64,000 nucleotides of DNA, taken from Ardenticatena maritima (GTDB lineage Bacteria > Chloroflexota > Anaerolineae > Ardenticatenales > Ardenticatenaceae). The translations under genes were made by a program, and so were the position numbers. The stretch is taken from NCBI RefSeq assembly GCF_001306175.1, contig NZ_LGKN01000003.1:620001-684000 (forward strand). Direction: 5' to 3'. Below the pieces are notes generated by a model. It was not told the origin of the DNA, did no database searches, and was given only the letters and a program-made list of their open reading frames with translations. Below, piece by piece: positions 1 through 64,000 of the stretch (the first letter of the stretch is position 1; every line of letters begins with the position of its first letter).

Positions 1-1579
1 TCATCGTGGCAATCGTCAGCGTGTTGGCGTCATCAGCGGGAGCGGGGTTGTCGGCGGGGTCGTAGGATGTATCGTTACCGGCGGTAGCAACCACGCAGGC
101 GGTATCGTCATCTTGCTGGATTTTGTACGTGTTGAAATTGTACGTGAGCGGACCGTACACCTTCTGCCCGGCGGCGGGGTTGTACACGATCGTATCGAAC
201 GTTTTGATGTAGCCCAGCCCATCAACCCCACACCGCGCAGCACTGACCCCGTCACCATCCACGATGATGCGATGCCCAAAAGGCGGCGCGTCATGGTGCA
301 GGCGGTCAGCACCTGTCCCGCGTACCATGACCATCTCGTTGTACTGGTTGACGGGCGCAATCACCGTTGCGTCTGTGCTCACCTGGACGAGCATGCCTTC
401 ACGGGCTTCATTGTAAGCGGCGGCAAGCGCATCATCCGCGGGCGGGTCGTATTCTTCCACCGGTGGCAAGCCATAATTGGCTTGAATGGTGGTGACGGTA
501 CAACCTGTGCGACAGTCAAGTTCTGTCAGCGTCTCATCCCAGCGGAAGGATGCCGGTCCCTGGTATTCGACAACGGTTGCGCCGTCCAGTTCCACCAAAT
601 CCCCCACGCTGATGGTCTTCACAGATGTGCTGGTATAGACCCAAATACCATCAGACGTGTTGGCGTCGCAATCGGGTTCATGTGCCTGAATGAAAAAGCC
701 GCGCGGCTCACTGGGACCACCCGTGCCACTCTGAAAATCGGCTGTGACGATTCCGCGCACATTGCTGAGCGTTTGTCCCACCAGCGGCGAGGTGTTTCCA
801 CTCCCTTGAATTTCCCAGATAGCGGTGTAGGTTGATGTTTTGCCGCACCCTGGGGCGGGTGTGGGAGTGGCTTGCGGAGTGGCGGTGGGGGTTGGCGTCG
901 CCGTGGGAAGCGGTGTTGGCGTGGCGTTGCCTGTGGTCACAACACTGCCAGGGTTGGGGGTCGCCTGGTCGAGCCAATCGGCGGCGCTGTCGGTGTCGTT
1001 ATCGGCGGGGTTGCGTTCCAACGAATGCCCATCGGGGACATCAGGCGCAGCGGGGTTGAACGCAAATGTGGACGAGCCCCACGAGACCGCATCAACCAGC
1101 GCATCGTTGCCATCCAGCAACAGCACCTCATCACCGGAGTTGGAAAGGGCGACACTGCCGCTTGCCCATGCGCTGTATTTTGTCATGTTGGGAACGGTGG
1201 CATCGCTCTCCACAAACTCGAGGTCGGGTTTGGTGCCAAAGAGCGCGAAATAGTCGGCGGCTTTGTTGGCAATCACAACAACTTGCCCCGGCGCCATGGT
1301 GAACCCAGATGGGAAAATGTACATACCTTCGCCGCCACCGAATGTTTCTTCGTCGCCCAGTTTGTAGGCGCTCAAATCAAGCGTCGTTCCCCCAAGATTG
1401 TAGAGTTCAATCCACTCGCTGCCTGGTTCGGCCCCCGAGGGGTCATACTGGACTTCGCTGATGACGATGGTGCTGGAAGCGGCTTGTGTGAAAGGTGTGG
1501 AGAATGTGAGTAGAGAAAATAGCCAGAGTACGCTGAACAATATCAGCATCTGTTTGAAAAAAGGAAGTGATTTCATCAT
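1..1579 (-). CDS. Secreted lamin-tail-domain protein, ExeM/NucH-like extracellular nuclease (3' end outside window)
   Basis: The frame is open from an ATG at 1579 (or the adjacent ATG at 1576, better spaced from GAGAGGG) to the window edge, 526 codons with no stop. Residues 1-34 form a signal peptide (KQMLILFSVLWLFSLL, then an AxA-like end). Residues about 36-205 read as a lamin-tail domain: VISEVQYDPSG, GSEWIELYN, L.LSAYKLGD, APGQVVVIAN, WGSSTFAFNP. A Thr-Pro-rich linker follows (about residues 215-245). Next comes an OB-fold-like stretch (VRGIVTADFQ, VGDLVELDG). The last residues, DDANTLTIATM, match the position where the EEP nuclease domain normally begins in ExeM/NucH proteins. The lamin-tail call is seen in the sequence; nuclease activity is inferred because the catalytic domain is outside the window. 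It is probably exported and may degrade extracellular DNA. Confidence 0.75.
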   Translation of the reverse strand, partial: MMKSLPFFKQMLILFSVLWLFSLLTFSTPFTQAASSTIVISEVQYDPSGAEPGSEWIELYNLGGTTLDLSAYKLGDEETFGGGEGMYIFPSGFTMAPGQVVVIANKAADYFALFGTKPDLEFVESDATVPNMTKYSAWASGSVALSNSGDEVLLLDGNDALVDAVSWGSSTFAFNPAAPDVPDGHSLERNPADNDTDSAADWLDQATPNPGSVVTTGNATPTPLPTATPTPTATPQATPTPAPGCGKTSTYTAIWEIQGSGNTSPLVGQTLSNVRGIVTADFQSGTGGPSEPRGFFIQAHEPDCDANTSDGIWVYTSTSVKTISVGDLVELDGATVVEYQGPASFRWDETLTELDCRTGCTVTTIQANYGLPPVEEYDPPADDALAAAYNEAREGMLVQVSTDATVIAPVNQYNEMVMVRGTGADRLHHDAPPFGHRIIVDGDGVSAARCGVDGLGYIKTFDTIVYNPAAGQKVYGPLTYNFNTYKIQQDDDTACVVATAGNDTSYDPADNPAPADDANTLTIATM

Positions 1580-2241
1580 TCACCCTCTCTTGTGTGTGAT
1601 ACATTGCCGTGCGGGGGGCATGTCTTCACGATCGAAAAGCGCAAGCGATACCGCATGACGCACCTTGCTGTGATGTTTGCGCAGAGTCTTGCCGTCATCT
1701 CTTATGCCGCCGCTGGAAAAGAAGGTGTGTGGAGGCGTCAGTGCGAAAGGAGTACGTCGGGGTGAGGAAAACCGGGAGGGCGAATGTGCGGGAATTAGTG
1801 CATCAAGAGGGGCAACAGTGATGGGATAGGGGCGGGTAATGAAAGTAGGCCGATAGGTGGAAGGAGGACAACTCGGAGGAGCGGGTAAAGGCGCGGCTCG
1901 AAAGTGCCTCGGCGCGTTCCTTGTACGTGGAGGTGCGCCAAAACAAGGATGCGTCCATATGTCAGGATGGTTCCACACCCCATTCGTTGGATGTGCGGAA
2001 CAAAGCATGCCATGCAAATGGCGCAAGTTTGGTATCTCCATGACACCGTCCGTCTCTGCGTATGGTTGTCGGGGGGAAATTTGGGCTTGCAACAAAGATG
2101 TATCACAGATTGAGAGAAGGGCAAGTTGGTGGTCGTGTCTCAATGCTTTGCCTCATTGGGGCTGTATGCTATCATCGCCTGCGATTTTGCGCCGCCTGCT
2201 CTTGTCAGACGGCGCATTGCTATGAAGGGGGAAAGAAGCCA
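1580..2241. other. 662-bp intergenic gap, no convincing gene
   Basis: This lies between the divergently oriented nuclease-like gene and the first glycosyltransferase. Several overlapping open frames exist, but none has a plausible ribosome site or a recognisable protein. The composition looks less regular than in the flanking genes. The only structure I could support is the stem-loop at 2189-2215. Confidence 0.5.
2189..2215 (+). promoter_or_regulatory. Stem-loop in the 5' leader of the glycosyltransferase operon
   Basis: GCGCCGCCTG and CAGACGGCGC pair as 6 + 3 bp around one C/A mismatch, with a 7-nt loop. The structure ends 26 bases before the ATG at 2242. No U-tract follows, so it is more likely an mRNA leader structure than a terminator. 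Its function is unknown. Confidence 0.35.
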
Positions 2242-4806
2242 ATGAAACGCGGAACTCTGGCGGGCATTGTTGCCGCTCTTCTGCTTGTCTCATACGCCAT
2301 CATCTTTGCGCCGCTCCCGCTGGCGTTGAAATCGTTGGCGGTGCTGGTCGTGACGGCGTATGTCCCCGGCGCTTTGCTGGTGGAGTGGCTGATTGGCGGG
2401 GGAGACAATCGCCCCGACTGGTGGGAACGCACACTCTACAGCATCGCCGCGGGCTACGGTATCGCAGTTGTGCTCACACTTTTGCTTTCGTATCTTCCCG
2501 GCGGCTTGCAAGCCTGGCAGATGATCGCCGCCTACACCACGCTGACCCTGCTTCTTCTGGCTGCCATCTGGCGGCGCGAACGCCTCTTTGCCGCCCCGGA
2601 TATGTCCCCAAATTGGGCGCCGCTCTGGCAGGCAGCCGACCGCCGCTGGGTGCTGGCTGGCATGGCGACGCTCTTCCTCGTGGGGGCGTTCTTCCGCATT
2701 CCCAACCTGGGCTATTCCGAGTTTCAGGGGGATGAAGCACGGGCGGCTTTGCGCGCCGCCGGCGTCTTGCAAGGGTACGAAGAAGTCCTGCTCATCCACA
2801 AGAAGGGACCGACCGAAATCGTGCTCCCGACGAACGTGTACGCTTTGAGCGGGCATTTGAACGAAGCCGCCGCCCGTTTGCCCTTCTCACTGGCGAACCT
2901 GGCCGGCTTGTTTGCGCTCTTCCTGCTGGGATGGCGGCTGTTCGGTCCCATCACCGGCTGGACGGCGGCGATGTTGCTCGCGCTGGATGGCTACTTCATC
3001 GGGTTCTCGCGCATTGTGCAATACCAGAGCGTGGTTTTCCTCACAACCGTGCTCACTGTGCTCATCATGTACCGCACCACGCGCATCGCCGCCGAGCGTG
3101 CGCGGTATTGGCTGCTGGCGGCGTTGATTCTCGCCACCGGCTTGCTCTCGCACTATGAAGCCGTGATGGCGGCGTTGCCTTCGCTGCTCTTTGTGGGTGT
3201 CTTGCTCTGGCAACGCGAGCCGCTGCTGAACATTGTGCGCCAACTGGTGCCCGCCCTGCTGGCGGGCGCGATAGTGCTGGCGCTTTTCTACGTGCCTTTC
3301 GTTCTGCACCCCAACTTTGCCGCCACCTACACCTACCTGACCGAGCGACGTATCGGCGGCGAATTCCCCTACAACAATCTGGCGGATTTCTTCCTGCGCA
3401 CCACCGTGTACAGCACCACCTACTACGTCGTGCTCATGATTGGGCTGGCAGTGATCGGGCTGGTGCTGGCGTATTGGCGGGGCTTGGGGCGCAAAGCGCT
3501 GTTGCCCTCGCTGCTGCTCGTGGCGGGCATGGCAGTGAGCAGCGTCAACCCCACCTGGCTGACGGTGGGCGGGCGCGACTATACCGTGCTCTTCTTCGCC
3601 GGGGCGTTTGTGCTGGCGTGGCTCATGCCGCGCATGCGGTGCGAAGAACGCATTTTGTGGATTTGGTTCGGCGCGGCGATGATTCTGGCCATTTTCCTGA
3701 CCGAAAAGCCGCGCTCGCACGTTTACATTTTCTTCATGCCCTGGGCACTGCTGAACGGCTTTGTGCTGGAACGCGCGTTTCACGCCGTGCGCGCCCGCTG
3801 GGGGACGCAACGCGCCGCAGGCTTGGGCGTGGCGCTGGCAACGCTGGCGGTGGCGGTCTTTGGCGCGTATGCCTATTTCTACTTCATCTACAACCAAGTT
3901 GAAATTTTGCGCACATGGCACGAAAACCGCCCCCCCGGCTTCTGGGTTGTGTACGATGAGCCGGACGATAAGGCGCTGTTTGGTTTTCCCCTGCGCAATG
4001 GCTGGAAAGTTGTCGGGACGCTCTATGCGCAAGGGGTGTTGAACGATATTTACGAAACCAACGAGAAGGAAGCCTGGGTGCCCGACTGGTACACACGCGG
4101 GCAAGAGCGTTGTTTGCGCGACCACACGGTTTTCTTCTTCATTGATAACCTCGAACCAGAGGGAGATGAAGAGCGGCGGCTGTTGCACGAAAAATTGCAA
4201 ACCGAATATCAGTTGTTCGGGACGGTCATCATCAACGATCAGCCGCGCATGGAAATTTATCGCAAGAGCGAGACGCCCATCGAGCCGCAAACGTTCTATG
4301 TGGAAGACGTGGAAGCCTTTTTCGATAACACGCTCTCCGCGCCCGATTTTCCGCTGGACGATCCCACCATCTTGCCCGTCATTGACCACCCGCTCAACCT
4401 GCGGCTGGGCGACAGCATTTGGCTGAAAGGGTTTAGCATTGACCGCACAACCGCCAAACCGGGCGACATTCTCAACCTGACGCTCTACTGGGTCACGACC
4501 GAAAACCTATTTGAGCACTTCACGGTCTTCAATCAGGTGATTGACTTTGAAGGCGGCAAGATGATTGGGCAGCGCGACGGCGAGCCCGGATGCGACAAAT
4601 TCCCCACCAGCAAATGGAAGCCCAATGAGATGGTGGTTGACCGCTATCGCATTCCGATTTTCCCCGATGCGCAACCGGGCACCTATCCGCTCATCACGGG
4701 CATGTACCAGCGCGAGCAAGGCTATCGCCTGGACTTCTTCACCGAAGATGGGCAGCCATTGGGGAATTACTACCAACTGACCACGATTACGGTTGAAGCG
4801 CCATGA
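2242..4806 (+). CDS. Membrane glycosyltransferase, GT39/ArnT-like (PMT family)
   Basis: 854 aa. The ATG at 2242 is chosen because GGGGGAAAGAAGCCA precedes it; the frame remains open further upstream, but that stretch is not protein-like. The N-terminal 500 or so residues are a run of hydrophobic segments. An acidic pair sits in the first large outer loop (GDEARA, D164 E165), the usual place for the catalytic Asp of polyprenyl-phosphate-dependent GT-C transferases. After the last helix comes a soluble tail with a beta-rich module (WLKGFSIDRTTAKPGDIL ... DAQPGTYPLITGMY). It probably transfers a sugar from a lipid-phosphate donor at the outer face of the membrane; the acceptor is unknown. Its stop overlaps the next start as ATGA, so the three genes 2242-9115 form one operon. 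Confidence 0.8.
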   Translation: MKRGTLAGIVAALLLVSYAIIFAPLPLALKSLAVLVVTAYVPGALLVEWLIGGGDNRPDWWERTLYSIAAGYGIAVVLTLLLSYLPGGLQAWQMIAAYTTLTLLLLAAIWRRERLFAAPDMSPNWAPLWQAADRRWVLAGMATLFLVGAFFRIPNLGYSEFQGDEARAALRAAGVLQGYEEVLLIHKKGPTEIVLPTNVYALSGHLNEAAARLPFSLANLAGLFALFLLGWRLFGPITGWTAAMLLALDGYFIGFSRIVQYQSVVFLTTVLTVLIMYRTTRIAAERARYWLLAALILATGLLSHYEAVMAALPSLLFVGVLLWQREPLLNIVRQLVPALLAGAIVLALFYVPFVLHPNFAATYTYLTERRIGGEFPYNNLADFFLRTTVYSTTYYVVLMIGLAVIGLVLAYWRGLGRKALLPSLLLVAGMAVSSVNPTWLTVGGRDYTVLFFAGAFVLAWLMPRMRCEERILWIWFGAAMILAIFLTEKPRSHVYIFFMPWALLNGFVLERAFHAVRARWGTQRAAGLGVALATLAVAVFGAYAYFYFIYNQVEILRTWHENRPPGFWVVYDEPDDKALFGFPLRNGWKVVGTLYAQGVLNDIYETNEKEAWVPDWYTRGQERCLRDHTVFFFIDNLEPEGDEERRLLHEKLQTEYQLFGTVIINDQPRMEIYRKSETPIEPQTFYVEDVEAFFDNTLSAPDFPLDDPTILPVIDHPLNLRLGDSIWLKGFSIDRTTAKPGDILNLTLYWVTTENLFEHFTVFNQVIDFEGGKMIGQRDGEPGCDKFPTSKWKPNEMVVDRYRIPIFPDAQPGTYPLITGMYQREQGYRLDFFTEDGQPLGNYYQLTTITVEAP

Positions 4807-7322
4807 ACCTGCAACGCCGCACCCTTTGGATGACTCTGGCGCTCTGCGTGCTCATCCTGTTGCCGCGCTTGCCGCGGCTTGGGCAGTTTGTGACGCCCGA
4901 TGAGCGCAAGTGGCTGGCGCGTTCGGCGAATTTTTACTACGCCATCACGCACGCCGACTTTGCCCAAACCTTCCAACGCGAACATCCCGGCGTCACGGTG
5001 ATGTGGGCGGGGACCTTGGGCTTTCTCACACGCTACCCTGCGTATGCGCACGACGCGCCGGGCTATTTTGGGTGGAAGTATGAGGAAATCGAGCCCTTCC
5101 TGCGCGAACAGGGCTATCAGCCGCTGGACATGCTGGTGGCGGGGCGCTTGTTCGTGGTGCTCTTTATCACGGCGGCGCTCGTGGGGGCGTTCTTCTTCCT
5201 GCGCCGCGTGCTGGGGGATGCACCGGCGGCGCTCGCTGTGGCGCTGGTGGCGCTTTCACCCTTCCACGTCGGCTTGTCGCGGGTGCTGCACCTGGATGCG
5301 CTGCTGGCCTCTTTTGTGCTGGCGGCGCTGGCGGCGTTGCTCGCCTACGTGCTGGATGGACACCGCCGCCGCGACCTCGTCTGGGCGGGCGTCTTTGCCG
5401 GTCTGGCGTGGTTGACCAAATCGCCCGGCTTGTTCCTCATCCCAGTTGCCGGGCTGGTGGTTTTGTGGGACGCCTGGCGTGAAACCGATTCGCCACCGGC
5501 TGCCTTGCGCCGTGCGCTGGGGCGCGGCGTGGTGTGGGGGCTGGTAGGGCTGGCGGTCGTCGTGGCGTTGTGGCCTGCGCTCTGGGTCGCGCCGTTCGAG
5601 AGTGTGGCGCGTGTGCTTGGCACAGCCACCACGTACGCCGAGGAAGGGCACCTCAATCCCACCTACTTCATGGGGCGCGTGTATGAAGGCGACCCCGGTT
5701 GGCTCTTCTATCCCGTCAACTACCTCTGGCGCGAGACGCCGGTGGTCTTGCTGGGGCTGCTGCTGGCAAGCCTGTTTGCGGTGCGTCGGCAAGGCGTGTT
5801 TGCACGGGCTGAGCGACGGGCGGCTGCGGCGTGGCTCCTTCTGGCGGCGCTGGCTTTCGCGCTGTTGATGACCCTGGGCGCCAAGAAATTCGACCGCTAC
5901 TTGCTTCCCGTCTTCCCACTCATGGCGGCGCTGGCGGCATTGGGGTGGTGGTCTCTGCTTGAACCGGTTTTCACGCGCCATCCACAGCGCGCCGCAGCAC
6001 TTGTGGGCGCTTTGGTGCTGGCGCAATCCGTGGGCACCGTCGCCACATATCCGTACTATCTCAGTTATTACAACCCGCTTTTGGGCGGGGCGCGCCGCGC
6101 GCCCGATGTGATGCTGATTGGCTGGGGAGAAGGGCTGGACGCCGCCGCACGCTACCTCAACGCCAAACCGAACGCTGAGCAGATGCGCGTCACGGCGTGG
6201 TACATGGACGGACCTTTTTCGTATTACTTCGTCGGTGAACCGATGCCGCTCCGTTTCAACGCCAACGTGACCAATATCCTGCAATGGCTCAGTACCGACT
6301 ACGTGGTCACCTACGCCAACCAGTGGCAGCGCCGTCTGCCCTCGGAAGAGATGTTGACCTATTTTGAGCAACAGACGCCGGAGCATGTCGTCGTCATTGA
6401 CGGGCTGGAATATGCGCGTATCTACGATGTGCGCGATGCGCCCCCGCCGGATTATCTCGCTGTGGGGCGTCCACGTTTCACGGATTGGGGCGGCAAAATC
6501 CGCCTGATTGCCTACAAAACGCCCACGCAGGTACAACCCGGCGAGACCTTCATTGCCACGTTCTACTTGCAGAGCATTGCGCCGATTGAGCGCAACCTGA
6601 ATGTGCTGGTGCGCATTGTGGGCGCGGACGGTCGCGAACTTGTGCGCGACGAAGGATGGCCCTGGGGGTCGCCTACGTCGCAGTGGGTTGTGCGCGATGT
6701 TTGGCCGGATGGGCACGAACTCACCATTCCCGCCGATGCACCGCCGGGGGTGTACCGTATCGAATTGACCTTCTACGACCCGCAAACATTCGAGCATTTG
6801 CCGGCGGTGGATGTCAAAACAGGCGCGCCCATTGGCGATACGCTGGTGGTGGATACGCTGCAAGTGGGCACACCGCCACCCCCTACCCACGAGTTGACGC
6901 CCGCCCCGCAAGTCGGGACGCTTGCCGCGTTGCAGGGGTGGGACCTTACCGACGCCGAGGGCGCACCGTTGGAAGCATTGCCGGTTGGCGCAACGGTGCA
7001 GGTGCGCTTGCATTGGAAGGTGCTTGCGTCCACGGAAACGTCGTTCAAGGGGTTTGTACATCTCCTTGGACCGGATGGTTCGCTCCTCACCCAAGACGAC
7101 CAGGTCCCGCTGGAAGGGTTCTTGCCGACCACACTCTGGCAACCGGGGCAGGTGATTGTGGACACATACACACTCACCATCCCCGACACCGCCCCGACGG
7201 GAACGTACACCTTGCTAGCCGGGATGTACGATGAAGCCACCTTGCAACGTCTGCCGGTACAGCAAAACGGCACAACAGTGGGCGACGCCATTCAACTTGG
7301 AACAGTCGAGCGTGTACCATGA
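4803..7322 (+). CDS. Membrane glycosyltransferase, GT39/ArnT-like, with two C-terminal beta modules
   Basis: 839 aa, starting in the ATGA overlap with the previous gene. The N-terminal part has an acidic pair (VTPDERKW, D33 E34) after the first helix, then many membrane segments to about residue 420, as in the dolichyl/polyprenyl-phosphate mannosyltransferase-like family. A soluble region follows. Two beta modules of the same type then occur in tandem, about residues 555-675 (PGETFIATFYL ... DAPPGVYRIELTFYD) and 700-830 (VGATVQVRLHWK ... TAPTGTYTLLAGMYD). The repeated module is shared with neighbours and is probably extracellular. Donor and acceptor cannot be told from sequence. It is coupled to the next gene by another ATGA overlap. 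Confidence 0.8.
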   Translation: MNLQRRTLWMTLALCVLILLPRLPRLGQFVTPDERKWLARSANFYYAITHADFAQTFQREHPGVTVMWAGTLGFLTRYPAYAHDAPGYFGWKYEEIEPFLREQGYQPLDMLVAGRLFVVLFITAALVGAFFFLRRVLGDAPAALAVALVALSPFHVGLSRVLHLDALLASFVLAALAALLAYVLDGHRRRDLVWAGVFAGLAWLTKSPGLFLIPVAGLVVLWDAWRETDSPPAALRRALGRGVVWGLVGLAVVVALWPALWVAPFESVARVLGTATTYAEEGHLNPTYFMGRVYEGDPGWLFYPVNYLWRETPVVLLGLLLASLFAVRRQGVFARAERRAAAAWLLLAALAFALLMTLGAKKFDRYLLPVFPLMAALAALGWWSLLEPVFTRHPQRAAALVGALVLAQSVGTVATYPYYLSYYNPLLGGARRAPDVMLIGWGEGLDAAARYLNAKPNAEQMRVTAWYMDGPFSYYFVGEPMPLRFNANVTNILQWLSTDYVVTYANQWQRRLPSEEMLTYFEQQTPEHVVVIDGLEYARIYDVRDAPPPDYLAVGRPRFTDWGGKIRLIAYKTPTQVQPGETFIATFYLQSIAPIERNLNVLVRIVGADGRELVRDEGWPWGSPTSQWVVRDVWPDGHELTIPADAPPGVYRIELTFYDPQTFEHLPAVDVKTGAPIGDTLVVDTLQVGTPPPPTHELTPAPQVGTLAALQGWDLTDAEGAPLEALPVGATVQVRLHWKVLASTETSFKGFVHLLGPDGSLLTQDDQVPLEGFLPTTLWQPGQVIVDTYTLTIPDTAPTGTYTLLAGMYDEATLQRLPVQQNGTTVGDAIQLGTVERVP

Positions 7323-9115
7323 GCGTGAAACGTTGGTCAGCGTGGGTGTTTGCCGCGCTTGCATTCGGGAGTTTGCTGTTCTTTGTGATGTGGGCGTGGC
7401 GTTTCCATGCCGCCTACGATTGGTCATGGGATGAGACGGTCATTATTCTCACTGGGCGGGAAGTCGCGCGTGGCGTTTCACTCTACGACCCGATGTGGTG
7501 GAACTACCCCCCTTTGTTGTTTTGGGAACTCGGTGCGCTGTTCCGCCTGTTTGGAGAAGACGTAACGGTCGCGCGGGCGTTGGCTGTCGCGTGGAGTACG
7601 CTCACGCTGCTGGCGACCATCTTGCTGGCGGAACGTCTCCGCGGATGGCGTACAGCGGCATTGGCGGCGTTCTTGCTGTTGGGAACACCGATTTTCATTC
7701 GGGATAGCCGCGCCGTCCTGGCTGATATGCCTGTCGCTGCGTGCGGCTTATGGGCGCTGTGGGTCTTGATGCGTTGGCCGCACCGTCGCGAAGCCGCGCT
7801 GGTAGCCGGCGCGTTGTTGGGCGCCGCGCTCATGACCAAACCAACCGCGCTCCCCTTCGGCGTGGGGCTGGTTGTGCTGGCGTGGGGAACGCGCAATGGC
7901 CGCTGGCAACGCTTGATGACGCTGGCATTGGGCGCATTGGGTGTTGTGGGGCTTGTGCTGGTGAATGTGCCCTTGCGGGCTTTTCTTGAACAAGTGTTGC
8001 TTTTCAATGCCGGCGCAGGGGGGGATGCCAATCCCGCGGCGAATCTGCTCAAAATCTGGGCAATCGTGACAGGCGAGCACCTGTGGCGCATGCTTCTGAT
8101 TCCGGTTGCATCCGTTGGCGTGGGGGTTGCCGCGTTGGGCGCGTCAAAACAGCGTCATGCTGTGCTGGCGCTCACCGCAACGCTGGCGGCGTTTGTGCTG
8201 ATGTTCGCCCCCTACCCCGACCTGTTTTCACATCTGGTACTGGTGCTGGTGCCGTCGGCAATAGTGCTCTTTGCGCTGGGGCTCACATATCTGTTTGAGC
8301 GGCTTCCTCTTCGGCAGGCGTGGCAGGCGCCTGTGTGGGTGGGTCTGCTGATTGGCGTGGCGCTATTGGATGGCACACCTTTCTTTTGGCAGGCGTATCA
8401 GGTTGGGGATTTGGATGATAAGCGTCGCGATGCGATGGAGTATGCCGCGCGTTGGCGCGCAGAGTTGCCGCCGGGGACAACCATTGTCAGCGATGACCCC
8501 ATGTTCGTCTTTTTGAGCGGACACTCTCCACCGCCCTCGCTGGTCAACTTGTCCAAGCGGCGCTGGCTGCGCAACGGCGAAATAGACACCCAACCACTGA
8601 TAGCGCTCCTCGCGCAGGAACGCCCCGATTACGTTGTCTTCTGGACAGACCGCTTGCGAGATATGCCGGGTGTTTTGGAATGGGTGCAGTCGGCGGGCTA
8701 TGAACTGCAAGCGACGCATGCGCACGGCAAACGGCGCATTTACACGCGCGCTGAAGGCTATGTACCGCTCTCCCTTTCACTCAGCGACACGATAACCTTG
8801 CGCGGCTATGCGATTCAAGGGGATGAAACGCTGTGGGTGCGTTTGCTGGTTGAGACGGCGAAACCGTGGCAGGCTGGAACAGGGATGGTGGTACGCCTGG
8901 AAGCGGATGGTGTGAGGCATGCAGAAACCGAGATTCTCATCACCCCGCCGGGCGATGTCTTGCCGGGGGATGCTTTTCCGGTTTTTGTCGCCTTGGAGCA
9001 TGTGGGCGATGTAGACCTTGCAAAGGCCTGGTTGCGTGTTCAACTCGTCTCGTCAGAGGGGCGCGCCTTGCAATCGTTCACCGTGCCCTTGGCGTTTGCC
9101 GATGAGGCTTCATAA
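7319..9115 (+). CDS. Membrane glycosyltransferase, GT39/ArnT-like
   Basis: 598 aa. It starts in the ATGA overlap with the preceding gene and has no strong ribosome site of its own, which suggests translational coupling. D38 E39 (YDWSWDETV) lies just after the first membrane helix. WWNYPPLLFW and the long run of helices fit the PMT_2/GT83 fold. The C-terminal 130 residues are soluble and beta-rich (LSDTITLRGYAIQGDETLWVR), resembling half of the module seen in the two genes upstream. It is the last gene of the operon. Three related enzymes in a row suggest successive sugar additions to one glycan or lipid, but this is inference. Confidence 0.78.
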   Translation: MSVKRWSAWVFAALAFGSLLFFVMWAWRFHAAYDWSWDETVIILTGREVARGVSLYDPMWWNYPPLLFWELGALFRLFGEDVTVARALAVAWSTLTLLATILLAERLRGWRTAALAAFLLLGTPIFIRDSRAVLADMPVAACGLWALWVLMRWPHRREAALVAGALLGAALMTKPTALPFGVGLVVLAWGTRNGRWQRLMTLALGALGVVGLVLVNVPLRAFLEQVLLFNAGAGGDANPAANLLKIWAIVTGEHLWRMLLIPVASVGVGVAALGASKQRHAVLALTATLAAFVLMFAPYPDLFSHLVLVLVPSAIVLFALGLTYLFERLPLRQAWQAPVWVGLLIGVALLDGTPFFWQAYQVGDLDDKRRDAMEYAARWRAELPPGTTIVSDDPMFVFLSGHSPPPSLVNLSKRRWLRNGEIDTQPLIALLAQERPDYVVFWTDRLRDMPGVLEWVQSAGYELQATHAHGKRRIYTRAEGYVPLSLSLSDTITLRGYAIQGDETLWVRLLVETAKPWQAGTGMVVRLEADGVRHAETEILITPPGDVLPGDAFPVFVALEHVGDVDLAKAWLRVQLVSSEGRALQSFTVPLAFADEAS

Positions 9116-9159
9116 TATCTTCGATTGCGCAACCGTGAATGATGCTGAGAAAGCAGACG

Positions 9160-10599
9160 ATGAACGAACCAATGTATGACGTTGTCATCATCGGCGGCGG
9201 CATGACGGGGCTTGCCGCCGCCTGGCGATTGGAACAAGCGCGCCGGGCGGGTCTGCCTGTGCGCTACCTGCTGGTAGAAGCCGCGCCGCGTCTGGGGGGC
9301 AAAATCACGACGCGCACTCAGGATGGCTTTCTTATCGAACATGGACCTGATTCGTTTCTGACCACCAAGCCTCACCTGCTCACTCTTGTGCGCGCCTTGG
9401 GCTTGGAAGATGAACTCATCGCGCCCCGCACCACGCGCTACTACCTGGTGCGCCATGGGCGGCTGGTGCCGGCACCCGAAGGCATTTTCCTCGGCGTGCC
9501 AACGCGCTTCATGCCCTTTTTGCGCTCGCCGGTCCTGTCATGGCCCGGCAAAATGCGCATGGGGCTCGACCTCTTCATTCCGCCCCGCCGCGATGAGGCG
9601 GATGAAAGCGTAGGCGATTTTGTGCGCCGCCGCCTGGGGCGTGAAGCGCTGGAACGGCTCGCCGGCCCGCTCATGGCGGGCATTCATTCCGCCGACCCCG
9701 ACCGGCTGAGTTTGGAAGCCACCTTCCCGCAATTGCGGGCGATGGAACGCACGCATGGCAGTCTCATCCGGGCAATGTGGCGTGCCCGCCGACAACGTGG
9801 AAGCGGGCGGAGCGCTGGGCGTGGTCATCGCTCACCGTTTTTGACGCTGCGCTCAGGTTTGGGGCGGCTGGTGGACGCCCTGCAAGACGTTTTAGACCCG
9901 CAGGCGCTCAACATCGGTGTTGCCGTGAGTGCGGTTGCGTCTCATCAGGCTGGCTACACACTCGCACTCAGCACAGGCGCAACCATCACCGCAAAACAGG
10001 TTCTGTTCACCACACCACCGCCTGCGACCGCGCGTCTCTTGCAATCCATTGCGCCGGACGCCAGCCAACACCTGCACCGCATCCGCATGGCGTCAAGCGC
10101 AAGTGTGGTGTTGGGCTTCCGCCGGGAAGATGTGCCCCACACGCTGCTTGACGCGAGCGGCGCGCTTGTGCCGCGCATCGAACAGCAGACCGTCACGGGC
10201 TACACGTTTGCTTCCAGCAAGTTTGAAGGGCGCGCGCCGGATGGCTACGTCCTTCTCCGCGCCTTCGTCGGCGGCGACGGTCGCGAAGCCGCACTCTCGC
10301 TCGACGATACCGCACTCGTGCAACAGGTGCTCGACGATACCCGCCGCCTGCTCGGCATTCAAGCCCAACCGGTGCTGACCGACGTCCAGCGGTGGGAGAA
10401 AGCCCGCCCGCAATACGACGTTGGACATCTGGATCGTGTCGCCACCATTGAACGCACCTTGCCGGCGGGGATTGCCGTCGTCGGCAGTGGTATGCGCGGC
10501 GCGGGCTTGCCAGACTGCACACGCCAGGGCATCGAAGCCGCCGAAAAAGCGCTCGCTGCCCTGGGGTTTGGTAGACCAGCAGAAACGCCGACCGCCTGA
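9160..10599 (+). CDS. hemY: Protoporphyrinogen/coproporphyrinogen oxidase, HemY type
   Basis: 479 aa. This FAD-dependent amine-oxidase-fold enzyme oxidises protoporphyrinogen IX (or coproporphyrinogen III) in heme synthesis. The N terminus carries the dinucleotide-binding motif VVIIGGGMTGLAAAWRLE (about residues 8-25), then EAAPRLGGKI and EHGPDSFLT, both conserved in this family. The C terminus ends with PAGIAVVGSGMRGAGLPDC, the second FAD contact. The ATG at 9160 follows GAGAAAG with good spacing; two earlier in-frame ATGs at 9139/9142 lack this. hemD follows 10 bases later, supporting a heme role. Whether protoporphyrinogen or coproporphyrinogen is the real substrate cannot be decided here. 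Confidence 0.88.
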   Translation: MNEPMYDVVIIGGGMTGLAAAWRLEQARRAGLPVRYLLVEAAPRLGGKITTRTQDGFLIEHGPDSFLTTKPHLLTLVRALGLEDELIAPRTTRYYLVRHGRLVPAPEGIFLGVPTRFMPFLRSPVLSWPGKMRMGLDLFIPPRRDEADESVGDFVRRRLGREALERLAGPLMAGIHSADPDRLSLEATFPQLRAMERTHGSLIRAMWRARRQRGSGRSAGRGHRSPFLTLRSGLGRLVDALQDVLDPQALNIGVAVSAVASHQAGYTLALSTGATITAKQVLFTTPPPATARLLQSIAPDASQHLHRIRMASSASVVLGFRREDVPHTLLDASGALVPRIEQQTVTGYTFASSKFEGRAPDGYVLLRAFVGGDGREAALSLDDTALVQQVLDDTRRLLGIQAQPVLTDVQRWEKARPQYDVGHLDRVATIERTLPAGIAVVGSGMRGAGLPDCTRQGIEAAEKALAALGFGRPAETPTA

Positions 10600-10609
10600 G
10601 AGGAAGACC

Positions 10610-11374
10610 ATGCTCACAGGAAAACGCATCGTTGTCACACGCTCACGCAAACAAGCAAGCGCCCTGAGCGAACGTTTGCGCGCACTCGGCGCAATCCCGA
10701 TTGAATTTCCGACCATCGCCATTGTCCCACCGGCCGACAACTACGCCGCCCTGGACGCCGAATTGCAACGCCTGGAAACGTACGATTGGCTCGTCTTCAC
10801 CAGCGTGAACGCCGTCGAACACGTCTGGCAGCGCCTTGGCGTGCTCGGTATCCCCGCCGAAGCCGTCGCCGCGCGCCACATCGCCGCCATTGGTCCCGCG
10901 ACCGCCGCCACCCTGGAAGCGCGCGGCGTCCCGGTGAACGTTGTGCCCGAACAGTACGTCGCCGAGGCATTGCTGGAAGCCATCCCCAACCCGGCGGGGT
11001 TGCGCTTCCTGCTTCCACGCGCCGACATCGCACGCGCCGCGCTCCGCGAAGGGTTGCAAGCCGCGGGCGCTGAGGTCGTCGAGGTGACCGCCTACCGCAC
11101 CATCCCCGCCACTCCCGCGCCCGACGTGTTAGCCGAATTGAAGCGCGGCGTGGACGTGATTACCTTCACCAGTAGCAGCACCGCCCGCAACTTTGTCGCC
11201 GCATTGGGGCGCGAAGACGCGCGCACCATCGCCGGCACCGCGCTGGTAGCCGCCATTGGGCCTATCACCGCCCAAACCGCCCGCGAAGAGGGGCTCCGCG
11301 TTGACGTCGTAGCGGAAGAGCACACCATCGAGGGACTGGTGCAAGCCATCCTTGCTGCGTTCACATCGTCTTGA
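10610..11374 (+). CDS. hemD: Uroporphyrinogen-III synthase
   Basis: 254 aa. It cyclises hydroxymethylbilane to uroporphyrinogen III, the branch point to heme, siroheme and cobalamin. The start follows GAGAGGAAGACC. Family features are visible although overall conservation is low: GKRIVVTRSRKQA at the N terminus, DWLVFTSVNAVEHVW (about residues 58-72), IAAIGPATAATLEARG, LLPRADIAR, and DVITFTSSSTARNFV near residue 185. It is co-directional with hemY. Its last 14 bases overlap, tail to tail, the end of the thioredoxin-reductase-like gene on the other strand. Confidence 0.88.
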   Translation: MLTGKRIVVTRSRKQASALSERLRALGAIPIEFPTIAIVPPADNYAALDAELQRLETYDWLVFTSVNAVEHVWQRLGVLGIPAEAVAARHIAAIGPATAATLEARGVPVNVVPEQYVAEALLEAIPNPAGLRFLLPRADIARAALREGLQAAGAEVVEVTAYRTIPATPAPDVLAELKRGVDVITFTSSSTARNFVAALGREDARTIAGTALVAAIGPITAQTAREEGLRVDVVAEEHTIEGLVQAILAAFTSS

Positions 11375-12584
11375 GCGCATTACGCACGAAGAGCGCCGCG
11401 GCCGCCCCTTCACCGACGGCGGCCGCAATTTGTTTGATGCTCCCCGCCCGCACATCACCCGCGGCAAACACGCCCGGCATACTCGTTTCGAGCGGTTCCG
11501 GGCGATGCGGCAGATGCGCCACGGCGTGCTCCAGGTCGTGCCCGGTGAGAATAAAGCCGCGGGCGTCCAGCACGAGCGTCTCACGCACAAACTCACTGTT
11601 GGGTTGCTGCCCAATAAAAACGAAGACCGCCGCAGGCGTCAGGGTTTTTCTTTCACCCGTTTGCGTATCTTCAACATCAACGGCTTCCAGTTTCCCACTT
11701 TTGCCATGAAACGCCCGCACCTCGTGATGAAAATATGTCCGAATCTTGGGGTGCCCCAACACCTTGTCGGCGGCCACTTTGCTCGCTGTGAGCGCCTCGC
11801 CACGCACCAGCAGTGTCACCTCCGAAGCGAATTGGGTGAGAAAGACACTTTCCTCTGCGGCACTGTTCCCCCCACCAACGACGACAACCGGTTTTCCTCG
11901 GTAGAACGGACCATCACACGTCGCGCAAAAGTGAATACCCGCGCCAATAAAATCACGTTCTCCGGGCACATCCAGACGGCGATACCGCGCGCCCGTTGCA
12001 ATCAAAATCAGATGCGCGCCATACAAACTGCCGTCGCTCGTCTTCACAGAACGATGCCGCTCGCTCTCCTGCAAAATCGTGCGAACCTCCTGCGCCCGCA
12101 GCACTTCAACCCCAAACCGGTCCACCTGGCGCGCTAACCGTTCCGCAAAAGCCTGCCCGCTAATGCCATCTGGAAAGCCCGGCATGTTTTCAATCTCTTG
12201 CGTGGTCGCCGCCTGGCCTCCCAAACTGCCTTTTTCAATCACCAGCGTGCGGATTCCCTCGCGGGCGGTGTACAGCGCCGCCGTCAACCCTGCAGGTCCC
12301 CCGCCAATGACAATAAGGTCATAAAACTGCCGACTCGCTTGCGTTTTCAACCCCAATTTTTGCGCCAACTCAGCGTTCGACGGCTCAACGAGATAACTCC
12401 CGTCCGGGAAAACAATGGTCGGGATAATGCGCTTGCCATCGTTCAAGGTCTCCACGTACCGCCGTGCGTCTGCATCTTCTTCAATATCAATCCACTCATA
12501 CGCAATTTGGTGCTCGTTCAAAAACGCCTTGCTCCGACGGCAATCCGGACACCACAACGCCCCATACACACGAATGCTTGACAT
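11361..12584 (-). CDS. Glutaredoxin-thioredoxin reductase fusion
   Basis: 407 aa. Residues 1-80 are a glutaredoxin-like domain with a CxxC site (WCPDC, C12/C15) and the cis-Pro loop (RIIPTIVFPDG). Residues about 95-405 are a full thioredoxin reductase: FAD motif LIVIGGGPAGLTAALYTARE, redox disulfide CATCDG (C220/C223), NADPH motif VVVVGGGNSAAEE, and the C-terminal FAD contact GVFAAGDVR. The fused redoxin probably takes electrons straight from the reductase. The ATG at 12584 has AAAAGGGGGC at workable distance; an adjacent in-frame ATG lies at 12587. It is transcribed away from the CRISPR operon. The intergenic gap holds the cas promoter on the other strand. Confidence 0.85.
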   Translation of the reverse strand: MSSIRVYGALWCPDCRRSKAFLNEHQIAYEWIDIEEDADARRYVETLNDGKRIIPTIVFPDGSYLVEPSNAELAQKLGLKTQASRQFYDLIVIGGGPAGLTAALYTAREGIRTLVIEKGSLGGQAATTQEIENMPGFPDGISGQAFAERLARQVDRFGVEVLRAQEVRTILQESERHRSVKTSDGSLYGAHLILIATGARYRRLDVPGERDFIGAGIHFCATCDGPFYRGKPVVVVGGGNSAAEESVFLTQFASEVTLLVRGEALTASKVAADKVLGHPKIRTYFHHEVRAFHGKSGKLEAVDVEDTQTGERKTLTPAAVFVFIGQQPNSEFVRETLVLDARGFILTGHDLEHAVAHLPHRPEPLETSMPGVFAAGDVRAGSIKQIAAAVGEGAAAALFVRNALKTM

Positions 12585-12666
12585 CATGCCCCCTTTTACT
12601 TTGTTGAACACGCCACACTATGAGACCCATTTTTTCAACCAATCTTACCTGTTTGCAATAAACCGC

Positions 12667-12695
12667 TTGCAAATACCCCCCAAATCTTGTACACT
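12667..12695 (+). promoter_or_regulatory. Sigma70-type promoter for the cas operon
   Basis: TTGCAA (12667-12672) and TACACT (12690-12695) are separated by 17 bases, and the cas10 ATG is about 90 bases downstream. This is the best-spaced promoter-like pair in the divergent gap between the reductase gene and cas10. No transcript data are available, so the assignment is by sequence only. Confidence 0.55.
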
Positions 12696-12787
12696 ACGGG
12701 CACTCTCTTCTGAATACACCAACCGACAAACCAGCACCAACCTTTCTCCAACAGCCACCCAAAAAGACGGTACAAGGAGAAAAAACC

Positions 12788-15394
12788 ATGTCTGCAACGC
12801 CCTCGCAGCATCTCCTCGCCCTCGCCGGTCTTCTGCACGACATTGGCAAGTTTGCTCTGCGTGCAGGTGTCAGCGGCAATCGCATGTGGGATGCAGAAGC
12901 CCGCCGTGAGTTTGGCTACAAACACGCCATGCTCAGCGCCTGGTTCGCTGAAACGTTTGTGCCCGAACCCTGGCGCAAAGCCGTCATCGGTCCCGTAGGC
13001 AATCACCACCGCCCCCAGACACGCGAAGACCGTATCGTCCAACTCGCCGACCATCTCTCGGCGGGGGAACGCGCGACGAACAGCGACGATGAATCGCGCA
13101 AGACGCATCCCATGCAACTGCGCTCTATCTTCACGCGCGTGCGTCTCGATGGAGAGGAGCACCCCAACCCCGAAGGCGCGTACTGGCCGCTTCAGCCGCT
13201 TGACCTCACCAGCGAATTCTTTCCCGCTGAACCGCTCCCCACATCCGAAGCAGAGCGGCGCTACGAAACCATGTGGGAAGAATTTGAGCGCGAAGCCGCC
13301 ACCCTGCGCGAGACTTTCGCCGAGGGGGGCTCGCTCGACGCCTACATCGAAAGCCTGCAAGCGCTCTTGATGCGCTACTTGTGGGCGGTTCCGTCAGCCT
13401 ACTACAAGAGCATTCCCGACATCAGCCTGTACGACCACAGCCGCATGACCGGCGCGCTTGCCGCCGTTCTGGCACATGCGGACGACGCCCGCATCAGAGA
13501 ATGGCTGAACGCGCCGGAGACGGTGGATGATGAAGCCGCCTTGCTTATTGGGGGGGACATCAGCGGCGTGCAGGATTTCATCTACACCATCACCGCCCGC
13601 GGCGCCACGCCCGGCTTGCGTGGGCGTTCGTTCTACTTGCAACTCCTGGGGGAAGCGCTGGCGCGCTTCATCCTGCGCGAACTGGATTTGCCCATCACCA
13701 ACATCATCTATGTTGGCGGCGGCAACTTCTACTTGCTGGCACGCCCCACCGACGCCGAACAGATTCCCCGCCTCCGTCAGGCAATCACCCGCACGCTTCT
13801 TCAACACCACCGCGGCGCGCTTGACGTGGCTGTGGAAGGCTATCCGCTTCGCGTGCGTGATTTCATCGCCGGTCCTCACCTCTCAGCCGCATGGGGGCAT
13901 CTGCACGAACGCTTGCAACGCGCCAAACGACGCCGCTTTGCCCACCTCAGCACAGCGGAAGTGGCGGACCTTTTCCAGCCACTGGGGCATGGCGGCAATG
14001 AAGAAACGGTCTGCGCCGTGTGCGGCGAGGAACATCCCAACGTCAAGAAAGACGGTTCCGGTGATTCAGCCGTCACAAAGTGCCCGGCGTGCCTGGCGTT
14101 TGAAGACCTGGGGGACAACCTGCGGCGCGCCGAAGTGCTCTTGCTGACGGTTCAGCCGGCAACCGACACGAGCCTCAATCTGGCTGAGCCGGCGGGCACG
14201 TGGAAGGACGTACTCGGTGCGTTTGGTCTGCAAGCCAGCGTGCTCGCGCGCCAGAACGGTGCGCTCTCCCTTCCCGCCCCCACAAACGAGACCTACCAGG
14301 TCGCGCTTGCGCTCAAAGACGCCACCCTGACCGACCTCACGCCCCACCCGCGCCGAGCCGTCGGGCGGCGTTTGCTGGTCAACACCACACCCATTCTCAC
14401 AGCCGCAGAGCGCCAGGCGTTGGAAGCCGATGCCTCGTTCCCGGACGACGAAAAGCGCGGTCTGCCGCCCGCCGACCGCGTCAAGCCGTTCAGCGTGTTG
14501 GCGCATCAGGCGCGCGGCATCAAGCGGTTGGGGGTCTTGCGGATGGACGTGGACAACCTGGGGACGCTCTTCCGCGAGGGGCTTGGCAATGCGGCAACGC
14601 TTTCACGCGTGGCGGGGTTGAGTTTCGCCGTCAGCCTCTACTTTGAAGGCTGGGTCGGGACGATTGCCGAGCGTATGCAGGCGCAGTTTGGCGACCGCCT
14701 CTACGCCATCTACTCCGGCGGCGATGACCTTTTCTTTGTGGGGGCGTGGGATGCGGTTGTGGAACTCGCCATCCGCGTGCGCGCCGACCTGACTGCCTAC
14801 ACGGGCGGCCACCCCGGCATTCACGCGAGCGGCGGCATGGTGCTGGTTCCCCGCAAATACCCACTCTACCAGGCGGCGGAAGAAGCCGGCGCCGCCGAAG
14901 AAGCCGCCAAGCGGCTGCGCTGGACGGACGGCACCCATCCGCGCCAGAAAAACGCCTTCTGTTTCCTGGGTGAAGCCTTGCCCTGGTCAACCTTTGGCAC
15001 CGACCCGCAATGCCAACCGGGCTTCCAGACGGTGCATCAACTCATGCACTTTCTCGAAGACGCTTTGCAAAAGGGTGCGCCCAAGTCGCTCGTGCGGCGG
15101 CTCATCGAATCGTACATGCTCTACATGGAAGCACGCCAGGCGTGGCAGCGTTCGCAAAGCACCACTGCACGCAACGGCTTGCCGCAAACGCTCTGGGGCC
15201 CCTGGACCTGGCGCATGGTGTACACCCTCAAGCGCATGGAAAAACACGTTTCAGGGGCAAATGTAGAACAACTACGTCGTACATTCCAGGCCGATTACAG
15301 CCTGACAAGCCGCATTGGTTTGGCGGCGCGTTGGGTTGATATATTGCGAGTTGAAAAACAAAACAACCAAGCCGAGGCAAAGGAGGTCTCATGA
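12788..15394 (+). CDS. cas10: Cas10/Csm1, type III-A large subunit (HD nuclease + cyclic-oligoadenylate synthase)
   Basis: 868 aa, starting after AAGGAG with 7-base spacing. It is the large subunit of the Csm interference complex. The N-terminal HD domain is intact (GLLHDIGKFALR, H17 D18), predicting single-stranded DNase activity. A zinc ribbon is formed by C409/C412 and C432/C435. The second Palm domain carries YSGGDDLFF, with the GGDD catalytic loop at 644-647 intact, predicting conversion of ATP to cyclic oligoadenylate when target RNA is bound. VLRMDVDNLGTLFREG precedes it as the first Palm beta strand. The C-terminal helical domain faces Csm2. Its stop overlaps the csm2 start (ATGA). 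Confidence 0.96.
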   Translation: MSATPSQHLLALAGLLHDIGKFALRAGVSGNRMWDAEARREFGYKHAMLSAWFAETFVPEPWRKAVIGPVGNHHRPQTREDRIVQLADHLSAGERATNSDDESRKTHPMQLRSIFTRVRLDGEEHPNPEGAYWPLQPLDLTSEFFPAEPLPTSEAERRYETMWEEFEREAATLRETFAEGGSLDAYIESLQALLMRYLWAVPSAYYKSIPDISLYDHSRMTGALAAVLAHADDARIREWLNAPETVDDEAALLIGGDISGVQDFIYTITARGATPGLRGRSFYLQLLGEALARFILRELDLPITNIIYVGGGNFYLLARPTDAEQIPRLRQAITRTLLQHHRGALDVAVEGYPLRVRDFIAGPHLSAAWGHLHERLQRAKRRRFAHLSTAEVADLFQPLGHGGNEETVCAVCGEEHPNVKKDGSGDSAVTKCPACLAFEDLGDNLRRAEVLLLTVQPATDTSLNLAEPAGTWKDVLGAFGLQASVLARQNGALSLPAPTNETYQVALALKDATLTDLTPHPRRAVGRRLLVNTTPILTAAERQALEADASFPDDEKRGLPPADRVKPFSVLAHQARGIKRLGVLRMDVDNLGTLFREGLGNAATLSRVAGLSFAVSLYFEGWVGTIAERMQAQFGDRLYAIYSGGDDLFFVGAWDAVVELAIRVRADLTAYTGGHPGIHASGGMVLVPRKYPLYQAAEEAGAAEEAAKRLRWTDGTHPRQKNAFCFLGEALPWSTFGTDPQCQPGFQTVHQLMHFLEDALQKGAPKSLVRRLIESYMLYMEARQAWQRSQSTTARNGLPQTLWGPWTWRMVYTLKRMEKHVSGANVEQLRRTFQADYSLTSRIGLAARWVDILRVEKQNNQAEAKEVS

Positions 15395-15831
15395 ACCGCC
15401 AACGGCAGTCCCCAAGCCCAAGTATCCCTATCGAAACCATCAAGACCATCATCACCGACCACTCTCAAACCGGCGCCAAAGCCCTGATTGAAGCGGCGGA
15501 GACGCTGGGCAAGGAACTGAGCCGTGCGCTTTCCACCAGCCAAATCCGCGCCATCTTTGGCGAGGTGCGCAGTATTCAGGCGACGTGGGAGAGCGGCAAC
15601 GCCCAACGCGAGCGCGCCCTCCGCCGCCTGATTCTGCTCAAGCCCAAAATGGCTTACCGCGCGCGCCGCGAACGCGGACAAGGTGTTGAACGGCTCCGCG
15701 AAGTGCTCGACGCCGCTATTGACCAGGTGCTGGCGGCATCTGATGAAGATGAAAAAAACAACCGCTTTCAGCGTTTTGTCGAATTCTTTGAAGCCATTCT
15801 CGCCTATCACAAAGCCTACGGTGGAAACTAA
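15391..15831 (+). CDS. csm2: Csm2, small subunit of the type III-A complex
   Basis: 146 aa. It begins in the ATGA overlap with cas10 behind a very strong AAAGGAGGTCTC. The sequence is almost wholly helical. It contains the family's recognisable STSQIRAIFGEVRSIQ segment (about residues 48-63) and LRRLILLKPKMAYRA, followed by a C-terminal helix pair (FQRFVEFFEAILAYHKAYGG). Csm2 lines the crRNA-target duplex as a helical filament beside Csm3. Its length fits the family. Its presence, with csm5, places the locus in subtype III-A and not III-B. Confidence 0.93.
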   Translation: MNRQRQSPSPSIPIETIKTIITDHSQTGAKALIEAAETLGKELSRALSTSQIRAIFGEVRSIQATWESGNAQRERALRRLILLKPKMAYRARRERGQGVERLREVLDAAIDQVLAASDEDEKNNRFQRFVEFFEAILAYHKAYGGN

Positions 15832-15849
15832 TCGCGAAAGGAGCATGCC

Positions 15850-16653
15850 ATGAGTGACAAAATCATCCACTTGCGCGGTCGCCTCTTCATCACATTCGAC
15901 CTGGAAGCCGTAACGGGGTTGCACATTGGCGGCTCCGATAGCGGGATCGAAATTGGCGGCGTGGATAAAACCGTCATCCGCGACCCGCTGACCAATCGCC
16001 CTTACGTCCCCGGCAGTAGTCTGAAAGGCAAAATGCGCAGTCTGCTGGAAAAATACCACGCCAAACCCCAAAACCAACGTATTGGGCAGGGTTTCATTCA
16101 CTCGTGCCAGACCGACAAAGAATACGCGACATGCGACATCTGCCAGGTGTTCGGCGTGCCCGGCGAACGCAATTTTGGCACCCCCACCCGCCTGGTCGTC
16201 CGCGACGTGCACATGAGCGATCAGTCTGCTGAGGCGCTTGAAAAAGCCAACACCGACCTTCCCTACACCGAAGTCAAAACCGAAGTCTCGATTGACCGTG
16301 TTACATCAGCCGCCAACCCGCGCCAGATGGAGCGCGTCCCCGCCGGCACGGTCTTCAGCCCCGCTGAACTGGTTTACAGCATCTACGACGGGGCAGGATG
16401 CGACGCCCAAAAGGACGTGCAACGCCTGCGGGTGCTCGCCGAGGGATTGCAACTCCTGGAGGACGACTACCTGGGCGGGCAGGGAAGCCGCGGCGCAGGG
16501 AAAATCGCCATCCAAAACATCAAAGTCGCGTGGCGCGGCGGCGCCTCTTACATCGGCGAAGCAGAGATGCTCGGAGAATACGGCGACCTGGGAGCGTTTG
16601 TGCAAGACCTGGACAAGGTGATACAGACGATTTCCGCGAAGTTGAACGCCTGA
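15850..16653 (+). CDS. csm3: Csm3, RAMP backbone subunit and target-RNA nuclease
   Basis: 267 aa, with a strong AAAGGAGCATGCC ribosome site. A single RRM-type RAMP fold is recognisable from EAVTGLHIGGSDSGIEIGG and VPGSSLKGKMRSLLEKY (glycine-rich loop, about residues 55-71). D39 in IGGVDKTVIRD aligns, from my memory of the family, with the catalytic Asp of characterised Csm3 proteins (D33 in Streptococcus thermophilus). Target RNA cleavage at 6-nt intervals is therefore expected. CQTDKEYATCDICQVFG supplies the Cys/His zinc-binding lid. Several copies per complex form the crRNA-binding backbone. Confidence 0.95.
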   Translation: MSDKIIHLRGRLFITFDLEAVTGLHIGGSDSGIEIGGVDKTVIRDPLTNRPYVPGSSLKGKMRSLLEKYHAKPQNQRIGQGFIHSCQTDKEYATCDICQVFGVPGERNFGTPTRLVVRDVHMSDQSAEALEKANTDLPYTEVKTEVSIDRVTSAANPRQMERVPAGTVFSPAELVYSIYDGAGCDAQKDVQRLRVLAEGLQLLEDDYLGGQGSRGAGKIAIQNIKVAWRGGASYIGEAEMLGEYGDLGAFVQDLDKVIQTISAKLNA

Positions 16654-16680
16654 GCGCCAACGAAAAAGGAGCCAACTCCT

Positions 16681-17853
16681 ATGCCGACCATTCACCCTTT
16701 CCACCTCGCTTTTTCCGGCGGGTTGCACCTGGGCGCGCGGGGGATCAACCTGGAAGAAAGCAGCGCCGCAGTGCCCGCCGATACGCTGTTCAGTGCGCTG
16801 GTGGCGACATGGCGGCTCATGGGCTACGACCCACCCGCGCTTGTGGCGCGCGCCCAACAATCGCCGCCTTTTCTGCTCACCTCTGCTTTTCCGCGCGTGG
16901 GCAACGTGCGCTTTTACCCGATGCCCGTTGACCCCGCGGTGCTGTTCACGCAGAGCGGGTGGCAGACGATCCGCCAGCGCGGCAAAGCCATCAAACGCTT
17001 GCGCTACCTTTCCGAAGGCTTGGTGCGCCGCTGGCTGATTGAGCAACAGCCGCTGGATGACGCGCTGTTCGATGAGCAGGGGAACGCCGCCCAAGGCGTT
17101 TCCTTGCAACACGATACGCTTTGGCTCAGCAAGGAAGAAGTCGAACAACTGCCGCCTGCGTTTCGCTTTCTGGATAAAGCACAGCGGCGCAAGCGCCCAC
17201 TGGAAGCCTTGCGCTATCTCCCCGTCTGGACGCACCACCGTATCCCGCGCGTGACGATTGACCGCATTCGCTCAGCCTCGAACATCTACCACGTCGGGGC
17301 GGTGCGGTTTGCCGAAGGGTGCGGGCTCTGGTTCGGTATCGTCTGGCAAAACGCCGACATGCCCGTTTCCGAAGCCGAGGATGGGCAAACCTTCCGTGAA
17401 CTGGTGCGCTCGGCGCTTGACCTTCTGCAAACCAACGGGCTGGGTGGCGAACGCAGTAGCGGATATGGGCAATTCACGCTCAGCGAAGCCCCACCCGTCA
17501 ACCTGCCGGACGCCAAGGAAGGCATGTGCGCCTGGCTGCTCAGCCGCTACCTGCCGCAAACATCCGAACTCGAAGCCAACGTCCTTGCCGACCGACAGAC
17601 CGCCTACGCCATCACCACCGTCCGCGGCTGGGTGCACACGTTCGACGCGCCCGACCAGCGCCGTAAAAGCCTGGTGATGATTCGCGAAGGCAGCCTCGTT
17701 CGCGCGACGGGGGCGGTGATGGGCGCGGTCGCCAACGTTCAGCCGACTTACGGCGCAAACGAGGGGACGCCCGGAATTCCGCACCCGGTTTATCGCTACG
17801 GCGTGGCTGTGGCGTTGGGCGTGCCACCACACAAGGAGGGTTCACATGGCTGA
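16681..17853 (+). CDS. csm4: Csm4, RAMP subunit that holds the crRNA 5' tag
   Basis: 390 aa, with AAAGGAGCCAACTCCT before the ATG. The N-terminal half has the Csm4 pattern FSGGLHLGARG ... VPADTLFSALVATWRLMG. Residues about 225-260 contain the glycine-rich RAMP loop LLQTNGLGGERSSGYGQFTL. Csm4 caps the 5' end of the backbone, contacts Cas10 and binds the 8-nt crRNA handle. It is somewhat longer than the usual 300 or so residues, the extra length lying in the middle and C-terminal region. It overlaps csm5 by 8 bases. Confidence 0.92.
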   Translation: MPTIHPFHLAFSGGLHLGARGINLEESSAAVPADTLFSALVATWRLMGYDPPALVARAQQSPPFLLTSAFPRVGNVRFYPMPVDPAVLFTQSGWQTIRQRGKAIKRLRYLSEGLVRRWLIEQQPLDDALFDEQGNAAQGVSLQHDTLWLSKEEVEQLPPAFRFLDKAQRRKRPLEALRYLPVWTHHRIPRVTIDRIRSASNIYHVGAVRFAEGCGLWFGIVWQNADMPVSEAEDGQTFRELVRSALDLLQTNGLGGERSSGYGQFTLSEAPPVNLPDAKEGMCAWLLSRYLPQTSELEANVLADRQTAYAITTVRGWVHTFDAPDQRRKSLVMIREGSLVRATGAVMGAVANVQPTYGANEGTPGIPHPVYRYGVAVALGVPPHKEGSHG

Positions 17854-18973
17854 GTATCTCATCTACGATGCACACGTGCGCCTGATTTCACCGCTTCACA
17901 TTGGCAGCGGCGTGACCCTCATGCGTGATTACGACTACGCCGTCCACAAAGGGCATTCGTGGCGGCTCAACCACGACGCCATTCTCGACGTGCAGGACGT
18001 CGAAGACCCCGACATCGTCGAAAAGTTGATGCGTGTGCCGCCCGCGCAATTGTTGCGCCCCGAGGATTACACGCCCGATAGCCCCTTCTTTCGCTACGTG
18101 ATGCGGGGCGTCCCTCGTTCGGAGCAGCGTGGTGCGGAACTGCGCGAGCAGTTGAAAGACCCCTTCGATCGCCCCTATTTGCCCGGCACCACCGTGAAAG
18201 GCGCCTTGCGCACCGCCCTGGGCTGGTACGCCTGGGGGCAAATGGGCATGCGCGCCAACGCCCGCGAGTTGGGCTTCAAGAAGCAGTGGGCGGGACAACC
18301 CTTTGAAAAACAGATTTTCGGCGCGTCCCCCAACCATGACTGGATGCGCGCCCTGCATATCAGCGACAGCGACCCGCTCGATGCGTCCACGCTCATGGTG
18401 GCGAATGTGCGTGTGCTGAACCGCGGCGGCGGACTGGCTGCCCCCATTGCTGTGGAAGCCTTGCGCCCACGCACGGAATGCTGGCTCACCATCAAGATTG
18501 ACCTGGCGCTTTTCGACGACTGGGCGCACCGTGCAAAACTCCGCGCCAGCGCGCGCCAATGGCTCACCAACCTGCCGGACATCGTCAATCAGCACGCCCT
18601 CGACCATATCAAGCGCGAAGTGCAATGGTTCAAGAACATTCGCGGCGGCGACCATGTCGCGCAGTTTTATGAACGCCTGGCGCAGCAGGTCGCCAAAGTG
18701 CAGGGTTCCAACCGTTTTGTCGTGGCGCTGGGGTGGGGCACTGGTTGGGAAACCAAAACGTTCGGCTCGCGCCTGGCGCGCGATGAACGCTTTATGGAGC
18801 AGATCATCAGCAAATACAGGCTTGCCCGTGGCAAGCGCCAGCATGGCGACCCCTTCCCCAAAAGCCGCCGGGTGGCGGTGCACATTGACCGCGACCCCTC
18901 GGGGCGTGTACACGAAGAAGCCCGCGCACCGCTAGGGTGGTGTGTGGTGACACTCTTGCCCAAAGAAGACTGA
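17846..18973 (+). CDS. csm5: Csm5, RAMP subunit at the 3' end of the crRNA
   Basis: 375 aa, starting inside the csm4 tail behind AAGGAGGGTTCAC. Typical Csm5 features are ISPLHIGSGVTLMRDYDY at the N terminus, AILDVQDVEDPDIVEKL, and the RAMP glycine loop YLPGTTVKGALRTALGW (about residues 110-127). ALGWGTGWETKTFG near the C terminus is a further conserved glycine-rich segment. Csm5 caps the backbone and recruits housekeeping nucleases for crRNA trimming in studied systems. Tight coupling to csm4 supports joint assembly. Confidence 0.92.
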   Translation: MAEYLIYDAHVRLISPLHIGSGVTLMRDYDYAVHKGHSWRLNHDAILDVQDVEDPDIVEKLMRVPPAQLLRPEDYTPDSPFFRYVMRGVPRSEQRGAELREQLKDPFDRPYLPGTTVKGALRTALGWYAWGQMGMRANARELGFKKQWAGQPFEKQIFGASPNHDWMRALHISDSDPLDASTLMVANVRVLNRGGGLAAPIAVEALRPRTECWLTIKIDLALFDDWAHRAKLRASARQWLTNLPDIVNQHALDHIKREVQWFKNIRGGDHVAQFYERLAQQVAKVQGSNRFVVALGWGTGWETKTFGSRLARDERFMEQIISKYRLARGKRQHGDPFPKSRRVAVHIDRDPSGRVHEEARAPLGWCVVTLLPKED

Positions 18974-19000
18974 ACCAATGCAATGCAAGGAGAGAAGCCT

Positions 19001-20242
19001 ATGCCGCGTGTGTTGGTCTGTACGGTTGGCGGCTCATGCCAGCCCATTGTCGCCGCCATTCGCGACTATATGCCCGACTTTGTCTATTTCATCGCCTCGG
19101 CGCAGAGCCGTGCCACCGTGGACGGCGAGGGGCGCCCTTGCAGGCAATACAACGGCGAGGATTTGCCCGCTATCGTCAAGCAGGCAGGGCTCTCGCCGGA
19201 GCAGTACGCAATCCTTGAACTCACCGACCCCGATTCGCTCAGTACATGCTATGCTGAAATGAGCCAGGCGCTCGCCGATGTGGCGACCCGTTTCCCGGAC
19301 GCGGAGCATATTGTGGATTACACCGGCGGCACCAAAACCATGTCCGTTTCGCTGGTGTTGGCGGCGCTCGACGGCAATTGGAAGGTTTCGCTTGTCAAGG
19401 GCGCACGTACCGACCTGGTGCGCGTGGCTGACGGTACCGAAATCGCCGGGCTGGTGAACATCGGCGAAGTGCGCGCCCGCCGCCGCTTGCAAGAGGTGCG
19501 TGCGCTCTTCAACACCTACGAGTACCGCGCCGCCGAAAATCTCATTCGGGCGTTGTTGCAAAGCGCCCCGCTCTCTGTGCCTCTGCAACAACTCCTGCGC
19601 GACTGGATTGCCTTGTGCCGCGGTTTCGACGCGTGGGACCGCTTCGACCATGCCCGCGCGGAAGAACTGTTGCGCCCCCACGCCAAAACGCTGGGTCCTG
19701 TCTGGCGCTTTTTGCTGGCGTTGCAGGGCAAGGGCAAGCATTCGGAGTATGAACCGGTCTTCGACCTGCTGCGCAACGCGGAACGCCGCGCCGAGAGTGG
19801 GCGCTACGATGACGCCGTGGCGCGGCTCTACCGTGCGGTGGAAATGCTGGCGCAAATTCGCCTGCGCCGCGAATATGGGCAGGAAACGGGCGATATTGAC
19901 GTGGCGCGCTTGCCTGAGACTCTGCGCGCCAAATACGAGGCGCTGCGTGATGAGGACGGCAAGGTGCGCCTGGCGCTCATGCGGGCGTATGACCTTCTGC
20001 ACGATTTGGACGACCCGCTTGGGCGGGCGTTCGCCCAGCAGAAGAAGGAAATTTTGAACGCGCTCAAACGTCGCAATGCCTCTATTCTGGCGCACGGCAC
20101 CGAACCGCTTTCCGAAAGAAAATGGCGTAAGGTGCGCGAAGTGTTGCAGGGTTTCATTGAAGAGACCTGCGAGGCGATGAAAGTGCATGTTGACGCGCCC
20201 CAATTCCCGCACTTGAATGAGCAAAACGAACTCGACATCTAA
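19001..20242 (+). CDS. CARF-HEPN ribonuclease of the TIGR02710/Csm6-like family
   Basis: 413 aa. The ATG at 19001 follows AAGGAGAGAAGCCT; an earlier in-frame ATG at 18983 lies upstream of that site. The N-terminal CARF domain starts with PRVLVCTVGGSCQPI and contains HIVDYTGGTKTMSVSL (D106-T111), the ligand-loop signature of the TIGR02710 (Cas02710) group. The C-terminal half is helical and ends with RNASILAHG (R358 ... H365), an RxxxxxxH HEPN ribonuclease motif. Cyclic oligoadenylate from Cas10 should bind the CARF dimer and switch on RNA cleavage. The ring size of the activator cannot be read from sequence. It sits between csm5 and cas6 in the same operon and is the only visible accessory effector. 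Confidence 0.9.
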   Translation: MPRVLVCTVGGSCQPIVAAIRDYMPDFVYFIASAQSRATVDGEGRPCRQYNGEDLPAIVKQAGLSPEQYAILELTDPDSLSTCYAEMSQALADVATRFPDAEHIVDYTGGTKTMSVSLVLAALDGNWKVSLVKGARTDLVRVADGTEIAGLVNIGEVRARRRLQEVRALFNTYEYRAAENLIRALLQSAPLSVPLQQLLRDWIALCRGFDAWDRFDHARAEELLRPHAKTLGPVWRFLLALQGKGKHSEYEPVFDLLRNAERRAESGRYDDAVARLYRAVEMLAQIRLRREYGQETGDIDVARLPETLRAKYEALRDEDGKVRLALMRAYDLLHDLDDPLGRAFAQQKKEILNALKRRNASILAHGTEPLSERKWRKVREVLQGFIEETCEAMKVHVDAPQFPHLNEQNELDI

Positions 20243-20255
20243 AGAGGGGAAGCGC

Positions 20256-21070
20256 ATGCCGATTGCCATTACGCTCATGCTGGAAAGTGAAACCGAAGCA
20301 GTGCTCCCCCGCGACCTGGGGCGTGCCAATTACGCCCGGCGCTGCGCGCCATTGCGCGTATTGATGAGAATCTGGCGGCGCAGATTCACGACGGCGACGG
20401 TCCCAAGCCGATTACCTGCTCGCTCTTGTGGGGCGCACGCCGCACGCGCGAAGGAATGCCGGTGCGCCCCGGCGAAACCTATTTCGTGCGCATCACCGGG
20501 CTGACACCCGAGGTTGAAGAAGCGCTCGACCTTGCCCTGCTGCACAACCCGCCCAAAACGTGGGAACTCGACCGCCACACGTTCCGCGTTGTGCGCACCA
20601 CAGACACCCCCGAAGAAGACCCGACGGGCTGGGCGGGGCGTCAGTCATACGCGGAAATGGTGCAAACGTATCTGCAAGGGCGCTCGGCGTTGCGCAAACG
20701 CATCACGCTAGAATTTGCCAGCCCGACCGCGTTTCGCTCGCAGGAAAAGCAGATTACCTTGCCCCTGCCCGGTCTGGTGTTCGGCAGTCTGGTGGAGCGG
20801 TGGAATGCGTTTGCGCCGATCGCGCTGAGCGCCGACATGCGCCGCTTCGCCGAAGAATGTATCGCCGTGAGTCGCTACCGCTTGCAAAGCCGCCCGGTGG
20901 ACCAGAAGAACAAGGCGCTGCGTATCGGCGCTATTGGAGAAGCGACCTACATTGCCCTGCGTTACGACGTGTATTGGGTGAGCGTCTTCAATCTGCTGGC
21001 GGATTTCGCCCGTTTCGGGGGCGTTGGTGTACAGACGACAACCGGCATGGGGCAGGTTCGTACGCGCTGA
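20256..21070 (+). pseudogene. cas6: cas6 crRNA endoribonuclease, interrupted by a frameshift
   Basis: The ATG at 20256 (after AAAGAGGGGAAGCGC) opens a normal Cas6 N terminus, MPIAITLMLESETEAVLPRD, then LGRANYA. Near 20336-20342 the reading must move to another frame to continue as LRAIARIDENLAAQIHDGDG and then PKPITCSLLWG. From there it runs intact to a typical Cas6 C terminus: SPTAFRSQEK, LPLPGLVFGSLVERWN, FARFGGVGVQTTTGMGQVR. Staying in the first frame reaches a stop at about 20504. One lost base or two gained bases would explain it. No other Cas6 is visible in the window. It could be a real inactivating mutation, a sequencing error, or (less likely) recoding. The downstream frame has no good start of its own. 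Confidence 0.85.
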
Positions 21071-21082
21071 GCATCTACCGCC

Positions 21083-22099
21083 ATGAAACACCCGCTCTAC
21101 TTGCTCGAACAAGGCACACGCTTGAAGCGTGAGGGGCGCCGCCTGCTGGTTGTGCGCGATGATGAGGTGCTCGCCCGCGTCTCGGTTTTGCAGGTGAGCC
21201 AGGTTATTGTGTTCGGCAATGTGGATATCACCACACCGGCGCTCAAATTGCTGCTGGATGAAGGGATCGAGGTTGTATTGCTGAGCCGGCGCGGGCGCTT
21301 CTATGGTCGCCTGGTGGGGGCGGAAAGCGGCAACGGTTTGTTGCGCGTAGCGCAGGTCACGCGGAGCCGCGATGAACGCTTTGCGCTGGAAGTGGCGCGG
21401 CGGCTGGTGCAAGCCAAAATTCACCACATGCGGCGGCTCTTGCAACGCCACGGCTATCGTCGCCCGGCGATTCAAGCGGAGATTCAGAACGCCGTACAGG
21501 CGTTGGGGCAAGCGCACGAGCAGGCGGCGCGCTGTCGCACGCTCAACAGCCTGCTGGGCGTGGAAGGAAGCGCCACCGGGCATTATTTTCGCGCCTTTCG
21601 CTTGCTCTTGAACGAGGGGTGGGTTTTTGAAGGGCGACGCCGACGCCCGCCCACCGACCCCGTGAATGTGTTGCTCAGTTTTGGCTACACCATTCTCCAG
21701 CAGAACGTTCTGGGGGCGGTGCTCACCGCCGGGCTGGACCCCTACGTCGGGTTTTTGCATCAAATGGCGTATAACCGCCCCAGCCTGGCGCTCGATCTCA
21801 TGGAGCCGTTTCGCCCGCTGGTTGTGGATTCGGTAGTTCTGCGTTGCATCAACAACGAGGTGGTACGGCTGGACGACTTCACCACGAGTGACGACCCCGT
21901 CCGTCCGGTTGTACTGGGAGATGAGGGCAAGCGGCGCTACATTCGGGAACTGGAACACCGCTTGACGCAAGCGTTCAAGCATCCCGGAACCGGCGAGCAG
22001 GTGACGTATCGGCGGCTTTTTCTGCTCGAAGCCTACGCACTGGCGCGTGTCTTGACGGATGAAGATGAAAACGCCATGTTTCAGCCGTTTCGCGTCTAG
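21083..22099 (+). CDS. cas1: Cas1, CRISPR integrase
   Basis: 338 aa, standalone, with no reverse transcriptase or other fusion. The N-terminal beta domain ([19 protein letters not shown] ... [20 protein letters not shown]) is followed by the helical catalytic domain. The metal ligands are in place: E161 ([13 protein letters not shown]), H226 (DPYVGFLHQ), D238 and E241 ([14 protein letters not shown]). With Cas2 it inserts new spacers next to the leader. It starts 12 bases after the cas6 stop with only a weak ribosome site, consistent with coupling in the operon. Confidence 0.96.
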
Positions 22100-22114
22100 C
22101 AGTGGAGCAAGACC

Positions 22115-22393
22115 ATGTTTGTTGTTGTCAGTTACGACATCCCGGACGACCGGCGGCGGCTCAAAATTGCGCAAACCTTGTTGGATTATGGGGGCGAGCG
22201 CGTGCAATACTCGGTCTTTGAAATGCACATCACCGCCCGCCATTTGGAGCGCCTGCAACGCGAACTCTCCGCCATCATTGACCCCGGCGAGGATAGCGTG
22301 CGGTTCTATCGGCTGTGCGGCGCTTGCCAGGGCACAATTCTCTACCTGGGCGTCGCCCGCCCCACAGACGGACCGGGGCTTTTGATTATTTAG
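22115..22393 (+). CDS. cas2: Cas2, structural partner of Cas1
   Basis: 92 aa, with GGAGCAAGACC before the ATG. It shows the ferredoxin-like fold signature [20 protein letters not shown], with D8 at the end of the first strand, then [18 protein letters not shown] and DSVRFYRLC. The length is normal. It is the last protein gene of the cas operon; the leader begins immediately downstream. Confidence 0.95.
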
Positions 22394-22416
22394 CAACGCA
22401 ATTAGCCAGGCAAATA

Positions 22417-22500
22417 GTTGAACGCGACCAAATTCTGTCAGACCCCCCTGAAACGGGGCGATTTTTGGGGCGATTTTGAGGGGGTCTGAAAACGTTCAAC
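22417..22500 (+). repeat. Nested inverted repeat in the CRISPR leader
   Basis: The outer arms GTTGAACG (22417-22424) and CGTTCAAC (22493-22500) are perfect complements. Inside them lie TCAGACCCCC (22438-22447) and GGGGGTCTGA (22480-22489), again perfect. Between the inner arms GGGGCGATTTT occurs twice in tandem. The right arm contains GTCTGAAAA, the first nine bases of the CRISPR repeat. The element lies just after cas2 and upstream of the array promoter. It could be a terminator-like or protein-binding structure, or an old repeat remnant. Confidence 0.7.
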
Positions 22501-22540
22501 TTCCTGGAAAAAGGAGCGGTATTTGGCATGGTTTTGGGGG

Positions 22541-22569
22541 TTGACAAACGCGCCATTTTCTTGTATGCT
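22541..22569 (+). promoter_or_regulatory. Sigma70-type promoter of the CRISPR array
   Basis: A consensus TTGACA (22541-22546) and TATGCT (22564-22569) are separated by exactly 17 bases. Transcription would start near 22576, about 45 bases before the first repeat. This gives the array its own promoter, independent of the cas operon. Confidence 0.75.
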
Positions 22570-22620
22570 GTGCCACAGATGAAGCGGATGAGCGGGCGAC
22601 GCCCATAGCACATCCGTACA

Positions 22621-23487
22621 GTCTGAAAAGCCCTAATCCCCGCAAGGGGATTGAAACGGACGTAAACTTTGATTCCACCCTCCTCGACGGCTTTCATGGT
22701 CTGAAAAGCCCTAATCCCCGCAAGGGGATTGAAACAGAGCACAATTACGCAATGTGTGCTTGCGGGCGATACGTCTGAAAAGCCCTAATCCCCGCAAGGG
22801 GATTGAAACTCTTGCATCTCTTTTACCATACTCACAACGTCCGAACGTCTGAAAAGCCCTAATCCCCGCAAGGGGATTGAAACAAAGCACGGGATAACTC
22901 CGCCAATCACAGCACACATAGAGTCTGAAAAGCCCTAATCCCCGCAAGGGGATTGAAACGGCAATGTATAATGCTTATGGCTGGCAACGCCGCAACGTCT
23001 GAAAAGCCCTAATCCCCGCAAGGGGATTGAAACTCTATTGTTTTCTATAATCCCCCGACTAAGACTATATAAAGTCTGAAAAGCCCTAATCCCCGCAAGG
23101 GGATTGAAACATATTTTCTGAATCTGAATTCATTTCACTTGTGATGTCGTCTGAAAAGCCCTAATCCCCGCAAGGGGATTGAAACGTCAAGGAACTTTTC
23201 CCAATTAGTGGCGACTTCTTCATGTCTGAAAAGCCCTAATCCCCGCAAGGGGATTGAAACACTTTGGCCCGCGCTGGTATCGTGCGGATGGAAGCATCGT
23301 CTGAAAAGCCCTAATCCCCGCAAGGGGATTGAAACTAATACTTATTAGAGACCTTCCAACCCGCTTCTTCATAGGTCTGAAAAGCCCTAATCCCCGCAAG
23401 GGGATTGAAACCAAATCACCTCGTGAAGTTCACCTTCGTGTGTTTCCACCGTCTGAAAAGCCCTAATCCCCGCAAGGGGATTGACGC
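22621..23487 (+). CRISPR. CRISPR array, 12 repeats of 37 bp, 11 spacers
   Basis: Repeats begin at 22621, 22699, 22773, 22847, 22923, 22997, 23074, 23149, 23224, 23299, 23375 and 23451. The first eleven are identical. The last is altered at two positions in its final three bases (ends TTGACGC in place of TTGAAAC), marking the leader-distal end. Spacers are 37-41 bp. The repeat starts GTCTGAAAAG and holds the palindrome AATCCCCGCAAGGGGATT (7-bp stem, GCAA loop). Cleavage at the stem base would leave the 8-nt tag ATTGAAAC, standard for type III. The array is transcribed rightwards from the leader promoter. Confidence 0.98.
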
Positions 23488-23491
23488 TCAC

Positions 23492-23526
23492 AGCGAGGTG
23501 TCCATTGACGCCTCGCTCTTTCTTTT
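23492..23526 (+). terminator. Intrinsic terminator of the CRISPR array
   Basis: AGCGAGG (23492-23498) pairs with CCTCGCT (23511-23517) and is followed by CTTTCTTTT. It begins five bases after the degenerate last repeat, so it should end the pre-crRNA. Confidence 0.7.
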
Positions 23527-23619
23527 GCCCCTTGCTTGACCGTTTGGCATCTCCGCAATTTTTCGTATTCTCTGCGCCGCACGCATCAACAATCTTGGGC
23601 ACACAACGAACGGCACGCT

Positions 23620-25086
23620 ATGGCATCTCATCCACCCGACCAGAGCATGGGCAAAACGGCAATTCGCGGCTCCATCTACAGCATCGCCGCATCCGCCGTC
23701 ACCATCCTGCTGGGCTTCGCGCGTGCCGTTTTGCTCGCCCGCTTGCTCTTGCCCGAGCACTTTGGCGTCGCCACACTGGCGCTCTTTTTCCTCAACCTGA
23801 GCACAACCCTCACCGCCTTGGGGCTTGATAGCGCCATCATCCACCGCCAGGACGCCGACGACGCCTGGCTTGACACCTACTTCACCCTGCGCCTGCTCGC
23901 CAACCTCATCCCGTTGGGCGCGCTCGCCCTGCTGACGCCGCTCATCGCCCGCGCTTATCCCGCCATGCCTGCGCTCGCCCCCGTGTTGTGGGCATTCATC
24001 GCCATCGAAGCCATTCGCTCCATCAACGCATCCCAGGAAACCCTGCTCAACCGGGCGCTCGCCTTTCGGGCGCTCGCCTTGCTTGACATAAGCGCATCTA
24101 TCGCCATGACCATCTGCGCCCCGCTCGCAGCCTGGTGGGGCGCGGGCATCTGGGCGCTTGTTGTTGAACGCGCCGCCGGGCACGCCGTCCGCACCGTTGG
24201 CGTCTGGTGGCTGTTTCGCACGTATCAACCACGCCTGCGCTGGGATGGGGAGAAAGCGCGCTGGTTTTGGCGCTTCTCGCGCGCCGTCTGGCTGTCCACC
24301 AACCTCAACTTCCTGCTCGACCGTTTCGATGATTTCTGGACGGGCACCTTCCTGGGGAAAACCCCGCTCGGCTATTACAGCAAAGCCTACGAATTCGCCC
24401 GCTATCCGCGCCGCCTTGTCGCCAACCCCATCGTGAGCGTCTTCTACCCCATCTTCGCGCGTCTGCAACACGACCCCATCCGCCTGGCGCGCGCCTTCTT
24501 TCGCATGAACAGCGCCATCGTGCGCTTTGGATTCTGGTTCGGCATCCTCTTCATCTTCAACGCCAATGAGTTCGTGCGACTCTTCATCGGCGAGCGCTGG
24601 TTGCCCATGGTGCCCACCTTCCAACTGATGATCGTCTATGTCATACTCGACCCGCTCGTCGTTGGCGCGAACCGCTTACTCCTGGCGGTTGGGCGTCCCG
24701 AAGAGGTGACGCGTGTGCGCCTCGTGCAACTGGGCTGCTTTGTCCCTCTCGTCGCCCTCTTGGGCAGTCGCTTCGGCATCGAAGGCGTCGCCCTTGCCGC
24801 CGACATCATGGTACTGGTGGGCACACTCTTGCTCTTCATCGCCACGCGCCGTATCATTACCTACTCGCTCCGTGTGCTCTTTTTCTGGCCGGCTGTTGCC
24901 GTGGCACTGGCGGCGCTGACGCTCTGGCTGACAGCCGCCTGGTGGCAGACCTTCCCGACATGGGGCAGTTTGGCGGGCAAAACCGTGTTGGGGACACTGC
25001 TCTACGGTCTGATTCTCTGGCTCGCTGAACGGCATGAACTGATAGAAGCCTGGCGCATCATCAAACGCCGAGGATGGACAGCATGA
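23620..25086 (+). CDS. Polysaccharide flippase (Wzx/MOP-type)
   Basis: 488 aa with about a dozen or more hydrophobic segments. The pattern GKTAIRGSIYSIAASAVTIL ... LARLLLPEHFGVATLAL near the N terminus and LLDRFDDFWTGTFLGKTPLG (about residues 230-250) are typical of lipopolysaccharide/teichuronic-type flippases of the MOP superfamily. It should move lipid-linked oligosaccharide across the membrane. The ATG at 23620 lacks a strong ribosome site; an in-frame ATG at 23647 is an alternative. It is the first gene of a coupled run that continues to 33140. Confidence 0.82.
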   Translation: MASHPPDQSMGKTAIRGSIYSIAASAVTILLGFARAVLLARLLLPEHFGVATLALFFLNLSTTLTALGLDSAIIHRQDADDAWLDTYFTLRLLANLIPLGALALLTPLIARAYPAMPALAPVLWAFIAIEAIRSINASQETLLNRALAFRALALLDISASIAMTICAPLAAWWGAGIWALVVERAAGHAVRTVGVWWLFRTYQPRLRWDGEKARWFWRFSRAVWLSTNLNFLLDRFDDFWTGTFLGKTPLGYYSKAYEFARYPRRLVANPIVSVFYPIFARLQHDPIRLARAFFRMNSAIVRFGFWFGILFIFNANEFVRLFIGERWLPMVPTFQLMIVYVILDPLVVGANRLLLAVGRPEEVTRVRLVQLGCFVPLVALLGSRFGIEGVALAADIMVLVGTLLLFIATRRIITYSLRVLFFWPAVAVALAALTLWLTAAWWQTFPTWGSLAGKTVLGTLLYGLILWLAERHELIEAWRIIKRRGWTA

Positions 25087-26732
25087 ACACACAACGCCTG
25101 CTCATCGTGGGGCTGGATGGCGCCACGTTCGACATCATCAAACCGCTTGCCGAGGCCGGGCGTTTGCCCGTGCTGGCGACCCTCCTGCAACAGGGCACGC
25201 ATGGCGTCTTGCAATCGGTACAGCCCCCCATTACGCCCACCGCCTGGACAACCGTCTTCACGGGGAAAAACCCCGGCAAGCATGGCATTTTCGACTTTCA
25301 GACGTTCGACCCGCAAACCTACGCCACGTCTCCCGTGCGGGCGGACCGCCACCGCGAAAAACGGCTCTGGGACCTGCTCACCGAAGCCGACCAGCCGTCC
25401 ATCATTCTGGACGTGCCCTTCACCTACCCACCGCGCCCGTTCAATGGCATCATGATGACCGGCTACGGCACACCGCGCACGGCGGGCACACCGTTCACCT
25501 GGCCCCCCACTCTCGCCGAAGAAACGCCCGCCGACCTGCGCGCAGAAATCCGCCTGGCGCTCCCCCGCCACCGTTTCGACCGAAGTATGGCGATTGTCGA
25601 AGAGTGGCGCGACATCATGCAAGGGCGGCGGCGTCTGCTGCGCCACCTCGTCCGTGAACGCGACTGGGCGCTCTTCTTCGTCGTCTTTGGCATCACCGAC
25701 AACCTCGCGCACATCTTTTGGACCTTCGCCGACCCGCTGCACCCAAACTATGCGAGCGAAGAAGGCAAGCGTTTTCGCGAGGCCTTCTTCCAAGCCTACG
25801 AACAATGCGACGCCTTGCTGGGGGACCTGCTCGACTGGGTGGGACCGGAGACCAACGTGCTCATCATGTCCGACCACGGCTTTGGCTCTGTTTACCCCCG
25901 CCAGTACACCTTCCGCCGCCTTGTGGAAGGCGGTTTCGTGCGCTACAAACGCGCGCCGCTGCTCGCCGGCGTGAACGAATGGGCCATGCGCTGGGCTATG
26001 CGGCTCTACACATCCACGCCCTTCTTCAAAGAACTGGTGAAACGCCTGCGTCCGGGGCAAGCCAAACTGGTCAAGCAGACGCTAGCCGCCGGCGGCCTGT
26101 TGCCCACGCACAGCGCCATAGACCCGCGCCGTAGTCTCGTGCTCCCTTCTGAATTTGGCTTGCAACTCTGGTTGAACCGTCGGGGGCGTTTCGGGCATGG
26201 CATGCTCGATGAAGACCAGGCGCACGAAACCATCGCCCGCTTGCGCGAATTTCTGCTTGCCGACCGCGACCCCATCACCGGCAAGCCCATCGTGCGCGCC
26301 ATCTACGAGGGGCGCGACCTGTATCACGGCGCTTTTGCCGCCCAAGGACCCGACATTGTGCTCGAACTGACCAACTTCTACGACCCAACCACCCGCCCAA
26401 GCGCGCACAATGGGCGTATCGAAGGCGGGCACACACCCGACGGCGTCTTCATCGCGTATGGTCCCGCTTTTCGGCGGGGCGACGTTGTGGCGCATGCCAC
26501 ACTGGCAGACATCGCGCCCACCGCGCTCTACCTGCTGGGGCATCCCATCCCCCCCGACATGGACGGGCGCGTCCTGACCGACGCGCTACAACCCGACGTG
26601 CTGGAACAAACCCCCATCAAGCGGGGTGAAACGCCCGCCACCTTCGGCGAGATTGCGGGCGGTCCCGACTTTACGCCTGATGAAATTCGTGATATCGAAC
26701 AGCAACTCCGCCAACTTGGGTACATTGATTGA
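25083..26732 (+). CDS. Alkaline-phosphatase-superfamily protein (type I phosphodiesterase/nucleotide pyrophosphatase-like) 1
   Basis: 549 aa, ATGA-coupled to the flippase. Metal-site landmarks are LIVGLDGATFD (D12), the nucleophile loop PPITPTAWTTVFTGKNPGKHG (a Thr around T51-T56), and SDHGFG (S263-G268), with GGHTPDGVF near residue 450. It has no signal peptide or membrane segment, so it is probably cytoplasmic. The family hydrolyses or transfers phospho-esters. The substrate here is unknown; the setting suggests a nucleotide-sugar, a lipid-phosphate or a glycan phosphate. Two paralogues lie downstream. All three end in a short motif of the type IEQQLRQLGYID, which looks like a shared tail. 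Confidence 0.82.
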   Translation: MNTQRLLIVGLDGATFDIIKPLAEAGRLPVLATLLQQGTHGVLQSVQPPITPTAWTTVFTGKNPGKHGIFDFQTFDPQTYATSPVRADRHREKRLWDLLTEADQPSIILDVPFTYPPRPFNGIMMTGYGTPRTAGTPFTWPPTLAEETPADLRAEIRLALPRHRFDRSMAIVEEWRDIMQGRRRLLRHLVRERDWALFFVVFGITDNLAHIFWTFADPLHPNYASEEGKRFREAFFQAYEQCDALLGDLLDWVGPETNVLIMSDHGFGSVYPRQYTFRRLVEGGFVRYKRAPLLAGVNEWAMRWAMRLYTSTPFFKELVKRLRPGQAKLVKQTLAAGGLLPTHSAIDPRRSLVLPSEFGLQLWLNRRGRFGHGMLDEDQAHETIARLREFLLADRDPITGKPIVRAIYEGRDLYHGAFAAQGPDIVLELTNFYDPTTRPSAHNGRIEGGHTPDGVFIAYGPAFRRGDVVAHATLADIAPTALYLLGHPIPPDMDGRVLTDALQPDVLEQTPIKRGETPATFGEIAGGPDFTPDEIRDIEQQLRQLGYID

Positions 26733-26750
26733 CGAAAGGACAAGCAACGC

Positions 26751-28358
26751 ATGAAGCCGCAACGTGCGCTCATCATTGGCTGGGATGGAGCCACCTGGGA
26801 CTACATCGAACCCTTGCTGGCGGAAGGGCGCTTGCCGCATCTGGCAAGTCTGCTCGAACGTGGCGCGCACGCCACACTGCGCTCCACCATTCCGCCCTTC
26901 ACCAACATTGCCTGGCCTTCTCTTGTCACCGGGCTGAGCCCCGCACGTACAGGCATTTTCGACGGCGCGAAACTGGCGCCGGGCACCTACACGCGCCGCC
27001 CCACCAACCTGGCCGCCTATCGTGGCATACCGCTTTGGCACTGGGTGAACCGCTTTGGGAAACGCGCCGCCGTCTTCAACGTGCCCATGACCTACCCGGC
27101 GCGCCCGCTCAACGGCTGGCTGGTGGGCGGTTTCGATACCCCGCTTGAATCTGAAGAGGCGACCTGGCCGCGTGGCGTTTTGAATGAATGGGCGCAAGCC
27201 GGCCGCCCTTACACCATCCTCAAACGCGAAATTGACCTTATGGCGCAGCAAAACCCCCATCAACCGCGGGGCGACCTGGAAGCCTTCGCGCAAGAGTGGG
27301 TGGCGCTCACCGAGGAACAGGGCGAATTTGTCGCACGCTTCTGGCGCGACGAAGCCCCCGACTTGCTCTTCACCGTCTTCACCGCCACCGATTCAATCAA
27401 CCATCGCACACGACAACGCGCCATGATCGCGCGCATTTACGAAGCCGCCGACCGGGCGTTGGGGCGCATTCTGCACGAAACCGATGATGAAACGCTCATT
27501 TGCCTCGTCTCCGACCACGGCTCCACCCCCGCCTGGCGCTACATTGCCCTCTACCGCCTGCTTGCCGAACGGGGGTGGCTTGCCTTCCGCCCCGAAATCG
27601 CGCCCCGCTTTTGGCGGCGTCTGCCGCTGGTGGGGCGTCATCTTGCCCGTGCATGGTCTCGCCTTCCTGCACACCTGCGGCGTCTGCTGTCGTGGCCACT
27701 TGTGTGCTATGAGCCGCGCCTCAGCACGAGTTACGAGACGATTGACTGGTCGCGCACCCAGGTCTATGCCCTGACAGGCATGGGACCGCTCTACATCAAC
27801 CTGCAAGGTCGCCAGCCCGGAGGCGTTGTCCCGCCCGACGCCTTCAACCGCCTTCGCGCCCAGGTGCGCGCCGCGCTTCTGGAGACGCGCGATGAGCATG
27901 GCGAACCTCTCTTCGCCGACGTCCTCTTTGGCGAGGACGCCTATCCCGACGCCAACCCGGACGACCTTCCACCCGACCTTGTGCTCATCCCAGCCAGGTG
28001 GTCCGACCACATGATCACCGGCTTCCCCAGCGACCCACCCGTGCGCCCCATCCCCGATACACGCGAATACGGCACACACACACCCGATGGCATTTTCGTG
28101 CTGGCGGGACCCGGCATCGCGCAACAGCGCCGTCTTCCATCTGCGGAGATTGTGGACGTTGTTCCCACCTTGCTGGCGGGTTGGGGGCTACCACTGCCGA
28201 CGGGATTGAGTGGCAACGTGTTGCAAGCCGCTTTCCTGGAACCCCCCGCGGTTGAATATGCCGAGGCGGAGTCTTCATCCAGTGGGGCACAGGCGATTGC
28301 TGTGGAGGCTGACGAGGCGATTTTGGAACGCCTGCGCAATCTTGGTTATTTGGAGTAA
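26751..28358 (+). CDS. Alkaline-phosphatase-superfamily protein 2
   Basis: 535 aa, with AAAGGAC before the ATG. It is paralogous to the genes at 25083 and 30400: ALIIGWDGATWDYIEPL at the N terminus (D12), PPFTNIAWPSLVTGLSPARTG as nucleophile loop, SDHGST (S254-H256), GTHTPDGIFVLAGPG near the C terminus, and the tail ERLRNLGYLE. The nucleophile-loop Thr and the metal-binding Asp/His are kept, so it should be active. The middle third diverges strongly between the copies, which suggests different substrates. Confidence 0.82.
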   Translation: MKPQRALIIGWDGATWDYIEPLLAEGRLPHLASLLERGAHATLRSTIPPFTNIAWPSLVTGLSPARTGIFDGAKLAPGTYTRRPTNLAAYRGIPLWHWVNRFGKRAAVFNVPMTYPARPLNGWLVGGFDTPLESEEATWPRGVLNEWAQAGRPYTILKREIDLMAQQNPHQPRGDLEAFAQEWVALTEEQGEFVARFWRDEAPDLLFTVFTATDSINHRTRQRAMIARIYEAADRALGRILHETDDETLICLVSDHGSTPAWRYIALYRLLAERGWLAFRPEIAPRFWRRLPLVGRHLARAWSRLPAHLRRLLSWPLVCYEPRLSTSYETIDWSRTQVYALTGMGPLYINLQGRQPGGVVPPDAFNRLRAQVRAALLETRDEHGEPLFADVLFGEDAYPDANPDDLPPDLVLIPARWSDHMITGFPSDPPVRPIPDTREYGTHTPDGIFVLAGPGIAQQRRLPSAEIVDVVPTLLAGWGLPLPTGLSGNVLQAAFLEPPAVEYAEAESSSSGAQAIAVEADEAILERLRNLGYLE

Positions 28359-28363
28359 ACACA

Positions 28364-29503
28364 ATGAACGTTCTCTATTCCATTGGCATGACCTTTGCCG
28401 GTGGAGGAATTGGTACGACTGCATATCACGAAGCACGTGCGTTGTATCAACACAATTCACTCATCCGCTTGCTATGCGGTGCATACCGTCCATCTGACAT
28501 ACCAGCCAACATCATCAAAGCAATGGGCTGGCCTTCCCGCATGTTGCGCCGCCTTGCTCTTTATGATCCTGCCCGCCGTATCGCATACCTGCACAACATG
28601 TTGTATGACCGCTGGTCAACACGCCATTTTGCCCCGGCTGACGTTTTTCTCGTATGGGGAGGATTTGGTCTTCAGGCGTTGCACCAGGCCAAAAGCAAGG
28701 GAATGAAAACAATCGTACATTGGGCGTCTTCTCATCCCCTGTTTCGCCACGCTCTTTTCGTAGAAGAATACGAACGTACTGGTATTGGCGCGCTGCCCCC
28801 CGAACACATGCAAAAACGCGCGCTAGCGGAATTTGAAGCGGCTGATTCTGTTATGGTGCCCTCGCAGTTTGTCGCCGACACGTTCCAGAAGTACGGATTT
28901 CCCAGCGAACGGCTTTTCGTCAACCCCTACGGTGTGGATACCAAGCGCTTTCAGCCGGCGCACCAGCGCCCGGATGATGGTATTTTTCGTGCACTCTTTG
29001 TTGGACAGGTGGGAACGCGCAAAGGTATTCACTATTTGCTGGAGGCGTGGGACAGATTAGGCTGGCGTGACGCGGAACTTCTTATCGTCGGGAGGCCGGT
29101 GGCTGGAATCAAACCTTTGCTGCAACGTTACGCCCACCACCCCACAATCCGCTGGGTTGGACATGTTCGCGACCCACGTCCCTTGTATCAACAGGCGGAT
29201 GTCTTCGTGTTTCCAACAATTGAGGAAGGAAGCGCACTGGTCACATACGAAGCCCTTGCATCCGGGCTTCCCGTCATCACGACGCCACACGCTGGTGCAG
29301 TCGCGCGTCATGGTGAGGAAGGGCTGATCGTCCCCATTCGTGACAGCATGGCAGTGGCCAACGCGCTAGAATACATGCGCGCCCACCCATCTGAACGCCA
29401 GGCAATGGCGCGTGCCGCACGCCAACGCGCTCTGGAATTCTCGTGGGAAGCGCATGGGGAACGTCTGTTGGCGCATTTTCAAGCACATTTGCAGAGAAGG
29501 TGA
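28364..29503 (+). CDS. Glycosyltransferase family 4
   Basis: 379 aa; the start is 6 bases after the previous stop, with GGAG inside the previous gene's end. It shows the GT-B fold signatures: GGGIGTTAYHEARAL near the N terminus, VNPYGVDTKRFQP (about residues 185-197), FVGQVGTRKGIHYLLEAW, and the EX7E motif within EEGSALVTYEALASGLPVI (about residues 287-305). It would be a retaining transferase using a nucleotide-sugar donor in the cytoplasm. Base composition of this gene and the next is visibly more AT-rich than the rest of the island, which may indicate transfer. Confidence 0.88.
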   Translation: MNVLYSIGMTFAGGGIGTTAYHEARALYQHNSLIRLLCGAYRPSDIPANIIKAMGWPSRMLRRLALYDPARRIAYLHNMLYDRWSTRHFAPADVFLVWGGFGLQALHQAKSKGMKTIVHWASSHPLFRHALFVEEYERTGIGALPPEHMQKRALAEFEAADSVMVPSQFVADTFQKYGFPSERLFVNPYGVDTKRFQPAHQRPDDGIFRALFVGQVGTRKGIHYLLEAWDRLGWRDAELLIVGRPVAGIKPLLQRYAHHPTIRWVGHVRDPRPLYQQADVFVFPTIEEGSALVTYEALASGLPVITTPHAGAVARHGEEGLIVPIRDSMAVANALEYMRAHPSERQAMARAARQRALEFSWEAHGERLLAHFQAHLQRR

Positions 29504-29506
29504 AAA

Positions 29507-30403
29507 ATGCCAGACCTTCGTTTTTCTGTTGTCATCCCGACCTACAACCGTTATACGCTTTTACGTCAGTGCTTGCAGGCTTTACAGGAGCAAACATATC
29601 CGGCCTATGAAATCATTGTTGTTGACGACGCATCATCGGACGAAACACCGCACACATTACCGAAAGAATTCCCAACCGTGCGTTACATTCGACTTCCGCA
29701 GAGAAGCGGTCCTGCAACTGCACGGAATGTCGGCATCCAGACCGCTAGCGGTGATATTGTTGCCTTTACAGATGATGATTGCCGTGTCCCCCCATACTGG
29801 CTGGAAACGTTAGCAGAGGCGTTTACAGAACATCCTGATGTTGTTGGCGTTGGAGGGTATCAGGAAGCACCTGACGAAATACTTGAAAAAGATATTTTCG
29901 CACAGGCGGAGCAGTTCATGCGTGCCCAACGGTGGCAAGGACGACATATTGCTCCCCAAAAAGGCGGGTTTGAAGTCCCTGGCTTTGGCACCAACAACGC
30001 CGCCTATCGTCGGGAAGTGCTTCTCTCGGTTGGCGGCTTCGACGAGACGTTTACCAGTGCAGCGGCTGAAGATACCGACCTCAAATGGCGTATTTGCGAG
30101 CAGGGGTATCAACTGCTTTATCTGCCATTGAAAGTGGACCACTACCACACTGAGACAGTCGGTTCAGCATGGCGCAGGCATATTTACCGGGGTATTGGCG
30201 CGTACGACTTTGGAAAGAAGCGCGGCAAAGCCCCTTCACTCGTGCGCATTGCCCTGCGTAGCATCAAACGCACCTTGCGACTGGGGAAGCACCTTGTGCA
30301 AACCGATCCACGCATTGCTTTCATTGTGTACATGAAAAGCATGGCTGACGTCGTGGGGCAATATCGCGCATGGCAAAACGACGACGAAAGGAAGTTCCTA
30401 TGA
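29507..30403 (+). CDS. Glycosyltransferase family 2
   Basis: 298 aa, start after AGAAGGTG. GT-A fold: FSVVIPTYNRYTLLRQCLQA, IIVVDDASSDET, the DXD-type TDDDCRVPPYW (about residues 87-97), and GGFDETFTSAAAEDTDLKWR, the catalytic-base region. The last 80 residues are basic with no clear membrane helix. It would be an inverting cytoplasmic sugar transferase in the glycan pathway. Its codon composition is AT-richer than that of the neighbours. Its stop overlaps the next start as ATGA. Confidence 0.88.
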   Translation: MPDLRFSVVIPTYNRYTLLRQCLQALQEQTYPAYEIIVVDDASSDETPHTLPKEFPTVRYIRLPQRSGPATARNVGIQTASGDIVAFTDDDCRVPPYWLETLAEAFTEHPDVVGVGGYQEAPDEILEKDIFAQAEQFMRAQRWQGRHIAPQKGGFEVPGFGTNNAAYRREVLLSVGGFDETFTSAAAEDTDLKWRICEQGYQLLYLPLKVDHYHTETVGSAWRRHIYRGIGAYDFGKKRGKAPSLVRIALRSIKRTLRLGKHLVQTDPRIAFIVYMKSMADVVGQYRAWQNDDERKFL

Positions 30404-32079
30404 GTCGCATTCTCATCATTGGCCTTGATGGCGCTTCACCCCACCTCATTCGCCAATGGCAAAACGAACTCCCCAATCTCGCGCGGCTGATTGAGGGGGG
30501 GAAATTTGGCGTGTTGCAAAGCATCACCCCGCCACGTTCCATTCCCGCATGGTACTGCTTTGCCACCGGCACCAACCCCGCCAAACTTGGCGTTTTTGGC
30601 TTCAGCCAACGCTTGCCCGGCACGTACGACTACACGTTTGCCAACTTCACCTACTGCCGCACACGTCCCTTCTGGGACTACCTGGGCGAAGCCGGTATCA
30701 CAACCGCCGTGATTCACCTGCCCGGCACCTTCCCCCCGCGCCCCCTGCATGGCGTCATGGTCTCAGGGTGGCCAGCCCCTGCCAATCACGGCTCGCTGGT
30801 CTATACCCATCCGCCGGCGCTCAGCCGCGAAATTGACGCCATCCTGGGGCAACCGTTCGAGTTTCTCAGCCCCCATCCCATCGCCCGTGACAATGACGAA
30901 CTAATGCGGCAAGAACGCTTGCGCATCCTGCGCCTGCACACGCAAACCGCTTTGCACGTCTTGCGCACTACGCCGTGGCAAGTCGGGGTTGTTGTGCTCA
31001 GCCCGCTCGACCGCGCCAGCCATCAATTCTGGAAACACATGGACCCCACACACCCTCAGCACAACCCGGCGCACGCCGCACGCTTGGGCGACGCCTTGCT
31101 CGATATTTACCGCGCCCACGATGACGCCGTCGGGCAACTGCTCGACCTCATCACACCCGACGATTGGGTTTTCATCGTTTCCGACCATGGCTTTGGTCCC
31201 ACCCATCGCGTGTTCTACCTCAACGAATGGCTTATGCAGCAAGGCTATCTTGTGCTGAAAGAAAAACCCCAAGCGGGACGGCTCACGTGGCGTACACGGT
31301 TGCTTGGGCGGGCGGCGGCGCCTTTGTTCTGGCTGAACCATCATTCGGAAACTTTCCGGCGCCTGGCAGCCCCCTTCAAGAAACGGGCTCTTTCCAACGC
31401 CGTGCGGCACGCCTACGTGCGAACCAAAACGCAAGGATTGGTGCGTCTGAACCACCTGCCCGTTGATTGGTCGCGCACGCGCGCCTATTGCCCCGATGAA
31501 GGCGCGCTCTACCTCAACCTCAAAGGGCGCGACCCACAAGGCATTGTCGAGCCGGGGCAAGAAGCCGAACGCTTGCTCGACGAAATCGAGGCCGGCTTGC
31601 GAGCACTCCAACCGCCTGATACAACCCAACCGCTCGAAGCGCACATCATTCGCAAAGAAGCAGTGTACGAAGGACCCTACATGCTCGACGCTCCGGATAT
31701 GCTTGTGGCGCTTGACCACTACCGCACCGATGTCATGGCCGAAGTGGGAGCCGGCATGTGGGACCTCAACCCGGTGCGCAGCGCCAACCACACACCCGAA
31801 GGCGTGCTTGTCGCCCATGGACCTGGCATTGCGGCCGGCAGCGCAGCAGGGGGCTTGATGGACATTGCGCCTACCGTCTTGCACATGCTGGGCTTCCCCG
31901 TGCCCGAGGAGATGGACGGGCGTGTCCTGCTAGACCTTTTCACAGAAGAAAGCGCGATTCGACGTCGTCCAGTGACGTATGCTGCCACGGCCGTCCATGA
32001 AGGCGCGGGAGAGGCATTCAGTGAAGAGGATCAGGCGTACATCGAGAAGCAATTGCGCGATTTAGGGTACTTGGGATGA
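30400..32079 (+). CDS. Alkaline-phosphatase-superfamily protein 3
   Basis: 559 aa, ATG at 30400 after AAAGGAAGTTCCT and overlapping the GT2 stop. It has the same layout as the two paralogues upstream: ILIIGLDGASPHLIRQW (D10), PPRSIPAWYCFATGTNPAKLG as nucleophile loop (Ser or Thr), SDHGFG at 261-266, NHTPEGVLVAHGPG, and the tail EKQLRDLGYLG. The nucleophile loop has Ser (RSIPAW) where copy 1 has Thr (ITPTAW), which may change activity. It is probably cytosolic. It is coupled by ATGA to the following GT4. Confidence 0.82.
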   Translation: MSRILIIGLDGASPHLIRQWQNELPNLARLIEGGKFGVLQSITPPRSIPAWYCFATGTNPAKLGVFGFSQRLPGTYDYTFANFTYCRTRPFWDYLGEAGITTAVIHLPGTFPPRPLHGVMVSGWPAPANHGSLVYTHPPALSREIDAILGQPFEFLSPHPIARDNDELMRQERLRILRLHTQTALHVLRTTPWQVGVVVLSPLDRASHQFWKHMDPTHPQHNPAHAARLGDALLDIYRAHDDAVGQLLDLITPDDWVFIVSDHGFGPTHRVFYLNEWLMQQGYLVLKEKPQAGRLTWRTRLLGRAAAPLFWLNHHSETFRRLAAPFKKRALSNAVRHAYVRTKTQGLVRLNHLPVDWSRTRAYCPDEGALYLNLKGRDPQGIVEPGQEAERLLDEIEAGLRALQPPDTTQPLEAHIIRKEAVYEGPYMLDAPDMLVALDHYRTDVMAEVGAGMWDLNPVRSANHTPEGVLVAHGPGIAAGSAAGGLMDIAPTVLHMLGFPVPEEMDGRVLLDLFTEESAIRRRPVTYAATAVHEGAGEAFSEEDQAYIEKQLRDLGYLG

Positions 32080-33140
32080 AAGCCAAACCACATGTTGCCA
32101 TCCTCACGTTTGATTTTCCCCCATCCACGGGGGGCGTTCAGACCTGGCTGGGCGAAATGGCCGCGCGCTGGTCATCGCGTATGCGCCTTACCGTCATCAC
32201 ACCGGTTGCCGCCAACACGTCCCACGAACCATGGGAGCGGTTCGTCGTTCCCAACACGCACCCGTGGACATTCTGGCGTGCGCTTCAAGCCGTCCAACCT
32301 GAATATCTCGTCATAGGGCATGCGCATCCCCGCTTGCTTCTTGCGGCGTGGCTCGCACGTCGTCCGTTCACACTCATCATCCACGGCGCTGATTTTCTCG
32401 CCGCCCGTGGGCGTTGGCACTTCCCGCTTTTCGTCGCACTTATCAACAAAGCGCAACGCATTATTGCCAACTCACACGCTCTCGCGGCGCGCTACCGCCA
32501 GCATGGGGTGCATGCACCACTGCGTGTCGTCCACCTTGGTACCGACCCCAACCGCTTTCATCCCCCTGCGGAACCAGTCCCACACCCGCCAACTATCCTC
32601 ACCGTTTCACGCCTCCATGCGTACAAAGGGCTTGATACACTCATCACCGCCCTGCCGCATATTCGCCAAGCGGTTCCTAAAGTGCGCTATCTGATTGCCG
32701 GCACTGGTCCAGACCGCCCCCGTTTGGAAGCGCTGGCGCGCCAGTATGGGGTGGAGCAGGCGGTTGTGTTTCGCGGGTATGTTCCCGATGAAGAACTGCC
32801 CCGCATCTACCACGAAGCCGATATTTTTGCACTGCTCTCGCGTGAAGAAGGCGGCAACATTGAAGGGTTTGGAATTGTCCTGCTGGAAGCCGCGGCGAGC
32901 GGGCTCCCCACAATTGCCGCACGGAGCGGCGGCATGCCGGAAGCCATACGTGACGGCATCACAGGGGTGGTTGTACCCCCCAACGATGTTCAGGCTGTCG
33001 CAAGGCACACGATTGACCTGCTCCAATCGCCGGAAAAACGTCGCGCCATGGGGCAAGCCGGTCGGCGTTGGGTGGAAGAGCAAATGAACTGGCAGCGCGT
33101 GAGTGAAGAGGTGGCGCGTCTTCTCCTAGGAAGCACATAA
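32076..33140 (+). CDS. Glycosyltransferase family 4
   Basis: 354 aa. GT-B signatures: FDFPPSTGGVQTWLGEMA at the N terminus, VHLGTDPNRFHPP (about residues 153-165), ILTVSRLHAYKGLDTLI, and EEGGNIEGFGIVLLEAAASG with the EX7E pair, then GLPTIAARSGGMPE. Members with this pattern often transfer mannose or another hexose during surface-glycan assembly. It is ATGA-coupled to the phosphatase-family gene before it. Its last 15 bases overlap the convergent sulfotransferase gene. Confidence 0.88.
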   Translation: MKAKPHVAILTFDFPPSTGGVQTWLGEMAARWSSRMRLTVITPVAANTSHEPWERFVVPNTHPWTFWRALQAVQPEYLVIGHAHPRLLLAAWLARRPFTLIIHGADFLAARGRWHFPLFVALINKAQRIIANSHALAARYRQHGVHAPLRVVHLGTDPNRFHPPAEPVPHPPTILTVSRLHAYKGLDTLITALPHIRQAVPKVRYLIAGTGPDRPRLEALARQYGVEQAVVFRGYVPDEELPRIYHEADIFALLSREEGGNIEGFGIVLLEAAASGLPTIAARSGGMPEAIRDGITGVVVPPNDVQAVARHTIDLLQSPEKRRAMGQAGRRWVEEQMNWQRVSEEVARLLLGST

Positions 33141-34007
33141 CCAATCACGCAAATCACGTTGCAGAAGCGTCTGTAAAAGCAAAATATCATCATGGAAGTA
33201 GGTGCACAATTCAGCACGCAAGACGGGCGAAAGCGCTTGTGGCGTTTTCGAGTGATTGAGACGCACCAATACACGCCCAATGCCCAGACTTTGCCGGATT
33301 CCCAGCCTGCGCTTGAAACGCCCCAGTGTGTGGATGGCCATGTTGCTCCATACGGAACGAACTTGCTTGCGGCGATTGTACACGGGAAAATCTGTTCTGC
33401 CATCATCTGGGAGATTGAGAAAAGCGAGCACGTGCTGGTAAACACGGCGCGGATTGTGCGCCATATCGTCCAAAACAATGACACACACACGCTCAGGTGA
33501 AACGTGTGTGTAGAGACGTTCTAATTGCGCTCCTAAGCGGCAATATTCGCCGTATTGTAAAACATGCGGGTGTCCTTTTGCTGTTGGTGGAATATGTCGT
33601 CCTTCACGCCGCGCTGCCTGCAACCGCCACGCTTGCTCAAAATCACCAATTGTCTCTTTCCGTTGCCAAACGCGCTCGGCATGGAGTGCGGGTGCCATCT
33701 CAACAGGGTTGCGCACGCATACAATGAACCGCGCCTCAGGGGCGTATGCCAGAATATTGGGCACGGCTGTGCGTGAGAAGAGATAATGCGTTGAAGCTTC
33801 CCCCACGGCAAGATGGCTTTCATTGGCTTTGGCAAACAAGGCTTCATACTGTTCAAGCGAAGAAACAACATTGGGACCTTCTTCGTTGAAGAAATTTGGC
33901 TCTTTGATGGGCGACATGTAAATGTTCGGATGCTCTCCCAGCCAGCGCGCCAACGATGTTGTACCACATTTCGGCGCTCCGATAATAAAGAAGTTTGGCC
34001 GTTTCAT
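33126..34007 (-). CDS. Sulfotransferase (PAPS-dependent)
   Basis: 293 aa. The 5'-phosphosulfate loop is clear at the N terminus: FFIIGAPKCGTTSLARWLGE (residues 6-25). The 3'-phosphate site is FIVCVRNPVEMAPALHAERV (about residues 93-112). YCRLGAQLERLYTHVSPERV follows, as in bacterial sulfotransferase-domain proteins. It would move sulfate from PAPS to a hydroxyl of a glycan or lipid. It lies at the end of the polysaccharide island on the opposite strand, which suggests sulfation of that glycan. The gene is more AT-rich than its surroundings. Confidence 0.87.
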   Translation of the reverse strand: MKRPNFFIIGAPKCGTTSLARWLGEHPNIYMSPIKEPNFFNEEGPNVVSSLEQYEALFAKANESHLAVGEASTHYLFSRTAVPNILAYAPEARFIVCVRNPVEMAPALHAERVWQRKETIGDFEQAWRLQAARREGRHIPPTAKGHPHVLQYGEYCRLGAQLERLYTHVSPERVCVIVLDDMAHNPRRVYQHVLAFLNLPDDGRTDFPVYNRRKQVRSVWSNMAIHTLGRFKRRLGIRQSLGIGRVLVRLNHSKTPQALSPVLRAELCTYFHDDILLLQTLLQRDLRDWLCAS

Positions 34008-34022
34008 ACCTTCCTTCCCACC

Positions 34023-34841
34023 CTACTCCTGAATTGACTGGCGATGGACGTGAAGAACCTGCGAGACTGTACGCAGGCCGTCCGCTAACATGCGGGCGCC
34101 CTCAATCAATTGTGGGCCCGCCTGCAAAATCACATCTGAAGGAATCTCAAAGATACGGTTCTCACGTACAGCCGGGATGGCTTCCCAACCGGGGCGTCTG
34201 TGCAGGATGGCGGTATCCGCCGGCTTTCCACACCATGAAAGAAAAATGACATCGGGTTGGCGCTCACGCACCAATTCAGGTGTTACAACACGTTGCGCCG
34301 CTTTGGCGTGCACCGCTCGATCGCGGAAAATATCTTCGCCGCCCAGCAGGTGAATCAAGTCGCTCACCCAGCCAATACCGCTCACCATAGGCCCCGGCCA
34401 CTCTTCAAAGTAAACGCGCACCGGCGCAGCAAGCCCCAGCGAGCGCGCCAACGTGGCAAGGTCAGCCTGCATACGCGCCACCACCCATTGCGCCCGTTCC
34501 ATGCGCCCAACCAGTCCACCAATCAGCAAAATGTTGCGATACACATCTTCCAGGCGGTGGGGGTTGAGGCTTATGACCTGTACACCCACGCGTACAAGCT
34601 CAGCCGTCACTTCGGCATGAATATCGCTGGTAGTAATGACAAGGTCCGGGCGTAAATCAAGAATGCGGCGCACGTTTGGGGTTGAAAAACCGCCGACGTG
34701 CGGAAGATGTTCAACATCGGGTGGGTACGTCGCAAAGACGCTCACGCCCACAAGGCGGTGAAACTCGTCCAACGCCTGCAAAATAGCAGGCACTTCTGCC
34801 GCCAAGCTCACAATCCGCCGCGGATAAAGCGTCTCAAACAT
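34023..34841 (-). CDS. BtuF-like periplasmic-binding-fold protein lacking a signal peptide
   Basis: 272 aa. The ATG at 34841 follows GGGGGGGAAC; an upstream ATG at 34853 has no ribosome site. The fold matches ABC-transporter binding proteins for cobalamin or iron complexes (PF01497): PRRIVSLAAEVPAILQALDE, GVSVFATYPPDVEHLPHVGG, DLRPDLVITT, and ERQPDVIFLSWCGKP. There is no signal peptide or lipobox, and no permease or ATPase gene beside it. Cytoplasmic homologues of this kind occur near vitamin genes and may scavenge or sense a corrinoid. The neighbouring riboflavin importer is the only transport context. Confidence 0.72.
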   Translation of the reverse strand: MFETLYPRRIVSLAAEVPAILQALDEFHRLVGVSVFATYPPDVEHLPHVGGFSTPNVRRILDLRPDLVITTSDIHAEVTAELVRVGVQVISLNPHRLEDVYRNILLIGGLVGRMERAQWVVARMQADLATLARSLGLAAPVRVYFEEWPGPMVSGIGWVSDLIHLLGGEDIFRDRAVHAKAAQRVVTPELVRERQPDVIFLSWCGKPADTAILHRRPGWEAIPAVRENRIFEIPSDVILQAGPQLIEGARMLADGLRTVSQVLHVHRQSIQE

Positions 34842-34876
34842 GTTCCCCCCCATATGTGAAATGGTCGTATAGCAAG

Positions 34877-34908
34877 ACGGGGGCGCGTCCCCCCAGCCGC
34901 GCCCCCGT
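34877..34908. repeat. Strong hairpin A between ribY and the BtuF-like gene
   Basis: ACGGGGGCGCG and CGCGCCCCCGT form a perfect 11-bp stem with a 10-nt loop containing TCCCCCCAG (plus strand). No run of T follows on either side. It could stabilise the ribY mRNA end or attenuate read-through. Confidence 0.6.
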
Positions 34909-34913
34909 ACGAC

Positions 34914-34945
34914 AACTGCTCACGTCCCCCCAGTCGCGAGCAGTT
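34914..34945. repeat. Hairpin B overlapping the ribY stop codon, same loop as hairpin A
   Basis: AACTGCTC and GAGCAGTT form a perfect 8-bp stem. Its 16-nt loop contains CGTCCCCCCAG, the same core as the loop of the hairpin 6 bases away. The stem includes two bases of the ribY TAA. Confidence 0.6.
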
Positions 34946-35963
34946 ATCGCCGTAGCGAAACCGACGCCGTGTCCACAAACTGATTCGTGAACAACGTCTC
35001 AACATTCGGCGTCGTATCAATCAAGCCGGCGGCCGCCATGAATTCGACACTCGCCTGCCACGCTTCGGGGCGACTTGCCCCCAACGTTTCCGACTGCCAG
35101 AAAGAGAGGGCTTCCTCTAACACAGCCCGTTGAATCTCGGCATTTTCGCCGCCGGCTTCGGGCACATACTCTTTCACAACAATATCGAAGGCTTCATCGG
35201 GGTTGGCGAGTGTATCAGCCAACCCGCGCAGCGAGGCGCGCACCATACCTTCAACCAGTTCACTGCGCGTCTCGATACTCTTTTCATTCGTAATCAACCC
35301 ATTCGACACAAGGTCAATGTAATCACTGACGTAGAGCGTCTTCGGGTCATACCCTTGCAACTTCAACTGCAACGGCTCGTTTGTCGCATACACCATGGCG
35401 GCGTCCACCTGACCGTCAATGAGTGCGGGCACCTGGTTGAACCCAATGGCTTCAAGGTGCACGCGGTCCTGGTCAACGTCAGCGGCGTAAGCCATTGCCA
35501 GCCAGCCAATGTAATTGGCCCCAAAAAGCCCAGGGAGCCCCAATGTATGCCCTTCCAAATCCTTGGGATGTTGCAAATCAAGCGTAATTGAAGTGACCGC
35601 CACAGGGTAGCGACGATACCACTCCATGACGTACACCACAGGCAATCCTTGCGAGCGCCCCAAAATAACCTGGTCGCCACTCGCAATGGCGAATTGCAAT
35701 TCATCGGCCGCAACCAACTGGACGAGGTCATTTTCCATGCCGTAGTCAAATGTCAAGTCAATGCCTTCTTCGGCGTAATAGCCCTTTGCATGCGCGACGT
35801 AAAAAGGAGCAAATTGGACATTTGGGATAAAGCCCATCGCCAACGTGACTGGCGTGGCTGCCGATTGTTCTTCTGTTTCATTGGATGTTGCTTGCTGATT
35901 GCACGCAACCACCCACGCGGTAAACAGCAAAATCGCTAAACTCGCCAATAACCGACTGCGCAT
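34944..35963 (-). CDS. ribY: Riboflavin ABC transporter substrate-binding lipoprotein (RibY-type, NMT1/THI5-like)
   Basis: 339 aa; the ATG at 35963 lies 9 bases after AAGGAGC. Signal peptide II with lipobox VVAC (C21), so it is membrane-anchored on the outer face. The mature part has the NMT1/THI5-like fold (PF09084): VTLAMGFIPNVQFAPFYVAHAKGYY, GIDLTFDYG, LQFAIASGDQVILGRSQG, and the hinge segment DGQVDAAMVYATNEP. This fold binds thiamine-pyrimidine precursors in some systems. Here the operon sits behind an FMN riboswitch, which makes riboflavin the likely ligand, as proposed for RibXY in Chloroflexota. No ATPase gene is adjacent. Confidence 0.83.
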   Translation of the reverse strand: MRSRLLASLAILLFTAWVVACNQQATSNETEEQSAATPVTLAMGFIPNVQFAPFYVAHAKGYYAEEGIDLTFDYGMENDLVQLVAADELQFAIASGDQVILGRSQGLPVVYVMEWYRRYPVAVTSITLDLQHPKDLEGHTLGLPGLFGANYIGWLAMAYAADVDQDRVHLEAIGFNQVPALIDGQVDAAMVYATNEPLQLKLQGYDPKTLYVSDYIDLVSNGLITNEKSIETRSELVEGMVRASLRGLADTLANPDEAFDIVVKEYVPEAGGENAEIQRAVLEEALSFWQSETLGASRPEAWQASVEFMAAAGLIDTTPNVETLFTNQFVDTASVSLRR

Positions 35964-35991
35964 GATGCATTGCTCCTTCGATGTGATGAAT

Positions 35992-36807
35992 TTACCACCA
36001 GCGCACGCGCTGTTCCAGCCAGACGACGCTTCCGTAGAGTGCCAGCGCCATCGCAACGAGCGTGAACAAGGCGACGAATAGCAACGTTGTATCGTACAAG
36101 CCGCCACGCGCAATGTTGATGAGCGCCCCCAGCCCTTCACGCGCGCCTACAAATTCACCAACCACGGCGCCCACTACAGCCAACGTAACGCCCAACTTCA
36201 ACCCGCCAAACAAGACCGGTAATGCCGCCGGTACTTCCACCAGTCGGAACGTTTCCCAGCGTGAAGCGTGCCAAACGTGCATCATGTCAAGCCATTCGCG
36301 GCGTACAGAGCGCACCCCCACAATCGTGTTGATGAGTACAGGGAAGAAGACGATGAGCGCACAAATCAGCACTTTGCTCAGCAAGCCAAACCCGAACCAG
36401 ATGACCAGCAACGGTGCAATAGCCACCACAGGAACGGCTTGCATCGCAACGAGATAGGGGGTGATCATATGCTCAGCGCGTCGGTGGTGGGCCAAGTAAT
36501 ACCCCAATGCCGTCGCACTCGAAAAGCCGAGGGCAAAGCCCAAAAGCACTTCCAAGAGTGTCAATCGCAGATGACGCCACAACAGCCCGTTTGTGATGGT
36601 TTCTGCGAATTTGCGAAAAACCGCCGCAGGTTCCGGCAGAATAAAAGTCGGATAATCGCCAATCCAGACGAGCAGTTGCCAGGCAACGATAATGCCCAAC
36701 ACCCCGATTGTCGCTGGTGCAGCAATCGCTTGACGTTGGCTCTCTCGCGCTTGTCGTTTTCGGCTATCCACGAAAGCAATGCGTTGCCATTCCACCATAT
36801 CGCTCAT
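35992..36807 (-). CDS. ribX: Riboflavin ABC transporter permease (RibX-type, SsuC/TauC family)
   Basis: 271 aa with about six membrane helices. The cytoplasmic EAA-type loop is visible as EWLDMMHVWHASRWETFRLVE with the following PAALPVLFGGLKLG (about residues 165-200). The ATG at 36807 sits directly against AAAAGG; the next in-frame ATG at 36798 (MVEW) is better spaced and may be the true start. It is the first gene after the FMN riboswitch and its two terminators. With RibY it forms the visible part of the importer. The energising ATPase must be encoded elsewhere. Confidence 0.85.
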   Translation of the reverse strand: MSDMVEWQRIAFVDSRKRQARESQRQAIAAPATIGVLGIIVAWQLLVWIGDYPTFILPEPAAVFRKFAETITNGLLWRHLRLTLLEVLLGFALGFSSATALGYYLAHHRRAEHMITPYLVAMQAVPVVAIAPLLVIWFGFGLLSKVLICALIVFFPVLINTIVGVRSVRREWLDMMHVWHASRWETFRLVEVPAALPVLFGGLKLGVTLAVVGAVVGEFVGAREGLGALINIARGGLYDTTLLFVALFTLVAMALALYGSVVWLEQRVRWW

Positions 36808-36820
36808 CCTTTTCCGAGCA

Positions 36821-36853
36821 AACAAAAACGCCCGAAGTCTTGACCTTCGGGCG
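36821..36853 (-). terminator. Second intrinsic terminator of the FMN-riboswitch leader
   Basis: On the minus strand CGCCCGAAG pairs with CTTCGGGCG (9 bp) and is followed by TTTTTGTTTG. It ends 13 bases before the ribX ATG. Confidence 0.85.
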
Positions 36854-36898
36854 GCAGGGACGAAGAACCAACAACCGCGCATGTGATACCCGCTCCTC

Positions 36899-36934
36899 AA
36901 AAAAACACCCGAAGTCCACAAAAGGCCTTCGGGT
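36899..36934 (-). terminator. First intrinsic terminator of the FMN-riboswitch leader
   Basis: On the minus strand ACCCGAAG pairs with CTTCGGGT (8 bp) and is followed by GTTTTTTTG. The core stem is the same as in the second terminator 50 bases further on. Confidence 0.85.
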
Positions 36935-37011
36935 ATGCAGGTATCTCCAACCATCCTGCTATGCTGGTTGCAAAGGCAACCAACACAACAGGCACGCGGT
37001 TGCTGCCTGGC

Positions 37012-37157
37012 TCCACCTTCTCCCATCCGGACTATACCGTCGGCTCCGGCCTCTCACCGGATCCACCGCTTGCGCGGGTCGCGGGCTCGTTCGGTCATCG
37101 CCGAACATACCGCCGGTCGGGAATTGCCACGCACATCACGGTGCGGGCTCACCCTGC
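37012..37157 (-). promoter_or_regulatory. FMN riboswitch (RFN element)
   Basis: Read on the minus strand, the conserved blocks come in order: AGGGTGAGCC, ATTCCCGACCGGCGGT, GAGCCCGCGA, GTGGATCCGGTGAGAGGCCG, GAGCCGACGGTATAGTC, CGGATGGGAGAAGG. These match the RFN consensus nearly base for base, including both variable hairpins. FMN binding should favour the downstream terminators and shut off ribX/ribY when flavin is plentiful. Confidence 0.96.
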
Positions 37158-37188
37158 CCCGAAGGTGCCATATTCAGTTGGTGTCTTG

Positions 37189-37217
37189 ACAATAGCGCGA
37201 GTTCAGGCTTTTGTCAA
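37189..37217 (-). promoter_or_regulatory. Sigma70-type promoter of the riboflavin-transport operon
   Basis: On the minus strand TTGACA (37217-37212) and TATTGT (37194-37189) are separated by 17 bases. Transcription would start near 37182, about 25 bases before the riboswitch. Confidence 0.75.
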
Positions 37218-37271
37218 GCGAGCGGCATAGTGTCGGGGAGTATGTTTTCTAACCCAAGAAGCGCCATCTGC

Positions 37272-37868
37272 TCAGAAATCGCCGCTCAATGCTTTGGCGG
37301 TTGTTTCCAACAGACGCAATTCTTGCTCCGCCTGGCGCAGCGTTTCCTGGTCGCTGCGCCCCTCGGTCAATGTCAGGCGGGCGAGCGCCGCGCGCGCGGT
37401 TGCGGCAACACGCGCCAACTCGCGCAGGTCGTGTACTTCTTGCTCGGCGGTCTCGCGAATGTCGGCATAGTGGACGCCCTGAGCGGCAACGGTGCGTGTG
37501 CGCACCGCTAACTCCACAACTCCCTCCAAGGCACGGTGCGCTTCGGCTTCAGCGCGTTGCACCAGGTCGGTTGGAACGCCGGCTTCGGCGGCGAGGCGGG
37601 CGGCGTTGCTGAGCGCTATCAATTCGTTGCTGGCTTCGATCAGGGCGGCGCGCAATGGCCAGACGGGGAGTGCTGTTTCGAGAATCTGGCGCACGTCATC
37701 GGCACGACGGCGGTTGATGGCTTCGCGCAGACGATTGCGCAACTGCGCCGGTGAGAGGGTTCCATCGCTCGCTTCTTGCTGTTGCAATTGGCTCACAATC
37801 CAAATGAGGAAGAGAATGGAAAGCGCGCCCACAATCATGAAGATCATCAGCCGTTCAAGAACAATCAT
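37272..37868 (-). CDS. Membrane-anchored helical/coiled-coil protein, unknown function
   Basis: 198 aa, with a near-perfect CAGGAGGTATCT ribosome site. One N-terminal membrane helix (MIFMIVGALSILFLIWIV, about residues 8-25) is followed by a fully helical, charged region rich in Ala, Arg and Glu, likely coiled coil (about residues 40-195). I do not recognise a domain. It lies 21 bases downstream of the M23-like peptidase gene on the same strand, which may hint at a cell-envelope role. Confidence 0.65.
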   Translation of the reverse strand: MIVLERLMIFMIVGALSILFLIWIVSQLQQQEASDGTLSPAQLRNRLREAINRRRADDVRQILETALPVWPLRAALIEASNELIALSNAARLAAEAGVPTDLVQRAEAEAHRALEGVVELAVRTRTVAAQGVHYADIRETAEQEVHDLRELARVAATARAALARLTLTEGRSDQETLRQAEQELRLLETTAKALSGDF

Positions 37869-37889
37869 AGATACCTCCTGAGGCGCTGT

Positions 37890-38594
37890 TCACCGCCGTG
37901 ATTCACCTGCCTGGCAAACCCACAGGTCATTTTGCTTCTCTACGCCCAAAAAGGGAGCGGGGTCGTAGGTGTTTTCCAAAATAGTTTCGTTGGCATAACC
38001 GCCGTTGGGTGTGCTCTTCACAACTGAAAAATGCAAATGTAAGCCTGTCGGCTGGCGTGGATTCCCCGACCAGCGCCCCTGATAGCCGAGTAGCGTTCCC
38101 GCTTCCACAAACCGCTCATGTGTACCGGGTGGAAACGCCGGCGCGATGAAGGATGTCTCGCCATCTGATGATGCCATGTGTGCATAGTACGTCCAGATGA
38201 CGGGGGTGGGAGCACCGGGCACATTTTCATGGCGAATAATCACGGCGCTGCGCCATGTGCTCTCACGTGTCAGGTAACCGTCATACGCGGCAACAACGGG
38301 CACAACGCCCTCTTCATCTCCCGGTCCAAAGATGTCGAATCCGGTGTGCCGGTGTCCGGGGCGAAAACTATCGCCCCAGCCGAAGACAATCAGGCCGTCG
38401 GTGGGGATGCGCATGGGTGCGTCGCCGCACCGCATGCCGGCGTGGACGGCAAATTGGTTCAAGTCCGATGTGGCGCGTTGCCACTGCCACAGAAGACGCA
38501 CGCCCTGCCAGGCGGCTGTTTTCCACGCCCACACACCCAGCCCGACGATGAGACCTGCGCCAACAATGAAGGCAAGACGGCGCATGATGCTCAT
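37890..38594 (-). CDS. M23-family (lysostaphin-fold) peptidase-like protein
   Basis: 234 aa. An N-terminal membrane helix or signal anchor (residues 5-25) precedes an LytM-type domain. HRHTGFDIFGPG supplies the first zinc His/Asp pair, TYYAHMAS the middle His, and GLHLHFSVV the HxH pair near residue 190. These are the full set for a zinc-dependent peptidoglycan or protein endopeptidase outside the membrane. Its start overlaps the cupin gene stop (ATGA-type), so the two are co-translated. The exact substrate is unknown. Confidence 0.8.
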   Translation of the reverse strand: MSIMRRLAFIVGAGLIVGLGVWAWKTAAWQGVRLLWQWQRATSDLNQFAVHAGMRCGDAPMRIPTDGLIVFGWGDSFRPGHRHTGFDIFGPGDEEGVVPVVAAYDGYLTRESTWRSAVIIRHENVPGAPTPVIWTYYAHMASSDGETSFIAPAFPPGTHERFVEAGTLLGYQGRWSGNPRQPTGLHLHFSVVKSTPNGGYANETILENTYDPAPFLGVEKQNDLWVCQAGESRR

Positions 38595-38908
38595 CGGTGC
38601 GCTTCCAAACAGACAACGCCTTGGGGGCCAACGGTTGCGGCATGGCGAACGCCCGCGGGCAATTCGAGGCGGTCGCCGGCGCGGAGTGTGATGTCTTCCC
38701 CCGTCTCAGGAAGGTGGAAGGTGATACTCCCACGCACCACGTAAATCACCTTGTGGTAGGGGTGGCTATGCACACCGTACACGTCATGCGGTGCATTGCC
38801 CCACCGGTAGGGATGCAACCCCTCGCGCGTCATACGCTCACGGAGTGTTGCTTCTGTTGGCGGCTCGTTTTCCGTCCAGCGTATCACGTTGACCGTTTGG
38901 GATGGCAT
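38591..38908 (-). CDS. Small cupin-domain protein
   Basis: 105 aa; the ATG at 38908 follows GAGGAGGGACCT, so the longer frame upstream is not used. It is a single cupin barrel: HSHPYHKVIYVVRGSITFHL (first motif, with His ligands), then LRAGDRLELPAGVRHAATV (second motif). Metal-binding His residues are present. The function cannot be assigned; small cupins of this kind include sugar-binding, sensor and oxygenase-like proteins. Confidence 0.8.
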   Translation of the reverse strand: MPSQTVNVIRWTENEPPTEATLRERMTREGLHPYRWGNAPHDVYGVHSHPYHKVIYVVRGSITFHLPETGEDITLRAGDRLELPAGVRHAATVGPQGVVCLEAHR

Positions 38909-39055
38909 AGGTCCCTCCTCGCGCTCTGTTCCGCCGGCATTATAGCGAGAAACGGACAAGCAAGCGAAGCCCGGCTATGGCACGCCTTGCAACATGTGCT
39001 ACAATGCCGTAGCGAAGAATGCAATTGACATAAACCAAAGAATGCGTGCAAGTTT

Positions 39056-40354
39056 ATGCGACGACTTTACATAACGGTGTTCATGGCGTTTACCCTTGTA
39101 GCCAGCTGTGTGGTCATCCTTGCGAGCCTGGCACTTGGGGCGTGGTGGTGGCAACGCAGCGCACGTTTTCAACCCGATACGCCGCCAGGGCGGCTACTTG
39201 TGCTCGATTTCGATGGGCATATCCGCACCATGCGACCTGACGGGAGCGATGTGCGCACGCTCACAGAAGACGACCCGCATGGGCTGTTCCGCCAGGAGCC
39301 GATGTGGTCGCCGGACGGGCGTTGGGTGGCGTGGGTGAGCGAATACCCGGAGCATGATGGCTATTCACCCGCATTGAGCATTGCCCGCGCTGATGGGAGT
39401 GATCGCCATGATGTTCTTCTGCCCGCTGTGCCGGTGTACCTCGCCTGGCGTCCGACAAGCGACGCCATCGCGGTATTGCTTCCCGACGATGTCAGCGGCT
39501 TGTCGCTGGTGTTGATTGACCGAGAAAATGGCGACAAGCGAGTGCTCTCGCGCGGACAACCGTTTTATTTCGATTGGTCACCGGATGGGCGCGAACTCCT
39601 GGCGCACATTGACCGCCGTCTTGTACTCCTGGACATGCAGGGGCATGAAGCGATGCTCGCGCATACAGAAGGGCGCTTTGCCGCCCCTGATTGGAGCGAC
39701 GACGGCCAGCTGTGGGCGTATGCGGTCTTATCGGCGGAATCGCCGCGCCTGGTGATTCGTGATCGCAATCAACGCACTACGTCGCGCGTGAGCGAGTTTG
39801 ACGGACGTATCACCTTCGCCTTTTCGCCAGACGGGACGCAAATCGCCTACATTCCCACTGCGCCCTCGTCCACACTGCCGACGCTGGGCCCCTTGTGGTT
39901 GTTGAATCGGCAGGCTGGTGTTTTGCGCGAGGTAAGCGCCGCGCCCGTGCTGGCTTTTTTCTGGTCGCCGGATGGGCGCACCCTGGCTTTCTTGCGCTAC
40001 GAGGTTGACGAACACCCACCCCCGCCGACGGCTCCCGAAACCGGTTTGCAGCGTGTGTTGTGGCAAACACCGGCGACGGTCTGGTTTCGCTGGCACATCT
40101 GGGATGGCGAACGCACTTACCCCACCGCGGCGCGCTTCCGACCGGGCGGCGTCTATGCGAGCGAGTATGTGCGCTTTTTCGACCAGTACGCCCGCACAAC
40201 GCAATTTTGGTCGCCGGATGGGCGCGCTTTTGTGTTCGCGGGTGAGGTAGAAGGAGAGCGCAACGGCATTTGGGTGCAACCGGTAGGGGAATCCGCCCCG
40301 CCGCGATGGGTCGGTACGGGGCATGTGGCGTTTTGGTCGCCACATGGTGATTGA
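39056..40354 (+). CDS. Exported PD40/TolB-like beta-propeller protein
   Basis: 432 aa. An N-terminal membrane segment (FMAFTLVASCVVILASLALGA) could be a signal anchor; ASC within it is a possible but poorly placed lipobox. The body repeats the WSPDGR/FSPDGT motif at least five times (MWSPDGRWVAWVS, FDWSPDGREL, FAFSPDGTQIAYI, FFWSPDGRTLAFL, QFWSPDGRAFVFA), marking WD40-like PD40 blades. Such proteins bind partners or peptides outside the membrane. No catalytic domain is seen. It stands alone, flanked by genes on the other strand. Confidence 0.8.
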   Translation: MRRLYITVFMAFTLVASCVVILASLALGAWWWQRSARFQPDTPPGRLLVLDFDGHIRTMRPDGSDVRTLTEDDPHGLFRQEPMWSPDGRWVAWVSEYPEHDGYSPALSIARADGSDRHDVLLPAVPVYLAWRPTSDAIAVLLPDDVSGLSLVLIDRENGDKRVLSRGQPFYFDWSPDGRELLAHIDRRLVLLDMQGHEAMLAHTEGRFAAPDWSDDGQLWAYAVLSAESPRLVIRDRNQRTTSRVSEFDGRITFAFSPDGTQIAYIPTAPSSTLPTLGPLWLLNRQAGVLREVSAAPVLAFFWSPDGRTLAFLRYEVDEHPPPPTAPETGLQRVLWQTPATVWFRWHIWDGERTYPTAARFRPGGVYASEYVRFFDQYARTTQFWSPDGRAFVFAGEVEGERNGIWVQPVGESAPPRWVGTGHVAFWSPHGD

Positions 40355-40359
40355 ACAGA

Positions 40360-40389
40360 GGGGCGGCTCCTGAGAGACCGCCCCTGTTT
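40360..40389 (+). terminator. Intrinsic terminator after the PD40 gene
   Basis: GGGGCGG (40360-40366) pairs with CCGCCCC (40378-40384), and TGTTT follows. It lies just after the stop at 40354 and also just downstream of the convergent ligA, so it may act for both. Confidence 0.6.
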
Positions 40390-40396
40390 CGTCCTG

Positions 40397-42508
<2,112 letters not shown>

Positions 42509-44161
42509 TTATTTGCCAGTGGCTTCTATCGTGATGGTGCCGAGTTCATATTCGCTTGCACCGTCCGCCAGCAAAACCCGTTCGCCCGTGGCGGGAATGT
42601 ACCGCCCAACCACCAGGCGATAGGTGCCTGCTTGCGCATCCGGTGGAAGGGGGACGGCGACTTTCTGAATCACACGCCCCGCCGTCCACTCAGGACGGTG
42701 GTCTATTTGCGCGATTGTTTCATGCTCAAGCGTGCGAACATGCACAAAAACAAGGCTCTCGATGGCATGTTCGGGGACATCCCAGACCAATTCAACCGAC
42801 AACATGTCGCCCGGCGATACGGTGCTGCGCCAGGCGGCTTCGCGCAGGGTGGTGGCGTCGGCAAAGGCGACGTCTGGTTGGGTGCGTGTATCCGGCGGGA
42901 CAAGCGTCAGCATTTCGAGGCGCAGTGTGTCGTACCATGCGCCCGGTGTGATGTATCCTTCCGCCGCCAGCTGGTCGAAGACGCGCCGCCACGCCTCGTG
43001 TTCAAGGGGGTGCCCCAGCATCCAAACCGGACCAGGGCGGGCGCGAATGGTGGCGATAAGTGTGTCGGCGTTGCGTTCGCTCACCACACGCACGACATGG
43101 CGCGAGGGCGTGAAGGGGTAAATCGCTTCGTAGAGCGAATGTGAGCCGAGCAAAACGTATCCCGCGGGCGCAACCGCCAGGGTGTCAAGCAGATCGCTGT
43201 AGGGTGATTCAGCGCGCGCTGTTGCACGCCATTCAACCGCCCCAATCCCCGCACTGAGGAGCAACACCCCCACCATCACGGCGCAGGCAACGGTGGCGCT
43301 CCATTGCATCACGCGATGACGCCGCCAGGCGCGCCCCAGCAACACGGCTTGAAGCCCTACCATGCCTGCCACCATGCCGCCCGTGAGCAGTGGCAGCGTG
43401 CGCGATTCAACCGAGAGCAGGAATGGTGCAATGGGCTGGTGGAGAACGAAGAGCAGGCTCAACAGCGCCGCGAGTATCACCGCCCATGCGCCCGCGCCGC
43501 CCGCCGCAACCGCCGCCAGGAGCATGAGCAGATGTTCTTCCTGTGGCGGCAGGAAAATGAACGGTGCCAGGAGAACAGCGGTCAGCGCCCAACGTTGGGT
43601 ATGTCGCATCTGGCGCGTCGCCCAGAGAAATGCAAAGAAGACCAGCGCAAACGGCATCCAGAGCGCCGCCAGCACGCCCACCAGCACCGCCACATCTCGG
43701 CGGCGGGGCGCTAGCCAGAGCGCCAACAACGCCAGCCCTGCGCCGACAGCGTTCAGGCTGGTGAGCCAAAGCCACACTGGAAACCAGAACGCCCCCCAAA
43801 CCCAGGCGGCACGGCGCGCGCGTTGTTCCGTCAGGTGGTCGCGCACGAGGGCGTAAATGCACCACAGCGTCAGCAGCTCGAAGGGCAAGGTGAACGTGGT
43901 GAAAGCAAGTTGGCGCGCCAATTCGGACGAGAAGGCATGACTTCCCAGCGAGCGCACCAACCATTCCAGCGGTGAAACGCCGTACAGCAGCCAACCGCGC
44001 CAGTCGAACGCACTCCCCCCCAGCTGTCCAATCGCCGGGAATGGGCGCAGATAGCCGCCGGGGCGGTACATGACCGCCATGAGCAGGCGGAGCACCACAA
44101 AGAGCGCGGCGAGCACAGGAAACGTCGGCCACTTGAATGTGGATGTTTTCGATGTGCGCAT
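42509..44161 (-). CDS. Multi-spanning membrane protein, GT-C glycosyltransferase-like, with C-terminal beta module
   Basis: 550 aa from the ATG at 44161; a GTG in the polX tail at 44233 is an alternative. After the first helix comes MYRPGGYLRPFPAIGQLGG, then about ten hydrophobic segments, so it resembles mannosyltransferase-type GT-C proteins, though the usual acidic pair is not obvious. Residues about 430-545 form a beta module with PGDMLSVELVWDVPEHA and PPDAQAGTYRLVVGRY, the same type as in the glycosyltransferases at 2242-9115. It sits between polX and ligA on the same strand with short gaps. A repair role is not implied by its sequence. Confidence 0.65.
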   Translation of the reverse strand: MRTSKTSTFKWPTFPVLAALFVVLRLLMAVMYRPGGYLRPFPAIGQLGGSAFDWRGWLLYGVSPLEWLVRSLGSHAFSSELARQLAFTTFTLPFELLTLWCIYALVRDHLTEQRARRAAWVWGAFWFPVWLWLTSLNAVGAGLALLALWLAPRRRDVAVLVGVLAALWMPFALVFFAFLWATRQMRHTQRWALTAVLLAPFIFLPPQEEHLLMLLAAVAAGGAGAWAVILAALLSLLFVLHQPIAPFLLSVESRTLPLLTGGMVAGMVGLQAVLLGRAWRRHRVMQWSATVACAVMVGVLLLSAGIGAVEWRATARAESPYSDLLDTLAVAPAGYVLLGSHSLYEAIYPFTPSRHVVRVVSERNADTLIATIRARPGPVWMLGHPLEHEAWRRVFDQLAAEGYITPGAWYDTLRLEMLTLVPPDTRTQPDVAFADATTLREAAWRSTVSPGDMLSVELVWDVPEHAIESLVFVHVRTLEHETIAQIDHRPEWTAGRVIQKVAVPLPPDAQAGTYRLVVGRYIPATGERVLLADGASEYELGTITIEATGK

Positions 44162-44205
44162 AGGTCTCGTGTCGGCTGTCGGTTTTGCGTGCGACGTCTG
44201 CTGTT

Positions 44206-45954
44206 TCACGATGCACGCCTGCTTGCCAGCCACGCTTCAAACGCTTCGCGCGAACGGGTGTTGAGGATGTGGCGTGCTTCCGCCCAGCCACGCCGCGCCT
44301 GCCAGACGCCGTACTGCATGTTTGCGAAATCGTCCGTATGGTGGGCGTCGGTGTCAATGGCAAGCAGGCAGCCGCGTGCAATCGCCTGGCGTACATAGAC
44401 GGGATCGAGGTCGAGCCGTTCAGGCGAGGCGTTGATTTCCAGCACGGTGCCTGTTTCCGCGGCGGCTTGCAAAACAGCGTCCATATCGAGGTCGGCGCCA
44501 TCTCGTTTGAGCAAAAGCCGCCCGGTTGGATGCCCGATGATGTCCACATGCGGGTTGCGAATGGCGTTGAGCAGGCGCTGGGTAATCTGCTCGCGCGGTT
44601 GGCGCAAGGCGGTGTGCAGTGAAGCAATCACAATGTCGAGTTCAGCGAGAACATCATCCGGGTAATCGAGGGTGCCATCCGCTTTGATTTCGACCTCAGC
44701 CCCTTGCAGGATGAGGATGTCATCGTATTCGACTTGCAGGGCGCGAATTTCAGCACGCTGGGCGCGCAGACGTTCAACGTCCAGCCCGTTCACCATGCCC
44801 AAACTTTGCGAGTGGTCGGTAATGGCGATGTAGGCGTAGCCGCGCCGCCGCGCCCCTTCAACCATCTCGCGCAGTGAGAGGCGTCCATCGCTGGCGGTGG
44901 TGTGCATGTGCAAGTCGCCGCGAATGTCGTTGAGCGTCACCAGTCTGGGCAGCGTCCCCATGCGGGCGGCTTCGATTTCGCCCCAATCCTCGCGCAATTC
45001 CGGGGGAACCCATGCCAGCCCTAACGTGGCGTACACCTCTTCTTCATGTGCGCAGAGAATCTCGCTGCCATCTTCGCGTTTGAAACTGTACTCGCTCAGG
45101 CTCAATCCCTGGGCAAGCGCCATCTCACGCAGGCGGACATTGTGCGCCTGGCTTCCCGTGAAGTATTGCAGCGCCGTGCCCCACCGTTCAGGCGCCACCA
45201 CGCGCAAGTCCACTTCATCGCCTGTGTGCAGGCGCACGCGCGTTTTGGTGCTTCCGCGCCACAAGACCTCAGCCACTTGCGGCAAGGCGGCAAACGCTTC
45301 CATAACAGCGTCGGGGTCGTGGGCGGCGGCGACGATGTCCATGTCGCCGATGGTGGCTTTGCGTCGCCGCAAACTCCCTGCGAGTTCAATCTCCACCAGC
45401 GCCGAGCCGACCTGTTCGCGCAGGGTCTGCACGATGTCGAGGGCGCGCGGCAGGGCAACCCCCAGCAAGGTGCGGTCGCTCCGCCGACGCAAGCGCTGAA
45501 TGCCTTCGAGGATTTTGGCTTCGGTTTTCGCGCCAAAGCCGGGCAGTGTGCGCAGTTTACCGTCGCGGGCGGCTTGTTCCAGTTCGTCTAACGTCGTGAT
45601 GCCCAGTTGCTCGTAAAGCGTGCGCACCCGTTTGGGACCCAGGTCGGGTACGTCGAGGAGTTCGATAAGTGTGCGAGGGTACTCACGTTCCAGGCGTTCG
45701 AGGTATTCCAGCCGCCCAGTGCGAAAGAGTTCGTCAATTTTGGCGGCGATGGCTTCACCGACGCCGGGAATCTCGTCCAGCCGCCCTTCTTGCCAGAGCG
45801 CATGCAAGTCGCGCCCCAGGTGTTCGATGGCGTCAGCGGCGCGCTGGTAGGCCAGAATGCGGTAGCGGTTTTCGCCCTTGATTTCAAGCAGGGCGGCAAT
45901 TTCGCGCAGAATGCGCACAACGTCGCGATTGGTTAGCGGTTTGGCGGTGCCCAT
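44206..45954 (-). CDS. polX: DNA polymerase family X with PHP domain
   Basis: 582 aa, with AAGGGAGCAGCCG before the ATG. The N-terminal 8-kDa region and helix-hairpin-helix motifs (IPGVGEAIAAKIDEL, VPDLGPKRVRTL) lead to the polymerase site with its acidic triad (GDMDIVAA ... DEVDLRVV). The C-terminal PHP domain has intact metal motifs: DLHMHTTASDG, ITDHSQS, HPTGR, DTDAHH. This predicts gap-filling polymerase plus 3'-5' exonuclease or AP-endonuclease activity in base-excision repair. Its start overlaps the anti-sigma gene by 22 bases, so expression is coupled. Confidence 0.95.
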   Translation of the reverse strand: MGTAKPLTNRDVVRILREIAALLEIKGENRYRILAYQRAADAIEHLGRDLHALWQEGRLDEIPGVGEAIAAKIDELFRTGRLEYLERLEREYPRTLIELLDVPDLGPKRVRTLYEQLGITTLDELEQAARDGKLRTLPGFGAKTEAKILEGIQRLRRRSDRTLLGVALPRALDIVQTLREQVGSALVEIELAGSLRRRKATIGDMDIVAAAHDPDAVMEAFAALPQVAEVLWRGSTKTRVRLHTGDEVDLRVVAPERWGTALQYFTGSQAHNVRLREMALAQGLSLSEYSFKREDGSEILCAHEEEVYATLGLAWVPPELREDWGEIEAARMGTLPRLVTLNDIRGDLHMHTTASDGRLSLREMVEGARRRGYAYIAITDHSQSLGMVNGLDVERLRAQRAEIRALQVEYDDILILQGAEVEIKADGTLDYPDDVLAELDIVIASLHTALRQPREQITQRLLNAIRNPHVDIIGHPTGRLLLKRDGADLDMDAVLQAAAETGTVLEINASPERLDLDPVYVRQAIARGCLLAIDTDAHHTDDFANMQYGVWQARRGWAEARHILNTRSREAFEAWLASRRAS

Positions 45955-46670
45955 CGGCTGCTCCCTTGGTAGAGGATGACCGCGAGAAGGGTAAAGAGGA
46001 GTGCGGCAAGCGTCAAGCGCGGCAGCGCGAGCAAGGGCTTCTCCACCGTTGGGGGTGGGGCTGATGGTGCGGCTTCGGGGGTAGCACTTGCAGCGGCGAT
46101 GTCGGCGCTTGCAGCGCTTCCAGCCGCTCCTGTTTGGGTTATGGTGCGTGTCAACGCCGAGGGCGCTTCTTCCGCCTGCATGCTTTCGATACCGCTTTCT
46201 TCCGACGCCTCAGCGGCGCTTTCTTCTTCTGCGGTGATGAAGGCTTCCCCAGCCGGCGGGGCGGCTTTTTCAGCCGGCGCGGATTCTGCTTGCATGTCCA
46301 TTTGCATTTCCATTGCCGTGGGCATGGGCGCTTCTGCCATCGGCGTGGCGAGCGATAGCACGTTGAGCACCAGCAACAACAGAACAATGGCAGTGCCTGC
46401 ATAACTGGCAACGCGGAAGAGCGGACGCCAGGCCGCCAGCCAGGTTTGCCAACGCGGGCGCGCCGGTTCCAGGTCGGCGCGGCGCACGTAGAAGGGGCGC
46501 GGCTCACGCACTTCGGGCAACTGCGCCATGAGGCTGACGGTCCAGCGCAGTTCGTCGAGTTCGCGCCGACACTCGGCGCAAGCGCTGAGATGGGCTTCAA
46601 TCGCTTCGCGCTCTTCTGCGCTCACTTCGTTATCAAGATAGGCTGACAATGTTTCTGGATTGATGTGCAT
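45933..46670 (-). CDS. Anti-sigma factor with zinc-finger (zf-HC2) domain
   Basis: 245 aa from the ATG at 46670; a TTG at 46682 is possible. Residues 2-60 are the anti-sigma domain with H27-x3-C31-x2-C34 (HLSACAEC). A membrane segment follows (about residues 90-112), then a low-complexity Ala/Glu/Met region, and a second membrane helix near the C terminus (ALLFTLLAVILYQG). The two-helix layout puts the long acidic middle region outside the cell. It lies directly downstream of the ECF sigma gene, the standard arrangement for a sigma/anti-sigma pair. Confidence 0.88.
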   Translation of the reverse strand: MHINPETLSAYLDNEVSAEEREAIEAHLSACAECRRELDELRWTVSLMAQLPEVREPRPFYVRRADLEPARPRWQTWLAAWRPLFRVASYAGTAIVLLLLVLNVLSLATPMAEAPMPTAMEMQMDMQAESAPAEKAAPPAGEAFITAEEESAAEASEESGIESMQAEEAPSALTRTITQTGAAGSAASADIAAASATPEAAPSAPPPTVEKPLLALPRLTLAALLFTLLAVILYQGSSRWAPPNR

Positions 46671-46690
46671 GGCTTGTTTCAACTCTGCTT

Positions 46691-47377
46691 CTAGGGCCTG
46701 TTTTGAAAACGATACGCAGGCGGTAAAAGTTCCTCATGTTCTCGTAATGCGTCGCGCATTTTGCGGCGTGCGCGGAACAAGCGGCTTTTCACCGTGCCAA
46801 TCTCAATGCCCAGAATCTCGGCGATTTCGTGATACTTGTAGCCTTGGATGTCGGCCAAGACGAGCACCGCCCGCTGGTCGGGTGGCAGGGTAAGCAAAAG
46901 GGCTTGCAACAATTCATGCAATTCTTGCTGTTCTACGGCTTCATCGGGACGCTCAGGCGCCACCTGTTCAAAAGGGCGGTCTGGTTTGTCAGGGTCAAGC
47001 AGCAGGGCGTCCAGCGAAGCCGTGGGACGGCGTTTGTGCGCACGCAGCGCATCGTAGCATTTGTTGGTGACGATTCGCAACAACCACGCCTTGAACGATG
47101 TGCCGGGCTGATAGGTGTCCAGTTTGCGGTAGGCGGCGAGAAACGCTTCTTGCGTTGCATCGGCGGCGGCGTCGGCGTCCCCCATGATGCGGTAGGCGAC
47201 GTTGTACGCCAACCGCTGGTAGCGCCCCACCAGTTGGTTGAACGCGTCAAGGTCGCCTGCTTGTGCGGCTTCCACGAGCGGGCGATCGTCAGTTGTTGGG
47301 TGGGGTTGGGTTGTCGTGCGCACTCCCAGCCGGACAAGGATGTACGCCAGCAGGAGCCAAAGCCAGAATTGGGTCAT
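46691..47377 (-). CDS. ECF RNA polymerase sigma factor with an N-terminal hydrophobic helix
   Basis: 228 aa. Region 2 is YQRLAYNVAYRIMGDADAAA ... TQEAFLAAYRKLDTY with SFKAWLLRIVTNKCYDALR. Region 4 is LPPDQRAVLVLADIQGYKYH with EIAEILGIEIGTVKSRLFRA. The unusual part is the N terminus: residues 3-18 (QFWLWLLLAYILVRLG) form an apparent membrane helix before region 2. A GTG in VRTTTQ could be a start without the helix, but it has no better ribosome site. The factor heads the run anti-sigma, polX, GT-like, ligA and is probably autoregulated. Confidence 0.9.
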   Translation of the reverse strand: MTQFWLWLLLAYILVRLGVRTTTQPHPTTDDRPLVEAAQAGDLDAFNQLVGRYQRLAYNVAYRIMGDADAAADATQEAFLAAYRKLDTYQPGTSFKAWLLRIVTNKCYDALRAHKRRPTASLDALLLDPDKPDRPFEQVAPERPDEAVEQQELHELLQALLLTLPPDQRAVLVLADIQGYKYHEIAEILGIEIGTVKSRLFRARRKMRDALREHEELLPPAYRFQNRP

Positions 47378-47496
47378 AGAACTCGTTTGACGCGCGAGGG
47401 CTTCATTTTATACTGTGCTGCACCTTCTTGAATCTGCATTGTATCGCAAAGTGGAAAGATGGCGAACCTCAAAACCAACAACATGTGTGAACATCT

Positions 47497-48480
47497 ATGC
47501 CTGGCTTGATACGGCGCGCTGCATTTGGGCTGCTTCTGTTTGCTATTGGGCTGAGCGCCGGCCTTTTTTATGGGTTAGTCCAAAACCCTGTGACGTATGA
47601 AAATGTCTATCCCGCCGACCTTGCCGCCGAGTATCGTACCGACTATCTCCGCATGACCGCTATTTCGTTCTTGCTGAATGGTGATACTGAAAAAGCGCGG
47701 CAACGGTTGATTTGGCTCCAGACGGCGCCTTCGGCGTTGCGTCTGCATGTGCAGGAAGCCGCCGCCCAAAACGACCCCGCTGCGCCGGCACTGGCGGCGC
47801 TGGCGCGCGCCTTTGGCGCACTCCCGCCTGAGATGGCGATGTATTTGCCGACTGCTACGCCGACGCCCACCCCCACACCAACAATCACGCCCACACCGAC
47901 GCCAACGTTTACGCCGACACCGACCCCCTCGCCAACGGCTACGCCCACCGCAACGCCGACGCCCATTCCTACCGCCACACCACCGCCCACACCCACAGCG
48001 CGCCCACGCCCACCAGCGGCAACGCGCGTTGCGCCCACCGCCACACCAACGCCCGCGCTTGATTTTGTGGTGCGCATGGCGCGTCTGGTTCCCAAAGAAG
48101 AAAACGGCGGTTGTCCGGGGCGCAACATTCTCTATGTGCGCGTGCGTGATGCGCAGGGGCGCCCCTTGGATGGGGTGCGCGTTGAAGTGCGCTGGAAAGA
48201 TGGGCGTTTTGTGCTGGTGAGCGGCTCGAAAGAGGGGCAACCGGGGAACGCCGAGTTTGTCATGTCCGGTGGGTATTGGGTGCGTGTGGTTGGCGACGTG
48301 CAGGGACGCACCTACCGCAGTGAGGAAACGCGCGAACTCAACAACATGACGCCCTCGTATGCCGATTTGATTGCCGCAGGCTACTGCACGAGCGAAGACG
48401 ATTGCCGCTTGCAAGAAGAACGCGGGCAGTTGTGCCCGGGCTTCTACTCATGGGAAGTGGAGTTTCAACGCACATGGTAA
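47497..48480 (+). CDS. Exported/anchored protein with Thr-Pro-rich linker and Ig-like C-terminal domain
   Basis: 327 aa. It has an N-terminal membrane helix ([20 protein letters not shown]), a helical region (residues about 45-110), a Thr-Pro linker of about 60 residues (about 118-180), and a C-terminal domain of about 120 residues with paired cysteines ([19 protein letters not shown] ... GYCTSEDDC ... QLCPGF). The C-terminal domain resembles a carboxypeptidase-regulatory or Ig-like beta sandwich ([13 protein letters not shown]). No enzyme motif. The next gene is a paralogue. The Thr-Pro linker is seen often in Chloroflexota cell-surface proteins. Confidence 0.75.
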
Positions 48481-49304
48481 GGTTGCTCAAAACGCTTTGG
48501 TGGCTCTGGTTGCTTCTTGCCGGGTTCGGCGTAGGGGTTCTGCTGGCGTGGGGTCCTCTTGCCCCCCAACCCGGCACCCAATCGCCCGCTGAATTGCGCC
48601 CTGATGTGCGGCGCGATATGCTTTTTCTGATTGCGGACACGTATGCCTATGAGCATGATTTGCGCAAAGCCCGCGAACGCTTTGCCGCTCTCAACCTGAC
48701 CAACCCGACGCCTATCTTCACGCTCCTGGTGGATGAAGCCCTGCGCGAAGGGCGCGAAGAAGAAGCCCGCCGTCTGGCGCAATTGGCGGTGGCGCTGGAA
48801 TACGATACGCCCGTTTTGCGTGCGTTAGCGCATACCGCAACCCCGACACCAACGCCGACGCCATCCCCCACACCATCGCCTGATGTGGGCGCGACGCCCC
48901 AGCCGTCTCCCTCGGCGGAAGCCGTACAAGGACGCTACGAGTGGGTGGTTGTCGAACGGCGGCCGCTAACATGCGCCGAGCAACCCGGTGATGCGCCTTT
49001 GCTTGTGGTGTATGTGGAAGACGCCGACGGGAAGCCGCTCAGCGGCGTTCCCTTGCTGGCGCAAAGCGAGACCGATACGCAACGCTTCTTCACCGGCTTG
49101 AAACCCGACAACCCCGGCTATGCCGACCTGGAAGTTGCCGGCAGCCGCTACACTGTGCGCGTTGACCAGGGGCAAAGTGAAGTGGCGCTGGACTTGACAA
49201 TGCCATCAGAGAACGCAAAATGCAGTCAGCTCTCGACAGAAGAAGCGGCAACCGCCATACGCGGGTGGGTTGTGCGTTTTCGTCGTGTGTCGCCTGCACC
49301 CTAA
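48474..49304 (+). CDS. Paralogue of the preceding Thr-Pro-linker protein
   Basis: 276 aa, overlapping the previous stop. It has the same order as its neighbour: N-terminal membrane helix ([19 protein letters not shown]), helical region ([31 protein letters not shown]), a short TP linker ([19 protein letters not shown]), and a beta domain with paired Cys (LTCAEQ, NAKCSQL) and [14 protein letters not shown]. The pair arose by duplication. The helical part resembles a tetratricopeptide-like hairpin but is too short to name. Confidence 0.72.
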
Positions 49305-49334
49305 ATCCGCCCCAGCAGAAAAGGAGATGGTCAC

Positions 49335-51242
49335 GTGCTGAAGCGTTTTTTGAAAAATGCGCCTTTGTTTTCCCGCTTGACTGACGAAGAGCGTCAAGTC
49401 ATCGCCGCGCATATGCACCTGCAACGTTTTCACCAGGGCGATATCCTGTTTGAACAGGGCGCACCGGCGACGGCGATGTACGTCGTGCGGTCTGGATTGC
49501 TGCGACTTATCAACGTTGAGGATGGGCGTATCATCGCCAACCTTGGTCCCGCCAATCTGGCCGGCGAAACTGACATGATTTTGGGGTTGCCGTATGAAGT
49601 GCGCGGCGAAGCCGCCACCGATTTGGATGTCTGGGTGCTGTCGCGCAACGATTGGCTGGATATCATCGAAATGCACCCCCTGATTGCCATCAAGGTCGGG
49701 AGTTTCCTGGGACAGCCGATTGGCGATACGAAGACCTACCTGACGACGCTTCTGCAACAGTCGTCGCTTTTTGAAGACGTACCCGTGCATGTGCTGGAAG
49801 CCCTGGCTGAGCAGATGCAACTTGAAACCAAGCAACATGGCGAACTGGTGTTCCAGGCCAACGCCCCCGCCCGCTACGCCTACACCATTGGCGAAGGGCG
49901 CGTCGCCCTTGTTTCCATCAACCCGAATGACACCGACCCTTTCCGCTATGCGGCACAGGGGGATTGGATTGGCGTCGAAGCGGTCTTGCGTGGCGGCACC
50001 TACGGCGCGGTTGCGCGTGCTGACGGCGATGTGCAGCTCTGGAAAATTGAGCGTGAAGCGCTTCTCGACCTTGTAGAGCGGTATCCGCTCTTGCGGGATA
50101 TCTTCCGACGCCAGCAACCCGAAGCTGAAACGATTGACCGCATTGCCGCCCGTGATGCGCTGCAACAAACCAATTTGTTTGCAGATTTGCCGCTGGACGT
50201 GCTGGATGACGTCATTCGTTCACTCATTGTCGAACACGTGGAACCCAACGAAGTCCTGGCGTCTCCGCAAGAGCCGCTCAACGCCCTCTGCATTTTGCAC
50301 CGTGGCCGGTTGCAAGTGATTGAAGATGGGAAGGTGCTCGCCGAGTATGAGGAAGGTTCAACATTTGGCGAAAACATTTTGCTGACGGGGCGTCCTTTGA
50401 CGCAAACCATACGTGCTGTTGAAGCGAGCACGCTCTGGTGTTTGCCCAAAGAGACGTTCGAGCGCCTGATGGCGCGGCATAATGAACTGGGAAGCCGTGT
50501 CAGCTTTTTGTTGCGTAGTCTGCTCAGTGAGGAGCAAGCGGCGTCCCCTGAACAACAATCGTTCCTGCGCATGTTTCCTCTCTTTTTCGCGCTGGATGAT
50601 GAGGCGCTCGCAGCGATCGAAGCCACATTGCGCCGTGAAGTCTATCCGGCGGGCACACTCATTTATCATCAAGGTGAATGGCCTGAAGCCTTCTACCTGG
50701 TGTACGAAGGCGAAGTGCGCGTGACCAATTCGCGCGGCAAAGTGACGATTGTGCGCCCTGGCGGTTTTCTGGGCGAAACAGCGCTCCTGACGGGCAGCGA
50801 ACACGCTGAAACGGCGCAAACCATCACCGATGTGATTGTGTATGCCATGCCGCGCCCTGATTTCGAGGCAATGTTGGAGCGCCATCCACACATTGCCTTG
50901 TCGTTGAGCCGCACGTTGAGCGCACGCCTGCAACGGTTGCAGAAGAACGAGACCGCGCCATTACTGCAAGACAGTGAACGTGCAAGCCCTGGCGCGCGCG
51001 CCGCGAACGCTTTGGTCTTTGACCGCGAGTCTGCTGGGCTCTCAACGCATCTCTGGGATCAAGCGATCGAATGGTTTGCGTATCTTTCAACAGGCGCCAA
51101 AATTCGTTTGGTGATTGTGGCGCTGCTCTTCTTCTGGCTTGTGGGGGTTGTTGCTCCGTGGCTTGTGGTGCAGCGGCTGGAAGGGGAGAGCCTCAACATG
51201 CGTGAGACGCCTGCGGTGGTGTTTGTTGAAACCATCATCTAA
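49335..51242 (+). CDS. Four tandem cyclic-nucleotide-binding domains with C-terminal membrane anchor
   Basis: 635 aa. Four CNBD modules are readable at about residues 12-125, 145-260, 285-395 and 410-525. Each begins with an LFxxL-type helix (APLFSRLTDEERQV, SSLFEDVPVHVLEAL, TNLFADLPLDVLDDV, FPLFFALDDEALAAI). GxxxGE-type phosphate cassettes are present (LAGETDMILG, FGENILLTG, FLGETALLTGSEHA) but vary, and the second copy is degenerate (WIGVEAVLR). A single membrane helix lies near the C terminus (IRLVIVALLFFWLVGVVAPW). No kinase, DNA-binding or channel domain is attached. It may be a membrane-tethered sensor of cyclic nucleotides. Confidence 0.85.
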   Translation: MLKRFLKNAPLFSRLTDEERQVIAAHMHLQRFHQGDILFEQGAPATAMYVVRSGLLRLINVEDGRIIANLGPANLAGETDMILGLPYEVRGEAATDLDVWVLSRNDWLDIIEMHPLIAIKVGSFLGQPIGDTKTYLTTLLQQSSLFEDVPVHVLEALAEQMQLETKQHGELVFQANAPARYAYTIGEGRVALVSINPNDTDPFRYAAQGDWIGVEAVLRGGTYGAVARADGDVQLWKIEREALLDLVERYPLLRDIFRRQQPEAETIDRIAARDALQQTNLFADLPLDVLDDVIRSLIVEHVEPNEVLASPQEPLNALCILHRGRLQVIEDGKVLAEYEEGSTFGENILLTGRPLTQTIRAVEASTLWCLPKETFERLMARHNELGSRVSFLLRSLLSEEQAASPEQQSFLRMFPLFFALDDEALAAIEATLRREVYPAGTLIYHQGEWPEAFYLVYEGEVRVTNSRGKVTIVRPGGFLGETALLTGSEHAETAQTITDVIVYAMPRPDFEAMLERHPHIALSLSRTLSARLQRLQKNETAPLLQDSERASPGARAANALVFDRESAGLSTHLWDQAIEWFAYLSTGAKIRLVIVALLFFWLVGVVAPWLVVQRLEGESLNMRETPAVVFVETII

Positions 51243-51257
51243 GTTGGGCTGTTTTCC

Positions 51258-51297
51258 AAGCGGGGTGCCACATCTCCTGAAAGCCCCCGCTTTTTTT
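51258..51297 (+). terminator. Intrinsic terminator after the four-CNBD gene
   Basis: AAGCGGGG (51258-51265) pairs with CCCCGCTT (51285-51292), and a run of seven T closes it. Confidence 0.8.
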
Positions 51298-51365
51298 ATG
51301 CCGCCGCACTGTGGCGTCTTTGGTTCATATATGAAAGTCAGGAAGCAAGCGAAAGGGTTGACAGA

Positions 51366-53681
51366 ATGACGGATTTGCTTGATGGGTTGAATCCACAGCA
51401 ACGCGAAGCGGTAACCGCCATCGAGGGGCCGGTGCTCGTGCTGGCGGGACCCGGTTCCGGGAAAACGCGCGTGCTCACGCACCGCATTGCATACTTGGTG
51501 AAGGTGGCGGGGATTGAACCGTATTCGATTGTGGCGGTCACGTTCACGAACAAAGCCGCCCGCGAGATGCGCACGCGATTGGAGCAGTTGCTCGGCAATC
51601 GCGCTGAAGGGGTGACGCTGGGCACGTTTCACGCCATTTGCGCCCGCATTCTGCGTCGTTCCATTCACCATTTGGGCTACGAAAATTCATTCGTGATTTA
51701 CGATACCGATGACCAGCGGCGTTTGGTCAAGCAAATTATCATTCAGGACCTCAATCTCAATGAGAAGACGTATCGCCCTGCGGCGGTACAGGCGGCGATT
51801 TCGCGGGCGAAAAATGAACTTTTGACGCCTGAGGCTATGGAAAAAAACGCCGCCTCTTATTGGGAGACAGTAGCGGCGCGGGTGTATGCCCGTTATCAGG
51901 AACGGCTCCAACAAGCCAACGCGCTCGACTTTGACGATTTGCTCTTGTTGACGGTGCGCCTCTTGCGCGAGGTGCCCGCCGAGTTGGAACGCTTGCGGCG
52001 GCGCTGGCATTTTCTGCACATTGATGAGTTTCAGGATACGAACATGCCCCAATACGAACTGGTGCGCCTGCTGGGTGAAACCCACCGCAATGTGTTCGTT
52101 GTGGGGGACATTGACCAATCCATTTACTCCTGGCGCGGAGCGGATTACCGCAACGTGTTGCGCTTTGAACAGGACTTCCCCGAACGGCGCACTATCCTGC
52201 TGGAACAGAACTACCGCTCCACGCAAACCATTCTCGACGCCGCCCAAGCCGTTATTCGGCGCAATCGGCACCGCAAGCCGCTGAAACTTTGGACAGACAA
52301 AGGGCGTGGTCAGCCGATTGTCCTGCACGAGGCGTATGATGAGGTTGAAGAAGCGCAATTTGTAGTGCGTGAAATCCGCAATTTGGTGCGACAGGGTGCA
52401 GCACGCTACGCCGACATAGCCGTCATGTATCGCACGAATGCCCAATCGCGTGCGCTGGAAGAAGCCTTTGTGCGCAGTGGCGTGCCCTATGTGCTGGTCG
52501 GGGGAACGCGCTTCTACGAACGGCGTGAAGTGAAGGACTTGCTGGCGTACATGCGACTTATTCACAATCCGTTTGATGCCGTGAGCATGGAGCGCGTCAT
52601 CAATGTGCCGCCGCGTGGTATTGGCGCGCGCACCTGGGAAACGCTGGTGGCATGGGCGAACCAGTTAGGCGTGCCCGTTTATACCGCCTTGCAAGTGCTG
52701 GCGGCGTCACGTGAGGGCGTTGCCACAGAAGAAGACGAAGCGGTCTCCCCCTTCTTGCCCGATATTCCACCCCCGTTTGGCACGCGCGCCGCAAATGTGT
52801 TGGTTGATTTTTACACCATGCTGCGTGACTTTATTCGCGTCCGCCACACCATGAACGCAGTGGATTTGTTGGAAGCGGTCATTAGGCGCATCAACTATCG
52901 CGAGTATGTGGATCGCAACCTGAGCGAAAACGAAGATGATGCTGAAGAGCGTTGGGCAAACGTGCAAGAATTGCTGGCTGTCGCCGACCAGTTTTCGTAT
53001 GCCGATCCCGCGCAAAGCCTTCCCAACTTTCTGGAAGAAGTCGCGTTGGTTTCGGACGCCGATACGATTGATGAAAACCGCGACGTTGTGACGTTGCTCA
53101 CGTTGCACACCGCCAAGGGGCTTGAATACAAAGTTGTGTTCATTACAGGCGTCGAGGAAAACCTGCTTCCACATAGCCGCAGCACGGATGAAATAGACGC
53201 CCTTGATGAAGAGCGCAGGCTCTTTTACGTTGGCATAACGCGCGCCAAAGAGCGACTCTATCTGCTCTATGCCTTCCGCCGCCAGACATGGGGCGGCTAC
53301 GAGACGCGCCAGCCGTCGCGTTTTTTGCGGGATATTCCGGCTGAATTGCTGGCAACCCCGCGAAAAAGCGCACCACGCCAGGGCACATTGGGCATCGGGA
53401 GAACAACGGCATCGCGCCCGCGACCAAGTAGCACACGTTCACCCCACGATGCACGCCTGCAACAACGCAAGGTGGAACGCCAGGAAACCGCCCGTGCTGA
53501 GAAAGCCAGCCTTTCGTTTGCCGCAGGCGACCGTGTGCGGCATCCGAAGTTTGGGGAAGGGGTTGTCATATCCAGCACACGCACACGCAGCGGCGATGAA
53601 GAGGTCACGGTGGCGTTTGAAGCCGAGGGTATCAAAAAATTGCTGGCGAGTTTTGCCAAATTAGAGAAAATTGCAAAATAG
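51366..53681 (+). CDS. UvrD/PcrA-type superfamily 1 DNA helicase
   Basis: 771 aa. All helicase motifs of the family are visible: LNPQQREAVTAIEGPVLVLA with GPGSGKTRVLTHRIAYL (Walker A, about residues 22-45), FTNKAARE, TFHAICARILR, DEFQDTNMPQYELV (Walker B), GDIDQSIYSWRGA, LEQNYRST, TLHTAKGLEYKVVF, and YVGITRAKERLYL. It unwinds DNA 3'-5' in nucleotide-excision or mismatch repair and in clearing replication forks. The last 60 residues (DRVRHPKFGEGVVIS) form the Tudor-like RNA-polymerase-binding tail known in PcrA/UvrD. It is isolated by a terminator upstream. Confidence 0.95.
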   Translation: MTDLLDGLNPQQREAVTAIEGPVLVLAGPGSGKTRVLTHRIAYLVKVAGIEPYSIVAVTFTNKAAREMRTRLEQLLGNRAEGVTLGTFHAICARILRRSIHHLGYENSFVIYDTDDQRRLVKQIIIQDLNLNEKTYRPAAVQAAISRAKNELLTPEAMEKNAASYWETVAARVYARYQERLQQANALDFDDLLLLTVRLLREVPAELERLRRRWHFLHIDEFQDTNMPQYELVRLLGETHRNVFVVGDIDQSIYSWRGADYRNVLRFEQDFPERRTILLEQNYRSTQTILDAAQAVIRRNRHRKPLKLWTDKGRGQPIVLHEAYDEVEEAQFVVREIRNLVRQGAARYADIAVMYRTNAQSRALEEAFVRSGVPYVLVGGTRFYERREVKDLLAYMRLIHNPFDAVSMERVINVPPRGIGARTWETLVAWANQLGVPVYTALQVLAASREGVATEEDEAVSPFLPDIPPPFGTRAANVLVDFYTMLRDFIRVRHTMNAVDLLEAVIRRINYREYVDRNLSENEDDAEERWANVQELLAVADQFSYADPAQSLPNFLEEVALVSDADTIDENRDVVTLLTLHTAKGLEYKVVFITGVEENLLPHSRSTDEIDALDEERRLFYVGITRAKERLYLLYAFRRQTWGGYETRQPSRFLRDIPAELLATPRKSAPRQGTLGIGRTTASRPRPSSTRSPHDARLQQRKVERQETARAEKASLSFAAGDRVRHPKFGEGVVISSTRTRSGDEEVTVAFEAEGIKKLLASFAKLEKIAK

Positions 53682-53802
53682 GCTGTTCGTATCTTTCAGA
53701 CAAGCGAAGTGTTTTATTCACTGGAACAACGTCCAACGCGGCCGATCAACGGCGACCGACCGCGCAACTTTCTCGCAGAAAACAGGATGGAGAGGTGAAA
53801 AC

Positions 53803-54963
53803 ATGGGAACTCGAAAGTTGCGTGTAGGTGTCATTGGTGTCGGTGCCATTGCTACTCACGAAGTGCATGGCCATATCCCCAATTATTTGCGTATCCCCGA
53901 AGTGGAGTTGGTGGCGCTGAGCGATGTCAACGGGCGTCGTGCGCGGTACGTCGCCGATCGTTTTGGCATCCCGCAGGTGTACACCCACTTCCGCGATATG
54001 CTCAAGCATGCCGACCTTGACGCTGTGAGTATCTGTACGCCCAATTACCTGCACGCTGCGATTGCCATTGGTTGCCTGGAAGCGGGCGTGCATGTGCTCG
54101 TGGAAAAGCCGATGGCGTTGACAACGCAAGGGGCGCAGAAGATGATCGAAGCCGCCCGCGCGAACAACGCTATCCTGTTTGTGGGGATGAACAACCGTTT
54201 TCGCAACGATACGCGGGCGCTCAAACTGATGGTTGAGCAGGGTGCGCTTGGGGACGTCTATTATCTCAAAACGGGATGGTTGCGTGGCACAAACGCCACG
54301 GAGTTGAGTAGTTGGTTCACCAGCAAAGCCCAGGCGGGCGGCGGGCCGCTTTGGGATATTGGGCTGGTGATGCTTGATTTGGGGCTGTGGATGCTCGATT
54401 TCCCCCAACCGGCGTCTGTGATGGGCGCGATTTTCACAGGCATTGCCGAGCCGGAAGATGAGGATGTCAGCGCGCTCGTTGCCCCGATGCAGGAAAGCCC
54501 GTACCCGGTGGAAGATGCGGCAACAGCCCTCGTGCGCTTCAAGAATGGGACCGCAATGATGCTCGAAGTCTCGTGGGTCTCGCAATTGGGCAAGCAGGAT
54601 GATATCTACATGCGGCTTGAAGGGCGGCGGGGCGCTGCTGAGCTGCACAACCCCGACAGTGGCCGCAACCAGAAGGTGCTCAGTGTGCGGGGTGAATTGT
54701 TTGGAACGCGCATGGAGCTGGAACCCGAAATTCCAGAGAGCCAAACGTCATCCCACTTGCTGGAATTGCAGCATTTTGTGGATGTCTGTCTGGGACGCGA
54801 AGCCCCTGTCGTCACACCTGAACAGGGATTGATGGGCGTGCAAATTATTGAAGCAATTTATCGCAGTGCGACAAGTGGGGAGATGGTCTATTTTGATGCG
54901 CCACTCCCTGACGTCCCGGATGAAACGCAAATTGACATAACTCCTGAACCGAATGGTGCGTGA
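53803..54963 (+). CDS. Gfo/Idh/MocA-family NAD(P)-dependent oxidoreductase
   Basis: 386 aa; the ATG at 53803 follows GGAGAGGTGAAAAC. The Rossmann motif is VGVIGVGAIATHEVHG (about residues 7-22). VELVALSDVNGRRARYVADR, VSICTPNYLHAAIAI and VLVEKPMAL (E-K-P, about residue 105) follow as in the family. The C-terminal half is the substrate-binding alpha/beta domain, with GGGPLWDIGLVMLDLGLWML carrying the family's D-x-x-x/H region. It oxidises or reduces a sugar or sugar derivative; which one is unknown. Confidence 0.88.
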   Translation: MGTRKLRVGVIGVGAIATHEVHGHIPNYLRIPEVELVALSDVNGRRARYVADRFGIPQVYTHFRDMLKHADLDAVSICTPNYLHAAIAIGCLEAGVHVLVEKPMALTTQGAQKMIEAARANNAILFVGMNNRFRNDTRALKLMVEQGALGDVYYLKTGWLRGTNATELSSWFTSKAQAGGGPLWDIGLVMLDLGLWMLDFPQPASVMGAIFTGIAEPEDEDVSALVAPMQESPYPVEDAATALVRFKNGTAMMLEVSWVSQLGKQDDIYMRLEGRRGAAELHNPDSGRNQKVLSVRGELFGTRMELEPEIPESQTSSHLLELQHFVDVCLGREAPVVTPEQGLMGVQIIEAIYRSATSGEMVYFDAPLPDVPDETQIDITPEPNGA

Positions 54964-54993
54964 CACGGTGCAAAGGAGGGGAGTGTGAGCAGA

Positions 54994-55024
54994 ACGAGGC
55001 GGGGTTAGCGCCCCGCCTCGTTTG
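54994..55024. terminator. Bidirectional terminator between convergent genes
   Basis: ACGAGGCGGGG (54994-55004) pairs with CCCCGCCTCGT (55011-55021), an 11-bp perfect stem with a 6-nt loop, followed by TTTG on the plus strand. The TAA stop of the minus-strand transferase (55005-55007) lies in the loop. Confidence 0.8.
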
Positions 55025-56045
55025 TTTGGCGACGTGCGAGATACCAGAAGAACGCCAGGGCGCCAAGGCTGACGATGCTAAGCGCGAGAAGTTTGAAGAC
55101 CGGTGTAGGCAGCAGCAGGGCGAGTGTGCCGAAGAGCGCGCAGATGCCCCAATAAGTCAGAACAACCTGGCGCTGTGAGAACCCCGCATCGTAGAGGCGG
55201 TGGTGAAGATGTCCTCGGTCGCCGTGGAAGGGGCTACGCCCCTGGCGAATACGTGCGACGATTTGCCAGGCGACGTCGAGAATGGGGATGATGAGCACGA
55301 GCAAAAAGGTAGCAACTTTTGCCCCCGCCATGATACCCAATGCCGCCAGCGTATAGCCCAGGAAGTACGCGCCTGTGGTCCCCATAAACGTGCGCGCCGG
55401 ATTGAAGTTGTAAGGCAGAAAACCCAGTGTCGCCCCCAGAAGCGCCAATGCCAAGAGCGCAACGCTGTATTGTCCCAGGCGGATCATGTGTGCGGCAAAA
55501 ACCGCGCTGGCGATGGCAACGACGCCTGCGGCGAGCCCATCCAGCCCGTCCAGCCAGTTGATGGTGTTGAGGGTGCCTGTGAACCAGAAAATGGTCAGCG
55601 GCCAGACAATCCACCAGGGCAAGGGGCCGATAAGTTCGCCTGTGAAGGGGTTGCGAAAGACTTCAATGAAGATGAGATGCCAGGCGGCGACCATCCCAAG
55701 CCCAATTTGCGCTAGAAGTTGCGGTTTGGGCGGCAGTTCGTAGCGGTCATCGTATAAGCCGATGAGCGCCGCCAGCAACGCGCCGAGAATCAAACCCCGC
55801 AGGCGAATAAACTCGTTGGGGTCGGTGCGAGGGACGGGCAGCCAGACGGCGACGATGACGGCGATGAGAAAGCCCACAAGCATACCCAAGCCCCCAATAC
55901 GCGGTACGGGGCGCGTATGAATGTCTCGGTCACGCATGGGGGCTTGCACCAATCCCCACTGTTCGCCCAAGCGCATGAAAAGGGGCGTGGTGAGCAGGCT
56001 TCCGAGCATGCCCACCACAACCACCACGAGCATGAAAAAGGTCAT
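55005..56045 (-). CDS. Polyprenyl-phosphate N-acetylhexosamine-1-phosphate transferase (WecA/TagO/MraY superfamily)
   Basis: 346 aa with about ten membrane helices. The family's cytoplasmic motifs are present: [17 protein letters not shown] (DD pair, about residue 97), [15 protein letters not shown] (about residues 160-174), [20 protein letters not shown], and [14 protein letters not shown]. The HLHHR form points to WecA/TagO and not MraY. It attaches a sugar-1-phosphate to the polyprenyl carrier, the first step of many surface glycans. It is ATGA-coupled to upp, which is upstream on the same strand. Confidence 0.9.
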
Positions 56046-56719
56046 TGCCCCGTTCCAAAGAGACGGTCGCCGGCATCACCCAGCCCAGGCACGATGAAGC
56101 CGCGTGGCGGGTCGTCCGGGCGTTGTGGCTCGGGCGTCAGGTGGTCGTCAATGTGGGCGACGTAGATGCTGACGTCGGGATGTTCGGTATGCAGGTGGGC
56201 GATACCTTCCGGGGCGGCAAGCAGCCCCACAAACTTGATGCGCGGCACGCCCCACTCTTTGAGCACCGTCGCCGCCGCCGATGCCGAACCACCTGTTGCC
56301 AGCATAGGGTCCAGGATGATTGCCACGTCCACAGTGGCACGGGGCGGCAGTTTGTTGTAGTAGGCGACGGGGGCGAGCGTCTCTTCGTCTCGATAGAGCC
56401 CCAGATGCCAGACTTGCGCAATCGGCATGAGGTTCAGGAAGGCGCTCACCATGCCGAGACCGGCGCGCAGAATGGGTACCAGCCCGATGCGGTCGGCGAT
56501 TTCGACGCCTTCCGCTTCGACATTGAGCGGTGTGGGGACGCGCACGGGGGTTGTGCGAATATCTTGCGTTGCCTCGTAGGCGAGTAATGTCGCGATTTCT
56601 TCAACAAGTTCGCGGAATTCAACCGGATGCGTTTGTGGGTCTCGCAGGCGGGTCAGTTTGTGTTTGATAAGCGGATGTTGCGATTCGTGTACATTTTGCA
56701 TTTTTCGGGCTCCTTGCAT
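56042..56719 (-). CDS. upp: Uracil phosphoribosyltransferase
   Basis: 225 aa from the ATG at 56719, or 219 aa from the ATG at 56701. It converts uracil and PRPP to UMP. Family motifs: [16 protein letters not shown] at the N terminus, [44 protein letters not shown] (PRPP loop, about residues 135-153) and [17 protein letters not shown] at the C terminus. The start region is an 18-base tandem duplication, so there are two identical ribosome-site/ATG units in frame. It is coupled to the transferase gene downstream. Confidence 0.95.
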
Positions 56720-56736
56720 TTTTCGGGCTCCTTTTT
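56701..56736 (-). repeat. Tandem 18-bp duplication containing two ribosome sites and two ATGs of upp
   Basis: On the plus strand TTGCATTTTTCGGGCTCC occurs twice without a gap. On the coding strand each unit carries AAGGAGCCCGAAAA and an ATG (56719 and 56701). Since 18 bases are six codons, both starts are in the same frame. Confidence 0.85.
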
Positions 56737-56746
56737 GCTTCTTTCC

Positions 56747-56780
56747 ATAAAAAGAGGGTTCGCCTGCAGGCCAACCCTCT
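56747..56780 (-). terminator. Intrinsic terminator after the DksA/TraR-type gene
   Basis: On the minus strand AGAGGGTT (56780-56773) pairs with AACCCTCT (56760-56753) and is followed by TTTTTATGG. It lies 9 bases past the stop of the zinc-finger gene. Confidence 0.82.
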
Positions 56781-56789
56781 GCTTGGAGT

Positions 56790-57140
56790 TTAGAAACTCG
56801 AACGCCTCCGTTGGCGCTCGATAATTTCCTGGCAGGCTACGCAGTAGCGCGCTTCGGGCATGATTTCAAGCCGCTCCGCCGGAATAGGTTGCTTGCAACG
56901 TTCGCAAATGCCGTAAGTGCCTTCTTCGATGTGTTCCAATGCGTCCTCGATCTCCTGCAAGCGTTCTTGCAAACTCGCCAACAGCGAAGCCGCTTTATCG
57001 CGCTCGATAAGGTCAGGGTCGCCTTCCTCCGGCTCAAATTCGACTTCGGAGCGCAAAAAGGCTTCTATGCGCTCGATTTCGTGTAGGAGTGTGCGGCGTT
57101 CTTCCAGCAAGCGTTCTCGTTCGTGTGCTCGCTCTGGCAT
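56790..57140 (-). CDS. DksA/TraR-family zinc-finger protein
   Basis: 116 aa; the ATG at 57140 follows GAGGAGCAT. A long N-terminal coiled coil (about residues 5-75, rich in Glu, Arg and Leu) leads to a C4 zinc finger: [20 protein letters not shown] then [12 protein letters not shown]. This is the DksA/TraR layout, in which the coiled coil enters the RNA polymerase secondary channel. [18 protein letters not shown] wording is typical of the short, general members of this family, so a ppGpp-linked role cannot be assumed. The gene is followed by its own terminator. Confidence 0.87.
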
Positions 57141-57307
57141 ATGCTCCTCATCTTTTTCAAGAATAGGTTCGCGAATGGGGCAGATAGATACCACAAGTTA
57201 CGCGGTGTGTCAACGTATTTGGTGCAAGTATGCTATGGTTGCAAAACCGGTTTCGCGTATGTTTTTGGACAATGCAAGCTGGCGTTTTGAGTATATTTTG
57301 TTATTTT

Positions 57308-57325
57308 AGATAATAAAGATTATCT
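57308..57325. promoter_or_regulatory. AT-rich inverted repeat upstream of the DksA/TraR-type gene
   Basis: AGATAAT and ATTATCT (7 bp each) flank AAAG within the AT-rich gap 57195-57345. This gap is the likely promoter region of the zinc-finger gene. The repeat could be an operator. Confidence 0.4.
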
Positions 57326-57346
57326 CAAATAAGTTGGATGGAAAAT

Positions 57347-57376
57347 GAGTGCGGCGAAGTAAGCCGCACTCTCCTC
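57347..57376 (-). terminator. Hairpin terminator after the O-methyltransferase gene
   Basis: GAGTGCGGC (57347-57355) pairs with GCCGCACTC (57363-57371), a 9-bp perfect stem. On the minus strand it is followed by ATTTTCC, a weak T-tract. Confidence 0.6.
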
Positions 57377-57404
57377 TCCACCAATACCGTTTTTCTTCTG
57401 AATC

Positions 57405-58043
57405 TCAGCGGCGTACCGCAATAAGCGTGCCGTCGCCTGCCGGAAAAATCGTTGCCTCGACACGACTATCCTCGCTGACCATGCGGTTGAACGCATCCAT
57501 GTTCCGCGCGGCTTCACTCTCCGGCTCGCTCGCGATGCGCCCTTGCGCAAACGCATTGTGGGCGGCAATCACACCCCCCGGCCGCACATGCTCAACCGCC
57601 CAGGCGTAGTAATCGGCGTAGCCTTCTTTTTCGGCGTCAATAAATACCAGATCGAACGGCGCATGCACCGCCATTTTGGGCAGCAACTGGTGTGCATCCC
57701 CCTCCACAATTTCAACCTGTTCACTCACCCCCGCCAGTGCGAAGTTTGCGCGCGCCACTTCTGCATGTTTGCTCGACTTTTCCAACGTCCAAAGCCGCCC
57801 ATCAGGCGCTAACCCTCTTGCCAGCCATGTACCGCTATACCCACCTAACGTGCCAATCTCAAGCACGCGTTGCCCGCCGGTAAGCATCACTAACAATTGC
57901 AAGAACCGCCCCTCTTCAGGGCGAATGGTAATCATCGGCAGCCCTGCTGCTTCGATATTCGCGCGAATTTGACGCAGGACGTCATCTTCGGCGGCGAAGA
58001 GGTTGCTAATGTAGGTGCTCAACGCGTCGTTGTAAATCGTCAT
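57405..58043 (-). CDS. SAM-dependent O-methyltransferase (catechol-O-methyltransferase-like)
   Basis: 212 aa, with GGGAGGGTTTGC before the ATG. Class I methyltransferase fold of the O-methyltransferase family 3: RFLQLLVMLTGGQRVLEIGT with LGGYSGTWLA (SAM motif I, about residues 60-75), LWTLEKSSKHAEVARANF, FDLVFIDAEKEGYADYY (metal-binding Asp) and PGGVIAAHNAF. It methylates small hydroxylated compounds using a divalent metal; the substrate is unknown. Its start overlaps the stop of the Het-C-like gene (ATGA), so the two are translated together. Confidence 0.9.
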   Translation of the reverse strand: MTIYNDALSTYISNLFAAEDDVLRQIRANIEAAGLPMITIRPEEGRFLQLLVMLTGGQRVLEIGTLGGYSGTWLARGLAPDGRLWTLEKSSKHAEVARANFALAGVSEQVEIVEGDAHQLLPKMAVHAPFDLVFIDAEKEGYADYYAWAVEHVRPGGVIAAHNAFAQGRIASEPESEAARNMDAFNRMVSEDSRVEATIFPAGDGTLIAVRR

Positions 58044-58729
58044 GCAAACCCTCCCACTTCTTTCATCATGAGTGTGTAGAACCGTTCGGGTGCGCTTCCT
58101 GTGAACCGCGCCACGGCTTCATCGCCGCCGGCCGCGTGCAACGCCCGCAGGAGATGCGCAAACTCGGCAACGGTATGTTTACGCGCCGCCGCCATGGCAT
58201 AAGCAAACAACACCCCTTGCCCTGGATGGTCCAGATTCATGGCTTCGTGCGAATCGGGCGGCAAGTAGAAGCGCTTGATATGCTTGCCAACGAACGGCAG
58301 ACGGTAGGCGATATGCCAGAAGACGCTCCCCTTGCCAGATTGCAGCTCAGGCACACTGAGGGGGTCTTCACAAATGGGCGTATCTTCGGGGTTGCATTGT
58401 TCCACGCCACCGCAAGAGGCAACCCACAATCGCACCCAGTTGGAATGCGCGTAGAAATCGTGGCACGCATGGAGCAAGCGTCCAAAGGCCTGCAACGCGG
58501 CTTTACGGTTCCCCTCCCCTACCAGCGCTGCTACCGCTTTCTCACGCTGTGATTTTATGTAAAGCACTCCATCCGCAAAGCGTGAAGCATCAAAATGATA
58601 TTCTGGATGTCCAACAGGACCGAGAAAGTCCTGCATAATGTTCGCGCGGATGATGATGCGGCGGTCGTCAAGCGAGAGATAGGGCCCCAAGGCATCATGA
58701 ATCAGCTCAGCGTGGTAGCGCGGCTCCAT
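58040..58729 (-). CDS. Het-C/phospholipase-C-like helical protein with HxxxDxxxHSN motif
   Basis: 229 aa; the ATG at 58729 follows TGAGGAACAT. Residues about 84-96 read HACHDFYAHSNWV, the zinc-site pattern of Het-C-like and zinc-dependent phospholipase C/P1-nuclease-fold proteins. The N terminus (MEPRYHAELIHDALGPYLS) supplies another possible His ligand, and EFAHLLRALHA near the C terminus a further one. It has no signal peptide. The rest is helical and not recognised. The gene sits between the MOSC and methyltransferase genes in one coupled run. Biochemical role unknown. Confidence 0.65.
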   Translation of the reverse strand: MEPRYHAELIHDALGPYLSLDDRRIIIRANIMQDFLGPVGHPEYHFDASRFADGVLYIKSQREKAVAALVGEGNRKAALQAFGRLLHACHDFYAHSNWVRLWVASCGGVEQCNPEDTPICEDPLSVPELQSGKGSVFWHIAYRLPFVGKHIKRFYLPPDSHEAMNLDHPGQGVLFAYAMAAARKHTVAEFAHLLRALHAAGGDEAVARFTGSAPERFYTLMMKEVGGFA

Positions 58730-58736
58730 ATGTTCC

Positions 58737-59195
58737 TCACACAAACTCAATCGGCATACCCACCTGCACACGTCCCGGGCGCAGCACCCGCGCATAGACG
58801 CGCGACCAGCCGGGGTGCACTTTTTGCGAGACGCGCACAAAGCGCCCATCGTGGAACGAGGCCGCGATGGTTTCACACGGTGTGGTATAGCGTGTGATTT
58901 CAATCACGACTTCATCACCCAAGCGCAGGCGTCTGCCCGGCGTCACCTGGTCCCATTCGAGACCGACGGTGGTGATATTTTCACCAAGCGCACCGGGGAA
59001 AACCGGATGCCCCTCGGATTGGAGCGCCAAAATTCGTTCCAGCGCGTAGAGGCACAATGCCCGTTCGGGACCGCCGTGGTGTTCGGTATCACGTTGCAGG
59101 TCGCCGAGCACGCCCAGCCAATTGACCTGTGCCTCACGCATGGGCAATTTGGGCACGCCCCCCTTGCTGATATTCAGCTGAAAAATATGCGCCAT
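58737..59195 (-). CDS. MOSC-domain protein
   Basis: 152 aa; the ATG at 59195 follows GAGGAAGTC. It is a stand-alone MOSC domain: ISKGGVPKLPM at the start, GDLQRDTEHHGGPERALCLY (about residues 30-49), FPGALGENITTVGLEWDQV, GRRLRLGDEVVIEIT and TTPCETIA with the conserved Cys near residue 108. MOSC domains bind molybdenum cofactor and handle sulfur transfer or reduction of N-hydroxylated compounds; YiiM-type proteins are of similar size. It is the first gene of a three-gene run. Confidence 0.88.
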   Translation of the reverse strand: MAHIFQLNISKGGVPKLPMREAQVNWLGVLGDLQRDTEHHGGPERALCLYALERILALQSEGHPVFPGALGENITTVGLEWDQVTPGRRLRLGDEVVIEITRYTTPCETIAASFHDGRFVRVSQKVHPGWSRVYARVLRPGRVQVGMPIEFV

Positions 59196-59280
59196 TTTAG
59201 ACTTCCTCCACTTCACAGCCTACGCATCAGCCGCGCCGCGAGGCGCAGCGGAGTAGCGTCAGCCGGATGCGCTGGTTTAG

Positions 59281-59763
59281 TTATCCCATAGACAAACGGA
59301 CGTATCTGGCGCCAGAGTCGCGCGCCCATTCAACCATACGCAGGAGATCAGTCAAATCCTGTTTGAAGTATCCTTTTACAAAGTATGGCTCGGAAACGCC
59401 AAGTCTAGAGAAAACGTCGGGTGAATTGTCCAGGGCTTGAATGAATGCCTGAAGACATTGAATCAATTCTTGAGGAGATTGCCAAGCAGCTCTATTCATT
59501 TCCATCTGCTTGCGCCATTCCGCTTCATCACCATAGCCTTCAGCCAACCAGTCCTCAAGACTCATGTCTTCTGATGCCACTTTCAACAAGGGTTCAATAT
59601 CAAGATCAAAGTGCTCTTTTAGCATCCCTACAACGTCTGGATCGTTTCCAACTTCCCATAGATGCTCAAAGAAAACATAGGCACAGAAGAACTTGGAGTC
59701 CGTTTTGGTGAACCGGTATGGACACGGTTGCCCCGTATCTGTTTCGAGATGGAGGGTGAACAT
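59281..59763 (-). CDS. Hypothetical protein, unrecognised family
   Basis: 160 aa; the ATG at 59763 follows TAGAGGGCAATAAC. It is a soluble, acidic, mostly helical protein beginning MFTLHLETDTGQPCPYRFT and containing FFEHLWEVGNDPDVVGML and GARYVRLSMG. I see no known domain. The gene is more AT-rich than its neighbours, which may mean it was acquired recently. It begins 11 bases past the era stop, on the same strand. Confidence 0.6.
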   Translation of the reverse strand: MFTLHLETDTGQPCPYRFTKTDSKFFCAYVFFEHLWEVGNDPDVVGMLKEHFDLDIEPLLKVASEDMSLEDWLAEGYGDEAEWRKQMEMNRAAWQSPQELIQCLQAFIQALDNSPDVFSRLGVSEPYFVKGYFKQDLTDLLRMVEWARDSGARYVRLSMG

Positions 59764-59774
59764 GTTATTGCCCT

Positions 59775-60815
59775 CTACCGTCGCTTCTTCCGCTTGACTT
59801 TGTAGCCCCAACGATTGAGCCAGGCTTCATCCTGCCGCCATTTCTTGCGAACTTTCACCCACAATTCCAGATAGACACGCGTTCCCAAAGCAGCTTCGAT
59901 TTCCTGGCGCGCGAGAGAGCCAATGCGTTTGAGCATTTCTCCGCCACGTCCAATGACGATTTTCTTTTGCGAGTCGCGTTCAACAAATATGGTGGCGGCG
60001 ATATAAATCACGCCATTGGGGCGTTCACGAAACTCTTCTATCTGCACTTCGATCGAATGCGGCACTTCTTCGCGCAGGATGTGCAAGGCGGCTTCGCGTA
60101 CCAATTCGGCCGCCAATTCGCGTTCGGTGATGTCGGTCACCTGCTCCGCCGGATAGAGCGGCGGGCCCGGCGGCAGATGTGCTACGATCGCATCCAAAAT
60201 TTTGTCCACATTCTCGGGATCCAGCACAGAGGTGAGGAACCACTCCTGAAACTCACCCAGCGCAAGGTACTGTTCGGCACGCTCTTTAGCAATCGAGATA
60301 TCAATTTGGTCGGCTTTGTTGATGACGAGAATGGTAGGCTTGCCTGCGGCGCGAATGCGCTCCGCCAGCTCGCGGTCTTGTTCGCGGGGCGGCGTCGTGG
60401 CTTCAACCATGAAGAGAATCACATCCACGTCGCTCAGAGAGTCGTAGGCTTCTTCGAGCATGAACTCGCTCAGTTTGGTAACCGGTTTGTGAATACCCGG
60501 TGTGTCTACGAAGACAATTTGCGCGTCCGGTCGGGTGACAATCGCACGGATGCGCCGCCGCGTGGTTTGCGGCTTGGGCGAGACAATCGAAACCTTTTGG
60601 CGTAGTGCTGTGTTGATGAACGTACTCTTCCCCACGTTGGTACGCCCCACCACAGCCACAAACCCGCTGCGGTATCCCTCAGGAACTTGCTCACTCTCGC
60701 GCGGCTCGTAGCCTAAAAAATCGGCCAAGAGTTGTTCCTGTTGCGGGTCAAGTGTGGGCTTGTCTGCCATTGTGTCCGATGTCTCGTGTTGTTGTTCCAT
60801 GTCGGGTGTAGTCAT
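59775..60815 (-). CDS. era: GTPase Era, ribosome assembly
   Basis: 346 aa; the ATG at 60815 follows GGAGGAGCTGC. GTP-binding motifs: G1 GRTNVGKST (about residues 58-66), switch TTRRRIRAIV, G3 DTPGIHKP, G4 NKAD. The C-terminal KH domain reads IAATIFVERDSQKKIVIGRG then GEMLKRIG, with VRKKWRQDEAWLNRWGY at the end. Era binds 16S rRNA and helps 30S maturation. About 50 residues precede the G1 region, an acidic Gln/Glu/Asp-rich extension not present in the short bacterial forms. Its function is unclear. Confidence 0.95.
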   Translation of the reverse strand: MTTPDMEQQHETSDTMADKPTLDPQQEQLLADFLGYEPRESEQVPEGYRSGFVAVVGRTNVGKSTFINTALRQKVSIVSPKPQTTRRRIRAIVTRPDAQIVFVDTPGIHKPVTKLSEFMLEEAYDSLSDVDVILFMVEATTPPREQDRELAERIRAAGKPTILVINKADQIDISIAKERAEQYLALGEFQEWFLTSVLDPENVDKILDAIVAHLPPGPPLYPAEQVTDITERELAAELVREAALHILREEVPHSIEVQIEEFRERPNGVIYIAATIFVERDSQKKIVIGRGGEMLKRIGSLARQEIEAALGTRVYLELWVKVRKKWRQDEAWLNRWGYKVKRKKRR

Positions 60816-60969
60816 GCAGCTCCTCCAATTCGGCTTCACATGGCCGAATTATAGGCGAACAATAGGAAAGCGCGAGTGAAAGCCTTTTCCCACCATGACT
60901 TTTAGCTGCGTTGGCAAGGGGAGCGGGGTGAAATCAGCGTGAAGCGTTGCGTGGGTAAAACGGTGGATG

Positions 60970-61008
60970 CCGGCGGGGCGGGGATTTCATTGTTCCCCGT
61001 CCCGCCGG
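60970..61008. terminator. Strong 14-bp hairpin downstream of the aldolase gene
   Basis: CCGGCGGGGCGGGG (60970-60983) and CCCCGTCCCGCCGG (60995-61008) pair over 14 positions with one wobble. It begins about 10 bases past the aldolase stop on the minus strand. No T-run follows, so it may protect the mRNA 3' end and not terminate transcription. Confidence 0.55.
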
Positions 61009-61018
61009 TTCAATGGGG

Positions 61019-62029
61019 TTATTCGCAAAGTGGCGTTCCGTAGGTCTTGTACCAGTCGGCGGGCAAGTCGAAAGCGGCCAGTTGGGTTGCATAGGCGGCT
61101 TGCCATGGACGCCCATACGCGAGAGCAATCTGCCCCAAGCGGCGCAGGCGGTCGGCGGCGGTCGTTTCCAAAAACTCGCGGCGCGCCTGTCCTTCCAACC
61201 CGACGCCTTCCTTCCAAATGGCGCGTCCCGCCAAAAAGCCCGAAGCGCCATTCTGGCATGCAATGCGCACCTGTTCAGCGAAGGTCTCAAAGTCCACGCC
61301 GGCGCTCAACAACACCCAAGGCGCTTCAATGCTTTCCGTCAGGCGGCGGCAGTAGGCAGCCATACGGCTCTCATCCTGTTCATGGGCGGCGTCGGTGGGG
61401 AACTCCGCTTTGAGCACATCCACCCCCAACGGCACCAGGCGGCGCGCACTTTCAATCACAATATCGGGGCGCTCGGCGGCAAAGCCGGGGTCGCTTTTCT
61501 TGACGTTGGGGTCAAGCGGATAGCAGATCGGTTCGAGGAAGAGCGGCAATTCCCAACGTGTACATTCCTCAGCCACTTTCACGACCAATTCTTCTTGTTG
61601 GGCGGCATTGGGCGCGTCCGGGTGATAGTAAAGCAACACTTTGACGCCTTGCGCGCCCATCAGGCGAATTTTGCAGACATTCCAGTCGGGCAAGAGCGTC
61701 GTCACACGCCCGCCCTTGTCTCCCTCGGTATAGCCGGTTTCTTCGTAGGTTACCAGCAAGCCGCACTGCCCTGGCAACGTGCGGTTGGCCACAACTTGCC
61801 CCGCGCCATATTCGGGGTCAATCAACACAGCGCTGGAAAGTGGTGCCAGCACACGAGTCAATTCACTTTTGAAAAAGACGACCTCTTCAAAAGAAACATC
61901 GCGCCCCAGGGCTTTCCCAAGCGATTTGACCAGCGAACCACGGTGGTCATACGCCGTCATGGTGAAAATACCTTGCGGGGTGGACAACTGCGACAACGCA
62001 CGAATTTTCCCCAGGTTCAGTGTTCCCAT
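61019..62029 (-). CDS. Tagatose-1,6-bisphosphate aldolase-like (LacD/DhnA class I aldolase)
   Basis: 336 aa; the ATG at 62029 follows AAAGGAGCTGAGC. TIM-barrel motifs fit the LacD family: FTMTAYDHRGSLVKSL near residue 25, SAVLIDPEYGAGQV, GVKVLLYYHPDA (about residues 127-138, Lys in the strand), LPLFLEPICYPLD, DVLKAEFPTD, and APWVLLSAGVDFETFAEQVR. The Schiff-base Lys is probably in the DVLKAEFP strand. It would split tagatose-1,6-bisphosphate or a related sugar phosphate into triose phosphates. No other lactose or tagatose genes lie nearby, so the true substrate could differ. Confidence 0.85.
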   Translation of the reverse strand: MGTLNLGKIRALSQLSTPQGIFTMTAYDHRGSLVKSLGKALGRDVSFEEVVFFKSELTRVLAPLSSAVLIDPEYGAGQVVANRTLPGQCGLLVTYEETGYTEGDKGGRVTTLLPDWNVCKIRLMGAQGVKVLLYYHPDAPNAAQQEELVVKVAEECTRWELPLFLEPICYPLDPNVKKSDPGFAAERPDIVIESARRLVPLGVDVLKAEFPTDAAHEQDESRMAAYCRRLTESIEAPWVLLSAGVDFETFAEQVRIACQNGASGFLAGRAIWKEGVGLEGQARREFLETTAADRLRRLGQIALAYGRPWQAAYATQLAAFDLPADWYKTYGTPLCE

Positions 62030-62059
62030 GCTCAGCTCCTTTACATTTGGTTGTTGACA

Positions 62060-62093
62060 CAAAAAAAGCGCCTTGCCCCTGTGGGGAAGGCGC
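62060..62093 (-). terminator. Intrinsic terminator upstream of the aldolase gene
   Basis: On the minus strand GCGCCTT-CCCC pairs with GGGG-c-AAGGCGC around a 3-nt loop and is followed by TTTTTTT. It ends transcripts of the 62150-63767 gene group before the aldolase gene. Confidence 0.9.
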
Positions 62094-62149
62094 CTTTGTC
62101 CTCGGAAACAGGCTCGTCGTGTGTGCGCGTTATTTTGTTATTGGTTGGC

Positions 62150-62557
62150 TCAGGCAGGCACTGGTGCGATTTCTTCCAGGTCTTGCACAGCCTCGTCGGC
62201 GCGCAATGCGTTCAAGCGTTCAATACGATCTTGCGAGCGAATGACCCACTCAGTCACATATTCCTCGCCGCGGCGGTAGGTTGCCAGTGGCTCGAACGTG
62301 ATGAGCAGCGTCAAAATCTTTTCGATTTCAGGCAAGCGCTTTGGCGCGCGCAACGTCAAGCGGCGGGCGCGCTCCCATTCCATCGAAAACTTGGTGTTGT
62401 TCCAATACCCCACCGCCTGGTATGGCTCCTCGGCGCGGGTGACCTCTATCCAGAGCGTACCAGCACCGGCAAACCAAAACGCCTGGCGCAGGTGTTCTTG
62501 CACGACGAAGCGGCTATTCGGCTCAATGTCGTAGAACCAGCGTGCGTACTGACTCAC
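62150..62557 (-). CDS. Hypothetical protein, unrecognised family
   Basis: 135 aa. The GTG at 62557 is chosen because GGAGGAGAGACG precedes it; a TTG at 62581 lacks one. It is a soluble protein with a mixed alpha/beta composition: SQYARWFYDIEPNSRFVVQE, AFWFAGAGTLWIEVTRAEEP, VGYWNNTKFSMEWERARR and a C-terminal helix (SQDRIERLNALRADEAVQDL). No domain is recognised. It follows the HEPN-like gene by 47 bases and shares its terminator, so the two may act together. Confidence 0.6.
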   Translation of the reverse strand: MSQYARWFYDIEPNSRFVVQEHLRQAFWFAGAGTLWIEVTRAEEPYQAVGYWNNTKFSMEWERARRLTLRAPKRLPEIEKILTLLITFEPLATYRRGEEYVTEWVIRSQDRIERLNALRADEAVQDLEEIAPVPA

Positions 62558-62604
62558 CGTCTCTCCTCCTCGTTGTCCCAATCGCTCTTGCGGCCTGTTG
62601 GCGC

Positions 62605-63021
62605 TCAGGCCGTCTGAGTCGTTTGCAAAATCTGCTTGACTTTGTCAATAAAAGCGCTGGCACGTGCAAGCGCCTCTTCGGGAGACCCATGCAACTTTTG
62701 AGCCGCACGGAACGCTTCAAAATCAGCCGCTTCTAAACCGTTGCCCAGGTAATGCGCTTCAAGGACAACTTCCATGCAGCGCAGACCGTCGAAGTCGTAG
62801 CCGGCAGCGTACACAAGGGCGCGCCCAGCGCGGAACATCGCGCCCCACGCCTGCTTCATACCGGTGGTTGTGTCCTCCGCTTCAAACGAAGCTTTGGCTT
62901 GTTCGTACAGTTCGCGAGCAGCGGCCAATTCGGTTCCAATTTCGTGGCGCTTCAACTGGTCTTCGCGCAGGTATGGGCTACGCAAACAACGTTGCAAGTT
63001 GGCACGAATGACTGTGTTCAT
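62605..63021 (-). CDS. HEPN-domain-like helical protein
   Basis: 138 aa; the ATG at 63021 follows GGAGGAATCCGA and overlaps the deacetylase stop (ATGA). The central region AWGAMFRAGRALVYAAGYDF (about residues 57-76) and the flanking helices resemble HEPN proteins of the non-catalytic kind. I see no RxxxxH ribonuclease motif in a conserved place. Two-component HEPN/nucleotidyltransferase pairs usually have a MNT partner, and none is next to it. The HEPN call is a fold-level guess from pattern. Confidence 0.5.
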   Translation of the reverse strand: MNTVIRANLQRCLRSPYLREDQLKRHEIGTELAAARELYEQAKASFEAEDTTTGMKQAWGAMFRAGRALVYAAGYDFDGLRCMEVVLEAHYLGNGLEAADFEAFRAAQKLHGSPEEALARASAFIDKVKQILQTTQTA

Positions 63022-63767
63022 TCGGATTCCTCCGCCAGGAATGTAATCGGTGCTTCTTTGGGTTGCACAGGTAGATTGGTAAACAAATCGTTCCAACGAG
63101 CAGGCGGCGTTTCGTCCACGAGATGAAACCACTCAAATGGACCTTGCGCCTGCTGGTACGCCTCGTAGTAGGCACGGTCGCCTTTTTGGGTGCGATGTGC
63201 GTAAAACGCTGCACGTTTGACGGCAAGGGCGGCGCTTATGTCCACGCGCACATGTGCGTGCGAATACGGGATATCGGATTGCTCTGCCACCGAAGGCGCT
63301 ACTGTAATGTAGGCCAGCCGCGTTTGAGGGGCGTCTTCTCGCCAACGTCGCCATGCGGCTGTCACCAGCGCCGATGCCGCCTGGTGGTCGGGGTGCTGGT
63401 TGCCCCCGCCTTCAGGCCCAAAAGTCGCGATGACGGCGGGACGCTCGGCGCGAAAAAGCGCCAGCAAACGCGCCACCAGGGACTCCGGCGGCACCGTATT
63501 CAACGCACCATCGGGGGCGCCCCACTGCTCTACGTGGCTCACCCCAAGAATCCGTGCAGAATGGTAAAGTTCAGCTTGGCGTCGCGCCGCCAGATTGGCT
63601 TGTGGAACAAGCCCGCCGGTTTGCCCGGCTGCGCCGTCTGTCAACGTCACCAGGACTGTTCGCACACGTTGCCAGCCGTACCGTGCAAGCGTTCCACCAA
63701 AGCCAAACGCTTCGTCATCGGGATGGGCTGTTACGACAATCAAGGTTGGTCGCACATCTCCCCCCAT
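63018..63767 (-). CDS. LmbE/PIG-L-family N-acetylglucosamine deacetylase-like protein
   Basis: 249 aa. The catalytic AHPDDE motif is at residues 14-19 (IVVTAHPDDEAFGFGG), the second zinc site is GGNQHPDHQAAS, and YITVAPSVAEQ follows. Family members remove acetyl groups from GlcNAc-linked small molecules, as in bacillithiol, mycothiol or GPI-anchor precursors. The frame has an ATG at 63767; a GTG at 63755 after GGGGGGAGAT is an equally good start. It is coupled to the HEPN-like gene by ATGA. The true substrate is unknown. Confidence 0.87.
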   Translation of the reverse strand: MGGDVRPTLIVVTAHPDDEAFGFGGTLARYGWQRVRTVLVTLTDGAAGQTGGLVPQANLAARRQAELYHSARILGVSHVEQWGAPDGALNTVPPESLVARLLALFRAERPAVIATFGPEGGGNQHPDHQAASALVTAAWRRWREDAPQTRLAYITVAPSVAEQSDIPYSHAHVRVDISAALAVKRAAFYAHRTQKGDRAYYEAYQQAQGPFEWFHLVDETPPARWNDLFTNLPVQPKEAPITFLAEESE

Positions 63768-63836
63768 AAAACCCGCGTTAGCATATCACAGGTTCAGAGA
63801 CGCGTCAATTGTGATAAGATGCACAGACCTGCGAAG

Positions 63837-63854
63837 GCGCTTCGGGTGAAGCGC
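63837..63854. promoter_or_regulatory. Small hairpin in the divergent gap before the acylphosphatase gene
   Basis: GCGCTTC and GAAGCGC (7 bp) surround GGGT. It lies between the divergent deacetylase and acylphosphatase genes, upstream of the promoter-like pair at 63881-63910. Its role is unknown. Confidence 0.35.
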
Positions 63855-63880
63855 TACACTATGGAATGCGGCGGCAATTA

Positions 63881-63910
63881 TTGCCCCAAACAGTCACTTT
63901 GTGGTACAAT
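63881..63910 (+). promoter_or_regulatory. Possible promoter of the acylphosphatase gene
   Basis: TTGCCC (63881-63886) and TACAAT (63905-63910) are separated by 18 bases. A 7-bp hairpin (GTCGGTT / AACCGAC, 63911-63928) follows at the expected start of transcription. Confidence 0.45.
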
Positions 63911-63946
63911 GTCGGTTGGTGAACCGACGAGCCAGGGGAGACAAGT

Positions 63947-64000
63947 ATGTCCACGCGGCGGCGTGTCCATGGGTACATTTCCGGACGTGTGCAAGGTGTC
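63947..64000 (+). CDS. acyP: Acylphosphatase, N-terminal fragment (cut by the window end)
   Basis: The first 18 codons are present: the ATG at 63947 follows GGGGAGACAAGT, and the frame reads MSTRRRVHGYISGRVQGV up to the last base. GRVQGV is the start of the acylphosphatase signature (GRVQGVGFR), whose Arg follows just beyond the window. The enzyme is about 90 aa and hydrolyses acyl phosphates. Only the signature's first half can be seen, but its position near residue 13 is right for the family. Confidence 0.82.
   Translation, partial: MSTRRRVHGYISGRVQGV

Follow-up and report, generated by a model that had tools for sequence, protein, structure and literature searches.

In Sulfolobus solfataricus, type I-A, III-A and III-B complexes share one genome with five Cas6 paralogues and two repeat families, and assays of the paralogues identified one as repeat-specific and another as broader in its activity (PMC4041471). 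In Marinomonas, deletion experiments established that a type III-B system depends on Cas6f, and each processing machinery was found to be specific to its own repeats (PMC5576922). Precedents for the use of a substitute Cas6 hence point both ways, with the broader paralogue of S. solfataricus on one side and the repeat-specific machineries of Marinomonas on the other. Cas6-independent maturation has also been described, by PNPase for Listeria RliB (PMC3886909) and, according to statements citing that work in two further papers, by RNase E for the guides of the Synechocystis III-Bv system (PMC6447361, PMC8616872); either route would permit guides to be made without a local Cas6. The genome of Ardenticatena maritima analyzed here, which comprises 12 contigs and 3.56 Mb, is like that of S. 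solfataricus in combining several Cas6 paralogues and repeat families with I-A, III-A and III-B modules. It is unlike it in having a type I-B system as well and in that the apparent cognate Cas6 for one of the repeat families is broken, and it is unlike Synechocystis in that no match to the RNase E/G family, a potential alternative processor, was found in the genome. The broken gene belongs to a type III-A locus located in a stretch of 64,000 nucleotides, referred to here as the window, where the rest of the locus is organized as follows:

12788 to 15394, plus strand: cas10/csm1 (TIGR02578)
15391 to 15831, plus strand: csm2 (TIGR01870)
15850 to 16653, plus strand: csm3 (TIGR02582)
16681 to 17853, plus strand: csm4 (TIGR01903)
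17846 to 18973, plus strand: csm5 (TIGR01899)
18983 to 20242, plus strand: CARF-HEPN effector, Csx1/Csm6-like (TIGR02710)
21083 to 22099, plus strand: cas1 (TIGR00287)
22115 to 22393, plus strand: cas2 (TIGR01573)
22405 to 22620, plus strand: leader of about 216 bp, near-identical in other arrays with the same repeat
22621 to 23487, plus strand: CRISPR array in which a 37-nt hairpin repeat occurs 12 times, the final copy being degenerate

The family models for Csm1 to Csm5, the CARF-HEPN effector, Cas1 and Cas2 are matched almost end to end. The assignment to type III-A follows from the near full-length Csm1 to Csm5 and from the presence of cas1, cas2, leader and array beside the effector genes. 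The 37-nt repeat forms an 8-bp hairpin of -12.5 kcal/mol, a stability attained by 1 of 200 shuffled sequences. Elsewhere in the window, an FMN riboswitch was identified on the minus strand at 37011-37170 (RF00050, 95.5 bits).

Between the effector gene and cas1 lies cas6, which is distributed over two reading frames:

20256 to 20341, plus strand: upstream cas6 piece in frame 0, covering by homology the N-terminal domain's first strand and first helix
20336 to 20342, plus strand: junction of the frame change (-1 / +2), located by codon scan and comparison with relatives
20342 to 21070, plus strand: downstream cas6 piece in the other frame, 242 codons plus stop (TIGR01877, PF10040)
20387 to 20389, plus strand: codon of a histidine that all 17 relatives share and that is presumed catalytic, located in the alignment of relatives
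20426 to 21070, plus strand: longest ATG/GTG/TTG-initiated open reading frame (ORF) of the downstream frame, 214 aa, beginning past the conserved histidine

Read in frame 0 from the ATG at 20256, the gene begins with MPIAITLMLESETEAVLPRDLGRANYA and provides about 28 codons of Cas6 sequence, after which resemblance to the family ceases. From 20342 onwards, the -1 (+2) frame provides 242 clean Cas6 residues, uninterrupted by any further stop or frame break, up to the stop codon at 21068-21070. This downstream piece scores above the curated thresholds of TIGR01877 (61.4 bits; cut-off 58.65) and PF10040 (66.2 bits; cut-off 25) and keeps the conserved histidine codon; the window gene differs from these Cas6 families in that its first strand and the beginning of its first helix are encoded in a different frame, and no single reading frame includes the N-terminal strand. 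The closest solved structures are those of Thermus Cas6A (4c8y) and Cas6B (4c98), and the 242 downstream residues align end to end from residue 34 of Cas6B. The upstream piece had no match in Pfam and, since it is too short for profile libraries, it was scored with a hidden Markov model (HMM) built on the N-termini of the 17 relatives. It obtained 18.0 bits in this model, where the top score of 5000 shuffles was 9.6 bits, and the latter value was exceeded by 2 of 4706 window peptides, both of which overlap the stretch encoding the upstream piece. A codon-usage model blind to Cas6 placed the switch of frame between 20336 and 20341. In the alignment, cas6 occupies a single frame in all 17 relatives and is split in none of them, the two pieces abut within two codons of a conserved LGRAxxA..L stretch, and the window gene is one base short at the junction with respect to the spacing of the relatives. 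The original prediction of two conserved Cas6 pieces in different frames, meeting at 20336-20342 in a III-A locus with otherwise intact cas genes, leader and array, is thus borne out by profile matches, codon scan and relatives, on the one hand, and by the near end-to-end models and the whole appearance of leader and array, on the other.

Ribosomes initiating at the normal start would leave the Cas6 sequence behind some 28 codons later and read on, through sequence unrelated to it, as far as the stop at 20504. The downstream frame has its last preceding stop at 20288, is open from 20291 and offers its first ATG, GTG or TTG with the TTG at 20426. This start lies 3' of the conserved histidine codon, so the histidine, which we take to be catalytic from general knowledge of the Cas6 family, falls outside any translatable product: a restart at an ATG, GTG or TTG would begin past it, and the product initiated at 20426 would be devoid of both the first strand and the histidine. 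Since the downstream frame offers no ATG, GTG or TTG 5' of the conserved histidine, no working Cas6 is expected from ordinary translation.

The reading that we regard as probable is that the III-A cas6 carries a genuine and recent frame break at a single position, abolishing a working Cas6. We infer that the break is present in the living strain, in which case the gene is most likely a pseudogene of recent and ordinary origin, one of several cas6 genes in the genome, which is a known kind of occurrence and does not constitute a new kind of system. The main alternative, to which we assign an appreciable but clearly smaller chance, is a sequencing or assembly error, implying that cas6 is intact in the organism and that the III-A system is normal. 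A one-base assembly mistake would look the same as a real lesion, and the difference does involve a single position in an otherwise perfect gene, unbroken in every relative (17/17), within an operon that is intact and whose leader and arrays are conserved. The undamaged state of the 242 downstream codons fits a very recent lesion and, equally, an intact gene that has been misread. Against an error, Illumina sequencing produces few indel errors outside long homopolymers, and the junction is not within one. A published assembly of A. maritima 110S, obtained from Illumina MiSeq reads with SPAdes, has the same number of contigs and a reported size of 3.62 Mb (PMC4653789), and despite the slight difference in size it appears to be this genome; a second assembly of strain 110S exists (BBZA00000000; PMC4591325). 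A search of genome- and viral-contig collections, which may omit this genome or those near it, returned no intact cas6 from the same strain and no near-identical one. Also against an error, 267 kb of the genome were scanned by codon usage for frame changes occurring without stop and start, and the III-A cas6 was the sole convincing frame break. The assembly therefore does not seem to be rich in indels, even if one error could still be present. Among the other candidates flagged by the scan, one at about 47.8 kb of the window falls within one ORF of 327 aa that contains a proline/threonine repeat tract, the L026 and L027 candidates are likewise each within a single long ORF, and one in L035 was flagged close to the end of its own stretch.

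If the frame break is real, its stakes are wider than originally stated, because the window repeat is carried by five arrays and not by one. These are located on four contigs (C1, C3, C5 and C10, with two arrays on C3), and wherever their leaders are readable these are near-identical across about 210 bp; the leader on C1 is cut off by the end of its contig. The arrays at the end of C1 (L028) and the start of C10 (L029) have the same trailer (GCAGGAGAAGATGACCGGGG...), and C1 ends within the leader; these two arrays may represent a duplication at which the assembly broke. Two adjacent spacers of the C10 array (L029, around 1293-1443) are identical, which is likely to reflect a duplication within the array. 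The pairing of Cas6 families with repeats was judged in relatives. Those that carry a window-type cas6 and an array on one contig (seven example genomes) have repeats with a hairpin followed by a terminal (A/G)(T/C)TGAAAC, and relatives of the Cas6 of a type I-A locus also present in the genome (eight example genomes) adjoin repeats ending in GGATACTGAAAG or a sequence near it. Both families occur in G004 and G029, each paired with its own repeat. Since family and repeat type pair up in this manner, the broken cas6 probably encodes the cognate enzyme of all five arrays. It would then be the cognate processor for their hairpin repeat, and perhaps also for guides borrowed by a type III-B module.

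The original prediction had described the broken gene as the only cas6, which is accurate for the III-A locus; in the genome, three further intact cas6 genes were found. The first, in an open frame at C3:901 kb, belongs to a separate and complete type I-B system, whose 30-nt, weakly folding repeat is unlike that of the window and is found at C3:901 kb and C5:383-387 kb. The second is part of the type I-A locus at C5:82-92 kb (L024 2571-11907), which encodes cas3, cas8a, cas7, cas5a, cas6, cas1, cas2 and cas4 and has no array within 20 kb; a search of the genome allowing up to 3 mismatches found no repeat of the corresponding type. The third is an orphan paralogue at C5:220 kb (L026 13079-14188), of 369 aa and 47% identical to the I-A Cas6, which has no other recognizable cas genes in its neighborhood and one of the five window-repeat arrays at a distance of about 23 kb. 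The original caution that the sequence might be in error or that another cas6 might reside elsewhere in the genome was apt, but none of the three is of the window-type family, all other matches to which were at chance level. The type III-B module at C4:580115-588207 (L170 15115-19317, L171 184-3207) encodes Cmr1, Cmr2, Cmr3, Cmr5, Cmr6, Csx15 and a putative ring-nuclease-like protein. Neither cas6 nor cas1 nor an array was seen near it, and because it has no cas6 or array at hand the module presumably has to rely on guides made at other loci of the genome. In this it is like the Marinomonas III-B module, which coexists with other CRISPR systems, and unlike it in that guide borrowing is deduced here from gene content. 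The Cmr6 protein (L171 552-1637) appears to have a cold-shock-like C-terminal domain, with weak matches at residues 306-356. The block of crRNA maturation that was originally proposed remains plausible, given the pairing of family and repeat and the lack of a second cas6 of the same family in the genome; with three further intact cas6 genes present, such a block is not established.

If the frame break is real, the genome probably tolerates it by virtue of its other Cas6 enzymes and the separate, complete type I-B system. The window repeat and the I-B repeat both end in GGGATTGAAAC and so have their last 11 bases in common across the presumed cut site before ATTGAAAC, tags of this kind being common in I-B and III-A repeats. 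The shared bases, weak evidence though they are, make the I-B Cas6 the most plausible substitute and a putative backup for the five arrays. If the arrays are still processed, this enzyme would be the likeliest to do so, and otherwise their guides would stay immature. That a non-cognate Cas6 (I-B, I-A or orphan) has indeed taken over the five arrays, with a single Cas6 then supplying both type III effectors as well as type I, we consider unlikely. It is more doubtful still that the loss is neutral by virtue of the I-A Cas6 or the orphan paralogue serving the five arrays, with the array-less I-A locus and these arrays forming one system. Such an arrangement would be in keeping with the intact cas6 of a locus with neither a nearby array nor a matching repeat type in the genome, and with the proximity of the orphan paralogue to one of the arrays. 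The I-A Cas6 family, however, pairs in relatives with GGATACTGAAAG-ending or close repeats and not with the window type, the two families keep separate repeats in G004 and G029, and an I-A array could sit in unassembled sequence. Programmed recoding, with a ribosome or RNA polymerase slipping at the junction to yield some full-length Cas6, has room to operate where the two frames are both open (20291 to 20504) but is highly improbable, given that no slippery heptamer, in agreement with the original prediction, and no long homopolymer was seen by eye at 20291-20342, that all 17 relatives have a single frame and so neither need recoding nor preserve the split, and that a slip at an upstream run of five C would swap out the conserved LGRA stretch.

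Should the frame break turn out to be an assembly error, the finding would merely correct an annotation. If it is real, as we consider probable, the strain amounts to a natural knock-out in which one of four Cas6 enzymes is lost against a background of type I-A, I-B, III-A and III-B modules, and it would allow a test of whether the guides of a hairpin repeat can be matured by a non-cognate Cas6 or a general RNase once the cognate enzyme is missing.

Follow-up and report, generated by a model that had tools for sequence, protein, structure and literature searches.

Judged by gene order among Chloroflexota, the gene coding for a membrane protein with four tandem cyclic-nucleotide-binding domains (CNBDs), located at positions 49335–51242 of the window (the whole 64,000-nucleotide stretch of Ardenticatena maritima DNA that was analysed), is part of a conserved cluster together with genes for an ECF sigma factor, an anti-sigma factor and one or more envelope proteins. 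We hypothesize, with a probability of roughly 0.55, that a trans-envelope complex exists in Chloroflexota, encoded with the ECF sigma/anti-sigma pair, and that this protein is its nucleotide-reading half on the cytoplasmic side. In such a complex, the CNBD array would be cytoplasmic, with the outer domains positioned at the cell wall; binding of a nucleotide would alter the array, and the membrane helices would relay the change either to the envelope partners or to the anti-sigma factor in the membrane. The ligands, the output and the control by the ECF sigma factor are all parts of this scheme that we infer.

The CNBD array and its gene

The CNBD-array gene is a single open reading frame on the plus strand with a GTG start and AAAAGGAG just ahead of it. 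Its 635-aa product is composed of four CNBDs, one C-terminal transmembrane (TM) helix and a poorly conserved tail of 18–19 aa. Four CNBDs in a row, a single C-terminal membrane helix and the lack of an output domain had been put forward in the original prediction, and all three features were recovered. Pfam recognizes four cNMP_binding (PF00027) stretches (E 1.3e-73; 243 bits against a cut-off of 27.5) and, at curated cut-offs, no domain besides these. NCBIfam returns only matches far under its cut-offs, and an output domain that could have overturned the prediction was found by neither profile search. The only hydrophobic segment spans approximately aa 593–612 (Kyte–Doolittle value 2.65, the best value before aa 560 being 1.28). 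It falls within aa 587–617 (51093–51185, plus strand), a stretch which is predicted as one helix by a structure model of low overall confidence (mean pLDDT 51.5, pTM 0.31; module 3 is the best-modelled portion) and which lies inside the conserved family region GAKxRL...LL..WLxG...P.

A copy of the protein that is 79% identical and has the same neighbours is encoded in a MAG named Ardenticatena sp. (locus L038). Comparison of the two genes gives pN/pS of 0.132/0.706 over the whole gene and of 0.085/0.717 in module 2, and purifying selection is seen on all four modules, the degenerate module 2 included. The modules are 77–86% identical, as compared with 33% for the tail that follows the helix. 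On the strength of the L038 copy, the shared neighbours and the pN/pS values, 49335–51242 is a real gene. CNBDs are also found in proteins of other kinds. In the genome of the window, these include L002 and L007, of which one has a patatin-like part and the other combines TPR-like repeats with a cyclase-like end (patatin and TPR labels assigned by eye). In other Chloroflexota, the membrane proteins encoded at L015, L016, L019, L020 and L021 carry an HExxH region resembling that of M50 proteases, together with two CNBDs at the C terminus, again as read by eye.

The ECF sigma factor pair and the envelope genes

The gene for the ECF sigma factor (46691–47377, minus strand) is divergent from the env1, env2 and CNBD-array genes. 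Its product contains sigma-70 regions 2 and 4, with PF04542, PF08281 and TIGR02937 above their cut-offs. At a distance of 8 bp, a second gene (45933–46682, minus strand) codes for a class I anti-sigma factor with a zf-HC2 domain (HxxxCxxC; PF13490, 42.7 bits against 22.2) and two hydrophobic segments. ECF systems with class I (ASDI) anti-sigma factors likewise have sigma-70 regions 2 and 4, together with an adjacent HxxxCxxC anti-sigma factor with hydrophobic segments, whereas the excerpted text of the same source makes no mention of recurrent divergent CNBD-array and envelope genes such as those of the window cluster [PMC7406223]. The genome contains only 16 sigma-70 region-2 matches in 3.56 Mb, and a sigma gene should therefore rarely be adjacent by chance. 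The sigma factors of the window and of L038 share a hydrophobic N-terminal extension (MTQFWLWLLLAYILVRLG). A role of this extension as a membrane anchor was considered and rejected, as its hydropathy is below the threshold in both proteins and above it in one of 67 sigma genes.

The two envelope genes, env1 (47497–48480) and env2 (48474–49304, with the chosen start), are located on the plus strand, the end of the first overlapping the chosen start of the second by 7 nt. Both products consist of an N-terminal hydrophobic segment, a helical part, a T/P-rich linker and an ENV domain (48064–48477 in env1), and in the structure model of env1 helices precede strands, albeit with low confidence (mean pLDDT 55, pTM 0.35). 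For the ENV domain itself, Pfam yields only hints below the cut-offs, with Big_1 in four of eight members. A profile built from eight outer (ENV) domains (A1) also has matches at other loci. A second recurrent locus (L103, L104, L105 and L106; own genome C5:652000-666000) codes for two proteins, the first of 962–1048 aa with PRPxxDxGxG[VI]HW close to its start and the second of 244–316 aa, and ENV-profile matches fall in this pair. Pairs of small proteins (approximately 118–139 and 267–320 aa) with an N-terminal hydrophobic segment are encoded at L111, L112, L114, L116 and L117, where the larger protein matches the ENV profile.

Conservation of the gene cluster

With the whole window protein as query, 356 of 400 phylum genomes give a match because any CNBD matches, and a profile of eight 40-residue helix regions (A2) was therefore used. 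In the phylum draw, profile A2 detects eight strong loci, spread over 7 of 400 genomes (the weakest at 1.7e-16, the next match at 0.002). The family is present in 6 of 7 genomes of the order and, in the class draw at E <= 1e-4, in 110 of 396; the phylum and class draws differ greatly, and these fractions from a survey within Chloroflexota are not prevalence estimates. The loci compared were 107 class-list loci with flanks, the window and seven further loci (L038–L042, L044 and L045). At the thresholds used, six of the 107 class-list loci have no open reading frame with both CNBD and helix. The sample contains 110 proteins in which CNBDs are followed by the family helix, namely 87 with four modules, 15 with two and 8 with one or three.

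Gene order was counted for 69 of these proteins, after exclusion of 6 of the 110 that are open at the 5' end and of 35 of the other 104 with less than 4.5 kb upstream. Upstream of the array gene, a divergent ECF sigma gene is present in 54/69 (window included; at least 4.5 kb upstream in each case) and a same-strand env-domain gene in 45/69, or 44 without the tandem pair of L042; both occur together in 40/69 and at least one of them in 59/69. The downstream side served as a control and has a sigma gene in 0/71 and an env-domain gene in 1/71. Profile seeds among the 69 loci are the window, L038 and L041 for the sigma gene and the window, L039, L041 and L042 for the env gene. The tandem CNBD genes of L042 account for one of the 45 upstream env cases as well as for the single downstream case. 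This locus (L042:4873-8459), from a genome outside the class, carries two tandem two-module CNBD-TM-ENV genes and has no ECF sigma gene within 4.5 kb upstream. Many relatives encode, upstream of the array gene, one to three further TM-anchored proteins with an ENV-type outer domain. The original prediction had pointed to a nearby ECF sigma/anti-sigma pair and two envelope proteins and had proposed a survey of Chloroflexota for conserved neighbours; the genes are present, and the survey counts identify them as recurrent neighbours.

The divergent sigma gene usually has an anti-sigma-like gene behind it. At 67 sigma-positive loci, the gene next to the sigma gene encodes HxxxCxxC in only 26 cases, a membrane segment alone in 37 and neither in 4. 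Five loci were also read gene by gene. By eye, the sigma gene is followed by an anti-sigma-like gene in L203 and L225, no anti-sigma gene follows it in L215, and no sigma gene is located nearby in L040 and L209, both of which fall outside the clade of 14 proteins described below. A divergent ECF sigma gene within 4.5 kb is missing in 15 of the 69 cases (L039, L040, both L042 genes, L169, L174, L190, L200, L208, L209, L210, L212, L217, L229 and L247). The window itself contains the family-helix array, the upstream env gene and the divergent ECF sigma gene. As sigma and env genes recur upstream, these neighbours are likely partners of the CNBD array.

Fused and separate outer domains

In several relatives, the helix is followed by a Thr/Pro-rich stalk and an outer domain alignable with those at the C termini of env1 and env2. 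Such a fused outer domain is present in 63/87 four-module proteins, whereas in 17/87 the chain stops no more than 25 residues after the helix, and 7/87 have other tails. One of the 17 short-tailed proteins, L221, runs off its contig, leaving 16: the window protein, L038 and 14 proteins in family f118. The window protein has no fused ENV domain, and the outer domain is found instead on the separate env1 and env2 proteins. A stand-alone array had originally been regarded as an uncommon layout. This view could not be upheld, given a family that occurs in 110 of the class genomes and whose four-module members mostly carry an extra post-helix domain homologous to env1 and env2. Pfam scans of selected relatives identified LysM in L045, as well as SH3 in L247 and in the L041 env protein, and it is on these domains that the proposed position of the outer parts at the cell wall is based. 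In nine four-module proteins (L195, L197, L217, L218, L220, L227, L232, L233 and L240), the last CNBD is separated from the helix by approximately 230–320 residues, as compared with about 50 in the window protein; this extended spacer has no Pfam match in L195 and L232, the two that were scanned.

A tree of the 87 arrays (quick maximum-likelihood, with SH-aLRT support, no bootstrap and a midpoint root) mostly tracks the genome families. The window protein and L038 group with the fused-domain proteins L159 and L164 with full SH-aLRT support, and the 14 short-tailed f118 proteins form a separate clade nested among fused relatives. From this placement and the 63 fused proteins, an array of four CNBDs and nothing else looks like the product of secondary loss, which likely occurred at least twice, in the genus Ardenticatena and once elsewhere. 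In the clade of 14, no upstream env-domain gene was detected (13 with more than 6 kb upstream and L251 with just 0.4 kb), and an env partner at this locus is therefore not obligatory. Taken together, the gene order, the fused or separate outer domains and the conserved helix suggest that these components likely form one system.

It is possible, if somewhat unlikely, that the CNBD protein is merely a member of the regulon, in which case the ECF pair would sense the state of the envelope and the array would have no feedback on the sigma factor. ECF sigma factors often have divergent target genes, and in the env-less clade a divergent sigma gene is still adjacent in 13/14. However, env1 is preceded by a sigma-70-like promoter of the housekeeping type (TTGACG-16-TATACT, 47387–47414, plus strand; 10/12 matches), a finding that counts against a simple scheme in which the ECF sigma factor is in control, and the search for such promoters returned two sites in the region as compared with 0.1 expected in shuffles. 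In addition, no ECF-type promoter motif was recognized in an alignment of 13 intergenic regions, in which conserved patches are present.

Cassettes of the four modules

The canonical cNMP cassette pair consists of Glu at +1 and Arg at +10, as in CRP, where the first Gly of the cassette is counted as 0. The cassette Arg has been described for PKA in the excerpted text of PMC10959531. This pair is present in 0/4 modules of the window protein, the residues at +1/+10 being E/Y, V/Y, E/L and E/H. Module 1 (aa 5–126; 49347–49712, plus strand, as are the other three) has the cassette GETDMILGLPY, with Glu +1, Asp +3 and Tyr +10, and module 2 (aa 139–258; 49749–50108) has GVEAVLRGGTY, with neither Glu +1 nor Arg +10. 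In module 3 (aa 276–396; 50160–50522; GENILLTGRPL) and module 4 (aa 408–528; 50556–50918; GETALLTGSEH), Glu is retained and Arg is replaced by Leu and His, respectively. The four cassettes are thus distinct, as had been noted originally. The accompanying remark that copy 2 looks degenerate is correct in that module 2 lacks both residues, and incomplete in that all four window cassettes depart from the Glu/Arg pair. Judged by these residues, the window protein has no canonical cNMP site and should not bind cyclic nucleotides in the canonical manner.

Cassettes were counted in the same way across the family; the 8 proteins of the 110 in which one or three modules were detected are excluded here and from the tree. 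In the four-module proteins, Glu and Arg occur together in 25/87, 0/87, 61/87 and 28/87 of modules 1, 2, 3 and 4, respectively, and 18/87 proteins, the window protein among them, have no module with Glu plus Arg within one position. Both residues are found in 36/41 control modules from other CNBD proteins, which were chosen as best matches to the window protein and are therefore a non-random sample. An Asp or Glu at +3 is present in module 1 of 76/87 four-module proteins, as opposed to 3, 2 and 6 of 87 for modules 2, 3 and 4 (11/261 together) and 0/41 controls. Arg +10 is missing from 55 of these 76 module-1 cassettes and present in 21, and 55/87 module-1 cassettes combine acidic +3 with E/D at +1 and no Arg. 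In two-module proteins, module 1 has an acidic +3 residue in only 7/15. From these counts, the modules appear to be specialized by position.

A similar departure from the canonical cassette is known in trypanosomatid PKAR, which has ribose-binding cassettes and for which the excerpted text of PMC10959531 describes the replacement of Ala +3 by Glu and of Arg +10 by polar residues, gives inosine, guanosine and adenosine as ligands, and states that Glu +3 would clash with the cyclic phosphate. Window module 1 likewise combines Glu +1, an acidic +3 residue and no Arg +10 (E, D and Y). The +3 residue is Glu in PKAR and Asp in the window protein, however, and the likeness concerns module 1 only. When the whole module 1 sequence is used, the best match is Plasmodium PKG (1.7e-15), with T. 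cruzi PKAR (6ftf) at 6e-8; overall similarity therefore does not single out the nucleoside binders. The module-1 cassette should disfavour cAMP and could accept nucleosides.

Possible ligands and roles of the array

Within the proposed trans-envelope complex, module 3 should bind a cNMP in most relatives and would there be the cyclic-nucleotide site of the array, whereas module 1 would be a site for a nucleoside-like ligand without a cyclic phosphate and module 2 would be a structural unit. The genome contains class III cyclase matches, nine in total across eight reading frames, and cyclic nucleotides may therefore be made. Having no canonical cNMP site, the window member itself would be expected to use module 1 to sense a different ligand, or else to serve as an adaptor that binds none. 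The original prediction had suggested that the copies may bind different ligands or only scaffold, a choice that can now be framed separately for each module.

In an alternative account, which we consider unlikely, the array would have lost ligand binding in Ardenticatena, and perhaps in others, and would serve on the cytoplasmic side as an adaptor bringing envelope proteins or different partners together at the membrane. Such a scaffold would fit with the absence of the Glu and Arg pair from every window module and from all modules of 18/87 proteins, and with folds that are still under purifying selection. On the other hand, module 3 keeps both residues in 61/87, and window module 1 keeps Glu +1 and Asp +3. 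A more elaborate version of the nucleotide-reading complex, in which the array integrates a nucleoside-like ligand at module 1 with a cyclic nucleotide at module 3 and relays both to the ECF pair or to the wall-facing partners, is speculative and in our view improbable.

Comparison with known CNBD proteins

In a sequence search against the PDB, Toxoplasma PCR12 is the best match, followed by apicomplexan PKG and PKA regulatory subunits, and Foldseek ranks Plasmodium PKG first, with TM-scores of approximately 0.2 to 0.4 obtained from the weak model (pTM 0.31). Apicomplexan PKG, Toxoplasma PCR12 and the PKA regulatory subunits have tandem CNBDs, as has the window protein. Unlike this group, the window protein is bacterial, has no kinase part, has a membrane helix and is encoded beside ECF sigma and envelope genes. 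Family 2B encapsulin shell proteins also contain a cNMP-binding domain, as described in the excerpted text of PMC8346489, and give the top NCBIfam match through this CNBD part; the window protein is instead a membrane-anchored array. That it is a family 2B encapsulin, a CRP/FNR regulator or a fragment of a CNG channel is extremely improbable. The nearest named CNBD models do include encapsulin 2B and CRP, and the PDB matches include a CNG channel, but the profile scores are far under the cut-offs (encapsulin, 101 of 400 bits; CRP model, 46 of 266 bits), no HK97-type capsid domain, C-terminal helix-turn-helix match or channel domain of the CNG/HCN/MloK1 type was found, and the one hydrophobic segment is C-terminal.

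Implications

It is difficult to assign a role to CNBDs when no effector is attached to them, and the recurrent gene cluster offers likely partners for such an array. In open-access PMC (subscription papers and preprints lie outside this scope), no title among the matches listed describes a CNBD-array/ECF cluster. To our knowledge, no nucleoside-responsive CNBD is known outside trypanosomatids. If the array does read two signals, module 1 would be the first example of such a domain, and the cluster would be the first CNBD–ECF system in open-access PMC, among the matches listed. Should the reading of the protein as the cytoplasmic half of a trans-envelope complex hold, the sensing of second messengers or purines would be tied, in a phylum that has received little study, to ECF sigma signalling as well as to wall-facing proteins.
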